This document shows, in pieces, positions 1-64,000 of a DNA stretch of 64,000 nt. Both the position numbers and the translations under genes were made by a program. The stretch lies in NCBI GenBank assembly GCA_963576475.1, contig OY754978.1, positions 13,619,718 to 13,683,717 on the forward strand, written 5' to 3'. This DNA comes from Molanna angustata. Lineage: Eukaryota > Arthropoda > Insecta > Trichoptera > Molannidae. Numbering within the stretch: the first letter of the stretch is position 1; every line of letters starts with the position of its first letter. Below the pieces are notes generated by a model that saw nothing but the letters and a program-made list of their open reading frames with translations, searched no databases and was not told the origin of the DNA.

Positions 1-96
1 TTTAATATTATTACATTTACCAAAACATTGTACATCTACTAAAAAATATGAAGCTACACAAAAAAAGAATGAAAGAACAAAAAATAAATAAATAAA

Positions 97-320
97 TCAG
101 TACAATTTTTTAATTTTATTTTTAAATATACTATAATTTTTTTCGAGTCTAAGACTCAAAGGGAGTTCATTAAACCACTTAGTACCTTTATACTTATAGA
201 AATGTTGTGAGGCAGTTGTACGTAAAAGAGGAATGGTAATACATCCTTGTGAATTTATTCTGCTGCTTAAAAATGTTGGAATCTTATAGGGGAACACGCA
301 TGTTTCGTATTCCATTGTAC
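97..320 (-). pseudogene. LINE reverse transcriptase C-terminal relic
   Basis: About 72 codons on the minus strand resemble the extreme C-terminus of Jockey/CR1-group non-LTR retrotransposon ORF2. The visible pattern is a run of small polar residues, then TTASQHFYKYKGTKWFNELP, then a Lys-rich end, matching the usual 'R..F....WN.LP' tail after the thumb. The palm and endonuclease are absent, so this is a dead 3' fragment. AAATAAATAAAT-like sequence at about 85-97 could be the 3' tail read in reverse. The family assignment rests only on this tail pattern. Confidence 0.55.
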
Positions 321-810
321 AAGGTAATGTAAACCCGTTCTTCTTTCGCTGATAACCTCACCTTGTGGGATATGCTGTGATGGTTTGTGGAGATGTCAAA
401 CAAAGTTTATTTATATTGAATTGAAGAGGACTTTGTAGTTGAAGTTAACTGAGATATTGCTCTTGAAACTTTTTAATGAAATCCTGGAAGATTGAATCAC
501 AAGAAGCCAACAACAATGGAGAGAATGCATGAGAAGTGCATTAAGTGATAACGTAAATCAGACGTTGTCAGAACGTCAACCTAGAAGGTGCTTCATAACA
601 TTAAAGGAAAAGTACACATATTTCTACTTCGTCTTTAAAGATATGTGATATTCACGTTGAGAATATGGACTATGGACTGCTGTGAATCGTAAATAGGTAT
701 ATGAAATATAGAACCTTCAGAGGAAAGAGGGAACCGAAGAAGGCTTGCACCGATTCTGACCAAACGAAAAACCTGAATCTGCACAGAAAATAATCAATAT
801 CGTATTTTTA
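321..810. other. intergenic, no gene seen
   Basis: No coding signal. At about 355-385 a short stretch ending TGCTGTGATGG resembles the 3' end of the RTE-like LINE found at 55880-55915. The rest is unassigned A+T-rich DNA. Confidence 0.4.
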
Positions 811-965
811 ACAATTTTTGACAATCTCAATAGAGACAAAGTTGGAATCTTATAGGGGAACCAGTAACTCAAGGAACCTACATACAGTGCTTACGACCTG
901 TCGACTGGTTTACGTAATTACTTAATGCGCTTGCGCAACTTTCACCAATTATGCGTTTTTACTGA
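811..965 (+). repeat. half copy of palindromic repeat family E
   Basis: Starts with CTCAATAGAGAC-AAGTTGGAAT and continues through CTTACGACCTGTCGACTGG and TTACGTAATTACTTAATGCG to CACCAATTATGCG. The same order of motifs makes up each arm of the palindromes at 5552-6063 and 59745-60075 and the fragment at 18160-18300. Only one arm is present and it is diverged, so this is a broken copy. It codes for nothing. Confidence 0.7.
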
Positions 966-2384
966 GCACCCTTATCAATGCAATTAAGAAAGTTCTATAT
1001 ATTTTAATAACCATCGCCATCTATGAAGTAAGGTAGAAACCTTTTTATAACGCCATCTATTAAGAAGTTGTTTTTTTGTAAACAATAAAAGCAACAGTCC
1101 TTATTCAATATCGTTTACGTAGATATTGATGTTGCGATGTATCTACGTAGCAGATATATGCTTAACTATTTAAGGCTTTTTATTGTAAGAACGTAGTAGC
1201 TACAAGAATATATCAGAAAATAATTGGAGCCGATGCTATTTGCGGTTTTTATGCTAATTGTTGTATTTAAATAACACAGGAATTAAACACAATGGTAAGT
1301 CACACAATGCATTTGTGTAGATAGTTATAAAAAATACAGTCGGTCAATTGTGTACCCCGTTAACACATTCAAGTATTGCACCACACTACAACACGTGCAA
1401 TGTGGTGGTATGGTTCAACCAACCAACAGATTTGAGATAGGCAACTGTATCGGAACATTTAAAAAAAACTTATATAATATTGAACGATTAGTAAATTGTA
1501 TTCACTACAGTTTGTATAGTTAATAACTCTGAAGAGATAAATTAGTTTCTTTGTTTTTAAATGTCTCCTTTATACACGAGTTCTAGCATTATGCTAATGG
1601 GGAACATGTTTTGTTTACTGTGTATATTTTTCTGTTTCTTATTATATAATTTTTTATGTGTTATATTATTTAAATAAAATAACAAAAAATATAACAATTT
1701 CCATAGAGGTTGGCGATCATTAGGGCTGTTTTGATTTTTTTTTCGCATTATTCTTGGATTGTGAAAAATTGACAAATTAATATCAAATTAGTTTATTTTG
1801 TAAATCAAACTATATATCAAAATTCTCTGGTAGGATTAACGACATAATGTTTCATAATTCAAACTGAGTGTCAAAACAATTTTCCACTTACAAAAGTATA
1901 AAATTTGATATATTCAATACAGACTACAATATGTCATATTTTGTATGTATATCCCCTCAGTAAAAAATGAAATAAAATTTTATGCGACATTTATGGCACA
2001 GGCATTAAAAAAGATTGATTGAAAATCGTATAAAACTCGAAGAAAGCGAATGAGCGTTGAAATACATTATTCAGGAAAATAAACCATAACTATTTCCAAA
2101 TAACATTTAAGTATTCCAATATATTATATTATTACGTATGGAAATTACACAGGAAGTTTACGCACAATTCGCATCGCATAAAACATACATCATAAACAAA
2201 ATAAATAACATTTAGATCGTTAGCAAGAATGTTAAGCGCAAAATGCATGGGCCCCCACGATAAACTAACGTGGTTTAAATATTTGTTATAGACTTATGAC
2301 ACGACGAATGGCGGACATAGAAATTTGTCGATGGAAGTTAAATATTTACGTGACTTTCTCATCTATTTTTCTTTTTTTTTTAAA
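966..2384. other. no recognisable gene or repeat
   Basis: A+T-rich sequence with only short chance reading frames. I could not link it to any other repeat in the window. Confidence 0.4.
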
Positions 2385-2548
2385 ACGAATATGTCCTTGT
2401 GTCAAGTGTATGTGAATCATCATACGTTCCTTAAATTTAGTATATGCTTGTGCTTTAGGTGTACGAAATCGGTCGCGGTAGGATTCGAACTCGCCGCGAC
2501 CAATGGATTAGGTATTAACCCAGCGCGCTAACCGTTCTGTCACAATTT
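2385..2548 (-). mobile_element. tRNA-derived SINE, family 1 (minus)
   Basis: Read in reverse it has a tRNA-like head with an A box (AGAACGGTTAGCGCGCTGGG) and a B-box region around GGTCGCGGCGAGTTCGAATCC. A body follows, running through a 'cctaaagcacaagcata' segment to the 'aaggacatat' end. The same head and body recur at 2638-2805, 5390-5555 and 48090-48225. The A-box to B-box spacing suggests a Leu/Ser-type tRNA ancestor (family knowledge, inference). Polymerase III would transcribe such elements; mobility would depend on LINE proteins. Confidence 0.75.
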
Positions 2549-2637
2549 ACATTTACAATTTACAATCTATTTACATTTTTTACCTTAGTAAATACTTATT
2601 CATTTATTTATTAAGTGAAAAACAATTACACATCACA

Positions 2638-2805
2638 CAGATGGGTCGATGGCAGAGCGGTTAGCGCGCTGGGCTAATAATCGGTCGCGAGTTCGAATCC
2701 TTCCTCGACCGATTTCGTTCACCTATAGCACAAGCATTTATTTGCTTATTATAGGGAACGTAGGAAGATGTGTATGTACTTGTTTAACAAGGACATAATC
2801 ATTAT
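2638..2805 (+). mobile_element. tRNA-derived SINE, family 1
   Basis: The A-box region GGCAGAGCGGTTAGCGCGCT at about 2650 and the B-box region GTCGCGAGTTCGAATCC at about 2685 form a tRNA-like head. The shared body then has 'cctatagcacaagcattta' and an 'aaggacata' end. It lies 90 bp from an opposite-orientation copy (2385-2548), so the two form an inverted pair. tRNA pseudogene structure is more likely than a functional tRNA because CCTTCCTCGACC does not restore an acceptor stem. Confidence 0.8.
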
Positions 2806-3949
2806 TTAAAAAAAATAATTATAATGATATTTATGAAAAATAAGCCAAAATATTTTTTATTCATTAGGTATTTTATTTTTTATAAGTATTCGATTTTTTT
2901 TATCCAAATATTGATAATCCTCGAGTGATTTTTTCGGCATAGGTACCTACTATTTAAAAATCCTCTCATAGCCTACAGAAAACAATATTGGTACCAATGA
3001 TTTAAATTCACATGATTTTAGATCTTTCGAAAACTATTATATTCGACAATGAGTATTAAATTTTAATAATAAAATTATGAAAAATTAAACATAACATTCT
3101 TACTAATAAACTTATTATATAAGTTACACGACTGTTTAACACCTGTGTAGGCAAAAACGATACTAATTAACGCTGTGTACCAGATCAGTTGGTTAACGAC
3201 TGTGTATTTCTAATACAAATTTTACACAACGCTTGCACGTCTATACAAGGTGTTTTTGGATAACTTTCATCTATCACGATTAAAATTTGATTTCGATCTA
3301 AATGTTTATATTGTTATATCTTGGAATGATTTGGCAGTTAAATAAATAAATAGGTATGTATAATACGTTTATTTATTAAAAATCTTTATAAATTATTTTA
3401 TTCTCGATACTTGAGCATTTTAAGAGCAAAAAGTAGTCAAAAAATTAGCTCCTTTATAATATCTACAATGGTGTTCGCATGCGTATTCGTATCATTTAAT
3501 TATTCGTTGTATTTTCCATATTCCTATTTTCAAATGTGAAAAATGTATGTGAATATCAACCACAACAAACGTCAAAATTTAGCGGCTGACAGTTCTGCGC
3601 CTGCATGGGTGCGAAATCGCAACGTTGCGTTGTCGGATTGATTTGTTATATTATGTCTGTTTCAACTACTTAGTCGTTATACAGCGTTTATTTGTAAGAT
3701 TCAAATAATTGCTGCACGGGCTTTACACTGTGTGTAACTAAAACACTGGTCAACGGTTGTGCAGTAGTTTCTTTTATAAATAAGACTGTTGGTATCTCAA
3801 TAAAACTAATAATTATCAAAAGTTCATTAATAAATGTATCATCTACTTTAGATAAAAACATTAATTTTACCGATGATTTTAATCCATAGTCAATACGGTA
3901 TTCATCAATCGTTTTTTAATCGTACTTAATTGAAAATTGAATTTTAGAA
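2806..3949. repeat. dispersed repeat family F (about 3270-3800) in gene-free DNA
   Basis: From about 3298 (TGTTTATATTGTTATATCTT) to about 3800, the sequence matches in the same order two blocks at 43045-43345 and 43800-43985. Shared landmarks are TTCTCGATA-TTG-GCAT, GGTGTTCGC, ATTTTCCATATTCCTATTTT, CGTTATACAGCGTTTATT and GCTGCACGGGCTTTACAC. The 5' part (2806-3270) is unassigned, although it has short related motifs such as GTTAACGACTGTGTA near 3192. It is non-coding; the class is unknown, probably a non-autonomous DNA element. Confidence 0.6.
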
Positions 3950-4334
3950 TTGAAAACGTACAAAAGAAATTTTTGAAAAAAGTACAATATATTTTTTTAA
4001 TGTGCGATTTCCAGATTATACAGCTTCGTTGAAGTATCATAATCTGGAATCACTTATACACAGAAGAATTATCCCTGATCAAAGCTTACTTTATAAAATT
4101 GTTAATAATAAATTCGATTCACCGGAATTGAATAATCTCATTACTTACCGTGTTCCCTCTAGGACAACCCGACAAACTGATCTTTTCTATATTCCACATT
4201 ATGAAATAAATCACCGAAAACATTCTACCGTTCCTCGTATCTGCGAAACATTTAACAAAAATTTCAATAGTTTTGACATATTTCACACTCCGTATAGCAG
4301 GTATATGAAAGAATTATCCAACGATCCGAGATAA
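3950..4334 (+). pseudogene. Jockey/CR1-group LINE ORF2 C-terminal relic
   Basis: A plus-strand frame reads ENVQKKFLKK near 3955, then, after a small frame disturbance, about 110 codons from 4002. These contain LNNLITYRVPSRTTRQTDLF and a Phe/Asn-rich end. The same landmarks occur in order at the C-terminus of the intact LINE at 44282-46399 (IEKIQNRFLKYLDFR ... RVPTRATRSHHLLHLP ... HFFNEH). This is therefore a 3' fragment of a related LINE that keeps only the post-thumb tail. 4335-4610 is probably its 3' UTR, ending near 'ccaattaaattaaataaa'. It has no catalytic residues and is inactive. Confidence 0.75.
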
Positions 4335-4610
4335 CAATATATAGATGTTTTGTTTTATTTTATTGTATGAATACTGTACAACTTAATTTGCTCTCCCTCT
4401 TTTAGTTATCCTCTGACATTCCCGTCACTTTCTTACCCCACTATCCTTAACCATCTCCTAATAATTATTTCTTTAATTTTTCTTTTTTCTCTTCTGTGGA
4501 TATACATAATTGGATGGCAGGCCTAGCTATAGATTGTACCACTTAGCATATATATTTGAATGAATGTAACCTGTACATCTGTGTATACCCCCAATTAAAT
4601 TAAATAAACT

Positions 4611-5092
4611 AATGTATCTATTCTCATTAGAATCATTTATTATCAAGTAGAATTTACACTGGAGTAAAAAGACGTCGACTTGAAAAGTAAAACTTGTGCA
4701 TTGAATAGATCCTCAAATCCCTGTGGGAAATTCTAAAGGTGGTTGGACTTAAGAGAATGTTTAAGGATTAAAAACACAATGGAAAAACTTTTCTCCTCAG
4801 TTAAAGTCAAACCAATCGTTTTTTTTTAGTTCAACATTGCACTTAGTTAAATGGCACATATAAAAGCTTTTCTAGACCAATATACGTAGAGAAACTTTGG
4901 AGCCGGCGAATAGATTCGATTCCTAGTGGAGTAGAAATTATCAAAACCTATTGCTAATGCAATTCAATATGCAAAAAGTTATGAGTGCTCGACAAAGAAC
5001 TAGTGACGAAGAAGCATTGCCGAATTAAAAGAAAGGAAATGAAAAACATGATAGGACATTCATAAATATTCACTTTCACAGTCTACTCAAAT
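4611..5092. other. no recognisable feature
   Basis: A+T-rich spacer. I see no coding, RNA or repeat signature. Confidence 0.35.
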
Positions 5093-5265
5093 TTTATTTT
5101 ATTATTGCTTCTCGGGCAACTAACAGGTGTTATGTCAAATACTTATTAAACACGCACCCAATAACAAGTTGCCACATTCTGGAGACTTCGATATTTATCG
5201 TCTCACAGATCCAGACTGAAAAATTAAAAACTTTGTCTCCACCGGGAATCGAACCCGGTTCAAAT
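5093..5265 (-). mobile_element. tRNA-derived SINE, family 2 (minus)
   Basis: On the minus strand it has a B-box region GAACCGGGTTCGATTCCCGG followed by GTGGAGACAAAG. The family-2 body follows ('cagtctggatctgtgagacg', 'ctccagaatgtggcaacttg', 'ttattgggtgcgtgtt', 'agttgcc'). The tRNA A box is lost, so this copy is 5'-truncated. Sister copies lie at 7423-7625, 16025-16225 and 36479-36700. Confidence 0.75.
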
Positions 5266-5389
5266 TATAAAATACAAATACATTTGAAACTATATTTTAT
5301 ACTTTGAAACTGTATTTTAAACATTGAAATTAATTTTATTGATGTGTGCAAAATTAAAAACTATATACATATGTATAATAAACTATCAG

Positions 5390-5551
5390 ATGGGTGGTGA
5401 CAGAGTGGTTAGGGCGCTGGATTAGGTATCCAGTGGTCGCGAGTTCGAATCCTGCCACGACCGAATTCATTCACCTATAGCACAAGCATTTATGTTTAAT
5501 TTAGGGAATTTATGAGGATGTATATGTAATTGCTTCAAAGACATATTCTGT
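5390..5551 (+). mobile_element. tRNA-derived SINE, family 1
   Basis: The tRNA-like head has GACAGAGTGGTTAGGGCGCTGG (A-box region, about 5398) and CGCGAGTTCGAATCCTGCC (B-box region, about 5438). The family body with 'cctatagcacaagcattta' and 'tatgtaattgcttcaaagac' follows. The copy runs directly into the palindromic element starting at 5552. Confidence 0.8.
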
Positions 5552-6063
5552 TTTTTTAACAGATTTTTTAATTATCTCAATAGAGACGAAGTTGGAATAT
5601 TTATTGTAGGAGAACCGGGAAATCAAGGCACCTACAGGGCTTACGACCTGTCATCGGCTGGTTTACGTGATCACTTTATGCGCTTGCACAACGTTCACCA
5701 ATTATGCCTTTTTAATGAGATCCCTATCAATTCAATTTTGAAACTTCTATATATTGTAATACTGAAATTCTTTTCGCTTGAAAATAAGGAATTTTCCTTT
5801 CGCTTGAAAATAAGGAAAAAAAAATCCTTATTTTCAAGCGAAAAGAATTTCAGTATTACAATATATAGAAGTTTCAAAATTGAATTGATAGGGATCTCAT
5901 TAAAAAGGCATAATTGGTGAACGTTGCGCAAGCGCATAAAGTGATCACGTAAACCAGCCGATGACAGGTCGTAAGCCCTGTAGGTGCCTTGATTTCCCGG
6001 TTCTCCTACAATAAATATTCCAACTTCGTCTCTATTGAGATAATTAAAAAATCTGTTAAAAAA
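5552..6063. repeat. near-perfect long palindrome, MITE-like, family E
   Basis: The left arm begins TTTTTTAACAGATTTTTTAA and the right arm ends with its reverse complement at 6044-6063. Positions pair around a centre near 5807. Each arm is about 245 bp and carries the same landmarks: CTCAATAGAGACGAAGTTGG, GAACCGGGAAATCAAGGCAC, GTTTACGTGATCACTTTATG and CACCAATTATGCC. The long open frames on both strands here are a by-product of the symmetry. It has no transposase, so it is a foldback or MITE-like non-autonomous element. The tail 6064-6110 (GACTCCCGACAGGGAAAAAA) recurs at 60070-60110 and, diverged, at 17270-17305, so it belongs to the family. Confidence 0.85.
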
Positions 6064-7422
6064 TATCTTTGACTCCCGACAGGGAAAAAAATCCAACGTT
6101 TGCGCATATGCAATAATAAAAATAAATTCGACATATTCTGTCTTAAAAATAAAGAAAAGTAAATGAGAAAGTTTTTATGAAATTATCAAACTTTTTTTGA
6201 ACTAAAATAAATAGACAGTATATTACTTCACGGTAAGGTAGGGACTCTATGTAAATAACCAGGAAAAAATCGAGGTATCTACGAATCAAACTGAAAAATA
6301 CCATGTTAACTTAGTGTTATTTCATTTAAGAGTGCTTTGTTAGCGATTGTCACCTTATTATAAAAAAAATTCAATTCTGGAGAACCTATGTAAATAATTA
6401 CGTACTTAAAGGGGAAGGTATCACTTTATGGCAATATACATAGATATACTATAACATCACGAAAATTTGGATCCACTGTAGTTGCGCTCTTCAAAAGCTG
6501 CATTTCGTATATCCTCTACAGTTGTTCTCGAAAATTTACGAACTACAGATCATCGTTGTTCATACAAACCAATCGAGCAGGTATTCATGCGTCAACCGTC
6601 TAAATAACTTCCGCATAGTTTTTATGTTATTTCAATGTCGAGGCATTTCCGCTCAATATTCAAGTATTTCATATTAATGTATACCATAAACAAGTTATTT
6701 TATTTAAATAAGCTCTTATTTACATAGATTATTTACACTACGATACTTGACATCACGAACAGCTGAATTATTATTTAATAAAATTTACGTTTATTAAGAA
6801 TATGTGAATCTTCATCATGCCACGTGATCTTTAATTTGAAGCCCTTCATCATTTTAAATTGTATCTCAAATATTGAACTGACTGACTTTTGAAATATCAT
6901 ATAATGAGGTAGATGCTTAAAAAATAATCTTTTGAACACGCACATATTATCATATCCATCTGATAAATAATCCTTTTAAATAATCAATAAACATGTACCC
7001 CCAAATTACAAAGCAAACTGAACCAACCAGATGTGAATATTTAGTTTTTATATTTTTAAGGCGTCGTATGGTACAAGTATCTATTCGTACAACACATATC
7101 CACGTATTGTTCCCCGTCGCAAAAGAGCGTAACATGTAAATTCATTTTCTCCACGGCAAAGTATCTACCAACGTCTTCTAGCTATGATGTTACACAGTCA
7201 GCTTTGTCACGGCCTGTAACACTTGGACCTTCTTGGTGAGTTATTGCCATCGGTAGTGAATTTTACACCCCGGAACGAAGGAGGAAAGTCGACGAGGTGT
7301 GGTATGTCAAGTTGATGTTTCTGAGAACTTCAACTGCTCTGCAATATATGTATGTAGGTACGAGTTCACACGAATTATTGATAAAAATATAGTTAAGTTA
7401 TGTGAAATTTGGGATCTTTGCC
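6064..7422. other. family E tail, then no recognisable feature
   Basis: 6064-6110 is the family E tail. From 6111 to 7422 I see no gene; the sequence is A+T-rich with only short reading frames. Confidence 0.35.
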
Positions 7423-7625
7423 GGCATAAATGGCTCAGTTGGTTATATATCTGACACCTGAGCCAAAGGTCCCGGGTTCGATTCCCGTTATAGACATAGT
7501 TTTTAATTGTGTTTTAAGTCTGGATCTGTGAGACGATAGATCTAGCAAATCTCCAGAATATGGCAACTTGTTATTGGGTGCGTGTTAAGTTAATATTTGA
7601 CATACTTGTTAGTTGCCCTAGAAGC
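7423..7625 (+). mobile_element. tRNA-derived SINE, family 2
   Basis: The head reads ATGGCTCAGTTGGTTATATA (A-box region) and GTCCCGGGTTCGATTCCC (B-box region, about 7468), as in a standard class I tRNA. The body follows with 'gtctggatctgtgagacga', 'ctccagaatatggcaac', 'ttattgggtgcgtgtt' and 'ttagttgcc'. It is near full length and the best copy of this family in the window. Confidence 0.85.
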
Positions 7626-8084
7626 AATTAGAAATAAAGAATAAAAGTACATAAAATATGATATTAAAAGTTTCGTTGGAAAAAGTAGGTCAACAACTAA
7701 AATGGACAACTTCAGTAATACTTTGAATAAAAGGGCTTTATTAAATGAAATACATCATGTCCTATTCTGATTCGTCTAAATTTATCCGTCTGATTTAAAG
7801 TTTTATGAGAAATGTCAAAAAGTTGACTGCATTTATACGGGACTCATTACTTCACACCGCCCGGATAAAATCCTTTTATCCACGGTCACCAGTTGTTTAC
7901 AGACGTTTTCGTACACTGAAACGAATCGGAATAGGACACATTGTATGTAGTTTATGTTTCCTTTTATATTTACTTATTAATTTATTTATTTCTCTTTATT
8001 TTAAAAGCCCTAAATAAGCTTTTACACAGTTATTAAATTGAAACATTGATATATGAACCACGAAGTAAAATACAAATATACACT
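7626..8084. other. no recognisable feature
   Basis: Gene-free A+T-rich spacer. The 70-codon frame at 7805 has no recognisable motif. Confidence 0.35.
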
Positions 8085-9143
8085 AGTTGCATGTAACACA
8101 TGAGATCCAACTGTCGATATTGATAGTATGTACAGTTGAAGAATAACTACCAAACTATAAACCCATAAATACAAATTATTTAATATTTTAATATTTATGG
8201 TTTTCTATACAACACATGTACCTAGGTATGTATGTCAAGATAGGATAGTATGGAGGTCAGTCCTTTGATCCTACCCAGAATGTGAAAACAGCATGATGGT
8301 ATGTTTGTATGTATGTTTTGAGATTAGTATCAAATTATTAAGTCTTCTTAGATATTGTGAGTAGGCTACTTCCATACAAATTGTATGAAGCAATGTCGTC
8401 ACTAAATTCAATTTTTATAAAAATTGTTAAAAAAAATTTGAGATGTGCTGATACAATGTTGATATTTTTATAGAAAATTAATTTTTCTAGTTGGGGTCTT
8501 TCGGCTTTTTTCGATATTTAAAAAAAAATTGGAAATATAGGCAGTTAAACTCATAAATTTATCATAAAAAAAATATTTTCCTAATAAAAGATGTTTGAGA
8601 AACCCTGGAATTTAAAAAAAAAAACTTATTTGAGATTTTGTATTTGTCTATGTTTGTACCAATTTTCAGCGTTCTAGCTTTTACGGTTTCTGAGATATAT
8701 GGAAAAATTAATCAAAATTTCAAAAGTTGATAACCCCTGACTGAAACAAAAATTCACAATTCTGAGTATTAAAGTTTTGTCAACCTATAACTGTTAATAT
8801 ATTATAAAAATTTGGGTTCTGTGAATTGAGCGGATCAAAAGTTATAAGGGGGGGGACACACACAGACAGACACACAGACAGACACACAGACACACAGACA
8901 GACACACAGACACACAGACACACACACATACACACACACACAAAACTCACATAAAATGTTCTACTCCGAATTCTGAGTAAATCCATGTATGGGAACATAT
9001 ATGCTGCGAGGCCTCTAGTTGGTGTTATTAGCTTGCAAAAGGTCCACTACACCATACAAAATTTTCCTTCGTACACGCATCTTGGCTTAATAATGTCGAT
9101 TCATTAAGAGAATTGAATTCTCATGAACGAATCGACAGTTGGA
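8085..9143 (+). mobile_element. dispersed ~1.05 kb repeat, family G, copy A
   Basis: Begins around ACTAGTTGCATGTAACACAT followed by CCAACTGTCGATA and ends with the hairpin-prone ATGAACGAATCGACAGTTGG. The outer ends are therefore inverted (CCAACTGTCGAT / ATCGACAGTTGG). Inside, in order, are: a fossil of the RTE-like LINE tail (8223-8320, 'atgtatgtcaagata..' to 'catgatggtatgt'), an A+T-rich middle with GGTCTTTCGGCTTTTTTCGA, the phrase TTGAGCGGATCAAAAGTTAT, a G run, and a compound CACACAGA/CA microsatellite (8857-8942). Copies B, C and D lie at 26738, 36915 and 42405. It has no ORF, so it is non-autonomous; a Helitron-like or foldback class is possible but unproven. Confidence 0.8.
8857..8943 (+). 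repeat. compound CACACAGA / CA microsatellite inside family G
   Basis: An imperfect CA tract with interspersed CAGA units directly follows a run of nine or so G residues. The same position in copy B (27508-27625) holds a longer tract, and copy C (37085-37125) a shorter one. The array therefore travels with the element and changes length afterwards. Confidence 0.95.
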
Positions 9144-9920
9144 AAAATAACAAGAAAAAATGAAAACAAGAATAAGCATCACTTAAAAACAAAAATTATA
9201 AAATAAAAAATAAAGAACCAAGAATTTATTTGACAGTCATTACGGCTGATTAGGCAATTTTCAACTGATTCAAATATATAAACAGTTTGTGCTGTATAAT
9301 AAAATAAGGTTTAAAATATATTCACAAATTTCTTTGGCTCTGCCTCTATTAAATATTTTTTTTTAAATTTTAATACCTATTTTTCATCTGTCAAAATGTG
9401 CTTCTAACGAATACTTTAAAACATTTAAAGATAAAATAAAATTGTCATTTCATGGGGGTGTTGCAGTTCAAATATGATTAACTGTTGTTTTTGTACAAAA
9501 ACAAATATATAAAATACCTACATTTATAAATAAATGATTTGGTCGTTTGTTCTACAAGATCAAAAAAAATGCAATTCCATTTGCATAGTAAAAATTAATA
9601 ACATATATTTCCACGCAAACTTGACAAGGCATCCACTCCCTTTGGTAGAAATATAAAATATGCTCCGGCAGTAGATAGGGCCCCTAACTGGGGTGTTAGA
9701 ATTTCAAAAGAAGTATCTGGGTCAACTGACAATAGAGACTTGAATGTAAGAGATTTTCGATGAGTGGAAATTCTTCACATATTCCTCTTCCTAAGGAAAT
9801 GACTTCTTCTCAGTTAGCGTTTCAATTATCCTATAAATATTACGTATTTTTTTCTTTACCAGCTTGTTACATAGCAATTGTTTTGTACCTATCTTTTTTT
9901 TTAATTATAACATGCACACA
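9144..9920. other. no recognisable feature
   Basis: A+T-rich spacer with no clear coding, RNA or repeat signal. Confidence 0.35.
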
Positions 9921-10104
9921 GGGTGGCAAGTCTGGTTCAACCGGCGAAATCGAAACCCTCACGATTACCCATACCATGGATATAATTATTATATGGAGTT
10001 CTATAATATCTTTAGATGTCATAGAACTCCATATGATAATTATATCCATGAAATGGGTAATCACGGAGGTTTTGATTTCGCCAGTTGGACTAGATTTGCC
10101 CCCT
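9921..10104. repeat. palindromic MITE-like element, family P
   Basis: The left arm GGGTGGCAAGTCTGGTTCAA...GATTACCCAT and the right arm (reverse complement GGGGGCAAATCTAGTCCAAC...GATTACCCAT) pair over about 85 bp each. The centre is near 10012. Internal landmarks GGCGAAATCGAAACC and TCCATATGATAATTATATCC are mirrored. The same terminal sequence opens at 63954 at the end of the window, which shows a dispersed family. There is no coding capacity; the reading frames across it mirror each other. Confidence 0.8.
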
Positions 10105-11235
10105 CCCCAGGTTTACAAATTCGGGGTTATTGAATGCCGTGAGGCAATCCTCACCCAAACAACCCATATACTTAAAGCCTCAAAACAATTGGGAACAATA
10201 GCAAATTACGAAAAATTAAATTGTCATCAAATTTCTCGAGTAAATTGCAAACCCTTCCCTATGTAGTGTGCTTCTGCGGAATAATAGTATAGACCCGAAT
10301 CCTAAGAGCTAGCATTGTCATTTTAAACATTTCTTGGGTTTACGTTTTGCAAGCTATACGTTGATCTTTCAGTGACTTAAGTTTTTTAATCATCACTATC
10401 CAATTCATACTTTTCACAAAAATGTCTGTAATCCTTGTTTAATTACAACATGGAAGATCACTTTCACCGATACAAATCTTTCTTTACCTCGTGGTTAGTT
10501 TGGTGAAAAATGTCGAGAGATGTATGAAACGGCTGTGTGTATTTTAACCACCGTACAAAATCATCCGTGGAGAGAAACATTATCCCCTTGATGTTATTAT
10601 CCGATGGGATAGAGAGAGAGAAAACGTCGGAATCACTTCGATCTTATTACGATTTGCACATTCAATTTTTGTTTCTTCCCTGGCCATTTTGCTGCCAACG
10701 GCCAATAAAATGCCTCTTTTGTCTTTTCCTTCGTCCCCACATGTACCTACATACTGTGTCAAGTGGGAGATTTCGTTACTTTATATAATTCAACGTATTT
10801 GTCCCTGTTCCGTTTCAGCTAGGGATGCAACACCGCTAAAGGAAAGTATGCATTTATTTTTTAAGGAAAAAAATAAGCCAAGAGCCTTTATGTCTATAGT
10901 CTATTTATTGAACCATTTATTCTTCCTGTTTTTAGGGGAGTTTACCAAAACGTGTTCGAATCTTTTCCACATTTTATTTGTATCAGCGTGATTTTCTAAA
11001 ATCAAGGTTGTACCTTGATTTATCCACATTATTATATATACTTGATATATCCTTGATTTATCCATTTATCCACATCATTGAGAGCTTCTACATAGATCAA
11101 ACTTTGACTGGTTTCTTTCTCTAGGTTTCAGTTTTTACCTAATATTTTAATCTGAATGCAATAACAAAAGTGTCCAGAGTGAGTTGATTACAAAATTTGT
11201 TTGACCATGTTTAATGCTTCAAACAATATAGCACC
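10105..11235. other. no gene seen
   Basis: Short overlapping frames on both strands at 10537-10991 show no domain motif. Around 11000-11070 the phrase CCTTGATTTATCCA recurs two to three times as a small local repeat. Confidence 0.35.
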
Positions 11236-11239
11236 AAAA

Positions 11240-11450
11240 TACAATCAAGAGCTGTATCAGAGAAAGGGCTCTCTAGGAGGCATCTCACACTCAGGTCCTC
11301 TGGATCACAGAGTAACATCTCCGTAAAGGAGTTGGACAAAGTCGCAAAGTGGCTTTGGTGTGAGCGGTCAAATTAAGTGGAATGCACTTCCTCCACATGT
11401 TCGCAGTGCTCAAAGCAAGAAAGCTTTGTTTCGTAGAGCGGCACATAACT
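11240..11450 (+). pseudogene. LINE ORF2 C-terminal relic
   Basis: A plus-strand frame, broken upstream, reads SGFGVSGQIKWNALPPHVRS and then AQSKKALFRRAAHN before a stop. This matches the usual non-LTR reverse transcriptase tail ('FGV.GP..WN.LP..IR....FK..L'). The rest of the LINE is missing. A TTATTATTATTTT stretch at about 11488-11510 may be its degraded 3' tail. The opposite-strand frame here is only the shadow. Confidence 0.6.
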
Positions 11451-11689
11451 AAACTGTCAGCACCATTGAAATGATCTTGAATCATTAAACAGCGCTATTA
11501 TTATTATTTTAAAAAAATGTGATTACTGGGAGTCCGTTATAACTGACAGGAATGCTTGAATATCCATTGCTTATTAGGTTAGAGTTTTACCGTAGATGAA
11601 CGATCATAGGAAGTTAGTAAAAAGGAAATAAGGAGGAAATTATAAATGTAACAATCTTGCGTCCAGACCCCAATAAGTGATTTCTTAAC

Positions 11690-11702
11690 TGAATGATTGT
11701 TT
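11690..11702. repeat. left target site duplication of the PLE
   Basis: TGAATGATTGTTT here is repeated at 14697-14709 on the other side of the element at 11740-14697. It is a 13-bp direct repeat, as expected for the variable-length duplications of Penelope-like insertions. Confidence 0.85.
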
Positions 11703-11739
11703 CTAAGGTAGAGGCGTTAACATTGTGGAAATTCATTTT
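11703..11739. other. PLE tail between target duplication and terminal repeat
   Basis: These 37 bp lie between the left duplication and the start of the inverted terminal arm and are absent from the right end. A tail of about 30-40 bp at one end is a known PLE trait (family knowledge). It contains ACATTGTGGAAATTCATTTT, reminiscent of the terminal repeat's own TTGTGGAATAAAAAT. Confidence 0.6.
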
Positions 11740-11796
11740 AATAAATTATTAAAATAACAATATAACTTTGTTTATTTCCACTTATTTATTTTTATT

Positions 11797-11838
11797 CCAC
11801 AACTAGTTTCAAGAACTACCGTTCTCTTCTTCAGGTGG
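11797..11838 (-). ncRNA. hammerhead ribozyme motif, minus-strand arm
   Basis: Reverse complement of the motif at 14599-14640, with identical core. See that entry for the fold. It lies in the terminal repeat of the inverted copy, just downstream of the minus-strand coding region. Confidence 0.8.
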
Positions 11839-11852
11839 GTTTAAACTAAAAA

Positions 11853-13142
11853 CTAATTTGGTGTGGTGTGTGGCTGTGTCATAGGTATAGCGGGAGGTGG
11901 GGGTAAGGGGGGAAGTGGGCGTTGCCCTAACGGGAACATGGATAATAATGGTGAAGTGTTGGGTTGTGTCTGGTTGTTAATTATTTTCTTGTGACTGTTT
12001 ATGGCTTTGTGGATTTCTAATGTCTCTAAATTATTTTGTTTCAGTCCGTATGTATGCTTATGTAATAATTGTGCGTTTGTATTGTCAAATGTATGATTTT
12101 CTTGTATTAGGTGGTTTGCATATTCTGAGAAACCGTGTCCATTTAGACAGCGTTTATGTTCTTTGACTCTAGTTTCAATTGTCCGTCCTGTTCTCCCTAT
12201 GTAAATACTATCACAGTCCCCACATTGCAATTCATAAATTCCACTTTGTTTCAGATTACTTGTTTTTTCTGTGTTGTTTTTCAGTATAAGTCCTATATTG
12301 TTGTCTGTATACAAGGCTGGTTTTATGTTTAAAGGAAGATGTCTCGTTATATCATGTGTAATTTTATTAAGATATATTATTTTTCTCCAATTTGTGCCAG
12401 TCTCTCGTGGTTTTGGTTTGTATATGTATTTATGAATGATGTTTGTACGTGTTTTTCTGTTTAATATTTTATGAACTATATCTTTCTTGTAACCATTATT
12501 AAGAGCTATAGTTTCTATTGTTTGTAACTCCTTGTTATAGTCTGTCTTATTTAACGGTACCTTGAGTAATCTAGTGATCATTGAATGAAAGGCTGCCATT
12601 TTGTGTGTGATTGGGTGTTGTGAAGTATTATGAATGATATTGTCAGTGTATGTTGGTTTTCTAAATATGTTAAACGTAAAGGTATTATTTGTTATTTTTA
12701 TGGTCAGATCTAGGAAATTTAGAGTTCTGTCTTTTTCCGTTTCCATTGTGAATTTGATTTTATTATGTAGTGTATTAAGGTGTGTGAGAAATTTTTGTAG
12801 TTGTCGGTCCGTACCCGTCCATATGCAGAAAATGTCATCAACATATCTATACCACAACAATACATTTTTTATATATTCCTTATTTTTAGTGTTATCAAAT
12901 AAGTTATTTTCAAAATTATTCATGAAGATGTCTGCTATTAGTGGACTGGTTGGTTGTCCCATTGCCAAACCGTCCTTTTGTATATATATATTTCCATTAT
13001 AAACAAAATAGTTTTGTTCCATACAAACACTAAATAATTTTTGTAATTCGTTTGCCAAGTTTCCATCATTCAAATTTTCTGTTAAATTTTTAATAATATT
13101 TTTACTTTCCGTGATAGGAACATTGGTGAACAAATTACTCAC
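11853..13142 (-). CDS. Penelope-like RT + GIY-YIG endonuclease, 5'-truncated inverted copy
   Basis: 429 codons on the minus strand, open to a natural stop. Residues 1-150 are the palm of a PLE reverse transcriptase, the sister group of telomerase reverse transcriptase: SNLFTNVPI just after motif A, GLAMGQPTSP at 58-67, and catalytic RYVDD at 99-103. The GIY-YIG endonuclease spans roughly 300-350, with GIYELQCGDC at 301 and YIGRTGR at 314, followed by Arg and Glu. A Pro-rich end follows. The N-terminal half of the usual ~800-residue protein is missing and translation has no genuine start, because the inverted copy breaks just before motif A. Lacking the motif A aspartate, it cannot be active alone. 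Confidence 0.9.
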   Translation of the reverse strand: MSNLFTNVPITESKNIIKNLTENLNDGNLANELQKLFSVCMEQNYFVYNGNIYIQKDGLAMGQPTSPLIADIFMNNFENNLFDNTKNKEYIKNVLLWYRYVDDIFCIWTGTDRQLQKFLTHLNTLHNKIKFTMETEKDRTLNFLDLTIKITNNTFTFNIFRKPTYTDNIIHNTSQHPITHKMAAFHSMITRLLKVPLNKTDYNKELQTIETIALNNGYKKDIVHKILNRKTRTNIIHKYIYKPKPRETGTNWRKIIYLNKITHDITRHLPLNIKPALYTDNNIGLILKNNTEKTSNLKQSGIYELQCGDCDSIYIGRTGRTIETRVKEHKRCLNGHGFSEYANHLIQENHTFDNTNAQLLHKHTYGLKQNNLETLEIHKAINSHKKIINNQTQPNTSPLLSMFPLGQRPLPPLPPPPAIPMTQPHTTPN

Positions 13143-13152
13143 ATCAAACGAA

Positions 13153-13284
13153 TTTTCGGAGTAAAATGTTAGTGTCCATTTTTAATAACCTTAATATATT
13201 TGTACCCAAATTCACAGTTAAAAATTCTATTGATCTAATTGATAAGATAAAAAACATAAAGGTCCCGGACAACGCTAAATTAGT
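13153..13284. other. unique spacer between PLE arms
   Basis: 132 bp present only in the plus-oriented copy. It encodes the ~40 residues before motif A (FTVKNSIDLIDKIKNIKVPD and onward), so it marks how much further 5' the plus copy extends before the head-to-head junction. Confidence 0.8.
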
Positions 13285-14419
13285 TTCGTTTGATGTGAGT
13301 AATTTGTTCACCAATGTTCCTATCACGGAAAGTAAAAATATTATTAAAAATTTAACAGAAAATTTGAATGATGGAAACTTGGCAAACGAATTACAAAAAT
13401 TATTTAGTGTTTGTATGGAACAAAACTATTTTGTTTATAATGGAAAAATATATATACAAAAGGACGGTTTGGCAATGGGACAACCAACCAGTCCACTAAT
13501 AGCAGACATCTTCATGAATAATTTTGAAAATAACTTATTTGATAACACTAAAAATAAGGAATATATAAAAAATGTATTGTTGTGGTATAGATATGTTGAT
13601 GACATTTTCTGCATATGGACGGGTACGGACCGACAACTACAAAAATTTCTCACACACCTTAATACACTACATAATAAAATCAAATTCACAATGGAAACGG
13701 AAAAAGACAGAACTCTAAATTTCCTAGATCTGACCATAAAAATAACAAATAATACCTTTACGTTTAACATATTTAGAAAACCAACATACACTGACAATAT
13801 CATTCATAATACTTCACAACACCCAATCACACACAAAATGGCAGCCTTTCATTCAATGATCACTAGATTACTCAAGGTACCGTTAAATAAGACAGACTAT
13901 AACAAGGAGTTACAAACAATAGAAACTAAAGCTCTTAATAATGGTTACAAGAAAGATATAGTTCATAAAATATTAAACAGAAAAACACGTACAAACATCA
14001 TTCATAAATACATATACAAACCAAAACCACGAGAGACTGGCACAAATTGGAGAAAAATAATATATCTTAATAAAATTACACATGATATAACGAGACATCT
14101 TCCTTTAAACATAAAACCAGCCTTGTATACTGACAACAATATAGGACTTATACTGAAAAACAACACAGAAAAAACAAGTAATCTGAAACAAAGTGGAATT
14201 TATGAATTGCAATGTGGGGACTGTGATAGTATTTACATAGGGAGAACAGGACGGACAATTGAAACTAGAGTCAAAGAACATAAACGCTGTCTAAATGGAC
14301 ACGGTTTCTCAGAATATGCAAACCACCTAATACAAGAAAATCATACATTTGACAATACAAACGCACAATTATTACATAAGCATACATACGGACTGAAACA
14401 AAATAATTTAGAGACATAA
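13166..14419 (+). pseudogene. Penelope-like RT + GIY-YIG endonuclease, plus copy, premature stop
   Basis: The plus-strand copy of the PLE protein has motif A intact (LVSFDVSNLFTNVPI, residues ~40-54), then GLAMGQPTSP, RYVDD and the GIY-YIG domain. A premature TAA at 14417-14419 replaces a codon that is Leu in the inverted copy. It removes the last ~50 residues, which can still be read to about 14583. The finger domain upstream of motif A is absent, so the element is 5'-truncated at 13153. Other differences from the minus copy are few (NGK versus NGN; ETK versus ETI). It is probably inactive in place. Confidence 0.88.
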
Positions 14420-14598
14420 GAAATCCACAAAGCCATAAACAGTCACAAGAAAATAATTAACAACCAGACACAACCCAACACTTCACCATTATTATCCATG
14501 TTCCCGTTAGGGCAACGCCCACTTCCCCCCTTACCCCCACCTCCCGCTATACCTATGACACAGCCACACACCACACCAAATTAGTTTTTAGTTTAAAC

Positions 14599-14640
14599 CC
14601 ACCTGAAGAAGAGAACGGTAGTTCTTGAAACTAGTTGTGG
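14599..14640 (+). ncRNA. hammerhead ribozyme motif in PLE terminal repeat
   Basis: The fold can be read directly. Stem I pairs CCAC (14599-14602) with GTGG (14637-14640). The conserved core CTGAAGA is at 14603-14609, a CUGANGA match. Stem II is AGAGAAC/GTTCTT (14610-14626) with one bulged G and a GGTA loop. The core GAA is at 14627-14629. Stem III is the six-base palindrome ACTAGT (14630-14635), and the cleavage-site base is T14636. PLEs are known to carry hammerheads with minimal stem III, and the self-complementary ACTAGT would allow two copies to pair as a dimer. The orientation matches the plus-copy transcript. Confidence 0.82.
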
Positions 14641-14696
14641 AATAAAAATAAATAAGTGGAAATAAACAAAGTTATATTGTTATTTTAATAATTTAT

Positions 14697-14709
14697 TGAA
14701 TGATTGTTT
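14697..14709. repeat. right target site duplication of the PLE
   Basis: TGAATGATTGTTT, matching 11690-11702. The first T overlaps the last base of the terminal arm. Confidence 0.85.
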
Positions 14710-15461
14710 ATTACGCTTATGGGAATAACCTCTCACTGGTTATGTAAGTTGCCACATTTGGCAAATGTTTCATTACTTTTTTATTCAGAAATGGAAATAA
14801 TGATTACTCGAAAATGCATAATCTGCATGGGGTGGCGCGGCAGTCACCTTAGTGGAAAAGCTATTCAGGTATATGTAGTAGCTCTGAAGGCATTTTTAAT
14901 ACTTCATTGTTCTGAATATACCTAGGTTCGACTATTGTACCTACACCAATAATATATTTGTTATAAAAACGAATCAAAATTCATGAAAGTAAACATTAAG
15001 GACACAAGGAATAAAACATCTGGTGGCTATTGGAATTCAAAAATGAATATGTACAACATTTGGGCAAAGATTTACTTAAAGTTTTACAAGATTTTAAAAT
15101 GTTAGGAAGAAATTGTTTTCTTGTAGTAGGTAGACTTTGATACGAAATCAATGTTTCAACCATAGTATTGCATTTTTGGTTGTTATATTTTTTTTCAATG
15201 TGAATAATTTTATTTTTATGGTTGTTTTTTTAGTTTGTTATTTTATTATTTTGAATTTTTTATTTATGTTACGTGTACGTGTAATACGTTGTTATTTTAA
15301 TTACAAAACGTAAAATATACACCTAAAAGTTTTACAGGCTTAGGAACAGTCTAATGAAGCAGTTTTCTTTAATATTTTTTCATTGTAAATATAAACAAAA
15401 CTTATTAATCCTAAATTTTTATCTTCTTTGACAGATGTAATTGGAGTTGAATATGAAATTT
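14710..15461. other. no recognisable feature
   Basis: A+T-rich spacer. The 73-codon frame at 14704 has no known motif. Confidence 0.35.
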
Positions 15462-15535
15462 CGATTGGTTCTTATGGAATTTCTATTAGTTCTTGGGGAA
15501 CATCTATTAGTTCTTATGGAATTTGTATTGGTGCG
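15462..15535 (+). repeat. 21-bp minisatellite, about three units
   Basis: Units follow the pattern (G/T)ATT(A/G)GTTCTTATGGAATTTC, with a GGGGAACATC variant in the middle unit. The period is 21 bp across about 3.5 units. Confidence 0.8.
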
Positions 15536-15990
15536 ATTCTAAAACTCTAATATTGATGTTATAAAATTGTTCTTGAAGAATGATACATCGGTTTTTCTTA
15601 GAATTCAACATGGACGTATTGTTTGCATCCCTAGTTCTCGCATCTTTGCCAGAATTGTTTTCATTATTTTTTCCTTGGAAATAAATAATCGTCGCCTCTC
15701 GCCATGGAGGAGCTTTATTGCCCTTTTTATGCTTAGTCATTTCTTGTTATAGTTTCGGCGGATGTCCTACGAGTATTCTTATATGTGTTTTGAGGTGACT
15801 ACTTTTTTCCCGTTTCGCATAATTCAACAGATTTTATATTGCAATCTCACGTTACATTTCATAATCCTTTGTTTTCAAGAAAAAAAATATGCATGAACCA
15901 TAGAGAAAGAAATTGATTATTGGTCAGTGGAATGAACAATAATTAAAAATTGATATACGTATTACGCAAAAGAAATATTTTTAACCAAAC
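15536..15990. other. no recognisable feature
   Basis: The 60-70 codon frames on both strands overlap each other and show no family motif. Confidence 0.35.
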
Positions 15991-16225
15991 GATGGGTGGC
16001 AAAGCGGATAGTGCGCTGGATATATCGGCCTTCGTTGTTCAGTTGATATGATATCTACATAGCTCTCGAGCGAAAGATTCCAAGTTCGATTCCCGGTGGA
16101 GACACAGTTTAAATTGTGTTTTCACTCTAGATATGTGAGACGGTAAATATTATAAGTCTCCAGAATGTGATAACATGTCACTGGGTGCGTGTTAATTAAT
16201 ATTTGACGTAGTACCCGTTAGTTGC
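15991..16225 (+). mobile_element. chimeric SINE: family 1 head joined to family 2
   Basis: 15991-16020 is the family-1 tRNA head (GATGGGTGGCAAAGCGGATA, GTGCGCTGGAT). It stops abruptly and is followed at about 16024 by a family-2 head (CGGCCTTCGTTGTTCAGTTG, then TTCCAAGTTCGATTCCCGGT) and body ('gatatgtgagacggtaaat', 'ctccagaatgtgataacatg', 'gggtgcgtgttaa'). Family 2 most likely inserted into, or switched template with, family 1. Confidence 0.75.
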
Positions 16226-17229
16226 AATACAAAATATAAAAAAAATCCCTATTAAGAAAATCAAATTGTTTATATCTGTCTCGCTCAATCATATTCAAAA
16301 TCACTGTCCGTAGACCTCTTGTCAACTTCCGTAGTTTTGATAAATATTAAGATATGAGAATTAAGCGAATTATAATAATTATAATTACACATGCGAATTA
16401 TGCGTCATATTCAATAACATAATTATGGTGTTACCAATGACATAGAGTCACGTTCAATAGAATAAAACTGAAAAGATTTTTCAAAAAGAAATCTTTAGTT
16501 GTAAATTGAGTTTTTTGCGCTGTATTTTCTCTCCAGAAACTCATCTACACAAGAAATTCAAGTACATAAACGGTTTAATTTTGATCCTAAATTTCTTTAA
16601 TGTACTAGAATTAAAGAACATTGGTGCGGTTGATTAAAGGCAAAGGGAAAATATATATTCTTGTTCTGTGGTTTAATAAATTTTTATGTGAAATGCTGAT
16701 GTAGGTTCCTAGTGGATTCCATTATACAATTTCATTGTTTCGCTGTAGCTAATTCGTATAGAGGACTGAAGACCCATCTTTTGTTTATGAATGTTAATTT
16801 TGACCTTGTCTTTTATGTGAAGGAGGACGTACGTTTTTAATGTACATACATATTTTTACATGTTATTTCAAATGTCGGCCTTTTGTTTAAATTTAACGTA
16901 TATATTTTTTGTTAATAGTCAACTTATAAAACGCGTCATTTTAACATAATAAATTAATCAATACTTTTTCTAAATAATTAGGTACATCTTGTCAATCAAA
17001 ATAGATATGTTTTATTGCCTTGCTTACGTGCATAGATTGACTGTTTGAACCACCACACTCTAAAAAAATAATATGAAAAATAATAAAAATGTCCATTTTC
17101 ATTTTGATTTTTAATATTGATTAGTTTCATTGAAAGACCTAGTTTAGTTCAAATACCTAGAGTGAAGAAATCTTGTCACATAAATGCAAAAATTGGATTT
17201 ATTTAATGCAAATTTGGAATTCCAGCGTT
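16226..17229. other. no recognisable gene
   Basis: A+T-rich, no coding signature. 16740-16800 has a short frame reminiscent of a LINE tail, but too weak to call. Confidence 0.3.
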
Positions 17230-17305
17230 GGTTTTATTGAGATGTTAAAAATTAATCAAGAAAATTTCATAGACTCCCGACAGGAATAAAATCCAATATT
17301 TCGGA
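17230..17305 (-). repeat. family E tail fragment
   Basis: 'attgagatgtta' and ATAGACTCCCGACAGGAATA followed by AAATCCAATATTT match the right edge and tail of the family E palindrome (6040-6100) with some divergence. Confidence 0.6.
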
Positions 17306-17333
17306 TAATATATACTTATACAGCCATTTCTGT

Positions 17334-18025
17334 TCACTGAACGTAGGTCTCCCTTATATCTCTGTCTTGAGCTTTCTGCATCCAATCATCAGCCATTCTT
17401 TTTATATCATCATACCATCGCGTGGAGGTCCTCCCTCTTCTTTTATCTTCGCGAAGTCTCCATTCCACTACCCTTTTTATCAACCTCTGGTCTTGAAGTC
17501 TAGCAACGTGTCCCGCAAAACACCACTTATGCTTAGCCACTCTTCGGACGACGTCTGTCACTCCTGACCTTCTACGTATCTCCTCATTTCTCATTCGGTC
17601 CGATAGTTTAATATGTAGCATGACTCTTTCATGTTTTGTTTGTGCTACGCGGAGTTCCTCACGGTCGACATGGAGAGTGTAAGCGTTTTTGCTCCAATTA
17701 TGTTAGTACTGGCAGAACACATTGGTCGTACATTTTGCGTTTAAGGCATTGTGAAATGTTGCTGTCAAAGAACTTCTTTAAGTTACCATACGCTAATTAC
17801 CATATCCGAGACAAAATCTCCTCTGATGCTCAGCGTTCTGGTTTAATATGGAGAGTAAGATGTTGTGGCCGAGATATTTGTATTCATTGACTTACTTTAT
17901 GATCTGTTTGTCAATTTCTACAGTACCGACGAGGATCAGATTTGTCATGATTTTCGTCTCGCTTGTGTTAGTAAGAAGTCCAACTTTTATTGTCTCTTCT
18001 ACGAGCTCTTGTAGCATAACGTACG
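17334..18025 (-). pseudogene. LINE 'H' reverse transcriptase C-terminal relic
   Basis: On the minus strand, pieces in shifting frames read ETKIMTNL, NEYKYLGHNI, EELRVAQTKHERVMLHIKLS, then an open stretch of 95 codons ending near 17334. That stretch contains WCFAGHVARLQDQRLIKRVVEW, RRGRTSTRWYDDIKRM and a final RETYVQ. The same order (TNLD...YLGH...VAQRKMERIMLAIKL...WAGHLSRM...WTKRLVEW...RPPNRWMYDIKR) occurs in the copies at 28466-29025 and 62890-63540. This is a decayed 3' portion with several stops and indels. Confidence 0.8.
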
Positions 18026-18155
18026 CTTCATTCGTATATGTGCAACTATGAAAATATTCAAATAGAATATAGCGATGGTGATATTTAAGTTATTTTCAAG
18101 TGAAATTATTTTGATGAATGACATATAAAGAATTTTTAAAAAATAAGGTTGGAGA
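18026..18155. other. spacer
   Basis: Short A+T-rich stretch between the LINE relic and a family E fragment. 18090-18155 keeps the phrase 'tattttcaagtgaaattatt', as in the family E centre. Confidence 0.35.
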
Positions 18156-18305
18156 GAACTCAATAAAAAGGCATAATTGGTGAACGTTGCCGAAGCGAGT
18201 AAAGTGATCACGTAAAATAGCCGATGACAGATCGAAAGCTATGTAGGTGCCTTGATTTCCCGGTTTTCCTTTACTATCGTCTCTTTGGAGATGTTAAAAT
18301 TTTGT
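18156..18305 (-). repeat. half copy of palindromic repeat family E
   Basis: Reads CTCAATAAAAAGGCATAATT, TGGTGAACGTTGCCGAAGCG, AAGTGATCACGTAAAATAGC, GCCTTGATTTCCCGG and CGTCTCTTTGGAGAT. These are the right-arm landmarks of the palindrome at 5552-6063. One arm only. Confidence 0.75.
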
Positions 18306-19569
18306 TATAAAAGTAATGACAATATTATTTTCCTTTTTTCTAATTTATTTTTATTCATTAAAAAATAATAACAATCAAATTTTCCCGCCAAACTGCAAAG
18401 CAGTTTTTTGGCAGTCATTGCGTATATGTATTATTTCATTTCTATGTATTGTTGATCACATATTGTTCATTGGTTTATAATCTGATAATGTTTTTTTTTA
18501 GAATTACCTTTCTGAAGTTGTCATGCACAAACAGGTTATGTGTTTATCTTTGTAAAATGTAATATAATGAATTTTCGATTTTTTTTAATAAACGAAAAAG
18601 TTATCTTTTGAATACGAAGTTGAAATATATTTGACAGGGGAGAAACCGTTAGAATAGACAATGACAGGGCATACTACCTACCATCGGATCGTTTAATTAC
18701 CTACTCACTTAATTTTCAAATAACGCGTTAAATTAATAAGTATATTTTGAGCAAAACATTTTAAAAATTCAGGTTTCTTATGTTAGGAGTAGTAAAGAAA
18801 TACCATTTATGCACATATCCACAGAATCATGTCAACAATTTCATATCATGTGTAGTATCTACATATTTTTTATACCTAGCTGTATCGATAGAACTTGTTA
18901 GTAAACATATAAATGATCTCTTCTGGAAACCAAATTCCAATGTTTACTTTATTGAAAAGTTACACGAGATTAAGTAAATCGATTGAGACATACTCGGATA
19001 CAAAATATTATTAGGTGTTGGTTATAAAGCACATAGTAGTATATTGGGGCCAAAGTTTGTACTCGATTCTATTACAAATCACTAGAATATATTAAAGCAG
19101 TTCGGTAGGTATATCCTCACAGTCAACAGGAAACAGGATTGAAAACGTTGATTAAAAGCTTTTGCCGATACAGGAAAGATGTGCTTTGTATCCCATATAG
19201 GCAATAATTGTTTTGTTCCATATTCATCAGATTTTCCGTAATCCGGAATAAAGCCTAATTAATCACACCATCCACTGAAAATATTTATGGTAAAATGCTT
19301 ATTCACTCTCACATATAGCCATAGCCCAAATTTTTCCAATCGATAATTTACCCATTTTAATTCGGTTTGTTCTTTCTCCATAATAATTAAAGATTTCAGA
19401 TTTCTTTCAATCGATAGTGATATCTTACGTATGTAACATATTATTTTAACTGAGTTATCAATTGCAATCAATTGTTACGTAACTCATTAGTTGGGTTTCT
19501 ACTCCTAGGATGCCCGTTCGATGTAATCGATGTCAGTTAAATTGAAAGTACAATGTGCCTACACATTAG
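18306..19569. other. no recognisable feature
   Basis: A+T-rich; no family motif in the short frames at 18780 or 19259. Confidence 0.35.
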
Positions 19570-20135
19570 TTATCAATATTTATTTATTAAGTTTCATGTA
19601 CAATACTGTTTAGAATGGCAGGTTTATTGCCAAAAGGCAATTTCTTCCATCCAACCAAAGCAACGTGAGGCCATAGATAGTATAGTGGTAGGTACATTAA
19701 ATTTATAACAAACGGAAAGAAACACGTATCATTATTAATAGTCAATTCACAGCAACAATGGAAGGAAGGAAATAGAGGTTGAGGGAGGGAAGGGAGGAGG
19801 GATATGTAGTGTCAGTTAAGAATTATTAAACAGGTAAAACAGATTAAGTTTCTTTTTAAACAGTTGAATCGATTGAGACGTCGTTGTATCATTACTTATG
19901 TAAGGTGTTCCATAGTCTTGCTGATTGTTTTTCAAAAGAGGAACTGAGAAATTCACTAGAATGAATGGGAATAGCTAGTGCGGTATGTTCAGTAGATCGA
20001 AGAGGCAGACCGTGATTTGACAGGAAAATAACCTTTTTCTTGAGATATTGTGGTGAATTTGTGTTGTAGATTAAATTATACAGTAGAGAATGTAAATGAA
20101 TGTGACGACGTTGAAGTATCTTAGGCCAGCGAAGA
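19570..20135 (-). pseudogene. Jockey/CR1-group LINE 3' end: ORF tail plus 3' UTR
   Basis: A minus-strand frame from about 20132 to a stop at 19892-19894 encodes roughly 80 residues: LPKILQRRHIHLHSLLYNLI, YNTNSPQYLKKKVIFLSNHG, LPLRSTEHTALAIPIHSSEF and a final ARLWNTLHK. This is the typical 'F....R.LWN.LP' ending of non-LTR ORF2. 19570-19890 is then its 3' UTR, with a TTTATTTATTAAG stretch (reverse of a TAAA-type tail) at 19580. The RTE-like relic ends immediately upstream at about 20165, so the two were joined by insertion. Confidence 0.7.
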
Positions 20136-20164
20136 AGATTTCGTTAAGTGGAAACATGATCAAA

Positions 20165-21475
20165 TTTCTATCACACCATCACGCCATTTCCCTATTTGGG
20201 GTAAGCAGAGGAAACCGAACGCCAGACTCCTCTCTCTTGACATACATTCCTCGCTTCATTCACGTCCATACATCGTATCATACACGCTCTTCTATTATTC
20301 TTACTTCCATCTTTCAAAATCCCATTTATGTGATCGTGCCAACTTTTTCTTGGCCGATCTCTACTTTTCGTTCCTCTTTTATCAGACTTGTATACTTTTT
20401 TTGTCAGACGGTCATCACTCATTCTTTCTATGTGGCCGAACCACCTTAGGGCATTTATTTTCATCTTACTTACGATATTTCTTTCAATCATACATTCTCG
20501 TCTAATATCCTCATTTCTTATTCTATCATACATTGTTTTACCACACATTCGTCTTAGTGACCTCATTTCAACCGCGTTAATTCTACTTTCATGCGTCTTC
20601 TGCCATGTCCATGTCTCACTAGCATTTTGTTCGTCTTTCGCTCTCCTCAAATACCATCACTTTAGATTTAGTTGCATTCATTCTCAATCCATTTTGCATG
20701 CATCCATCGAATACTATTTTAACCAAACATTCCAAGTCTTCCACGCTTTCAGCCATTAATACTTTGTCATCCGCATACATTAGATCACATACAGTCACCA
20801 GTTTCAGCCCAATGTTCTTATTCTTTATTGCTCTCTCACAGTAGTCAATGTATAGATTAAAGAGCCACGGTGATAGTACGCACCCTTGGTTCACTCCCAT
20901 ATTAATGGAGAACCATCCTGTGAGAGAGTTTTCAATTCCTCAGCAATATCAGCCTGCTCCCCGCTCCATACACTGATAGCACGTTCCAAAGTTTTTCACG
21001 GTCTATATTGACATAGGCCTTTTCTAGGTCTATGAACGCGCAGAAAAGCTTCTGGTTTTTTGCCAGAACCTTTTCAGTCGCCATTCGAAGGGAAAAAATT
21101 TGGTCGGTGCATCCCCTACCTCCAACAAACGCTCCTTGTTCATCCCACACCTTGCTTACTGTAGCCTTTCTGAACTTTTGATCTAGTATCCTAGCATACA
21201 ATTTTCCAACTGAACTCAGCAGACTGATAGCTCGGTAGTTCTTGCAGTCTAGTTTTGACCCTTTCTTAAAGAGGGGCACAATCACTGCGTTTCTCCAGTC
21301 TGACGGAGTATTTCCTGTCTCCCAACATTTGTTGAAGAGGCAATGACACCATTCCATCGCCTTTTCGCCACCATATTTGATAAATTCAGTTGGTATACAA
21401 TCAAATCCCGCAGCCTTTCTGTACGTGCATGCAAATTTTCTAAGATTCGAAATAAAGCGTATACAAACATTTTGC
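20165..21475 (-). pseudogene. RTE-like LINE reverse transcriptase, degraded
   Basis: Three minus-strand blocks together cover much of an RT. 21420-20932 has FDCIPTEFIKYGGEKAMEWC, NYRAISLLSSVGKLYARILD, QGAFVGGRGCTDQIFSLRMA and motif A CAFIDLEKAY. 20900-20619 has GVNQGCVLSPWLFNLYIDYC and YADDKVLMAES. 20650-20192 is the C-terminal part, with ETWTWQKTHESRINAVEMRS, RWFGHIERMSDDRLTKKVYK and VWRSVSSAYPK. The order and wording match the better copy at 54173-55909. About 40 codons between motif A and the palm are deleted and frames shift. The 3' end 'tggcgtgatggtgtg' lies at about 20165. Inactive. Confidence 0.88.
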
Positions 21476-21779
21476 AATCGTTCAAGTTTATTAAGGAGTT
21501 CTTCGTTAGAATACATTCGTATCAAAAAGATCAATTATTTTATTATTCTAATTTGATTAAATATAAATGTATCAGGTTTTTAACTATCTAGAATTAAGGA
21601 AAATGTTACAGTGCTTATAATACTAACCAAAAATTTACATGTCACAATTATTGATCCATACATTGTGAGGAATTTTGCTATCATCCAAGCAAATTCATTG
21701 GAAAAATTTTAGAGATTTAAGCTCTGTTCATCCTCGTCGGAAGGCACAATAAACTTCTATAAGGCATATTATATAACGA
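21476..21779. other. no recognisable feature
   Basis: The minus-strand frame across 21480-21534 runs into the RT relic by chance; nothing else is recognisable. Confidence 0.35.
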
Positions 21780-22340
21780 TGCCCCTAAGAGTTCAACCTC
21801 AATCGTGGGGGCTCGCCGAATCAAAGCGTGGATTGGAAGTTAGACTTAGAAATACCGACAATCCGATGGCTGGGGGGCTTCTCCTTGCCTCTTATTACCT
21901 GTGTTGGCGATTCAAAAATGAGCCATCACCACATCTGATGCTTGGTTTTGTCCCACCCTCCTATCGGATTTGAGAGGTGCCACACCAAAATGTGATGACT
22001 CTGTAGCCACGTGTGACAAGTATCCGTCGAGCGAGGCACTGTTCTTCCCCCCACCACCACCCGTTCTGCTTATGGGGACTAATAACGGCCCCTTGCAAAA
22101 CTCTGAAAGAACACATAAAGAACATATGAAGAGTCCGGAGAACTCTAAAACCTTGCAGACACTGCACTTAATGGAGCGAGCGAGGTACTAACGCATTTTC
22201 CCTGCTCTTCCATAGGTATGAATTGAAGGGGGCACCGACCTGTTTCCCAGACACCTAGGATTAGGTTTCGGCCACCCCTAACTTTATTGGCTAGACCCCT
22301 ATGGCCGCAACCTAGCCCGAAATAGTATTTATCCATACAA
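21780..22340. repeat. G+C-richer segment of unknown repeat origin
   Basis: Base composition is clearly richer in G and C than the surroundings. Frames of 60-75 codons lie on both strands; one on the plus strand reads CDKYPSSEALFFPPPPPVLL then GTNNGPLQNSERTHKEHM, and one on the minus strand reads FGLGCGHRGLANKVRGGRN. It may be the 5' region of a LINE or other element, but I recognise no domain and do not assign a function. Confidence 0.4.
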
Positions 22341-22744
22341 TTTGGCTGACGAAGAAATAATTATATTGAACATACAATATAATTACACTGGTCAGTGTTA
22401 ATAATAAACAATTTAGAAAAAAATGAGATGAGAAAAGCAATAAACCAAAAAAGAAATAATAATACTAATATAACAGAAAGCCTAATTTTAAACATCTTTC
22501 CAATAATATCGTAACATATTCATAGGGATAATATACCGTCAACCCCTCCAGAAACCCTCCCCCACCCTGTGCAGCAGGCTTATCCTCCATAATTTTAAGT
22601 TTAACACAGTTAGTTTGTGAGTGAACTCTAAAAGAAGGAGAAGTGCTTTCCGAAACTCTTCGAGGTATCCTCGGAGTTAAGTGTGTAACATAATTTTTAA
22701 GTATATTAATTTTAAGAAAATATTAGTCAATGAATATAAATAAT
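22341..22744. other. no recognisable feature
   Basis: A+T-rich spacer without coding signal. Confidence 0.35.
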
Positions 22745-23100
22745 TCATCTTCATCGTGCATCAGGTCATTTGACTTGTTTGTGAAGGTAGAATATCCTGG
22801 GGGAGTAGGTCCAACTGTCTTTCCATCTCTTCGCCGGTCTTCCGGGTAGTCTTCTGTTTTTGGCTATTTCTTTTTTAACAATTTTGACAATTCTATTATT
22901 GTCGTCCATGCGTCGTCTCTTCAGAAGCGTCTTCTGCTACGTCCCCATCTTGTTTTGTCCTCAACACCGCATATAGACCTGATCGTTTCTTTTTTGATGC
23001 GGTCCCTGAGAGTTCTTCCAGCAATGGAGCGCAGGGTGTTCACTTTAGCCTCTCTAATACATATTTTTATTCTCTTGCAGTCGACTCTTACATATCTCTG
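22745..23100 (-). pseudogene. LINE RT C-terminal relic, family K
   Basis: The minus strand reads RSIAGRTLRDRIKKETIRSI, CGVEDKTRWGRSRRRF, a stop, then KNRRLPGRPAKRWKDSW and TYSPRIF. The wording matches a plus-strand relic at 47620-48060 (IMGRALSDRIPNEDIRRTC, GRRPPGRPSKRWRESWTSSS) and another at 26040-26462. The GRP.KRW motif is characteristic of the C-terminal tail of several insect LINE reverse transcriptases. It contains an in-frame stop and is inactive. Confidence 0.75.
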
Positions 23101-24847
23101 GTAGCAAGCATATAATCAAATAATTTTATTTAATAATACATATTGTAGACATTGTCACAAACATGATTTGACAGACGAAATCATTTTGATTTACAGTTAT
23201 CATAAAAATGAGTAGTTATTTTCTCAACGCTTTAAAAAATGGACATTCAGATCAACGTCAATTATTCAGAGTAATACTTAAAATGTCTAACACTTGTTAT
23301 ACTAAATAAAATATATTGTTTTATCCTACGTAAATGACACAGATAATGATATAAATAAACGGAATCAGTCGACTGGTGGTTTGAGTTTGATTCCCAGCAA
23401 AAAAAAAAAAATATCTAAAATAATATATTACGCAAACCTATGTCCCCTGGGCTGGAAACAGTGGTTGGCTCGCAGAAACTGTCGTAAGGCAAAAAAACTT
23501 GTAACTTGCACAGGGCGAGGGGAAGTATTAATAAAATAAATAGCGGAACATAATTGAGAAATACCTTCTTTATGTATTAATGTATATGAATGTGCAATTT
23601 TGCTCGCAACAAGTGATAAGAGACGTCCATGTTTGTGAGATAAAGTTTCTTATTAGAATAATATGTAACGTCTATGATTTCCGAACGTATCCGAGTCCAG
23701 ACGAAATAAACCGGAAAATTCTTATAAACTTGAGCACAGCGTACACTCGTCATTCGTGCCCTCGCAGTTTTATAGTAGATCTTTTGCGTGTCAAAATATC
23801 GATACGGTTCTCATCAATCTCATCTTTATTTTTAGTCATTTAAACTATTAAATTATTAAAAATAAAAATGTTGGTTAAGTATATATTATTATTTTTATTT
23901 AAAATTCACAATCACTACAGGCTACTCAATTGATTTTTATAATAAACAAGCTGTTCCACATACGATTTGGAGGTGACATTATTTATAATGACAATATGCA
24001 TTCACAAAGAGGTTAATTAAAAAAATATATATAATATTCAAAAATTTCCATTAAAAGGTCAGAGATTATTATTTATTCCACTGCCCAATTGTTGTCTTTC
24101 GATTAAAATATAACCTAAAAAGAGACTCGATAAATGACATTTAAAACGCCCGATGCCGCGTTCAGATTGAAACGCTGCTCGAAAGCGTTCAGTGAGATTG
24201 GTGTAAAAAAACGCCATAATCTGAAACATCAGGTACATTTGGCGCCCGACATCGAGCGTCGTGTCTGAACGGAGCCCTGATGAAAAACGCGCGGAAAACA
24301 TATCAGCAAAAAAAAATAATCCGAGACATTCCTTTTTGAGTTGATACAACCTTGGACTAGCAGTGATAATCAAATTAGGGAAATATTTAAATCGGCCCAG
24401 ATGCAATCACTTCTTATCAGTGGCAAAATTGTTATGTGCAAAAGCGACAAAATGGTTTTTCCTTAAGTCAACTCTTAAGAAAGCAATAATATTTGGAGTG
24501 TACGAATCGAGTTTATTCCCCGAATTTCAACCAAGTATTTTCATTCAAAACAACAACAATAAAAAGGACGATTTCAAAAGTGTTTTGGTTTCTTTTTGAA
24601 GATTTAAATTATCGAGGATTTCTGAGAATAGCAAACTAAAAATTTTGTCCTTGTGTTTAGATTGCCTTTTTTACTGAAAGCTTTTGTGGCTTTGAAGTTG
24701 ATTTAAATCGACGATTGATTAAAGTTGATAGTTAAATGTTTTCCAATTCACTTTTTTCTTCAAAGATTTTTTAATTGCTTTTAGAATTCATTACCCGATG
24801 GATTGTTTAATGAAATTAATCATTTTGTCACTAAATTGGAACAACTA
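23101..24847. other. no gene; SINE-like scrap near 23365
   Basis: 23366-23412 has a B-box-like TTTGAGTTTGATTCCCAGC followed by an A run, possibly a SINE end. 24130-24275 is a G+C-richer patch with CGATGCCGCGTTCAGA and CGAGCGTCGTGTCTGAACGG, of unknown origin. Otherwise nothing. Confidence 0.3.
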
Positions 24848-25415
24848 TTTATACCATCACGGCATATCCCATAATGTGGAGTAATCAGCGACAGGTTTTC
24901 GGAGGTGCATACTTCATTAAATGAAGCATGACACATGCGTATATAAACAATATGAGTCTTGCCCCATAATGGGTGGTGAACCTCATTGCTGAAGTATGTG
25001 ACATGCATTTTGGATCACCTGGCTCTTTGGGACACCCGATAACGACAGTAAAAAATAGTGGAATTACTATTCTAAGCCGGTGCCTTATAGCTTAAATAAA
25101 TGTACACTACGACTTTGGTACTATGATACTTGCATCTCCAGACATTTTACCTTATAACGGACAAAGAATTTAAATGTTTTATTTAAAAAAATATTTCTTC
25201 ATTCACATACACTCATGAAGAATATTTAAAATTATTAAGTTTCTTACCCTATCCCTTACCTAAAGCTTACGTCCTTCACAGACGAGACAGATGTCTTAGT
25301 ATATACACATGTTTCATGCTTCATTTAATAAGGTAATGCACCCCCCCCCCCGCGCACCTGTTGCTGGTTACCCCACATTATGGGATACGCCGTGATGGTA
25401 TGTCTATGTCATGTC
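24848..25415. repeat. inverted pair of LINE-3'-end-like blocks
   Basis: 24853-24985 (ACCATCACGGCATATCCCAT ... GGTGCATACTTCATTAAATG) is mirrored by 25305-25400 (CATGCTTCATTTAATAAGGT ... ATGGGATACGCCGTGATGGT). The outer ends resemble the 3' terminus of the RTE-like LINE (GGGACATGGCGTGATGGTAT at 55900), so this may be two opposed tails of related non-autonomous elements. Confidence 0.55.
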
Positions 25416-26039
25416 TCAACATTGTATAAAAGTATAAACATTGGTAAATAATCTTAAACTAATCAACTCCAGACAGTTGCCACCAGCTGCTTATAGTAGC
25501 TCAAAATAGTACCTATACATAAATATTGTTCATGGCTTTAGTTTGACCGCTCACTCAATCAATCAAACGTACAAATTTGTATGTGTTTCCTATATATTGA
25601 ACGATTGGCTTTATATAGTTTCCTCTGGACACAGAACATGCACCGAATTGATTGATCGTCATTCAGTAATACAAAACGGTCGTTTGTCGCTCAATCGAAT
25701 GAACAGTATTTCATTCCATTGTCAGTAAACTGTATACTAAATATTTATACAGGATACTCTGTATGGATACACAATAAATATTTAAATTCTTGTGTATATG
25801 AGTATAAAATATCAGAAGAAATAAAACTAAAAAATGGATGTTTTCAAAAAATTTTCGATGGGAAATGGCGTTTAAAAGGGCTGGAAAGGGGTTAAAGTTA
25901 AGCATTCAAAGTATTCAATCTAAGTTTTGATTGCACAGATTAATAAATATTTTTCGCAAATCGATTGAATTTCGTAGATTTAAAATTAATAATAATGTCA
26001 ATATAAGATTCTTGACTATTGATTTGCACAACTTTTATC
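25416..26039. other. no recognisable feature
   Basis: A+T-rich spacer. Confidence 0.35.
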
Positions 26040-26462
26040 AATACTTTTATGCCATATCTTCTTCTTCTTTTAGCAGACCAGCTGGTCCGTAATACAACAT
26101 CAATGCTGCATGAGATGATGAACTCCAAATATCCTTCCATCTCTTGAGTGTTCTTCCTAGTAGACATCGACCATAAGTGATTTCATTTGCTGCTATATAC
26201 GCTAGTCTGTCACTGTCCATTCTGACAACGTGGTACCTCCAATGTCTTTCTTCGTCTACTCCACCGAACGATGTCCTCTACGTGTTTATCTTATGTAAAC
26301 ATTGCGGACACGATCCCGGAGAGTTTTTTTATTGACTGACTCAGATCCTTCATTTCCATTGTCCTTAAGAGCCTCTAGGATCGTACAGTGTCTGCTCGCG
26401 TTTCCACAGCTTTCGTCATGATCGGTCGCACGCATGTCTTATATATTCTAACCTGCCATACC
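26040..26462 (-). pseudogene. LINE RT C-terminal relic, family K
   Basis: The minus strand from 26462 reads VRIYKTCVRPIMTKAVETRA, DTVRS, then after a stop LLRTMEMKDLSQS. It continues in broken frames through 'ccaatgtctttcttcgtc' (the RRHW-type segment) to the RWKDI-type GRP region at 26130. The first part matches the plus-strand relic at 47690-47800 (VRIYKTCIRPIMTYGVEARA DTVRKKQLLRTTEMK) almost word for word. Confidence 0.75.
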
Positions 26463-26737
26463 TATAGGTTCGATTCCTTGTTTAGTCTGGTTTAGGTTAG
26501 CACTGTCAATCAAAAGTTAAATTAAAACCACAATTAATGTAAAAAATGAGCTATTTATTTCAACATTAAATTATTACTCCAGTTTAATTTTACACAATTC
26601 TCCTGAGTCAAGTTGAAAACGCAGTTCGTTTTTTTTTACAACAATAGACAACAAACGTCAAATCCCATACAAAAAAAAAATAAGCGCTTGGCGATAACGA
26701 ACAGCGTTTCCACCTTGACTAAAGGGCCGTTTATTAT
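26463..26737. other. spacer
   Basis: No coding or repeat signal. Confidence 0.35.
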
Positions 26738-27552
26738 TACTAGTTGCATGTAACACATGAGATCCAACTGTCGATAACGATAGTATGTATAGTTGAAGAA
26801 TATGTACCAAACTATAAACCCATAAATACAAATTATTGAATTTTTTTCAGATATTTTGTTTTCTATACAACATATATTATGTAGGTATGTATGTCAAGAT
26901 AGGATAGTATGGAGGAAGTTCCTTTTTTCCTACCCAGAATATGAAAATAGCATGATGGTATGTATGTTTGGAGATGAAGTATCAAACTATTAAGTCTTCT
27001 TACGTATTGTGTATAGGCGACTGCCATACAAAATGTATGAAGCGATGTCGTCACTTAATTCAATTTTTAAAAAAATTGTTAAAAAAAATTGAGATCTTCT
27101 ACTGCAATGTTAATATTTTTAATAGAAAATTAAATTATCTAGTCGGGGTGTTTCGGCTTTTTTCGATAATTGTATAAGTTTTGGAAATATAGGCAGTTAA
27201 ACTCATAAATTTATCATAAAAAAAATATTTTTCTTAATAAAAAATGTTTGAGAAACCCTGGAATTTTTTTGAAAAAATTAATTTGAGATTTTTTATTTTT
27301 CTATGTTTGTACCAATTTTCAGCGTTCTAGCTTTTATGGTTTCTGAGATATATGGAAAAATAAAATAAAAATTCAAAAGTTGATAACCCCTGACTGAAAC
27401 AAAAATTCAAAATTCCGAGTATAAAAGTTTTGTAGGCTTATAACTGTTTATATATTCTGAAATTTTGGGCTCTGTAAATTGAGCGGATCAAAAGTTATAA
27501 GGGGGGGACGGACACACACACACACAGACATACACACACACACAGACACACA

Positions 27553-27621
<69 letters not shown>

Positions 27622-27829
27622 ACGAAATGTTCTACTCCGAATTCTGAGTAAATCCGTGTATGGAACATATATGCTGCGAAGCCTCTAAGTTGGTGTTTTT
27701 TGACTTCAAAGTTGGAAAAGCCGTGAAAAAAGTAGACCTCTCCATACAATTCTCGCGTATTCTGGCTTGATACATTGTCGATATGTTAAGAGAACAAAGT
27801 TCTCCTGAACAAATCGACAGTTGGATTAT
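26738..27829 (+). mobile_element. dispersed repeat family G, copy B
   Basis: Full-length-looking copy from ACTAGTTGCATGTAACACAT to GAACAAATCGACAGTTGG. It carries the RTE-tail fossil (26885-26970: 'tatgtatgtcaagatagga' ... 'gcatgatggtatgtatg'), the TTTCGGCTTTTTTCGATA block, GAGCGGATCAAAAGTTAT, a G run, and a long CACACA/CAGA tract (27508-27622). Just before the end, GAGAACAAAGTTCTC forms a small hairpin. It has the same order as copy A and the longest microsatellite. Confidence 0.85.
27508..27622 (+). repeat. CA / CAGA microsatellite inside family G copy B
   Basis: About 115 bp of CACACA with interspersed CAGA units. The long reading frames across it on both strands are artefacts. Confidence 0.95.
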
Positions 27830-28130
27830 TGTTTTTTAAAGATAATGTTTGTTTTACGCATTAACTCATGTTAGTTGAATCTTGATGCTGCAAGGCAAAA
27901 TATTCAAATCAAGTGTGCACTTTATCTTTACGACTCTGCCTTTTGAGATAATTCTCATAAGATTCCTTGTTAAAAGGAATTAAAGATCAAAAGTAGAAGT
28001 TCTAACAGCGTACATCAGTGGTTGCTAAAATGAGTGTCGCGAGAGCCCGTGAGTGGGCGTGAGTCATCGTCAGTTGAGAAGTCTTACAAATTTCCGTAAT
28101 TCAATTTAGTATGTTGATTAACATCTTCGT
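27830..28130. other. no recognisable feature
   Basis: Spacer. The phrase 'gtgagtgggcgtgagtcatcgtcag' at about 28050 is not assigned. Confidence 0.3.
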
Positions 28131-28320
28131 ATACTTGTTGAAGGCCAGAGTTATAATGTGGACTCCTAGCTGTCTTTTAATCTTTTGAAGGGTTTTCCGA
28201 TCATCCTTCTTCCATCTGGTTTTTCATTTTAGGCAAGATGTGGTAGTCTTTGGGAGTTCATTATTCCACATGGTCTCTCCAATGCCATTTTCTCTGTCTC
28301 CCTCGTCAGAGAACATCTAG
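28131..28320 (-). pseudogene. short LINE tail relic
   Basis: The minus strand reads a WHWRDHVE-like segment from GGCATTGGAGAGACCATGTG, then MEEG and later NPSKD, in broken frames. The pattern is that of a LINE RT tail (W.W.DHV). The phrase 'ttccacatggtc(t/c)ctcca' recurs at about 39078, another scrap of the same kind. Confidence 0.45.
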
Positions 28321-28465
28321 AATACAACACATCTCTCTGATCACACAGATATTTATTCGGTCATTTAGATGTTGTTAAATTGACAGTTGTTACAATTAAT
28401 AAATATTTTAATACCTGGTAGATGCACCAGAGTGCGGGATGATTTTTAGTGTAAAAAATATCATA

Positions 28466-29293
<828 letters not shown>

Positions 29294-29360
29294 ATAATAT
29301 TTTTATCTCGGTTTTCCCGTGTCAGTAGGTCTTGACTAAGACCTACTCAGACCTACTCTC

Positions 29361-31889
29361 TTGACCCGTGAAAACATCAAATATAACATAAATAACCTCT
29401 ACGGTGAGGAAGTGTATCGTTCAACAAAACGATTTGAAAAGTTAAATACGAAAAGAGCAAAACTTCTATGTGATTTAACTTTCTTACGCCGATGTCGTGA
29501 TACAGAAACAATACCAGTGTCTTTTACTATAAAAACAAATAGAAAATCAGTAAAAACATCCAAAATATTAAAAAATACCGGTTTGACTCTAATTCGTGAA
29601 GAAATTAAATACATACGGTACAAACTAGATCAAGTGAGTTCTCAACTACGTGTACTTCATTTAAACCTCGCAAACACATTACATCCAGTGATATGGGATC
29701 AACTAAATAATATTGTGCAATATCGTGTTGACACCAATACAACATACACCACGGAACGCCAAATAAAGAAATTTACCAACCTACAGAAAAATAAATATTG
29801 TCACCAAGCCGCTCTGGATACAAACAAGGTCATTCACAATTTATCAAATTTTCAACTGAATAATAATGCTATTTCCGTCCTCTTAAAAGGTTTTAACCAT
29901 GGTGTATCATATAAAACTATTCCTAAAGAAGAAATAATTACAGCGGTTGAATCAGCCATTCACAAATGCACCAATAATACTGCCGAAACAATTAGACAAG
30001 AAACATGCTCGATTTTAAGAAAAAATACACCACCAAAATGCAATTTATCAAAACTAGAAATAATAGCCCTCAAAGAATTACGCAACAACAAAGATTTGAT
30101 AATCCTTCCAGCTGATAAAGGCAATGCCACAGTAGTGATGAACAGTGAAGATTATAAATCGAAAATGACCGATATCCTTGAAGACCCAGCATACAAAATA
30201 CATGCAAGCAACCCAATCACGTATCTTGAGAAAACCACGAAAACTAAAATAATGGAAACAAAACTTAGTGATGATATCAAGAAGTCACTTATTCCACGAG
30301 AGAAGTCGTCACGCTTTCCAAAATTATATGGTCTTCCAAAAATTCATAAGAAAGATATTCCTCTCAGACCAATTGTTAGTTCCATTGGTTCGCCGTTACA
30401 AATGCTTTCTAAATTCCTCGCGAATATGTTGCAGCCCTATGTAGAATCCGCAGACTCCTATGTCAAAAACTCAGAACATTTCATATCACTCATCACTGAC
30501 TTAGAACTGGAAAGTACAGATATTCTTGTGAGTTTTGACGTTGTTTCTTTATTTACAAATATTCCAATTAACGAGACACTAGACATAATCAAAGAAACAC
30601 TCAATACCACAGACGATATTTTAAATTTATTTTATCACTGTTTAAATAACACATTTTTTTATTACAACAATAAGACATACAAACAAATAAAAGGAGCACC
30701 TATGGGTTTGTCATTGTCACCAGCAGTCGCCAACTTATTTATGACGAGGTTTGAAGAAGTAGTCTTAAAGAAAGTAATACTCAAACCAAAGAAATGGCTA
30801 AGATATGTGGATGACACATTCGTAGTATGGTCTCACGGAGAAGAAGAATTAAATAATTTTTTGAACACTATTAACAGCATTCATAAAGATATAAAGTTTA
30901 CAATGGAGAAGGAAAATAACAGACAAATACCTTTCTTAGACGTTTTAGTGTTAAAAAAAGCAAACGGTTAACTGGGGCACACAGTATATAGAAAGCCCAC
31001 ACACACCGATAGATACCTACACGCAACGTCCAATCATCACCCCGCACAAATATGCTCAGTCGCAAAAACACTAATAACAAGATCAAAAAGAATTGCAGAC
31101 CACGAGCATAAAAAACAAGAATTAGAATACACGAAAAATGCTCTACGTTGTAATGGTTTCTCAGACTATATAATAAACAAAGCATTAAAGAGTCCAAAAA
31201 CAGTGAAAGAAAAATCCAATGAAACACCTTTATCAACAGCCCGACTACCATATATCAAAGGCGTCACCGATAAAATCAGCCGTCTATTAAACAAAAATAA
31301 CATACGTACCGTTTTCAGCACAACAAATAAAATATCAACCTTTCTAAGAAACCCGAAAGACATCATTCCACTTGAAGCTCATGGAGTATATGAAATACCG
31401 TGCGGATCGTGCAATAAGACTTATGTAGGAAGAACCAATCGAAAAGTTGAAGCACGAATAGCGGAGCACAGAGTCGACATGAGAAACAAAAAACTTACAT
31501 CCTCACTTGTACAACACTCGCTCACAGAAGGACATACAATAGATTTTGACCATTCAAAAATAATAGCAAGTTTAAACAGTGAACCTCTCAGAATTTACAG
31601 GGAAGCTATAGAAATATATAAGAGAAGGGATATAATGAACAATCGGGACGACGGAGTTCGTTTGCCTAGTACCTGGAAGAACATTTTATATGACAAACAA
31701 TACAATAATAATATTAATAATACCATAGCGAAAATAACCCCAAAACACAACAATAATAATATTAATGTCACAACTAAAATTAACAATAAATCACAACACA
31801 AAAATAATGATAAAATATTATTACCAACGAACACGACAGCAGGTGGGCGTGTCACAAGGAGCCAATCACGTCGCGCTAACAATATTTGA
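29361..31889 (+). pseudogene. Penelope-like RT + GIY-YIG protein, one in-frame stop
   Basis: One reading frame of about 842 codons, interrupted only by TAA at 30969-30971. Residues 1-250 are the N-terminal region. ADKGNATVVM is at 251, YGLPKIHK at 323 and LRPIVSS at 335 (PLE RT motifs). Motif A SFDVVSLF is at 391, GAPMGLSLSP at 445 and catalytic RYVDD at 481. After the stop, the frame resumes with LGHTVYRKPTHTDRYL. The GIY-YIG endonuclease begins HGVYEIPCGSCNKTYVGRTN at about 674, followed by Arg and Glu positions. The Lys/Asn-rich tail ends in basic residues. All visible catalytic residues are kept. Length matches PLE proteins of about 800 residues. The single stop suggests recent decay or an assembly error. 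Confidence 0.92.
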
Positions 31890-31979
31890 CATGAGCCGCC
31901 ATCTTGTACGCTACGAGTCACTTGACGGTGAGCTTTCAGTGTGAGTAGACGTGTGTCGCGCGCGTGCTTTTCGTTAAGT

Positions 31980-32020
31980 CCTTGAAAATGCCTGGTGATA
32001 TTCAGGCGAAACGTCGGAAG
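31980..32020 (+). ncRNA. hammerhead-like motif in PLE2 terminal repeat, non-canonical core
   Basis: CTTGAAAAT (31981-31989), then a stem GCCTG/CAGGC (31990-31994 with 32003-32007), then GAAACGTC (32008-32015). This has the hammerhead layout: the GAAAC-GTC half is canonical and ACGT is self-complementary, like a minimal dimeric stem III. However, the expected CUGANGA reads CTTGAAAA. The same CTTGAAAATGCC...GGCGAAA arrangement recurs in the palindrome at 32461-32665 and, from a different PLE, at 40335-40376. It is either a degenerate or a variant ribozyme. Confidence 0.45.
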
Positions 32021-32107
32021 ACAAATGGTCTAAGTCAAGACCTACTGACACGGGAAAACCGAGATAAAAATATTATAACATATTTCACCCGTGAAAACAT
32101 CAAATAT

Positions 32108-32401
<294 letters not shown>

Positions 32402-32402
<1 letters not shown>

Positions 32403-32755
32403 GTTATAATATTTTTATCTCGGTTTTCCCGTGTCAGTAGGTCTTGACTAAGACCATTTGTCTTCCGACGTTTCGCCTGAATATCACCAGGCATTTTCAA
32501 GACCAGGCATTTTCAAGGACTTAACGAAAAGCACGCGCGCGATACACGTCTACTCACACTGAAAGCTTGACAGTGAGCTTTCAGTGTGAGTAGACGTGTA
32601 TCGCGCGCGTGCTTTTCGTTAAGTCCTTGAAAATGCCTGGTGATATTCAGGCGAAACGTCGGAAGACAAATGGTCTTAGTCAAGACCTACTGACACGGGA
32701 AAACCGAGATAAAAATATTATAACATGTTTCGCCCGTGAAAGCATCAAATATAAC
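32402..32755. mobile_element. palindrome of two PLE2 terminal repeats
   Basis: The left half is the reverse of the PLE2 terminal repeat (GTTATAATATTTTTATCTCG ... GACGTTTCGCCTGAATATC) and the right half is the forward repeat ending CATCAAATATAACAT. They meet near 32570 (GAAAGCTTGACAGTGAGCTTTC). The left half also has a local 16-bp repeat, ACCAGGCATTTTCAAG, at about 32486-32517. There is no coding sequence between them. It looks like a PLE insertion reduced to its two terminal repeats head to head. CpG-rich GCGCGCG segments flank the centre. Confidence 0.85.
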
Positions 32756-34660
<1,905 letters not shown>

Positions 34661-36478
34661 TGATGTTAGGATCTTCCTACTACTGTTCTTTTGGATTGTC
34701 TTTTCAATGTGGTACATATTAAATTTCCGGATGTCTTCAAATGCACAACGAAATTTGGCGCTCGTTTGCATGCAACGAGTATCGCTCAAGAGATGCACTG
34801 AACCCTGTTTTATAATATAATGTGATTTCTATTGTTATTTTTTGGATTCAAAGAATCTTTTATTTTATTTGTTATCATCTGATGTAGAGTATCTTGATTT
34901 TATTTATTTATTTCAATTTACGGTTTCATAACCTTTTACACATACAAGTATACAGAATATATTAAAAACAACAGAATTAAAAAAACAAAAAAAAAACATA
35001 TACCAACAAATGAATATATAAAATGAAAATAAAAATGAATAACAATTTTATTTTTAATCAGATATTTTTTGTTTTGGTATTCTTTTTTTGTTTGATAATG
35101 TAGGTTTTAATTTTTACCAAGTATTCAAATATTTTATTCCTTTATTTCATGCTGTTATATCAATGTGCGTATTTTTTTATGTTTTTATGTTCCTACTTTT
35201 GTTAAAGGCAATTTGTGCCGTGAATCAGGAAATATTCCAGAATTAAAATCCAGTGTATGATGCGACAGTGTTTGTGTGGATTGTATTTTTAAAATCTTTA
35301 GTATGTATGTTAGTCGGTCTAGCAACCTAAAGTTTCGTTTAATAATGTACCCAAAAAGTGACTTTAAAGATGTTTGTTTTCTGGTACTTGAAGTGCAGAA
35401 ATAATATCTGATGTTTAAAAAGGCTCGCGTAGATGAATATTTTTGTTTTCATAACATTATTTAAAGCAGACGGAGATATTTAAATCAACTGCTACCTACG
35501 TGTTCTCAATACAATCTTAGTTTTAGAATTACTGGAGAGAATGGTTAAGGATGACAAAGTCTAAGAAGCAACAAAAGGAATTTTTAATCTCAAACAAAGT
35601 GAATAGATGACGAGAATCACACATTATCTTTAGAACAAAAGGACCTCTTTTGACCTCAGAGCTTTAAATCATAAGGACATCACTCTTACGTTCAAACGCA
35701 AAATATAAAATTTCAAAAATTACTACTCTGATTTTCACAAAAAAACTCATTGTAACATAACAAAAAAATATTGTTGAATTTTTATGTCAAATAATGATTT
35801 GAACACAGTCGAATTCACAAAACTTTATTTGCTTAATATTTATCTACCTATCACCATTAATTTGTTCTGACGCCAAATTGATTGAATATTATTCAAAGCT
35901 TGTGTGATAACAGACACAGTGAAATCGGTTGGAGTTTTCATTGGCTCGCGAAGGATTAAAACCGGTATTTACATTTCATTAGGCAACCCTGCACGCGGCA
36001 CGGTTGATAGCGACGTCAATATTTTTGACATATTATTCATGAGTCGGTCGGCGTAGGTTTGAGCTGAACTACCCCCGGTAATCAATCAGGGGTGTGACCT
36101 GCAACTGACAGAAAGATCTCTACTATAATTAATTTGTTAAGGGTAAAAGCTACACGAGTCGTTACATACGTACGTACATGTATGAATATATTATCTTCTA
36201 ATAATATCTACGATCAATGCGATTTTGTTTTAGACACGGAATTACAGCCAGGTATCAATCATTCATTAGAAGTCTTCAATGTTCAAACTATATAAGTTTT
36301 TATTTTTTATAATGATTCGATTTATAGAAATGATGGAATATCAAATTGAAAAAAATAGTTAATAGTTGGAAGCAGGCGCCCCCTTAACATATTTTTATAC
36401 TAACAAGTGTTTATTAAGTAGCTTCTTTAAATTGCTTACATAAAATGCTATTTTTAAGTCGAGATACTTTTTTTTTTT
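34661..36478. other. no gene seen
   Basis: 34661-34740 still contains broken LINE-like phrases on the minus strand. The rest is A+T-rich. 36050-36110 has ACTACCCCCGGTAATCAATC and a G/C-richer patch of unknown meaning. Confidence 0.35.
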
Positions 36479-36700
36479 TTTCATTACTTCAAACAGGTAC
36501 TATGTCAAATATTAATTTAACACGCACCCAATAACAAGTTGCCAAATTCTGGAGACTTACGATATTAATCGTCTAACAGATCCAGACTGAAAACACTGTG
36601 TCACAAAAAAACTGTATCTTCATCGGGAATCGAACCCGGGATCTTTGGATCAGCAGCCAGATACCTAACCAACTGAGCCACGAAGGCCGAGAAATTTTTA
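36479..36700 (-). mobile_element. tRNA-derived SINE, family 2 (minus)
   Basis: On the minus strand the head reads TCGGCCTTCGTGGCTCAGTT, GGTTAGGTATCTGGCTGCTG and GATCCCGGGTTCGATTCCCG. This is the best preserved family-2 tRNA head, with plausible D-loop and T-loop boxes. The body continues to CACGCACCC-type sequence and ends in a T run (36471-36482), the reverse of an A tail. Confidence 0.85.
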
Positions 36701-36914
36701 ATTTTTATACATTAATTCGTTTGATACATTTTCAAATCATGATAAAAATAATATATTTTTTCAACTATTATTTTACGTTAGTAGAGAAAATAAGTGATTA
36801 CACTATTATATTATAATTTGGTACTTACTCTATTCAACATTTTTGTGATTGTCCAACATGTTTTTTTGATAAAATACCAAGATGACACAAAACTTGCTTT
36901 ATCGAACAAATAAA
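36701..36914. other. spacer
   Basis: A+T-rich, nothing recognised. Confidence 0.35.
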
Positions 36915-37740
36915 TCTCATGTGTTACATGCAACTAGTTAAGCCAAGATGCGTGTACGAAGGAAAATTTTGTATGGTGTAGTGGACTTTTTGCATGCTAA
37001 TAACACCAACTAGAGGCCTCGCAGCATATATGTTCCCATACATGGATTTACTCAGAATTCGGAGTAGAACATTTTATGTGAGTTTTGTGTGTGTGTCTGT
37101 GTGTGGGTGTGTCCGTCCCCCCCTTATAACTTTTGATCCGCTCAATTTACAGAGCCCGAATTTTCAGAATATATTAACAGTTATAGGCCTACAAAACTTT
37201 TATACTCAGAATTGTGAATTTTTGTTTCAGTCAGGGGTTATCAACTTTTGAATTTTTACTTTATTTTTCCATATATCTCAGAAACCATAAAAGATAGAAC
37301 GCTGAAAATTGGTATAAAGATAGACAAATACAAAATCTCAAATAAATTTTTTTTAAAAAATTCCAGGGTTTTTCAAACATTTTTTATTAAGAAAAATATT
37401 TTTTTATGATAAAATTATGAGTTTAACTGCCTATATTTCCATTTTTTTAAAAATATCGAAAAATGCCGAAACACCCCAACTAGATAATTTAATTTTATAT
37501 AAAATATATTAACATTGTATTAGCACATCTCAAATTTTTTTTAACAATTTGTATAAAAATTGAATTTAGTGACGACATCACTTCATACAATTTGTATGGT
37601 AGTCGCCTATACACAATATGTAAGAAGACTTAATAGTTTGATACTTAAATCTCCAAACATATATACATACAATCATACTGTTTTCATATTCTGTGTAGGA
37701 ACAGTTGGATCTCATATGTTACATGCAATATATATATTAT
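36915..37740 (-). mobile_element. dispersed repeat family G, copy C
   Basis: Reverse orientation. It has the CCAAGATGCGTGTACGAAGG end (36944-36963), a short GT tract (37088-37112), CTTTTGATCCGCTCAATTTA, the A+T-rich middle, a shortened RTE-tail fossil and CAGTTGGATCTCAT at the far end. The terminal hairpin is missing and replaced by an extra copy of the other end (CTCATGTGTTACATGCAACTAGTT at 36917-36940), so one end has been exchanged. Confidence 0.8.
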
Positions 37741-38221
37741 ATTCTCTCATAAATGTTAGTTTTGGATTCGTAGGCATCTTATTATTTTTCAATAGCAAAA
37801 ATCTTATTCGAGTTTAGGTTGTGAGGTAACACAAAAGACTCTTTGATCGCATTGAGCGTACCTCAGGGTTCTCCCGAGCTCCGCGAGGTTCAACAGAGGA
37901 AACTTCCTTGAAAAGGAAACTTAACAAAATACTTCGGAAGCTGGAGGTACAGGTGTCAAAATATAAAATGACACGGCGGCGACTGTTCAACATTTATAAT
38001 ACAATTAAATTGTTCCTACCTGCTCATTCATTTTGAAAATAATAGAAATGAAATGTTGTTAGATTTGAAAAATTAAATAAAAGGAGACGCTAACATAGTA
38101 ACTGGAATATTTACCTTAAGAAAAAAGGTCTTGTTTACACAGAGTTAATTGCGTCTTGTGATTGTAGACTTTCAACCATTTTTTTATCTTTTGAAGGGTC
38201 TTCCTTCTTCCTTATGGTTAT
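37741..38221. other. no recognisable feature
   Basis: Includes a G/C-richer patch at 37850-37985 of unknown origin. Confidence 0.3.
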
Positions 38222-38460
38222 TCATGTAGGGCAATAAATATAAAAGACAACCTTCTTGTGTATGCGGGGCAGAATTGGAAACACTCAACCACGTGTTCTT
38301 GAATGTCCGATGCACTACGAATATGACATGTATCCTAACTTAAAAGTCCCTCTACCAGTAAACATGTCACATCTCTTATGACTTAACTCTTTTCCTATTT
38401 ATTCCGCAATATCTAAATTTATCTTAATCAATTGTATTAATCTGTAAGAGAGAAAATTAA
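38222..38460 (+). pseudogene. LINE RNase H / C-terminal relic, copy 1
   Basis: Plus-strand frames read RQPSCVCGAELETLNHVF then, after a 1-2 base slip, ECPMHYEYDMYPNLKVPLPV and NMSHLL followed by a stop. The C.CG...ET..H.. ECP signature is the zinc-knuckle-like end of Jockey/I-type ORF2. A second, better copy lies 60 bp downstream. Confidence 0.65.
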
Positions 38461-38522
38461 TCTGTATTAATCTGTATAGAGAGACTCAGCCAAGACTAGC
38501 CAGAAAGCCGTGGTTCAGTGAA

Positions 38523-38849
38523 ATGATGTACGACAAACATACGACCAGTGTACTGTGTCGAATGCGCCTCGGACATTGTTCTACTGGTGAGCATTTGGCA
38601 AGGATTGGAGTTATTGAGTCGAATCTATGCGAGTGCGGAACAAACGACGAAACGCTGGATCATATATTTTTTGAATGTCCATTAAGAAACGCGTACCCAA
38701 ATTTTTATACAGATTTAATTAGAATAAAAACGCCAATGCCAGTGAATATAAGGTCGCTTTTGGCTTCCAATTCCAAAACCACATACAACTTGATTGTCAG
38801 ATTTATTAAAAATAACCTAATAAAGATCTTAAGTAAACAGTTTTCATAA
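38523..38849 (+). pseudogene. LINE RNase H / C-terminal relic, copy 2
   Basis: 108 open codons: RMRLGHCSTGEHLARIGVIE, then LCECGTNDETLDHIFFECPL, then PNFYTDLIRIKTPMPVNIRS, ending SKQFS. The ECGTNDETLDHIFFECP block is the hallmark tail of RNase H-bearing non-LTR elements. The 3' UTR continues to an A run at 38937-38950, after GATCGGGGATCGGGGTGG. It is 5'-truncated: only the last ~110 residues remain. Confidence 0.8.
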
Positions 38850-39517
38850 ACTTCACACACAAAACAGTTAACTTAATCATTTATACCTTTTTTGGCAAAT
38901 AACACCCGATCGGGGATCGGGGTGGATAGCCAGATTAAAAAAAAAAATCTGTAAGTCGTATTATTCACTAATACATATATATTTTATTTTTTCTTCCATT
39001 TGGCACAAATCACTCTTCTAAGGGTGGGTTGCCTAATACAAAAAAAAAGAGTGGTAGACTTTGAGCGTCCACTTTTTCCACATGGTCCCTCCAAAGCCAT
39101 ATTTTTTGTAACTTGCATCTAACTTCACTTAGTAAAATAGTACCTACCTACGATAAAAAATGTAGCACAATAATGTCTGGATGGTTGGAAGAAATTTTCT
39201 AATGGCAAAAAGTTCGCCAGTACGCAATACATTTGTATATATTATGTACAAAAAGAAAAATGTTCATAGTTTTTGATTACAACATTTTGTTTGTTAAAAC
39301 ATGTGGAAAATTAATAAAAAAATAGAAATTGCCACAAGGCGATTTCTTCCAAATACAAGATGGTCATATTTATGACGGTTTAAATACTAGTTTATTAATT
39401 TTTATTAAATATATTATTTCCTGTTTAGGCCGACCCAAAATGAACTATAGAGAAGGTATCATGTCCGTAATATAACAGAAGGGACTGAAGGGGCGAAATT
39501 TAATTTTATAGATTCTA
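38850..39517. other. 3' UTR and spacer
   Basis: 38850-38950 is the likely 3' UTR and A tail of the preceding LINE. 39050-39130 has a LINE-tail scrap ('ttccacatggtccctcca'). The rest is unassigned. Confidence 0.35.
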
Positions 39518-40282
39518 CACTGAAAAAAATGTCAATTTGGTGTAATCTTAAAATATCATGACGTAAGTATAAAATAGGTGCAGTCACCTAAAATAATGAA
39601 ATAATCATTTAAAATATTACGCTCTCATTGAAATGGAATCGAATTATTTGAGTAAATAACGAAGTATTATGATGCTCATCATCTTAAAAATTGATCACAT
39701 TAAATAATAGTTTCCTTTCTCAAATAATAACATTATGGAATATAAAATAGTCCACTGTCCTATAAATTTACGTGATAATCATAAATAAGATTATAATCAT
39801 AAAAAACAGTGACGAGTCACCGTATTTATAAAGATTTCACAGTTTATTATGAAGAAGTGTCACTGAAAATACGATGAAGTCTCCGAATTTAGTGTTATAA
39901 AATTATGTGAAACTTTTTAAGGTATGGAACATTCATTTATACTACAGTCATATTATTTTATGTGAAACATACTAAAATACGATAACAATCATTTTGTGTA
40001 AGAGGAATCATATCATTTTGTGTGCTTCCTACAAAAATATGATGACAGCGCACCATACAATATTCTCATTTGCTCACCGTTCATTCAATCAGTCATTCAT
40101 TTGTTCGGCATGGAGCAGGGTGGTTGTCGACTCGGTCTCGCAGTCTCGCTACAAAACTTCAGTGACGGACAGACACAGGCCAGAAAGTTGAGATTGTGTT
40201 TTATTTTTGAAATTTATTTTAAAAAAATATTAAAATAACATGATTCTAGAGTTTTTGTGTTTACAGAGTGGAAATCCATTTT

Positions 40283-40457
40283 TAATGAATAAATAAATAA
40301 CTTTGTATTTTTCCACAATATTTTTTATATTAAAGACCGAACGTTTTCGCCAAGGTGACTTGGCATTTTCAAGGTTCAAACGAAACTTTCGTAAACGAAA
40401 CAAAAAACGAAAGTGATAAAAAATATTGTGAAAAATACAAAGTTATTTATTTATTCA
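40283..40457. mobile_element. nested terminal-repeat palindrome of a third PLE family
   Basis: The arms AATAAATAAATAACTTTGTA TTTTTCCACAATATTTTTTA (40286-40326) and their reverse complement (about 40417-40457) enclose GACCGAACGTTTTCGCC, AAGGTGACTTGGCATTTTCAAGG. The latter, in reverse, reads CCTTGAAAATGCCAAG ... CTTGGCGAAAACG, the same hammerhead-like layout as PLE2. Confidence 0.6.
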
Positions 40458-40458
40458 A

Positions 40459-40642
40459 TTAAAATAACAAAATAACTTTGTTTATTTCCACTTACTTATT
40501 TTTATTCCACAACTTGTTTCAAGAACAACCGTTCTCTTTTTCAGTTTAAACCCACCTGAAGAAGAGAACGGTAGTTCTTGAAACTAGTTGTGGAATAAAA
40601 ATAAATAAGTGGAAATAAACAAAGTTATATTGTTATTTTAAT
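40459..40642. mobile_element. nested PLE1 terminal repeats, inverted pair
   Basis: The left arm (AAAATAACAAAATAACTTTG ... CTTTTTCAG) and the right arm (CCCACCTGAAGAAGAGAACG ... TATTGTTATTTTAATA) are the terminal repeats of the PLE at 11740-14697, joined nearly head to head with no coding region. The right arm keeps a complete hammerhead motif (40552-40593); the left has substitutions in it. Confidence 0.85.
40552..40593 (+). ncRNA. hammerhead ribozyme motif, solo PLE1 end
   Basis: Same 42-base motif as 14599-14640: CCAC, CTGAAGA, hairpin with GGTA loop, GAA, ACTAGT, T, GTGG. The core bases and stems are unchanged even though no PLE gene is present here. Confidence 0.78.
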
Positions 40643-40664
40643 ATTTTTTATATTAAGACGTCAC

Positions 40665-41000
40665 TGGATATATGAGGAAGTCATCGAAAAATGGTAGGAA
40701 CAATTAAAGAACGTCACTGTAGATAATAGAACGTCACCGAAAAATAGTAGGAAACATAATAAGACATCACAAGAGATATGAGGAAGTCATCTATAATAAT
40801 AGGACGTCACTGTAGATAAGAAAACGTCATCGAAAAATAGTAGGAAATATAATAAGACATCACAAGAAATATGAGGAAGTCATCTATAGTAATAGGAAGT
40901 CGCTGCAGATAAGAGAACGTCACCGAAAAATAGTAGGAAATATAATAAGACGTCATAGGAGATATGATGAAAGCAAACATAAATAGTAGGAAACATAATC
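40665..41000 (+). repeat. ~115-bp imperfect tandem repeats rich in CGTCA
   Basis: Units repeat the order 'acgtcac/atc', 'gaaaaatagtaggaaayata', 'ataagacatcacaagara', 'tatgaggaagtcatcta', 'tagtaatagga'. About three units are visible. They are internal to the candidate DNA transposon. Confidence 0.75.
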
Positions 41001-41177
41001 ATATAATGTATTCTCGTCCTACTAAAGTCAGTGACACGTCATCTTATATGCCTTTATCATCATAAATCGTATTATCATCTTAATTTTGATGATATCACTA
41101 TGCTCCGTACTAATAGTGAATTCACCATACTTTAAGCTGAATTCACGTTATTTATGAATATCAATTTTCTCAGTGTA

Positions 41178-42404
41178 CCTATCAATTTTTCTTTTTTTTT
41201 AAATAAAATAAAACATTCAAATTAAATATTTCTGAACATAATAGTGGTAAATAATTAATTATTCAGAGCTATATTATACATAAATAAATATGATCTCGCT
41301 CGTTACACACATTACACATACCTGATATGTAAAAAAAATATACCCAATTTACTCCAATCAAAGATAAGAAATATTATTTTTATAAACCTTTTTAAAATTA
41401 ATTTCCAATACAAAGAAAGACCTTGACTTCGATTCCACAATAATTTGATTTAAGGCAAAAAATGCTTCGATATTCAAGTATCTTAAGAAACAAACATCCT
41501 TTAAACCCTAAAAAGTATCACGAGTTTGTTATTTCTGATATTTTCAATCAAAAATTTTCAATCAAAAATATTTCGCATAATGTTAAAAGAGTTCTCAAAA
41601 CCGATAGGTTAACAATATCTTCAAGTTCTTTAATATCCCATTTTAGTAATAAAGGATATTTATAAAATAAATTAAATATTAAAATAATATTATGACCTCG
41701 TTTTGAAAAATGTTGAATAGATTTGTGACTACGAAGAAATTCACGTTCAAATAATTCAACAAATGTTACGTACATACTTACTTTGTCCAATGATAATTTT
41801 TATTCTATGGAATGCTCTCAATATGGATATTGTTCTGAAGGAAATTTTCGTAATAAAAACAAATTTATCCAAAAATTGAACATACCTAACCTACATATTT
41901 GAAAGTGGACCTCTTATGAAACACGGGTTACTTCCTCTTTCAGAAATATTTTGTCTTGTATTTAACACATTTAGCTTTTATTCTATTGACATGGCAGCTA
42001 AAGAATGCAATTTTGCGATTCTCCATGTGAAAAAAACATCCAAAATGAAAAGATAATGAAGTATTAATGCTCGTATAGTAGGTACCTACACTAGTAAAAT
42101 AGCAAACAGGTATCGAATCAGGGATCAGGGTTCAACAGGTTTCATTCACTCATTACAGAAGCATTTGCTATTTTTATTTAATCCCTTTATTTAACTTCAA
42201 ATGTCTGCCTGTACCGTAATTTTACAATCAATTTTTAACATCCCGAATTTGTGTGTTCCCTATGACAATGCACGTTATAACTGTTTTCTGCTTGATTCAT
42301 TTGGGAAAATTGAACAATTTTGTATTTCATACAAAGTTACTGATAACGCTATACTTAAATCAGAAGTATTTTAATGTTTAAACCTGAAGAAAACTTTGAA
42401 AAGT
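41178..42404. other. no recognisable feature
   Basis: Short opposing frames at 41462-41790 overlap and show no motif. Confidence 0.35.
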
Positions 42405-43025
42405 ATATCCATTATCCCACTGTCGATTTGTTCAAGAGAATTTTTTTCTCTTAACACATCGACAAAGTGTCAAGCCAAGATACGCGAGATTTGTATGCTG
42501 GATCTATATTTTTCACGGTTTTTTCCAAATTTGAAGTAAAAAAAAACACCAACTTAGGCTACGCAGCAATTCGGAATTCGGAGTAAAACATTTAGTGTGT
42601 CTGTGTGTCGTCGTCCCTTATAACTTTTGATCCGCTCAATTTACAAAGCCTAAAATTTCAGAATATACAGACAGTTATAAGCCGACAAAATTTTTATACC
42701 CAGAACTTTAAATTTCTGTTTTAATCAGGGCTTATCAATTTTTACTTTATTTTTCAATTATCAATTATCATATTATATCAATTTATCTCAAAAATCATAT
42801 AAGCTAGAAGAACCCTGAAAATTGGTGTAAATATAGACAAATATAAAATCTAAAAATTTATTTTTTCAAAAAATTACAGAGTTTCTCAAACATTTTTTAA
42901 TCAGAAATACATTTTTTTATGATGAATTTGTGTGTTGAACTGCCTCTATTTCCAAAGTTTTTAAAGATATCGAAAAAAGTTGAAACACCCCAACTAGATA
43001 AAATTGCTATAAAAAATATTAACAT
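42405..43025 (-). mobile_element. dispersed repeat family G, copy D, truncated
   Basis: It begins with the terminal hairpin (CCCACTGTCGATTTGTTCAA, GAATTTTTTTCTC, ACACATCGACA), then CAAGCCAAGATACGCGAG, a very short GTGTGTCTGTGTGTCG tract (42595-42610), CTTTTGATCCGCTCAATTTA and the A+T-rich middle. It stops near 43025, where repeat family F begins, so the RTE-tail half is lost. Confidence 0.8.
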
Positions 43026-43044
43026 TGCAGTAGTACACATCTAT

Positions 43045-43357
43045 CACAAATCAAATTCCATTTTGATATGCGTGTTTATATTGTTATATCTTGGAATAAT
43101 ATGACGAAACCTCTACAAATGATTATATTCTCGATAGTTGTGCATTGTAGGAGCGAAAAGTTGTCAAGAAATTTTCTCTTTTATAATATTTTCAACGGTG
43201 TTCGCTTGGGTATTCGTATGATGAAATTATTCGTTATATTTTCCATATTCCTATTTTGGAATGTGATAAACAAGAAAATATTAACAACGACAAATGTCAA
43301 AATTATAATGGCAGATGGCGGATGGCGGCTATGCGCATGCGCGAATGCTAAATTATA
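43045..43357 (+). repeat. dispersed repeat family F, copy 2, first half
   Basis: GTTTATATTGTTATATCTTG, ATTATATTCTCGATAGTTGT, CGGTGTTCGCTTGGGTATTC and ATTTTCCATATTCCTATTTT match 3298-3540 in order. It ends with ATGGCGGATGGCGGCTATGC followed by GCATGCGCGAATGC. The second half continues at 43800 after an insertion. Confidence 0.75.
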
Positions 43358-43799
43358 ACGTTTATTTATTTATTTATTCATTGATTAACAATTAAGTTAC
43401 ATAACACATTAACATTATAGTGTCCCCCGTTAGGTAGGCGAGTACCTACCCGTGTTGGGGGTCTATATTACATTATAATTTACAATATTTTATCATGTTA
43501 CACTACATTATATTATATTCCAACATACTACATATACTGCATAACACCATATTACATCCGACCATATTACATTATATCACACCATATACATCATATTCCA
43601 AAACATTATACTTATTATATTATACACTTTCACATAACATTATATTATATTACATTACTTCATATACACATATATACTTATTTTTTTTTCTCTTTTCAAC
43701 ATCATATATTACTGTAGGACTCCCATAAACATCATCAATGCAAAATCAAAATCACAAAATCAAAATCAAAGAGAAATCAAAAAAAAAATCAAAAAAATT
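43358..43799. mobile_element. insertion splitting repeat F: LINE-3'-like block and decayed ATTACA-type repeats
   Basis: 43358-43380 is TTTATTTATTTATT (reverse of a TAAA tail), followed by GTTACATAACACATTAACAT and TAGTGTCCCCCGTTAGGTAG (shared with 50151-50207 and 50794-50830). 43468-43700 is a low-complexity ATTATATTACA-like tract, then an AAATCAAA repeat (43740-43797). Repeat F continues on both sides, so this block inserted into it. Confidence 0.6.
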
Positions 43800-43985
43800 A
43801 ATGTTGTCGGATTATTTTTTTGTTGTACGCATGTTGCAACTACACAGTCGTTATACAGCGTTTATTAGTAAGATTTTCAAATAATCGCTGCACGGGCTTT
43901 ACACAATGTGTAACTAAAACACTGATCGACGGGTGTGCAGTAGATTTTTATTAGTAAAACTGTTAATGTATTATGTCGTGCGTGC
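43800..43985 (+). repeat. dispersed repeat family F, copy 2, second half
   Basis: TGTTGTCGGATTATTTTTTT, CAGTCGTTATACAGCGTTTA, CGCTGCACGGGCTTTACACA and GTGTGCAGTAGATTTTTATT match 3628-3790. Confidence 0.75.
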
Positions 43986-44281
43986 TCTATCTTAGTTATA
44001 TTGTACGAATTCACTGTCAAACTGTAAAATTTTTGTAGAGCGTTTTGTTTATTTATTTATTTATTTATTTATATTCGGGAAACAAACAGCTTAATACAAT
44101 ATAAGGGATTAACAATAAAATAATAACAACTATGCCAATAACATGTTTCCACAAGTATACAGATAAAATTATATTATGTAAGAAGTAGGAAGTAAATATT
44201 ATTGAGTTAGGAGGGAGTTAAGAGGGAATAGGGAGGGAAGAGGGGGAGTACAGAAGGAGAGGGATATGTTTATATGAATAA
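43986..44281 (-). other. 3' UTR and TAAA tail of the LINE at 44282
   Basis: TTTATTTATTTATTTATTTA at 44049-44070 is the reverse of a (TAAA)n tail, marking the LINE's 3' end. 44075-44281 is its 3' UTR on the minus strand. 43986-44048 is flanking DNA. Confidence 0.6.
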
Positions 44282-46399
44282 TTATTGTAAGAGAAGTTTT
44301 GATTTGATATTAGTTATTGAGGAGTTGAATACGTCAAATTCGTTTAAGTGCTCATTGAAGAAGTGTGATGCTCGATATATGAATGCATGCTGTTTAGCGC
44401 TTGTGTTACAGTGAGGCAGGTGTAATAAGTGGTGGGATCGGGTAGCTCGGGTGGGAACTCGAAGAGCTAATCGTTCAAGCAGTTCCGGGCAATCCACGAT
44501 GGAGTTGGCGATTTTATACAAGTAGACGGCGTCGGAAATATTTCTGCGGTTTTCCAATGTGCTAAGTTTAAAGAACTCAGCAGAATCAGAGTAGCTAAGA
44601 TGAGTTCGGAAGGAACGAAAATCGAGGTACTTTAGGAATCTATTCTGAATTTTTTCTATTCTATGTATGTAGGTAGAGTACCTAGGATTCCAGACTTGTG
44701 AAGAATATTCTAGAATGCTGCGCACATATGTAAAGTATAATGTTTTTAATGTAAATATATTGTTAAAATGCTTGCATGTACGGAGGATAAAGCCGAGGAT
44801 CCTAGACGCTTTGGATACAATGTAATCAATGTGCTTGTCAAATAATAGTTTTGAGTCAAGGATGATACCAAGGTCTTTAGTTTCTTTTACGTTACGTAGT
44901 GCTTGATTATTTAAACTATAGTTGAAGTTTATTATGTTCTTGTTCCGGGTGAATTTTAGGCAGTGGCATTTGGTAGGGTTAATTTGTAGGTTGTGTTGTT
45001 TGCAATATAGGTCGAGACGATTAAGGTCAGTTTGAATCTTTTCACAATCCTCAATACATTTGACTGGGCAATAAATCTTCATGTCGTCTGCGAAAAGCGA
45101 GACTTTAGCAAAAGTAAAACAATTAGAGATATCTTTGATATAGATATTAAACAGAAGTGGTCCCAGCAAGGAACCTTGAGGAACCCCCGAAGTGACCCGG
45201 ATCCAATTAGATTTAAAACCACTAGCAACAACAGCTTGGCTGCGGTTTGATATATATGAAGAAATCCATCTCAATAAATCGCCGTGGATACCAATTTGCT
45301 GAAGTTTGAGAATGAGCGTGGAGTGTATTACTTTGTCGAATGCCTTACTATAGTCCGTGTAGATTACGTCAACCTGAATTCTTTGGTCCATGTTGTCATG
45401 AAGATATTCCACAAAAGAAATGAGGTTAGAGGTTGTCGATCGGTTTTTTATAAATCCATGTTGGCTCGAGTTTAGAGCTGGTCTTAGAGCAGTGATTATT
45501 TGGTCGTATATAATTTTTTCAAGAATTTTACTAAAAATACATAGTTTAGAAATAGGTCGATAGTTTTCAACATCTGATTTATTGCCCTTTTTGAATATAG
45601 GACTTACGTGGGCTTGTTTCCAAATACTAGGCATATTACCCTCAGTTAAGGAGCGATGAAATAAGATAGTTAATGGAAAAGACAAGTGATATGCACATTT
45701 ATGTATAAGGACAGAAGAAATGCGATCTGGACCAGCTCCTTTCGTTATATCAAGTTTTTCAATATATTTGAGGATAAGATTTTGATGTTTTTCAATATTA
45801 TTAACACTAGGGTTACTATCATGAAATTTTTTGGGAATATTTGGATGCACTGATGAATTAGTATCAAATACCGAGCTAAAATATTTAGAGAAGAGATTGG
45901 AAATATCGGGACCATTTTCAGCTTTTTCTTCATTGAAGAACATTGTATTCGGGAGTTCATGTGAATCATTGTTAGCTTCGACGTATTTCCATAAGGTTTT
46001 GGGATTGAAGGAGATACCGTTTTCAATAGATCTTAGGTAGGAAGAACGAAGTTGACGAATCAGATTTTTAAAACGGGTTCGGAGTAAACAGAATGTGTCA
46101 TAGTCTAGGGGATTCTTGAAGGTTTTAAATTTTCTATGAAACTTGTGCTTCTCTTTGACTAGTTTAATAAGTGCTGTGCTATACCAAGGAGGATATTTAG
46201 TGTTCCATGTTAGTTTTCTAGGGATATAAGTTTCAATTAGGTCATATAAAATCGAATAGAATCTGTCAAGACTCATGTCAAGGTCGCCAGTTGAGAGTAA
46301 ATTATGCCAGTTAATCTGTTGAAGAGAATAGTTAATTGAATCGTAATCTCCACGGTGAAAAAGAGATATCCATCTTTGTTCCGCGTGCAATACAGGCAA
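44282..46399 (-). CDS. Jockey/CR1-group LINE ORF2, intact reverse transcriptase, 5'-truncated
   Basis: 705 open codons on the minus strand. Residues ~1-200 are the linker after the endonuclease. RT motifs follow: GAGPDRISS at about 221, NYRPISKL at about 279, QHGFIKNRSTTSNL at about 314, motif A TDYSKAFDKV at 348, GVPQGSLLGP at 405 and catalytic FADD at 436-439. The thumb and C-terminal tail follow, with IEKIQNRFLKYLDFR, RVPTRATRS and HFFNEH. The frame stays open upstream of the listed Met through the endonuclease C-terminus (next entry), so Met is not a true start. There is no stop or frameshift in the RT, so the copy is young. The polymerase would act by target-primed reverse transcription. 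Confidence 0.92.
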   Translation of the reverse strand: MPVLHAEQRWISLFHRGDYDSINYSLQQINWHNLLSTGDLDMSLDRFYSILYDLIETYIPRKLTWNTKYPPWYSTALIKLVKEKHKFHRKFKTFKNPLDYDTFCLLRTRFKNLIRQLRSSYLRSIENGISFNPKTLWKYVEANNDSHELPNTMFFNEEKAENGPDISNLFSKYFSSVFDTNSSVHPNIPKKFHDSNPSVNNIEKHQNLILKYIEKLDITKGAGPDRISSVLIHKCAYHLSFPLTILFHRSLTEGNMPSIWKQAHVSPIFKKGNKSDVENYRPISKLCIFSKILEKIIYDQIITALRPALNSSQHGFIKNRSTTSNLISFVEYLHDNMDQRIQVDVIYTDYSKAFDKVIHSTLILKLQQIGIHGDLLRWISSYISNRSQAVVASGFKSNWIRVTSGVPQGSLLGPLLFNIYIKDISNCFTFAKVSLFADDMKIYCPVKCIEDCEKIQTDLNRLDLYCKQHNLQINPTKCHCLKFTRNKNIINFNYSLNNQALRNVKETKDLGIILDSKLLFDKHIDYIVSKASRILGFILRTCKHFNNIFTLKTLYFTYVRSILEYSSQVWNPRYSTYIHRIEKIQNRFLKYLDFRSFRTHLSYSDSAEFFKLSTLENRRNISDAVYLYKIANSIVDCPELLERLALRVPTRATRSHHLLHLPHCNTSAKQHAFIYRASHFFNEHLNEFDVFNSSITNIKSKLLLQ

Positions 46400-46640
46400 A
46401 TTGAAAAATGATATGTCAATAGAAAGAGAGGGATGGTGCGCATCTTCTTCAATTAGGAGATCATCAGATGTCGAGACACATACATGATCGTTGCATAATA
46501 TTAGGTCAAGGAACCTGCCACTGGCGTTGGGAATACTATTAAATTGGTGTAACCCAGAAAAATTAATACAGTCGATAAATGAGAGACTCGTTGATGTTGG
46601 GTGGTTTGTAACGGAGCAGAGAGTATTGTTTATGGTCGTG
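46400..46640 (-). pseudogene. endonuclease C-terminal remnant of the same LINE
   Basis: In frame with the RT, the minus strand reads TLCSVTNHPTSTSLSFIDCI, then ASGRFLDLILCNDHVCVSTS and EEDAHHPSLSIDISF. GRFLDLIL and the HHPSL segment match the end of an APE-type endonuclease (the DLI/L and D/HH-SL catalytic neighbourhood). The element begins abruptly near 46640, so it is 5'-truncated inside the endonuclease, as is usual for LINE insertions. Confidence 0.75.
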
Positions 46641-47619
46641 GTCGAGTATTGTTTATAACGTGTCTATATATAAAATGTCATTGGTATACACGATGTTTTT
46701 ATATCATAGATTAGGTCAAATGACTGATCAAACTTAAAAAATAATGAATAACAATCAAATTCAGATCTCTGAATGATACCTATGTAGTATATGGGCTTGT
46801 ACTAGTATCTTTACTAGCGTTGCAAACCTATGTGGGTTTTAGTTTTCTCCACATATGACTGCCGGTAATACAAAAAATTATATTTTTTTTCAAACGTATC
46901 TCGAATTAATGACATAGACCCAAAAAAATTTCCAACAGCGAAACGTTTGAATAATTATTCATTTGTTTGGAATATTAGTTACTTGCGCCGATTCATCCAA
47001 CCCCCAAGAGCCTAGCGCAATTTTGAATCTTTATATCAACAGTCGCGTCTTCATTTGATCCTGTAAAATATCTCTTTGTATTCCCAGTTGGACTGTTTCA
47101 ATATATTGTTGAGTGTTCCGCTTAGAGTAGGCAGAGCTATTCAGATAAACATTTCAACTAAATGAAACAGTTCCAGTTCCAGGTGCTGGGGGGGAGGGCG
47201 TTAACAAATCATTTACAGGAATAATGGGGATGTTTTCTCCCTTTTCTTGCAACACACAGTTATTCACTCTTTCCTTGCCGAACGTTCCCTTTTTCTCCGT
47301 TATTTACATTCAAGCAAACTTTTCGGTTTGTATCTAATTTCCATAATATAAAACAAAACACCAAAAATAGCGGATTTGAGTTCCGATTGATTTAGCCGTC
47401 TTTATTTATTCCGATTGATTCGCCGTTTATATTCGTCCCTACTGATTAAGAAACGTTCGCTTCGAAACCAGTCGTATAAAATTCCTCATTTGTGCTTTGC
47501 ACCAAATAAATAATACGAGATAGTGGTAGATGGTTGTAGACGATAAACCGATAATAGAACACGTTACAACTTACAACTTGTAATGATCTGTATAAAGATG
47601 TCAAAGAACAGACTAATAA
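46641..47619. other. no recognisable feature
   Basis: Spacer without domain motifs. The minus-strand frame at 47446-47721 overlaps the next relic and is a shadow. Confidence 0.35.
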
Positions 47620-48085
47620 AGCTGCAGTTATCTCCGGATGCATGAGGGACACTGTTTGGGCCAATAAACATATGCTAGTTGAGAGTAAGGTCCGAATATA
47701 TAAAACTTGCATCAGACCCATAATGACTTATGGAGTTGAAGCAAGGGCAGACACGGTGAGAAAAAAACAGCTACTCAGAACAACGGAGATGAAAACACTA
47801 AGACCAATCATGGGCAGAGCCCTAAGCGACAGAATACCCAACGAGGATATCCGCAGAACCTGCAATGTGGAGGATATTGTAAGGTAGAGCAGACAAAGAA
47901 GACGACACTGGAGAGATCATGTTAGAAGGATGAATCCAGAAAGGCTGGCAAAGATCATAATGCGCGAAATACCAGAGGGACGCCGACCACCGGGAAGACC
48001 ATCAAAGAGATGGAGAGAGAGCTGGACGTCCTCGTCCCAGGACCTGTAAAAACAGATCATAATAAAAAGAGGAAGAAGAAGAAGA
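47620..48085 (+). pseudogene. LINE RT C-terminal relic, family K
   Basis: 81 codons from 47642: RDTVWANKHMLVESKVRIYK, TCIRPIMTYGVEARADTVRK, LLRTTEMKTLRPIMGRALSD and RTCNVEDIVR, then a stop. It then resumes as RQRRRHWRDHVRRMNPERLA, REIPEGRRPPGRPSKRWRES and W. The GRP.KRW motif and CIRP.M.YG block are standard for the RT tail. A short GAAGAAGAAGAAGAAG tract (48070-48087) ends the copy. Confidence 0.82.
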
Positions 48086-48089
48086 AGCG

Positions 48090-48225
48090 GTAGATGTTTC
48101 GATGGCAGAGCGGTTAGCGCGCTGGGCTAGTAATTCAGTGGTCGCGAGCTCGAATCCTGCCTTGACCAATCATGCTTAATTTAGGAAATGTAGGAAGATG
48201 TATATGTATCTACTTGATTAGATGG
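48090..48225 (+). mobile_element. tRNA-derived SINE, family 1, internally deleted
   Basis: TCGATGGCAGAGCGGTTAGC, GCGCTGGGCTAGTAATTCAG and TCGCGAGCTCGAATCCTGCC form the head. The body is shortened and goes directly to 'atgcttaatttaggaaatg' and 'tatgtatctacttg'. It is directly downstream of the LINE relic. Confidence 0.75.
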
Positions 48226-49204
48226 AAAAAATGGATTGATTGGATCTCCTAATCTCAAGAGAAGCAGTTTTTTTTGTCAAAACGGATCATGAGATCTATA
48301 TAAAGGAAAAATAAAAAATGTTAAGCTTGTGCCACAAAGTTGACATGAAAAAAAAACAATTAGGTAACAACTTCTTTGTTTTCATTTTTCTTAAGTTTTA
48401 AACTATCACTTAATCTAAAGTAATAAAGCAATCAATATGTTAATGTGTGTGTGTGTGTGTTTGTCTCACGCCTTTTGAAAAACCAAGAGCATCTAAAAAT
48501 CTAATTTATGTGCGAACATGTACCAGTATACCTGATGCAGTGTCACGCTAAAAATAATGCGATTAAAATGCTGAATTTTAAAGATATTTCAATAATTAAT
48601 TTTTTTCATACAAAATTTTCCAAGTCATATCTGTCAAAAAAGTGTACATTTTGCACGCAAATATCTGTTAGTTTAAAAGTTAGAAGTACGTATTTACACG
48701 AAAAAAATATATTTTCAAGTATAACTTAGCTTTTAAGTGAAAACCATGGTGAATATTTTGTCTAATTATAATGTTTAACTTATTTTTAAAGTAAGCGTTT
48801 TGTACAAATGTACATATAACCCCGCCATTTTAATATCTTTTCATACGATATTTAATTTTCCTACCGAATGAATATGTTCTTTAAAATAATATACCTTTGA
48901 AATAAATGTGATTATGAAATAATAAAATGAAACACAAGACATTACGGCAAGTTTTAAGACATATATTGTAAAAATGTGTTTATTATTAGTAAAGATATAG
49001 GCATAATAAAATTGCATAATTTGTATATAATATTTGATAATTTGGACAATAGGCATGATGACTAATTTTGAAAAACTATCTCACGATGTTTTTACGCATT
49101 CACTGTTTTCAAATATATATACATTTCTACATAAAATAAAGGTTTAGTAGCAAAAATCGCCATTTTAAAATCAAATTTGACATTTACGCCAAAAAAAGCT
49201 TGTA
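48226..49204. other. no gene; short (GT)n at 48446-48466
   Basis: A+T-rich with a 20-bp GT run. The frames at 48508 and 48841 have no recognisable motif. Confidence 0.35.
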
Positions 49205-49260
49205 GTATCATGGCGGCTGCCGACCCTGACGGTGACGTCATGGTATCGTAAACTGCATAT
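49205..49260 (+). promoter_or_regulatory. CRE/YY1-like promoter-like patch
   Basis: CATGGCGGCTGCCGACCCTG then GGTGACGTCATGG contains a full TGACGTCA cAMP-response-type site and an ATGGCGGC YY1-like box, just ahead of a THAP-like mini-ORF. Promoter function is inference. Confidence 0.35.
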
Positions 49261-49278
49261 CACTACTATATGTAATAT

Positions 49279-49419
49279 ATGTGTTCTAAGACGATTTGTG
49301 TATTTATAATCAATTCAAAAGTGCATAAGTGTTGTGCGGTCCCTAAATGTACAAACACGACGAAAAAAACACCTACTGAGGTATTTGTTTTCGTCCCACG
49401 CGAAAAAAAAGAGAAATAA
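49279..49419 (+). pseudogene. THAP-type zinc-finger start, mini-ORF of 46 codons
   Basis: An ATG at 49279 opens a frame that reaches KVHKCCAVPKC, TNTTKKTPTEVF, VFVPREKKEK and a stop at 49417. A CCAVPKC...F.FP.. start is the signature of the THAP DNA-binding domain (C2CH: two Cys here, the second Cys-His pair expected ~35-50 residues later). The distal part (Cys-x2-His, AVPTIF-like) is absent, perhaps lost to a frame break in the A run. THAP domains occur in P-element-type transposases and in host factors. It could be a truncated transposase exon or a first exon; only the start is visible. Confidence 0.5.
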
Positions 49420-50150
49420 GTGATTAAATTTCGCACGGCGAGACACAAGTAAATTTTATTAAGTACGCGTTTACAATGAAGTACAGTATTTGTTCCCCCA
49501 CTTTTAGCTCTCAATAATATAATATTTACCATTATTTAGGCAATAAGCATATAAAGAACTTCATTAATGTCCAAACGTCAAAATAGGCCATCATAAGTTT
49601 CCCGCGTATGTTTTTAGCTTATGAACACATAATGTAGAGAGAAGAAGGAGCATATTTTATCGATTTTCGAGATGTAAGTTGTATTTAAATTACCGATAAA
49701 TAAAGTACTTATATGTACTTATTATTAAGTTTTTACGTTTCGAAATTCTGATGAACAAAAGTCTTTGTTCGACGCAAAGAAATATCCGACCATCAAAAGT
49801 TCCATTCTAGTTAAGAGTAGTTAAGACAGGCAGAAAAATAACTACTATGGCTGCTATTGCTAAAAATAACGATAGCAGATAAATATAGCTTGTTATGAAC
49901 ACAATACAAATAACGAGCGCTATGTAATAATTCGTATGCTGCTAAAATTGTAACGATGTTTTAAAACGCATGCTTCGCGTAATCGCCGTCGTTTCGCAAA
50001 TCGCTTCATTGCATGAAAAAAATATAGCTTGCTAGTTTAGTTTGGCAGTGACCAGCATCATAACATGTCGAACGTTCGTCAGCTCACCATCGCGTGACAA
50101 AATTGTAGAATACTAAAACTAAATTAGTTTACCATACGTTGCGAGCGTTC
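49420..50150. other. no recognisable feature
   Basis: A+T-rich, no motif found after the THAP-like start; no downstream exon is visible. Confidence 0.35.
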
Positions 50151-50207
50151 ATTATTTATTTATTTATTCAATAAAAACTAAGTTACATACAAAATACAAT
50201 TAACATA
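50151..50207. repeat. host repeat fragment left of MITE
   Basis: ATTTATTTATTCA, then AAGTTACATACAAAATACAA and TTAACATA match 43363-43415. The match resumes at 50794 (ATAGTGTCCCCCG), so the MITE interrupts this repeat. Confidence 0.75.
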
Positions 50208-50793
50208 GGCCCGATATTACAGTCGGCCCTCAACTCATTGAGTTTGCCAAACTCAAGATTAATGTTAAGGGGAGATTGAATCCATTTCCGTATTACAGTA
50301 CAATATGACATGTCAGTTACTAAATCTTCAATTATAGACATATTTCACTTTTTCTGTGGTTATTATCTGTCAAATTTAAATAACCTCAAATAATACGAAA
50401 TACAAAACGGGACGCTACGACTTTAAATACCATTGTTTTATTATCCAACATGGTAAATTTAATTTTTTTCACCAAAATAATGCTTTTAAATGCCCGTGTT
50501 CGTTTCAATACGGCTGTCAGTTTGTTTTGTTGTGTGGCGCCACCTTCGATACAACACTGAAACTACACACGTTGCCTAACGCCTCTAGTGATAGAAACTG
50601 AAACTACACGAGTTGCCTAGCAAATGACAGTTGACTCACAGTTAAGTACTTAATCTGCCAGAAACGTTGAGTTAAATATTTGTCGTTTTAGTGACGTATT
50701 TGAGGGAAGATTAGGTCTAAACGGACACTGTAATACGCTATATTTTTGTAAAACTTGAGTTTAGCTCTTAAACTGACACTGTAATACCGGCCC
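50208..50793. mobile_element. MITE with 16-bp inverted ends and ATA duplication
   Basis: The left end GGCCCGATATTACAGT and the right end (reverse complement GGGCCGGTATTACAGT) differ at two of 16 positions. ATA flanks both sides (50205-50207, 50794-50796). The pre-insertion site is visible in the related repeat at 43410-43435. The length of 586 bp and lack of coding make it a MITE. A 3-bp A/T duplication and GGSCC ends suggest the PIF/Harbinger group, tentatively. Inside, the phrase AACTGAAACTACAC(A/G) is repeated at 50560 and 50597. Confidence 0.75.
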
Positions 50794-50830
50794 ATAGTGT
50801 CCCCCGATAGGTAGGCGAGTATCTAGGTAA
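50794..50830. repeat. host repeat fragment right of MITE
   Basis: ATAGTGTCCCCCGATAGGTA then GGCGAGTATCTA continues the repeat interrupted by the MITE; compare 43418-43450. Confidence 0.75.
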
Positions 50831-50984
50831 ATTGAAACTATTTGCTTTGATGAATACTTGTTCCATTTATATTTAATTTGTTTTAGTTTTAAGTATCTAA
50901 TTAAAATATTAATATATCGATAACACCAAAATAAACATAGTCCAGACCGACAATTAATGCGTATATTGTATTGAAGACTATCAG

Positions 50985-51200
50985 AAGAATTGACGCGACC
51001 ATACTATGACGTCGTGCGCTCTGATTGTTTTTTCTCATAAAATGGCGGACTAACACATTTTGTATTTTTATATTTATAATATTATTATTATTCACTCCTA
51101 TAAATTAAAAAAAAAAACATTTTTTAAATCTTTATAACCTATTTTATTTTTTAAAATCATAATTTCAATGATTTTTTTCTTACAGTCATCACACCTATTA
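50985..51200 (+). promoter_or_regulatory. duplicated promoter-like module, copy 1
   Basis: ATGACGTCGTGCGCTCTGAT, TGTTTTTTCTCATAAAATGG and CGGAC, followed by ATTTTGTATTTTTATA and a tail of 'tctttataacctattttatt' and 'aaaatcataatttcaatgat'. The same order recurs at 51625-51835. Copy 1 has one change in the CRE-like TGACGTCA and has lost part of the inverted CCAAT (ATTGG). Confidence 0.5.
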
Positions 51201-51624
51201 CATATTTTAATATATTAATCATAATATGTATATGAATCATAACAGTTATCCCATATGTATATTAGATTCATCATAATACATTGTGTATTTCCATTTCAAC
51301 CTCATGTAACACTGTACAACTCCCACAAACAATATAATTACATCATTTTATTTTATAATCAAGCAATGAAAGCCACCAAGTTATTTATTTCTGAAACGTT
51401 AAATATTCTCCACCACGTTACAATACTCGGTGCGTGTTATAACAGATGCGTCAACGATTCAATAGAGCGGATAGCGATATTATTTGGTTTATTGTCCCAA
51501 ATAAACCAAATAAATCAATAAATAAAAATAGCATGTTAAAAATAAGCAGCATATTCCATATAGTTTGTTATGAAAAAAATAGCCATTTCGAACAACACAA
51601 CAGTTGACAGTAACAAACACAATT
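51201..51624. other. spacer between module copies
   Basis: A+T-rich, no motif. The 88-codon frame at 51255 looks random. Confidence 0.35.
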
Positions 51625-51835
51625 GACAGTGACAATATGGTGACGTCATGCGCTCTGATTGGTGTTTCACATAAAATGGCGGACAAACATATTTTGTATT
51701 TTTATTTTAATAATATTAATATTATTCGCTCTTTTAAAATGAAAATAAATATATTTTTTCAAATCTTTATAACATATTTTATCTAATAAAATCATAATTT
51801 CAATGATTTTTTCTTACTGTCATCACGCCTATTGT
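51625..51835 (+). promoter_or_regulatory. duplicated promoter-like module, copy 2
   Basis: TGACAATATGGTGACGTCAT, GCGCTCTGATTGGTGTTTCA and CATAAAATGGCGGACAAACA contain a perfect TGACGTCA, an inverted CCAAT box (ATTGG) and a YY1-type AAAATGGCGGAC within 50 bp. The A+T-rich tail shared with copy 1 follows. Dense spacing of these boxes is typical of TATA-less promoters. Whether anything is transcribed from it is unknown. Confidence 0.5.
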
Positions 51836-52155
51836 TGATTTTCGTTTTTGTGGCTTCGAACAAACCAATGTAGGTACCTACATTTTCAAAAAATGTATCC
51901 GAAACATTTGATATTACTTACGTGTTCGAATTTACGGTTACTATGGTTACAGAAAGAATGTGATATTCAAATAATTTTATGAATCGAATTTACTTAGAAG
52001 ATTGTTGTAGGTAGGTACCTACCTAATACTAGGTACTTACAAATCAACAATAATATACCTATACTGATTTCCTATAGGAATATTATTTTATTTATTTATT
52101 TATCAACAATTTGTCCGATTATAATGAAACTTTGGTGAATTGTCGAGCGTATGCC
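51836..52155. other. no gene; TAGGTACC-type runs
   Basis: 52009-52040 has GTAGGTAGGTACCTACCTAA, a simple repeat common in lepidopteran genomes. Confidence 0.4.
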
Positions 52156-52665
52156 CGGGATGGTTTCTGGATTTAAACTTTTTTCTTATTCTTCTTCTTC
52201 TTCGTGTATTTGGTCGTTTTACCTATGAAGGGGGAGTATCTTGGGAAAAGAAGGTCTGATTGTCCCTCCATCTCTTCACAGGTCTTCCAGGACGGGTTCT
52301 TCATATAAACTTTTTTCTTCTTTTTCTTCAACGTGTATTTGGTCATCTTACCTATGAAGATGAACTATCCTGGGAGATGAAGGTCCAATTTTCCTTCCAT
52401 CTCTTCGCAGGTTTCTGGATTTAAACTTTTTTCTTCTTCTTCTTCATCGTCTATTTGGTCATTTTACCTATGAAGGTGGACTAACCTGGGAGAAGAAGGT
52501 CCAATTTTCCTTCCATCTCTTCGCAGGTATCTGGATTTAAACTTATTTCTTCTTCTTCTTCGTGTATTTAGTCATTTTACCTATTAAGGTAGAGCATCCT
52601 GGGAAAAGAAGGTTCTTTCATCTCTTCGCGGTTCTTTCAGGATGGTTTCTGGATTTAAACTTTTC
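52156..52665 (+). repeat. ~115-145-bp minisatellite, about four units
   Basis: Each unit contains TCTGGATTTAAACTTTTTTC, a CTTCTTCTTC tract, 'cgt(g/c)tatttggtcatttta', CCTATGAAGGT, 'cctgggagaagaaggtc' and CATCTCTTCGCAGGT. Units start near 52165, 52308, 52418 and 52530. The C(A)TCTCTTCGCAGGTCTTCC phrase resembles the reversed GRP.KRW region of LINE family K, so the array may have grown from a LINE tail. Confidence 0.8.
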
Positions 52666-52679
52666 TTAACCGACTGATG

Positions 52680-52862
52680 GGAGGGATGTAATGAAGGGAA
52701 GGGAGGCACTAAAGGGCCTGAAGGGACGGGAGGTATAAAACTGCCTGAAGGGACGGAAGGTACTGAAGGGCCTGATGGGAAGGGACGTAATGAGGGATTG
52801 AAGGGACGGGAGGTACTGAAGGGCCTGAAGGGACGGGAGGTACTGAAGGGTCTGAAGCGGCG
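52680..52862 (+). repeat. G+A-rich minisatellite (~32-38 bp)
   Basis: Repeats of GGGACGGGAGGTACTGAAGG and GCCTGAA with variants, about five units, strongly purine-biased on the plus strand. Confidence 0.85.
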
Positions 52863-52869
52863 GGTCCTG

Positions 52870-53164
52870 GAGTCTAATTATTTTTCTTCTTAATTTTATG
52901 TAGACCTTTAGGGCAGTTTTTATACAAACTATTTCCTATAGTCTTATTCATCTTCTTCTTCTTTTATGTATACATTTGGGTCATTTTTTATAAAAATTAT
53001 TTCTTTTAGTCTAATTATTCTTCTTCTTCATTCAAGTACGTAGACTTTTGGGAGAGTTTTAATACAAACTATTTCCAATAGTCTTATTCATTTTCTTCTA
53101 CTTTTGTGTAGACCAAGGGTCAGTTTTTATAAAAAATTTTCTTATAGTTTAATTATTATTCTTT
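52870..53164 (+). repeat. ~65-bp minisatellite, left part
   Basis: Units follow the order 'ttttatgtagaccttt(a/g)gg', CAGTTTTTATACAAACTATT, TCCTATAGTCTTATTCATCT and TCTTCTTC. The array resumes at 55936, so the LINE at 53165-55935 inserted into it. Confidence 0.85.
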
Positions 53165-54207
53165 TATATCGAATGGGGACATGTATGAAAGAGTACAAGC
53201 TTGAATGGTCTAGACTGATGTGGGTAAGGCTGAAGATTGGAATTACAAGCGTGTTTCTAATTATAGGATACGCACCTGTGAACTCCGATAGCGAAAGTGA
53301 AAAGGATGAATTCTGGAACACGCTGACTGAAATAATGAACATGAAAAAAGATAATGAAAGAGTGATTCTGGCTGGAGATCTTAATGGGTGGGTGGGCGTC
53401 CGTCGGAAAGATTTTGAGACTGTCCTTGGTCCCCACGGTGATAGTAGAGTGAATGAAAATGGTAAGAGACTTCTGGAAGTTTGTACGGAAGGAAATCTAT
53501 TTGTGGCGAATACTGTATTCAGCCACAAAAGAGTTCACCAGTATACATGGCAAAGAGGGAACGAAAGGTCGATAATTGATTATGTATGTGTGGACGCCGC
53601 ACTGAGGAAAGCGACAGTGGATACTAGGGTGTATAGGGGCGCGGAGCTGGAAACAGACCATTACTTGGTGATATCCAAAATTGATCTGTTCACCGGTTGG
53701 CGCTCAAAAACCCACCGTAGTGATCCACCGAAGCGAACCAAAGTGGAAAGGCTGCAAGATGAGAATGTAAGAAAACAATATGTGAAAGATATCGGAAGCA
53801 AACTTCTTTTAGCTATAGACAGTAAAGGAATCATCGAAGAAGCATGGACGACCTTGAAAGAGACCGTATGTAAGACAGCAGAGAGAGTTTGTGGTGATGC
53901 TAAAAGAGGCGGAAAGAAAGGCGACGCATGGTGGAATGAGAGAGTAAAGTTTGTTGTGGGTGAGAAGAAAAAAGCATGGATGGCATTAATAGCAGCGAAA
54001 GGATCTAACAGTGAAGAAAGAGCAAAAGAGAAGTATAAAGAATGTAAAAAAATGGTAAAAGATATTGTAAAAAGAGAAAAAGATTTTCTGAAAGAGAAAG
54101 AAAGCCTGAAAATAGCCAATGACTTTCCTGGTAACATGAAAATGTTCTGGAAAGGCGTGGCGAAAAGAAAAAATGTATCGTGTCAAAGTATCGCAAGGTA
54201 TAAATGA
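53104..54207 (+). CDS. APE-type endonuclease remnant of RTE-like LINE
   Basis: The frame opens in flanking minisatellite; LINE sequence begins around residue 24 (MGTCMKEYKLEW). The visible endonuclease covers VFLIIGYAPVNSDSESEKDE, then ILAGDLNGWVG with the catalytic Asp/Asn, RVHQYTWQRGNERSIIDYVC and TDHYLVISKID with the terminal catalytic His. The N-terminal half, with the first Asn and the catalytic Glu, is missing. Residues ~190-360 are a Lys/Glu-rich linker (KKAWMALIAAKG, KEKYKECKKMVKD) leading to the RT. The frame then diverges from the RT frame within an AAAAAA run near 54168, consistent with a one-base indel. Cannot cut DNA as it stands. Confidence 0.85.
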   Translation: MCRPRVSFYKKFSYSLIIILLYRMGTCMKEYKLEWSRLMWVRLKIGITSVFLIIGYAPVNSDSESEKDEFWNTLTEIMNMKKDNERVILAGDLNGWVGVRRKDFETVLGPHGDSRVNENGKRLLEVCTEGNLFVANTVFSHKRVHQYTWQRGNERSIIDYVCVDAALRKATVDTRVYRGAELETDHYLVISKIDLFTGWRSKTHRSDPPKRTKVERLQDENVRKQYVKDIGSKLLLAIDSKGIIEEAWTTLKETVCKTAERVCGDAKRGGKKGDAWWNERVKFVVGEKKKAWMALIAAKGSNSEERAKEKYKECKKMVKDIVKREKDFLKEKESLKIANDFPGNMKMFWKGVAKRKNVSCQSIARYK

Positions 54208-55935
54208 TAAAGATGGAAAATTAATTATGGATGAAGATGGCGTAAAAGAACGATGGAAAGAATACTTCAAGGAGCTGTATGATTGCGGTTTGAGTGGTGG
54301 CATGAATCAGAGAGCATGGCAAGTATACGAAGATGAAAAAGATGAAATTACGAAAGACGAAGTGTTTGAAGCAGTTAAACACGCGAAAGCGGGAAAAGCT
54401 GCTGGGTATGACAGTGTATCAGCTGAACTTATAAAGTATGGCGGCGATCAGATGTTGGAGTGGTGTCACTCTCTTTTCAACAAATGTTGGGAAGCAGGAC
54501 GCACTCCTTCAGACTGGAGAAATGCAGTCGTGGTCCCCTTGTACAAAGGTAAAGGATCGAAGCTTGACTGCAAAAACTATAGAGCCATAAGTTTGCTAAG
54601 CTCAGTTGGTAAGATGTATGCAAGAATTTTGGATCAAAGAGTACGAAAGGTTACAGAAAGCAAGATATGGGATGTCCAAGGAGCGTTTGTGGGCGGCAGA
54701 GGATGTATAGACCAAATTTTTTCTCTGCGTATGGTTACAGAAAAGGTCCTGGATAAAAACCAGAAGCTTTTTTGTGCTTTTATAGACCTTGAAAAGGCCT
54801 ATGATAAAGTCAACAGAGAAAAACTATGGGATATATTGTCAGTGTACGGAGTGAAGAGCAAGCTGATACGCGCAATCGCGTCATTGTATGAGAATAGCGA
54901 GGCATGTGTTCGTGTCAACGACACAGTAACGTCGTGGTTCTCTATAAATAGTGGCGTAAGACAGGGGTGCGTGTTGTCACCATGGCTCTTCAATCTGTAC
55001 ATTGATTTCTGCATAAGAGCCCTAAGGGATGAAAATAAGGGTCTGAAACTGAGTACTGTAACAGTGCGTGATTTGATGTATGCAGACGATAAAGTCCTGT
55101 TAGCAGAAAGCGTGGAAGAGTTACATTATCTAGTAAGCATGGTATATGAAGGATGCATAGAGTACGGACTGAGGATGAATGCTAGCAAATCAAAGGTAAT
55201 GGTCTTTGAAAAGTGTGAAAGCAGAACATCGTGTCAAATAAAAGTAGAGAATGAATGGCTTGAACAAGTCGACGAATATGTTTATCTGGGAAGCATGTTC
55301 CAACGGAATGGACGGCCTGATAAGGATATTGAAAGAAGAGTTATGGCAGGAAACAGAGTGAATGGAGCACTTAAACCAGTTATGAATGATCGTAACGTAT
55401 CAAAGGAAGCTAAAGTTGCCATTCATAACGCAATTGTAGTGCCAACTTTGATGTATGCAAGTGAAACCTGGACATGGCAGAAGTCGCATGAAAGTAGAAT
55501 AAATGCAGTGGAAATGAGATCGTTAAGAAGAATTTGTAATAGAACGATGTATGATAGAGTTAGAAATGAGGTCACTAGGAAAGAATGTAAGATGAAGAAA
55601 GATGTAGTAACTAGAATGAAAGTTAACACACTTAGATGGTTTGGTCACGTGGAAAGAATGAATGAAGAACGCTTGACGAAAAAAATATATAAGGCTGACA
55701 GGAATGGAAAAAGAGGTCGGGGGCGCCCAAGAAAAGGATGGCACGACCATGTGAATGATATTCTGAAAGAAGGAAATGTTAGAAGTCTGAACAATAGAAG
55801 AACATGCATGAGACGTAGCATGAATGTTGACGAGGCGGTAAATGTATGTCAAGATAGAATAGTGTGGCGTTCTGTTCTCTCTGCCTACCCCGCGAGGGAC
55901 ATGGCGTGATGGTATGTATGTATGTATGTATGTAT
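53165..55935 (+). mobile_element. RTE-like LINE, 5'-truncated, inserted in minisatellite
   Basis: The endonuclease remnant (53173-54180) and full RT (54173-55909) are followed by the 3' end GGACATGGCGTGATGG and a (TATG)n tail (55911-55934). A short TTATAT borders both sides, a possible target duplication. The single EN-RT coding unit and short-repeat tail fit RTE-type LINEs; the clade is an inference. It is the source-type sequence for relics at 20165-21475 and 58230-58800. Confidence 0.85.
54173..55909 (+). CDS. RTE-like LINE reverse transcriptase, intact core
   Basis: 578 codons. KAGKAAGYDSVSAELIKYGG at about 75, DWRNAVVVPLYKGKGSKLDC at about 115, NYRAISLLSSVGKMYARILD at about 138, QGAFVGGRGCIDQIFSLRM at about 168, motif A FCAFIDLEKAYDKVNREKLW at about 200, GVRQGCVLSPWLFNLYIDF at about 262 and catalytic YADDKVLLAES near 303. 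The C-terminal region has YLGSMFQRNG, ETWTWQKSHESRINAVEMRS, LRWFGHVERMNEERLTKKIY and GRGRPRKGWHDHVNDIL. All catalytic aspartates are kept. In an uninterrupted element it would be fused to the endonuclease upstream; here the frame is shifted. The first Met is probably not a natural start. Confidence 0.92.
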   Translation: MYRVKVSQGINDKDGKLIMDEDGVKERWKEYFKELYDCGLSGGMNQRAWQVYEDEKDEITKDEVFEAVKHAKAGKAAGYDSVSAELIKYGGDQMLEWCHSLFNKCWEAGRTPSDWRNAVVVPLYKGKGSKLDCKNYRAISLLSSVGKMYARILDQRVRKVTESKIWDVQGAFVGGRGCIDQIFSLRMVTEKVLDKNQKLFCAFIDLEKAYDKVNREKLWDILSVYGVKSKLIRAIASLYENSEACVRVNDTVTSWFSINSGVRQGCVLSPWLFNLYIDFCIRALRDENKGLKLSTVTVRDLMYADDKVLLAESVEELHYLVSMVYEGCIEYGLRMNASKSKVMVFEKCESRTSCQIKVENEWLEQVDEYVYLGSMFQRNGRPDKDIERRVMAGNRVNGALKPVMNDRNVSKEAKVAIHNAIVVPTLMYASETWTWQKSHESRINAVEMRSLRRICNRTMYDRVRNEVTRKECKMKKDVVTRMKVNTLRWFGHVERMNEERLTKKIYKADRNGKRGRGRPRKGWHDHVNDILKEGNVRSLNNRRTCMRRSMNVDEAVNVCQDRIVWRSVLSAYPARDMA

Positions 55936-56405
55936 TATATAGACCTTTGAATTATTTTTTATATTAACTATTTCCTATAGTCTAATTCATCTTCTTTTAT
56001 GTAGACCTTTTTTCAGTTTTTACACAAACTATTTCCAATAGTCTAATTATTCTTCTTCTTCTTTTTTGTTGACCTTTGGGTGAGCTTTTATACATACGAT
56101 TTCCTATTGTCTAATTCATCTTTTATTATGTAGGCCTTATATTTCCTTTAGTCTTTTTCTTATTTTATGTAGAACTTTGGTGAATTTTACACAAACTATT
56201 TCCTATAGATTAATCTTCTTCTTCTTTTATGAAGACCTTTTGGTCAGTTTTTATACAATCTATTTCCAATAGTCCAATTCTTCTATTATATGTATTTTTA
56301 CTTATTTTATGTAGACTATTTTTCTTTTTTTATTATTTTATGTATTTTTCTCTTTTTTATTTAGACTTTTGGGTTAGTTTTAAGTCTAATAGTCTATTGT
56401 GCAGA
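55936..56405 (+). repeat. ~65-bp minisatellite, right part
   Basis: Continuation of the 52870-53164 array: 'agacctttgaattattttt', TTTTATGTAGACCTTTTTTC, ACACAAACTATTTCCAATAG and TCTAATTATTCTTCTTCTTC. Units become shorter and more diverged to the right. Confidence 0.85.
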
Positions 56406-57774
56406 AATATTACTAACGATTTGCACACTTGATGAAAATACATATGTAAAAATGAATGGGATGTAGGATGTGACGATGTAACCTGCACTAGAATCTTTTC
56501 AATACTTTTGTTTAATCAAATTTAAACCATTTATATCATCCTAATTTGAATAATTTTCACACCTAATATTTAAAGAATGGGGGTTGTGGCCATTACTGAA
56601 CTCTTCACAACGTTTATATTCAAATTAAAAACTATTTACCATAGTTTAAGTCTTCTTCTTCTTCGTTAATGTAGACTTTTGTGTCAATTTTAAGTCTATT
56701 AGTCTAATTGTGCAAAAATATAATGCACCAATACTAGATCTTTTCAGTACCTACGTTTGTTTAATCAAATTTTAACCACATTCCAACATCCAAAATTACT
56801 AAATTTTCAATAGGTACATATAACAATTTGTTTTCGATGATAATATTTAAAAATGGGGGTTGTGGCCAAACCAATCTCTTTACAACGTTGATAAACAGTC
56901 ATATTTAAAACCATTACGCATAGTCCATGCGTGCAGAAATTGTATATTATACTTCATTCACACTTTATAGCAATATATAAACAAGAATGGTTTGTGGCCA
57001 TCACTTGAACATTTTACAATGCTTAAACTCAATCAAATTTCAAACCACTTTTCATAGTCTGATATTGCAAAATAATTGGGTGACAATATTATAAAAACGA
57101 TTGCTTTTTCTTTCGCAATTTTACATTCTTGGCCAACGGCGGGACATAAAAGCTAGTTTTAAATATAAAAGACCTTATTTATTGTACATTATTTTTTGCT
57201 TATGTATATATATATTTCATTTTTGCAATATCTAATAAAAATAATAAAATTTCATGCTTGATGAGGGAATTGAAACGATGTTGGTCATCTACTACTATCT
57301 TATATCAAAATAAATAAAAAAGGAGTGGGTTGTGGCCAACAATAAACTCCTCACGAACAAGTCACTGCACAAAGTATTCAAATTTTGTATGGAAATTATT
57401 CAGCATTGAATTGAGTTTGTTAAATTATTTTTTGATTTGAATATTTTATTATGAAAACTATAACTTTTCAATGTCATTTTATGAAAGTGATGTGCTTTTT
57501 TAGTAATTTGAAAATAAAAAATATCGAGTTTTTTTTAGTTTGGGGTCACTTTGAAATATTTGACAGTTAAAAAAATTAAGACGAACTATTCAGATGTCCT
57601 TCAAAATTTACTGGGTTCTACAAATTTACAAAATTTGAAAATATTAGAGTGAGTACTTTAGTCTTTAATCGATAAAATAGAATTGACACGCTGCACATAG
57701 CACACAACACATAGTACTCACCATACACACACAGATACATTGTGATGAAACTTTCAGAATACAATCTCAGCACG
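56406..57774. repeat. diverged repeats sharing GGTTGTGGCCA; no gene
   Basis: The phrase G(G/A)TTGTGGCCA recurs at about 56582, 56859, 56992 and 57328. It is each time followed by 'ctc(t/c)tcac(a/g)a' and, at three of them, by 'aaacca..t..catagt'. These look like an old, irregular tandem array of ~130-280-bp units. 57180-57250 and 57420-57640 are unassigned A+T-rich DNA. Confidence 0.55.
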
Positions 57775-58060
57775 ATCATCATCATCATCATTGGCGCTAC
57801 AGCCCACTGTGAGCCTTGGCCTCCTCCAGAATTTTTCGCCATTTAGACCGGTCCATCGTCTGCATTCTCCAGTTTGTCACGCCAATCCTCTTTAGATCCT
57901 CCTGAATGCCGTCCATCCACCGCAGCTTGGGTCTCCCCACACCACGTCTCTCCTCCGGTCGTGTGTCGAGAATCTTCTTTGGGATTCGGCCTTCCTCCAT
58001 TCGCTGAACGTGCCCTAACCATTGAAGCCGATGTATTTTAATATATTTTACTATGTTAGG
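57775..58060 (-). pseudogene. LINE RT C-terminal tail
   Basis: 67 minus-strand codons: MEEGRIPKKILDTRPEERRG, VGRPKLRWMDGIQEDLKRIG, VTNWRMQTMDRSKWRKILEE and AKAHSGL. GRPKLRW.D...EDL..LGV.NW......R..WR...EEAKAH.GL is a highly recurrent insect LINE ending. Upstream (58000-58060) continues WLGHVQR-type wording from 'ggttagggcacgttcagcg'. The copy ends in (ATG)n (57775-57792). Confidence 0.85.
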
Positions 58061-58229
58061 ATCGCTGTAAAGGTTCTCCAGCTCATGATTGTACCTTATA
58101 ATCCATATTCCAATCTCAGCACGATACTAGTTGATAATCTTCAATATTTTTTTTTTTTATTAAAAGGGTACATCGACAGACATCCAGCTTACAATTTTCA
58201 TGATAAGAAGATAATATTGGTTATTATTA

Positions 58230-58800
58230 TTAGTGCTTAGACCAGTAATGTCCGACCCAAGCATCTCAAAGGAAGCCAAAATTGCAATACACAATGCAAT
58301 TGTGGTGTCTACTTTGACGTATGCAAGTGAAACATGGACCTGGCAAAGAACACATGAAAGTAGAATAAATGCTGTGGAAATGAGATCACTAAGAAGAGTA
58401 TGTAATAGAACGATATATGATAGAATAAAAAATGAGGACATAAGGAGAGAATGCAAGTTAAAGAAGGATATTATATGTAAAATGAAAGTGAATGCTTTAA
58501 GGTGGTTTGGACATATAGAAAGAATGAACGATGAACGACTGACCAAAAAAATATACATGGGTGCAAGAGATGGAGTGAATAGCAGAGGTCGCCCCAGAAA
58601 GGGATGGCATGACCATGTGAATGATATTTTGAAAGAAGGAAACATAAAAAGTTTGAACAATCGACGAGCATGTATGTGACGATGCATGGATGTAAAGGAA
58701 GCCAGAAATGTGTGCAAAAATAGAGAAGTATGGCGCTCGGTTCTCTCTGCTTACCCCGTAAGGGACATGGCGTGATGGTATGTATGTATGTATGTATTAG
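58230..58800 (+). pseudogene. RTE-like LINE, 3' fragment
   Basis: The plus strand reads LRPVMSDPSISKEAKIAIHN, AIVVSTLTYASETWTWQRTH, ESRINAVEMRSLRRVCNRTI, LRWFGHIERMNDERLTKKIY and RGRPRKGWHDHVNDILKEGN. A TGA at 58678-58680 follows, then RCMDVKEARNVCKNREVWRS and VLSAYPVRDMA. The 3' end GGGACATGGCGTGATGG with a (TATG)n tail (58775-58797) is as at 55900-55934. It is 5'-truncated to the last ~190 codons. Confidence 0.9.
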
Positions 58801-59744
58801 TGCTGGACGTCCAATTATGGATGCACACAAAATTACATGAGCGCTTATTCAATCACACAAGTATGAGTTACATAAATTAGATAAAATTCTGTTACAAAAC
58901 TTAAGTAAAAAAAGAAGAAGGAAAAATATTTACATAATTTATGAAATTTAAGAAAAGAGAAAAATAAGTTATAGAAGTTACACAAGTTACATAAGTAGAA
59001 GTAAAAATTTAAGAAAAGAGAAAAATAAGTTATAGAAGTTACACAAGTTACATACATAAGTAGAAAATATCTTTAAACATTGCGAATTCATAACTCTTGT
59101 TTTGTATATGTCTTATATTACTTTTGGGGATTTTACATATAATATTACGTTAACGTAAATGTAAATAATACGTTTATTATTATTTTATTATCAAAATACA
59201 ATCGAATATTGCGTTTTTCATATATTTTTCAATATTTTTATTTAATTCCAGGAACAGACAGTCATATACAGCTTGTGGGAGTAAAAAAAAACAATATATG
59301 TATACAAAACCAGTTAAGTTCCCTAATGCTTTTATACAATCAAAATAAAAATAATGGCTAGATAATGTGAGTGATCTTTACAATACAAAATATACAGTAT
59401 AAACGACAAAAAAAAATACTTATTCATAACCTATTACAAACCTCTATAGAACAGGAAGGGAGAGGAAATAGAGGGATAGGAATAACCTCGAAGATTTTCA
59501 ATTTCGCCCCAATATTGTCATATCTTTATATTTCCTGAAATAAGACAAGTATTGTGCTACTGTTTGAATGTGCATGAAATCGTTCAAAATCATGAAATTT
59601 CGTAACCATGAGCGACCATGGAAAAATTAAATTATTATTATAACAAACAAAGTTTGTTTCATAAAAAAAGGTTTAATATAGTTAATTTCGTTTTTTGTAT
59701 TAATATTATTTCATTAATATTCTTAAAAATAAACAGCTCTCTTT
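58801..59744. repeat. 60-bp tandem duplication (58951-59068) in gene-free DNA
   Basis: AAGAAAAGAGAAAAATAAGT followed by TATAGAAGTTACACAAGTTA is repeated at exactly 60-bp offset (58951 and 59011). The rest, to 59744, is A+T-rich with no gene. 59245-59530 has a LINE-3'-UTR-like look ('ggaacagacagtcatataca', 'gggagaggaaatagaggga'), unproven. Confidence 0.6.
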
Positions 59745-60110
59745 ATTTATTAACAGATTTTTAATTATCTCAATAGAGACGAAGTTGGAATATTTTACTG
59801 TAGGAGAACCGGGAAATCAAGGCACCTACAGGGCTTACGACCTGTCATAGGCTGGTTTACGTGATCACTTTATCAATTCAATTTAATTGATAGGGATCTC
59901 ATTAAAAAGGCATAATTGGTGAACGTTGCGCAAGCGCATATAAAGTGATCACGTAAACCAGCCGATGACAGGTCGTAAGACCTGTAGGTGCCTTGATTTC
60001 CCGGTTTTCCTACAGTAAAATATTCCAACTTCGTCTCTATTGAGATAATTGAAAAGCTGTTAAAAAATATCCTTGACTCCCGAGAGGGAAAAAAATCCAA
60101 TGTTTGAGCA
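59745..60110. repeat. family E palindrome, shortened copy
   Basis: The left arm (AACAGATTTTTAATTATCTC ... GTTTACGTGATCACTTTATC) and the right arm (AAAGTGATCACGTAAACCAG ... GATAATTGAAAAGCTGTTAA) mirror each other. The centre is ATTCAATTTAATTGAT near 59883. The inner ~45 bp of the left arm (the GCGCTTGCGCAACG segment) is deleted, so the arms are unequal. The GACTCCCGAGAGGGAAAAAA tail follows. Confidence 0.85.
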
Positions 60111-60709
60111 TATGTAATAATAAAAATATTCGACCTCTCTTTATCCTATTCGATTCATCTCTGTTATAACATCAATGACAGTGTATTGAAATAGTGAACA
60201 TTATTTTTCTGAATAAATATACATTATGAAAAGTCTAGATAGAAAATAAAAAGTAAGTATCTATTAGTTATGTCAAATAAATATACCTACAACATTTTAG
60301 AATGAAGTGAAAATGTAGTTTTTCTTTTCAAAAGGACGAAATAAAGAGAAAACACGTACCATAGTTTGAAATTTAATTATTAAAATTTCTTTACTTTTTA
60401 AAGAAACATATAAAACACACAGAATACCATTTCGTTTTTTGGCTGTTTTTTTATAATCTTAAATAAACCTCTTTTTACTTCTTGGAAATATATGTACTTA
60501 TTTTTCTTCTTTTTCAATTTTTCCTTTTCAACCTTTAAAAAACCGGCACCAGCAACATTCTTATCGTTTTTTTATCTCCACTATGAGATGTACAGTAATT
60601 GTTATTCAGAAAAGCTATTATTTACATAATATGTTGAAATATATTTTTTACATTAAAATACTTTTCAAGTAACATGTACATTATCGGCCTTAGTTATTAT
60701 TATTATTTT
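60111..60709. other. no recognisable feature
   Basis: A+T-rich spacer. Confidence 0.35.
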
Positions 60710-61210
60710 TAGTTAGGAGTGGGGCCTACGCCCCCGCATTGCGACCATATTTGATCTATTGTGCACCTTCCTTTAGGGCTATCTTTTCAATAACATTTCG
60801 GTTTCTTGGATAAAGTCCCATATTTTGCGAATTGAGATACCTCCCATGTCCTTGTGTCTGAGTATAAAGGCTTCCAGGTGTCTGTGTGTGGATACCATTA
60901 AGGCTGGACACTCACAGTTCACACGTGAGGCTATTTCTTCCTCTTGTTGACACCTTCTACAGTTTGGTTCATCAGCCATCCCAATTATGTAATGGTGTCT
61001 TTTCAGTGGCTAGTGAATAGACCAGTAATTGCTTTTAATTGTTCTCTGCTAATATTTAGCAGCTTTCTTGTCCTTTTTTAGAGGACCCTTCGATGAATTC
61101 TTTTGCCTGTCGTTGTCAACTGTTATCCAGTCTATAATCGATCTTTTAATCTTGGTTGCAGACATACCAATTGCAGGTTCAGGTCCTATGAAAGGTTGCC
61201 CTGATCCCTT
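60710..61210 (-). pseudogene. LINE RNase H-type C-terminal relic
   Basis: The minus strand, with frame breaks, reads MSATKIKRSIIDWITVDNDR from about 61168, then LKRHHYIIGMADEPNCRRCQ, QEEEIASRVNCECPALMVST and RHLEAFILRHKDMGGISIRK, ending LLKR. The LKRHHYIIG..D.P.CRRC..EEE...H..CECPAL pattern is the ending of RNase H-bearing insect LINEs such as the Jockey/LOA group. A TAA stop and indels lie upstream. Inactive. Confidence 0.78.
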
Positions 61211-61520
61211 TTAGGCTAGTTTATCTGCTCTCTATACTATATGTATTTTACTGTGTTTCCCTATGCGGGATGAGCTCCGGAGACCGGGTTTACCCCCGGT
61301 CGAGGGTCTCGTACAGCGGTGGGCCTAATCAGGCCTGGAGGGATGCTGTGGCGGAGTGTTCGATGACTCGTTGACGTTTCGTGCCGTCCCTTCTCCCTTC
61401 GTGGAGGTGTCTGATCAAGTTCCCCCATCTGGGTGGGTCCTCCTTCGTCGCGTCGAGGTTAGCTATCGGCTCTTTTGGAATGTCGGGGCGCCTCTGTCCT
61501 GGCCCCTTCACCTTTAAATG
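61211..61520 (-). pseudogene. G+C-rich repeat fragment, probable LINE part
   Basis: Richer in G and C than its surroundings. A 60-codon minus frame reads MKGPGQRRPDIPKEPIANLD, ATKEDPPRWGNLIRHLHEGR and RQRVIEHSATASLQA. The PKEPIA..DAT.EDPPRW.NL wording is unfamiliar as a domain, but its position next to the LINE relic suggests a neighbouring element piece. The plus strand holds ACCGGGTTTACCCCCGGTCG, a small hairpin. Confidence 0.35.
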
Positions 61521-62439
61521 AAATATTCATGCTTTTCGGATTTCCTAGATTTGTATAATGATGTTTGAACACCGCATGTAACTTAGTTCCATAATGCTTG
61601 AATCTACGTATATTTGTTCACTTACTTAAATAAATTAAAAAAATGCACTATTTAATATAATATAAAGATGTAATAAACAAAAGTATTTAAACGAGAATGT
61701 TTCATAAATTGTTAATTATTAAACTAATATCATGTAATTTTAGAGAATCATAAATTATAATAAAATTCTATTCCAGTTCTCCCAAAGGTTTTGAGATTTT
61801 CTAGTGTTAATTTGAATATAATTAATCGATATAATTTCTCGAATTATTATGAAAAATAAATAAATAAGGCAAGATTTTTTACTCAAAAAATAATCAGTGT
61901 AGAAAAATATATATTTTTTACTGTCTGTAATAGCTATTGTGGTCGACTCTCCTCGTCCATATGCTTTATACACTTCGGTTTTGAGTATCGCTTTCATGCA
62001 AGCCGTTTCAATATAGGATCTTGGAGCATTTGTTTATCCAGGTGTCCTCTGGACGGTGAACGAGGAAGATTAAGATCTATTGCCTTATTTACATGATCAT
62101 TCCATCTCAGCTGACGCTCTATATTTTAAATCGGTTTGTATGTACTTACGTATATCATATTGCTATGAAAAGTCTATTTTTTTTCATATTTAAATGTCAA
62201 ATTGTCAAAAATAAATAAAATATTAAAAATTCATAGGTATTACAAAAAAAAAATCCTCATAACCTAGATTGTTGCCGACCGCCGCGCGCCGCATAGAGGT
62301 AGATTTGGTAAGTCGTATGTATTCTGCGCGAGAGTACTAGGTTCGATTCGAGCAGAGAAGTTATTTATTTCTCACGCAATGTTTGCTTCTCTGGGATAGA
62401 AACACTTGTTAGTTGGGGAAAAAATCTTCTATTTCTCCT
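61521..62439. other. no recognisable feature
   Basis: A+T-rich. 62270-62300 has GCCGACCGCCGCGCGCCGCA, a short G+C-rich patch of unknown meaning. Confidence 0.35.
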
Positions 62440-62705
62440 TATTCTCAGCCATCTCTCCACTGCTGGAGTTAGGCCTCCTTCTTCAGCTTTTTCCTACCTT
62501 CTCTATCCAGGTGTACGGCAACATTTTTTACGCAACTGTAACTTTATCGTCAACCCATATTTTTCGGAGTCAAACTTCTCCTCTTTTCCCGTCCAAAGGT
62601 CACCATTTTAGAATTCGTGGTGTCCATCTGTCATCTTCCTGTCTTGTCACGTGACCTGCCCGCTGCCATTTGAGACAGGCAATATTGAAGAAATTGCAAA
62701 ATGGC
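62440..62705 (-). pseudogene. LINE RT tail relic
   Basis: The minus strand reads IACLKWQRAGHVTRQEDDRW, TPRILKW and, after a stop, PLDGKRG, then broken codons toward 'AEEGGLTPAVERWLR' at about 62450. LKW.WAGHV.R..D.RW...LEW.P. is the usual tail motif of this LINE type. Decayed. Confidence 0.7.
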
Positions 62706-62754
62706 AACATATAATACACGGCAAAATAATAAAGGAATTGTTTTATTAAGGAAT

Positions 62755-62840
62755 TGTTTTATTTATTGTTAAGTATTTTTCCACACATATTCGAAAATAA
62801 TGACAGAACGTTTTCGATTATCAAGGTCTAAGTTCTAAGG
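62755..62840. mobile_element. PLE terminal-repeat scrap
   Basis: TTTATTGTTAAGTATTTTTC, CACACATATTCGAAAATAAT, GACAGAACGTTTTCGATTAT and CAAGGTCTAAG resemble, at reduced identity, the third-family terminal repeat at 40301-40376 (TTTTTCCACAATATT ... GACCGAACGTTTTCGCC ... CAAGG). Confidence 0.4.
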
Positions 62841-62889
62841 TTTGTTTTATTTATTTATTTTTTAAACTTTAATGATAGGTAATAGTATA

Positions 62890-63549
62890 GAAAAAGGAAA
62901 ATAATGACAAACTTAGACACAAGCAATTATTGCCTTCCAGTGGAAGAGGTTGATCACTATATATACCTTGGACATAAGATGACCCTAGGCAGAGACAATC
63001 AAACCATAGAAATTGAGAGAAGAATAAGTCTCGCATGGGCGGCCTTTGGGAAACTCGATAACACCTTTCGTAGCCCCATACCAAATTCTCTGAAGGCATT
63101 GAGCAGTGCATTCTGCCAATATTCACTTATGGCATGGAAACAACCACTTTAACCAAATTGTCTGCCAACAAGCTGCGTATAGCACAAAGGAAGATGGAAA
63201 GAATAATGTTGGCAATAAAACTAGAAGACAGGAAGAGGAATGACTGGATACGCAGTCAGACCAAACTGTCCGATGTGGTTGAGAGAATAGCCATGCAGAA
63301 GTGGAGATGGGCAGGACACCTATCAAGAATGACCGATAATAGATGGACTAAAAGACTGGTGGAGTGGAAACCGAGAGGCGACAAGAGACCACAAGGGTGA
63401 CCACCTAACAGATGGATGGACGACATAAAAAGATTTGTTGGACCACAGTAGATGGGAGTCGCACAGGAACGGGAGGAGTGGAGAAGGAGAGGGGAGGCCT
63501 ATGTCCTGCAGTGGGCAAACACAGGCTGACGATGATGATGATGATGATG
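62890..63549 (+). pseudogene. LINE 'H' 3' fragment, uninterrupted copy
   Basis: Plus strand: [60 protein letters not shown]. After a frameshift at about 63120 come [60 protein letters not shown] and GDKRPQG, then a stop, PPNRWMDDIKRF and WANTG. It ends in (GATGAT)n at 63528-63551. It shows the intact HYIYLG junction that is expanded by (TA)n in the copy at 33318-33559. Confidence 0.9.
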
Positions 63550-63743
63550 ATGAATAATATACGTAGGTATAATAGATAATAGATATTTAGAGCAATGAAG
63601 GTGATATAGAAGTATGTACCTTTATATTTATTGCTACTCTTCTATCATGAATAATATACGTAGGTATAATAGATAATAGATATTTAGAGCAATGAAGGTG
63701 ATATAGAAGTATGTACCTTTATATTTATTGCTACTCTTCTATA
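63550..63743 (+). repeat. 97-bp tandem duplication
   Basis: ATGAATAATATACGTAGGTA ... TTGCTACTCTTCTAT(C/A) occurs twice in a row, at 63550 and 63647, nearly identical. It directly follows the LINE's GAT tail. Confidence 0.92.
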
Positions 63744-63953
63744 ATGCGCGCACCCACACTAATTCACTCTTTTTACTGTCTTATTTTGATATTAGGTATA
63801 GTACGTAAGAGGTTCATGTTATATTTTTATTTTTCTTTATTTACTTTTAATAACTGTATGCATGTACTGTATGCTTTCCTTTGTAAAATAAAAATAAAAT
63901 CAAATAAAATATGGTCTCATAAGCGCAGTGGACGAAGCGGACACAGCAGATCA
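63744..63953. other. spacer
   Basis: A+T-rich, no motif. Confidence 0.35.
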
Positions 63954-64000
63954 GGGGGACAAATCTGGTCCAACCAGCGAAAACAAAACCCTCACGATTA
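63954..64000. mobile_element. start of family P palindromic element, cut by window end
   Basis: AGGGGGACAAATCTGGTCCA, ACCAGCGAAAACAAAACCCT and CACGATTA match the left arm of the palindrome at 9921-10104. The element continues beyond the window. Confidence 0.7.

What the first reader, a model, noticed from the sequence alone, without database searches (positions are those of the whole stretch)
14599..14640. Complete hammerhead ribozyme motif with a self-complementary stem III in a PLE terminal repeat
Seen: stem I CCAC/GTGG, core CTGAAGA, stem II hairpin with GGTA loop, GAA, palindrome ACTAGT, cleavage base T. Established: hammerheads are reported in Penelope-like elements. Inference: ACTAGT is too small to close as a hairpin (two-base loop), so the active form is probably a dimer of two transcripts or of two repeats in one transcript. 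The motif is kept in three of four terminal-repeat arms in the window, including a solo pair with no gene, which suggests selection or a young age.
Basis: partly seen in the sequence, partly recalled or inferred. Interest (0 to 1): 0.75.

Follow-up and report, generated by a model that had tools for sequence, protein, structure and literature searches.

The report
Hammerhead ribozyme in Penelope-like retrotransposon
The window carries a short self-cutting RNA motif inside a jumping gene, of a kind already described, and copies sampled from the same genome suggest that the RNAs copied into new insertions had usually not been cut by it.

Summary
The hammerhead motif is real at 14599-14640: stem I, core CTGAAGA, stem II, GAA, ACTAGT, T14636. 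In the window's 995-Mb genome the core-plus-ACTAGT pattern occurs 1055 times against 18 for the reversed control. It lies in the pseudo-LTR of an RT + GIY-YIG Penelope-like element (PLE). Minimal, dimer-acting hammerheads of PLEs are published: a new member of a known kind. No Rfam hammerhead model matched.

(1) An extra A or U stands between A9 and helix II in 17 of 17 well-paired cores at one-residue offset. (2) The window repeats are inverted, so one transcript cannot hold two sense copies. (3) The gene-less pair lies in a larger repeated unit, and cores of partner arms are not better kept than flanks; selection on copies is unsupported.

The insertions add more: of 65 head-to-head pairs, 51 have one arm ending near position 160 and the other near 118; all 38 with a target duplication of at least 9 bp do. 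Arms usually start at 2-15, upstream of the ribozyme; no joint was flush with the cut site. I infer two-ended reverse transcription of uncleaved RNA.

The parts
14599..14640 (+). Hammerhead motif of the finding: stem I 14599-14602/14637-14640, core 14603-14609, extra A 14610, stem II hairpin 14611-14626, GAA 14627-14629, palindrome ACTAGT 14630-14635, predicted cut after T14636
11797..11838 (-). Second intact hammerhead, in the inverted left arm
40552..40593 (+). Third intact hammerhead, in the gene-less pair
40458..40544 (-). Fourth arm, ribozyme broken (G8 lost, palindrome lost, stem I 5' strand absent)
11703..14696 (.). PLE insertion: two 5'-truncated copies head to head, 3' ends outward
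11703..13152 (-). Left arm, the tail-bearing (distal-start) copy; RT and GIY-YIG coding, frame 11853-13181; tail with the first codons of the ORF at 11703-11736
13161..14696 (+). Right arm, the tail-less (proximal-start) and longer copy; frame 13130-14419 ends at a stop that the left arm lacks
11690..11702 (+). Left target duplication TGAATGATTGTTT
14697..14709 (+). Right target duplication TGAATGATTGTTT
14590..14598 (+). AGTTTAAAC: inferred RNA 5' end (position 9-10) and palindrome GTTTAAAC where many head-to-head joints fall
   Evidence: start not mapped by experiment
39914..41177 (.). Larger repeated unit that holds the gene-less pair (88% to L048 over 1297 columns)

Best explanation
It is the minimal type I hammerhead of a Penelope-like retrotransposon, in its pseudo-LTR. 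Shown by sequence: in an intact direct unit (L069) the order is hammerhead, ATG 65 nt after the cut site, an 841-aa frame, stop, and 14 nt later the next hammerhead. The window holds a head-to-head insertion of two 5'-truncated copies. Inferred: transcripts start near position 9-10, so the ribozyme lies at the RNA 5' end, and again downstream if transcription reads into a following unit. Stem III is only the palindrome ACUAGU, so efficient cutting should need two RNAs, or two direct copies in one RNA, paired as a double hammerhead; I expect it to be slow or to need the element's protein. Inferred from insertion ends: new copies are mostly made from RNA with an uncut 5' ribozyme. The enzyme cuts both target strands and each broken end primes its own cDNA, one from a start near position 160 and one near 118, and the two cDNA 3' ends are then joined, often at the palindrome GTTTAAAC.
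For: Motif: 1055 places against 18 for the reversed pattern; 0 full hits in 40 simulated windows; different stem I and stem II sequences with pairing kept. PLE: RT and GIY-YIG, complete direct unit. Insertion rule: 51 of 65 head-to-head pairs have one end at 150-170 and one at 130 or less; a target repeat of 9 bp or more is found in 38 of 65 (re-paired control mean 1.5, maximum 5), and all 38 follow the rule. In the 27 pairs fetched after the rule was seen, 24 follow it. Same source for both arms: 14 of 6831 differences within loci, 504 of 83395 between loci; 14 private variants in both arms, 9 in one. Uncut template: of 132 arms at 92% identity or more, 107 have the 5' end inside the probe, 88 of these at positions 2-15 and 0 at 55-60; 80 head-to-head joints with both cores exact against 1 match at the cut site, which on reading still carries ribozyme sequence upstream of the cut. 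Published parallels: Anolis PAc, whose ribozyme needs protein, uses unprocessed RNA, with two start sites and extension on both strands (PMC11167929).
Against: No Rfam match. No cleavage was measured. Dimer energy is not better than two monomers. Loci were found by patterns that contain the ribozyme core, so arms that start at the cut site could be seen only as partners; one search is the test free of this, and it needs both arms to start there. 14 of 65 pairs do not follow the two-ends rule (9 concordant, 5 other), though none of these shows a target repeat. The core and ACTAGT were fixed in the genome query, so their conservation across families was not tested.
Confidence: 0.75

Rival explanations
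1. The inverted arms arise by fold-back self-priming: one strand snaps back at a palindrome and is copied into the second arm, as proposed for rotifer Penelope elements on an antisense template.
For: Palindromic joints at GTTTAAAC in many of the 50 places listed; arms of one locus share private variants; proposed in PMC3846280.
Against: If one cDNA is copied into the other, the arm copied second should be the shorter and should not carry sequence absent from the first. The tail is on the shorter arm in 13 of 14 clearly unequal pairs (within the probe 8 of 9, p 0.04). Joints with 1-4 extra nt or with other microhomology also occur.
Confidence: 0.2
2. The ribozyme is not kept for cutting: the fold serves as an RNA landmark (protein binding, or tethering two RNAs through ACUAGU), and catalysis is incidental.
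For: Insertions look made from uncut RNA; the Anolis ribozyme mutants still insert in vitro (PMC11167929).
Against: The catalytic residues are in every one of the 1055 places by choice of pattern, so this says nothing either way; several stem families keep core and fold. The extra residue is A or U, which in a viroid hammerhead are the active choices (PMC3705267).
Confidence: 0.3
3. The gene-less pair is a retrozyme, a small non-autonomous element moving as circular RNA made by its ribozymes.
For: No gene between the arms; L009 has 349-bp direct units each with a hammerhead.
Against: The pair is inverted, not tandem; its arms do not start at the cut site; it lies in a larger repeated unit. Whether the 349-bp unit occurs elsewhere could not be asked: the search did not complete.
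Confidence: 0.05
4. Chance likeness of the letters.
For: No Rfam match.
Against: 1055 against 18 places; 0 in 40 simulated windows.
Confidence: 0.01

Closest known systems
Minimal type I hammerheads of Penelope-like elements (Cervera and de la Pena 2014; Lunse et al. 2017)
   Same: Type I arrangement, very weak helix III, in PLE pseudo-LTRs, thought to act as dimers. Both papers are not held; seen as titles and review passages
   Different: Whether the published ones carry the extra residue before helix II I could not see
PAc, Penelope-like element of Anolis (PMC11167929, main text)
   Same: Hammerhead at the start of the unit, two reverse-transcription start sites, tail, unprocessed RNA as template, cutting and extension of both strands
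   Different: There the start codon is 26 bp upstream of the cut; here the ATG is 65 nt downstream of it (positions 55 and 120)
Rotifer and Drosophila Penelope architecture (PMC3846280, passages and Discussion)
   Same: Inverted pseudo-LTR, palindromic joint, tail on one of the inverted repeats, short target duplication
   Different: There the tail is called optional and self-priming is proposed; here a tail on exactly one arm is the rule in pairs with a target duplication
Metazoan retrozymes and newt or axolotl satellite hammerheads (PMC7229834, passages)
   Same: Type I hammerhead; one axolotl form has a one-pair helix III with a palindromic tetraloop and works as a dimer
   Different: Those are direct tandem repeats without a protein gene
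Plus hammerhead of chrysanthemum chlorotic mottle viroid (PMC3705267, passages)
   Same: One extra residue between A9 and G10.1; A tolerated, U faster, C and G harmful
   Different: A plant viroid; no relation claimed

Membership tests
Hammerhead ribozyme | Core CUGANGA ... GAA with cleavage base not G | tested here: met
Hammerhead ribozyme | Helix II starting directly after A9 | tested here: not met
   One extra residue; 17 of 38 distinct cores pair with 4 or more pairs best at one extra, 1 at two, 0 at zero. A natural viroid hammerhead has the same insertion, so this is a variant, not an exclusion
Hammerhead ribozyme | Three helices in the monomer | tested here: not met
   Helix III is one pair in the monomer; met only in a dimer, as in the published minimal kind
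Hammerhead ribozyme | Match to a curated covariance model | tested here: not met
   Rfam
Hammerhead ribozyme | Self-cleavage | not testable with these tools
   needs an assay
Minimal PLE hammerhead | Location in the pseudo-LTR of a PLE | tested here: met
Minimal PLE hammerhead | Helix III weak or absent, dimer possible | tested here: met
   (structure possible; energy not in favour)
Penelope-like element | RT plus GIY-YIG endonuclease in one frame, pseudo-LTRs | tested here: met
   RT above cut-off, GIY-YIG just below it; direct unit with an 841-aa frame between pseudo-LTRs
Retrozyme | Direct tandem units, each with a hammerhead, without a protein gene | tested here: not met
   Both window pairs inverted; L009 has such units but was not followed

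The most novel reading that the evidence does not exclude
The genome keeps a readable record of how PLEs insert. One uncut RNA, with its hammerhead intact at the 5' end, is copied twice: two enzyme units start about 40 nt apart on the same RNA, one at each end of the broken target. The trailing copy cannot pass the leading one, which would explain why the tail-bearing arm is the shorter. The hammerhead would then mark or tether template RNA, and cutting would come at another step.
Probability: 0.3. Interest if true: 0.65.

Novelty: new member of a known kind. Interest (0 to 1): 0.42.

Why it matters
The ribozyme itself is of a published kind. The use of this case is its copy number: over a thousand places in one genome let one ask which RNA ends were copied into DNA. 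That makes two open questions testable from sequence: whether the hammerhead cuts the template RNA before insertion, and how the inverted arms of Penelope-like elements form. The extra residue before helix II is a small structural point for the bench.

Tried and rejected
Rfam at gathering score and at E <= 10 gave no hammerhead. Rejected: chance; a retrozyme for the gene-less pair; copy-level selection on the core. Fold-back is disfavoured, not excluded. A relaxed descriptor found no hammerhead at the second PLE of the window. The two key papers on PLE hammerheads are not held.

Flaws in my own calls: the long probe was built wrongly (the stop was not found, so a tail was added behind a tail); I used its relative coordinates only, and L010 was itself the probe, so its longer arm rests. 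Some target repeats printed (L076, for example) used an outer fragment; one search recomputed all 65 pairs. The table was put together by hand; one search applied one rule: 8 of 9 unequal pairs inside the probe have the tail-less arm longer (p 0.04), and with L010, L011, L012, L013 and the window pair, whose arms run beyond the probe, 13 of 14. The exception is L037; L038, classed 'other' because its long end is at 139, also has the tail-side arm longer and is not in the tally. L064 was counted by its fragments as equal.

What was left out: one search took 38 distinct cores from the first 100 of 1055 places (at least one listed core, at C1:36627173, was not typed in). The first set of loci comes from those 100 places (contigs C1 and C2); seven further places of the window's type on C2 were listed but not fetched. 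One search listed 50 of 80 joints: 14 have the joint of the gene-less pair (one shared repeated unit is my inference, flanks compared only for fetched loci), 7 were already held, 27 were fetched, and 2 with a different joint (C9, C12) were not. Searches left out L001, L002, L003, L005, L022, L028 (other type, divergent or duplicate). One search scored 40 of 1708 candidates, which favours long copies.

Full report
OBSERVATION. The motif is in the sequence as written. Below, position p of the right arm is window 14581+p: core C3 is 22, and the predicted cut is after 55. Three full copies are in the window; the fourth arm is broken. Of 38 distinct cores typed from the first 100 of 1055 places, 17 pair best, with four or more pairs, at one extra residue, 1 at two and 0 at zero; the residue is A or T in these 17. 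A viroid hammerhead has such an insertion; there U is faster, and C or G are harmful (PMC3705267, passage).

MORE THAN CHANCE. The window lies in a genome of 994.8 Mb. The pattern CTGANGA-N(6-30)-GAAACTAGT is found 556 times forward and 499 reverse, against 11 and 7 for the reversed pattern. Stem II is GAGAAC/GTTCTT, GAGGAC/GTCCTT, GCTC/GAGC or GGAG/CTCC in different types, and stem I CCAC/GTGG or ACT/AGT. Core and ACTAGT were part of the query, so only the stems are a free test. Some listed places pair poorly and may be decayed or chance. Rfam does not recognise the motif.

DIMER. In the monomer helix III is one pair. Energies in kcal/mol: hammerhead fold -3.6, stems I and II alone -10.7, minimum fold -12.1; double hammerhead -24.0; best dimer with the upstream GUUUAAAC -31.0, where that palindrome pairs instead; without it -26.6, a double-hammerhead shape with AACUAGUU paired over 8 bp. 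The dimer is thus possible but not favoured over two monomers.

HOST ELEMENT. Both arms at 11703-14696 encode RT with a weak GIY-YIG match. L069 has a complete direct unit with a period of 2642 bp and an 841-aa frame; intact frames therefore exist. The window insertion is two 5'-truncated copies, head to head, with a 13-bp target duplication.

THE GENE-LESS PAIR. The pair at about 40438-40647 is inside a unit whose flanks match L048 over 1.3 kb and L061, L066, L038 and others in part. In 14 of the 50 places listed the joint is of its type. It is not independent support for selection. In 21 partner arms, changed sites are 7 of 357 in the core, 13 of 420 in stems and 9 of 962 in the flank.

INSERTION RECORD. 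Of 65 head-to-head pairs, 51 have one arm ending at 150-170 and the other at 130 or less, 9 are concordant and 5 other. Of the 9, L009 and L071 run on through arrays and show no true ends, L034, L043 and L055 are old, L066 and the window pair belong to the repeated unit, L059 and L092 are broken up. A direct repeat of at least 9 bp at the ends is found in 38 of 65, against a mean of 1.5 and a maximum of 5 when ends of different loci are paired; all 38 are in the class with one end of each kind, 0 of 14 outside it. The tail is on the left arm in 27 of 51. In the 27 pairs fetched after the rule was seen, 24 follow it. In one search, 31 of 47 matches end at positions 158-167; that list favours long copies.

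ARM LENGTH AND IDENTITY. 37 of 51 pairs have 5' ends within 15 nt of each other; of the rest the tail-less arm is longer in 8 of 9 inside the probe and in 5 of 5 beyond it. Arms of one locus differ at 14 of 6831 sites, different loci at 504 of 83395; 14 private variants are in both arms, 9 in one. Both arms thus come from the same source sequence; whether from one RNA molecule is not shown.

WAS THE TEMPLATE CUT. Of 132 arms of at least 92% identity, 25 run to the probe start; of the other 107, 88 start at positions 2-15, 11 at 16-54, 0 at 55-60, 7 beyond 60 and 1 before 2. Genome-wide there are 80 head-to-head joints with both cores exact (control 0), but 1 match for joints at the cut site, which on reading still has ACTAGT-like sequence on both sides. 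A cut RNA would start at 56. The loci were found through the core, so arms starting at 56 are seen only as partners; one search does not have that bias, but needs both arms to start there. I conclude that most of the sampled insertions were made from RNA with an uncut 5' ribozyme. The RNA start near position 9-10 is inferred from these ends.

PRIOR WORK. Minimal hammerheads in PLEs that may act as dimers are published (PMC7761336, PMC6155905, passages). The Anolis element has a protein-assisted hammerhead, unprocessed template RNA, two start sites, and cutting and extension of both strands (PMC11167929, main text). Inverted pseudo-LTRs with a tail on one are known in rotifers (PMC3846280, passages and Discussion). 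I did not meet the rule of one start site per end in the passages that I saw; paper searches were made, in open-licence PMC only, so this is no proof of novelty.

VERDICT. A real member of a known ribozyme kind with an extra residue in its core, in a genome whose copy number makes the insertion route readable.

Noticed in passing
window 29340-31889: A second, different PLE on the + strand (29% identity to the homologue P0001; two frames, 29340-30971 and 30972-31889, split by a stop), between long TA repeats and inverted repeats.
   Followed up: partly
L009 (G000:C1:19113500-19118500), 2427-4152: Direct 349-bp units, each with a hammerhead, made of the start of the ORF joined to its end; the array is itself doubled head to head. 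It looks like a small non-autonomous derivative. Spread in the genome not known.
   Followed up: partly
window 40649-40980: 93-bp tandem repeat with GACGTCACTG-like motifs beside the gene-less pair, shared with the flanks of several other loci.
   Followed up: partly
L020 (G000:C2:22320100-22320900): Another ribozyme type (stem II GCTC/GAGC, stem I ACT/AGT) also found as a head-to-head pair.
   Followed up: no
window 5552-6063 and 59744-60069: Long near-perfect hairpins (244 and 130 nt arms) that draw weak plant microRNA matches; probably short inverted-repeat transposons.
   Followed up: no
window 44282-46663 and 53044-55909: Long reverse-transcriptase-like frames that look like other non-LTR retrotransposons (read by eye, no family search).
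   Followed up: no
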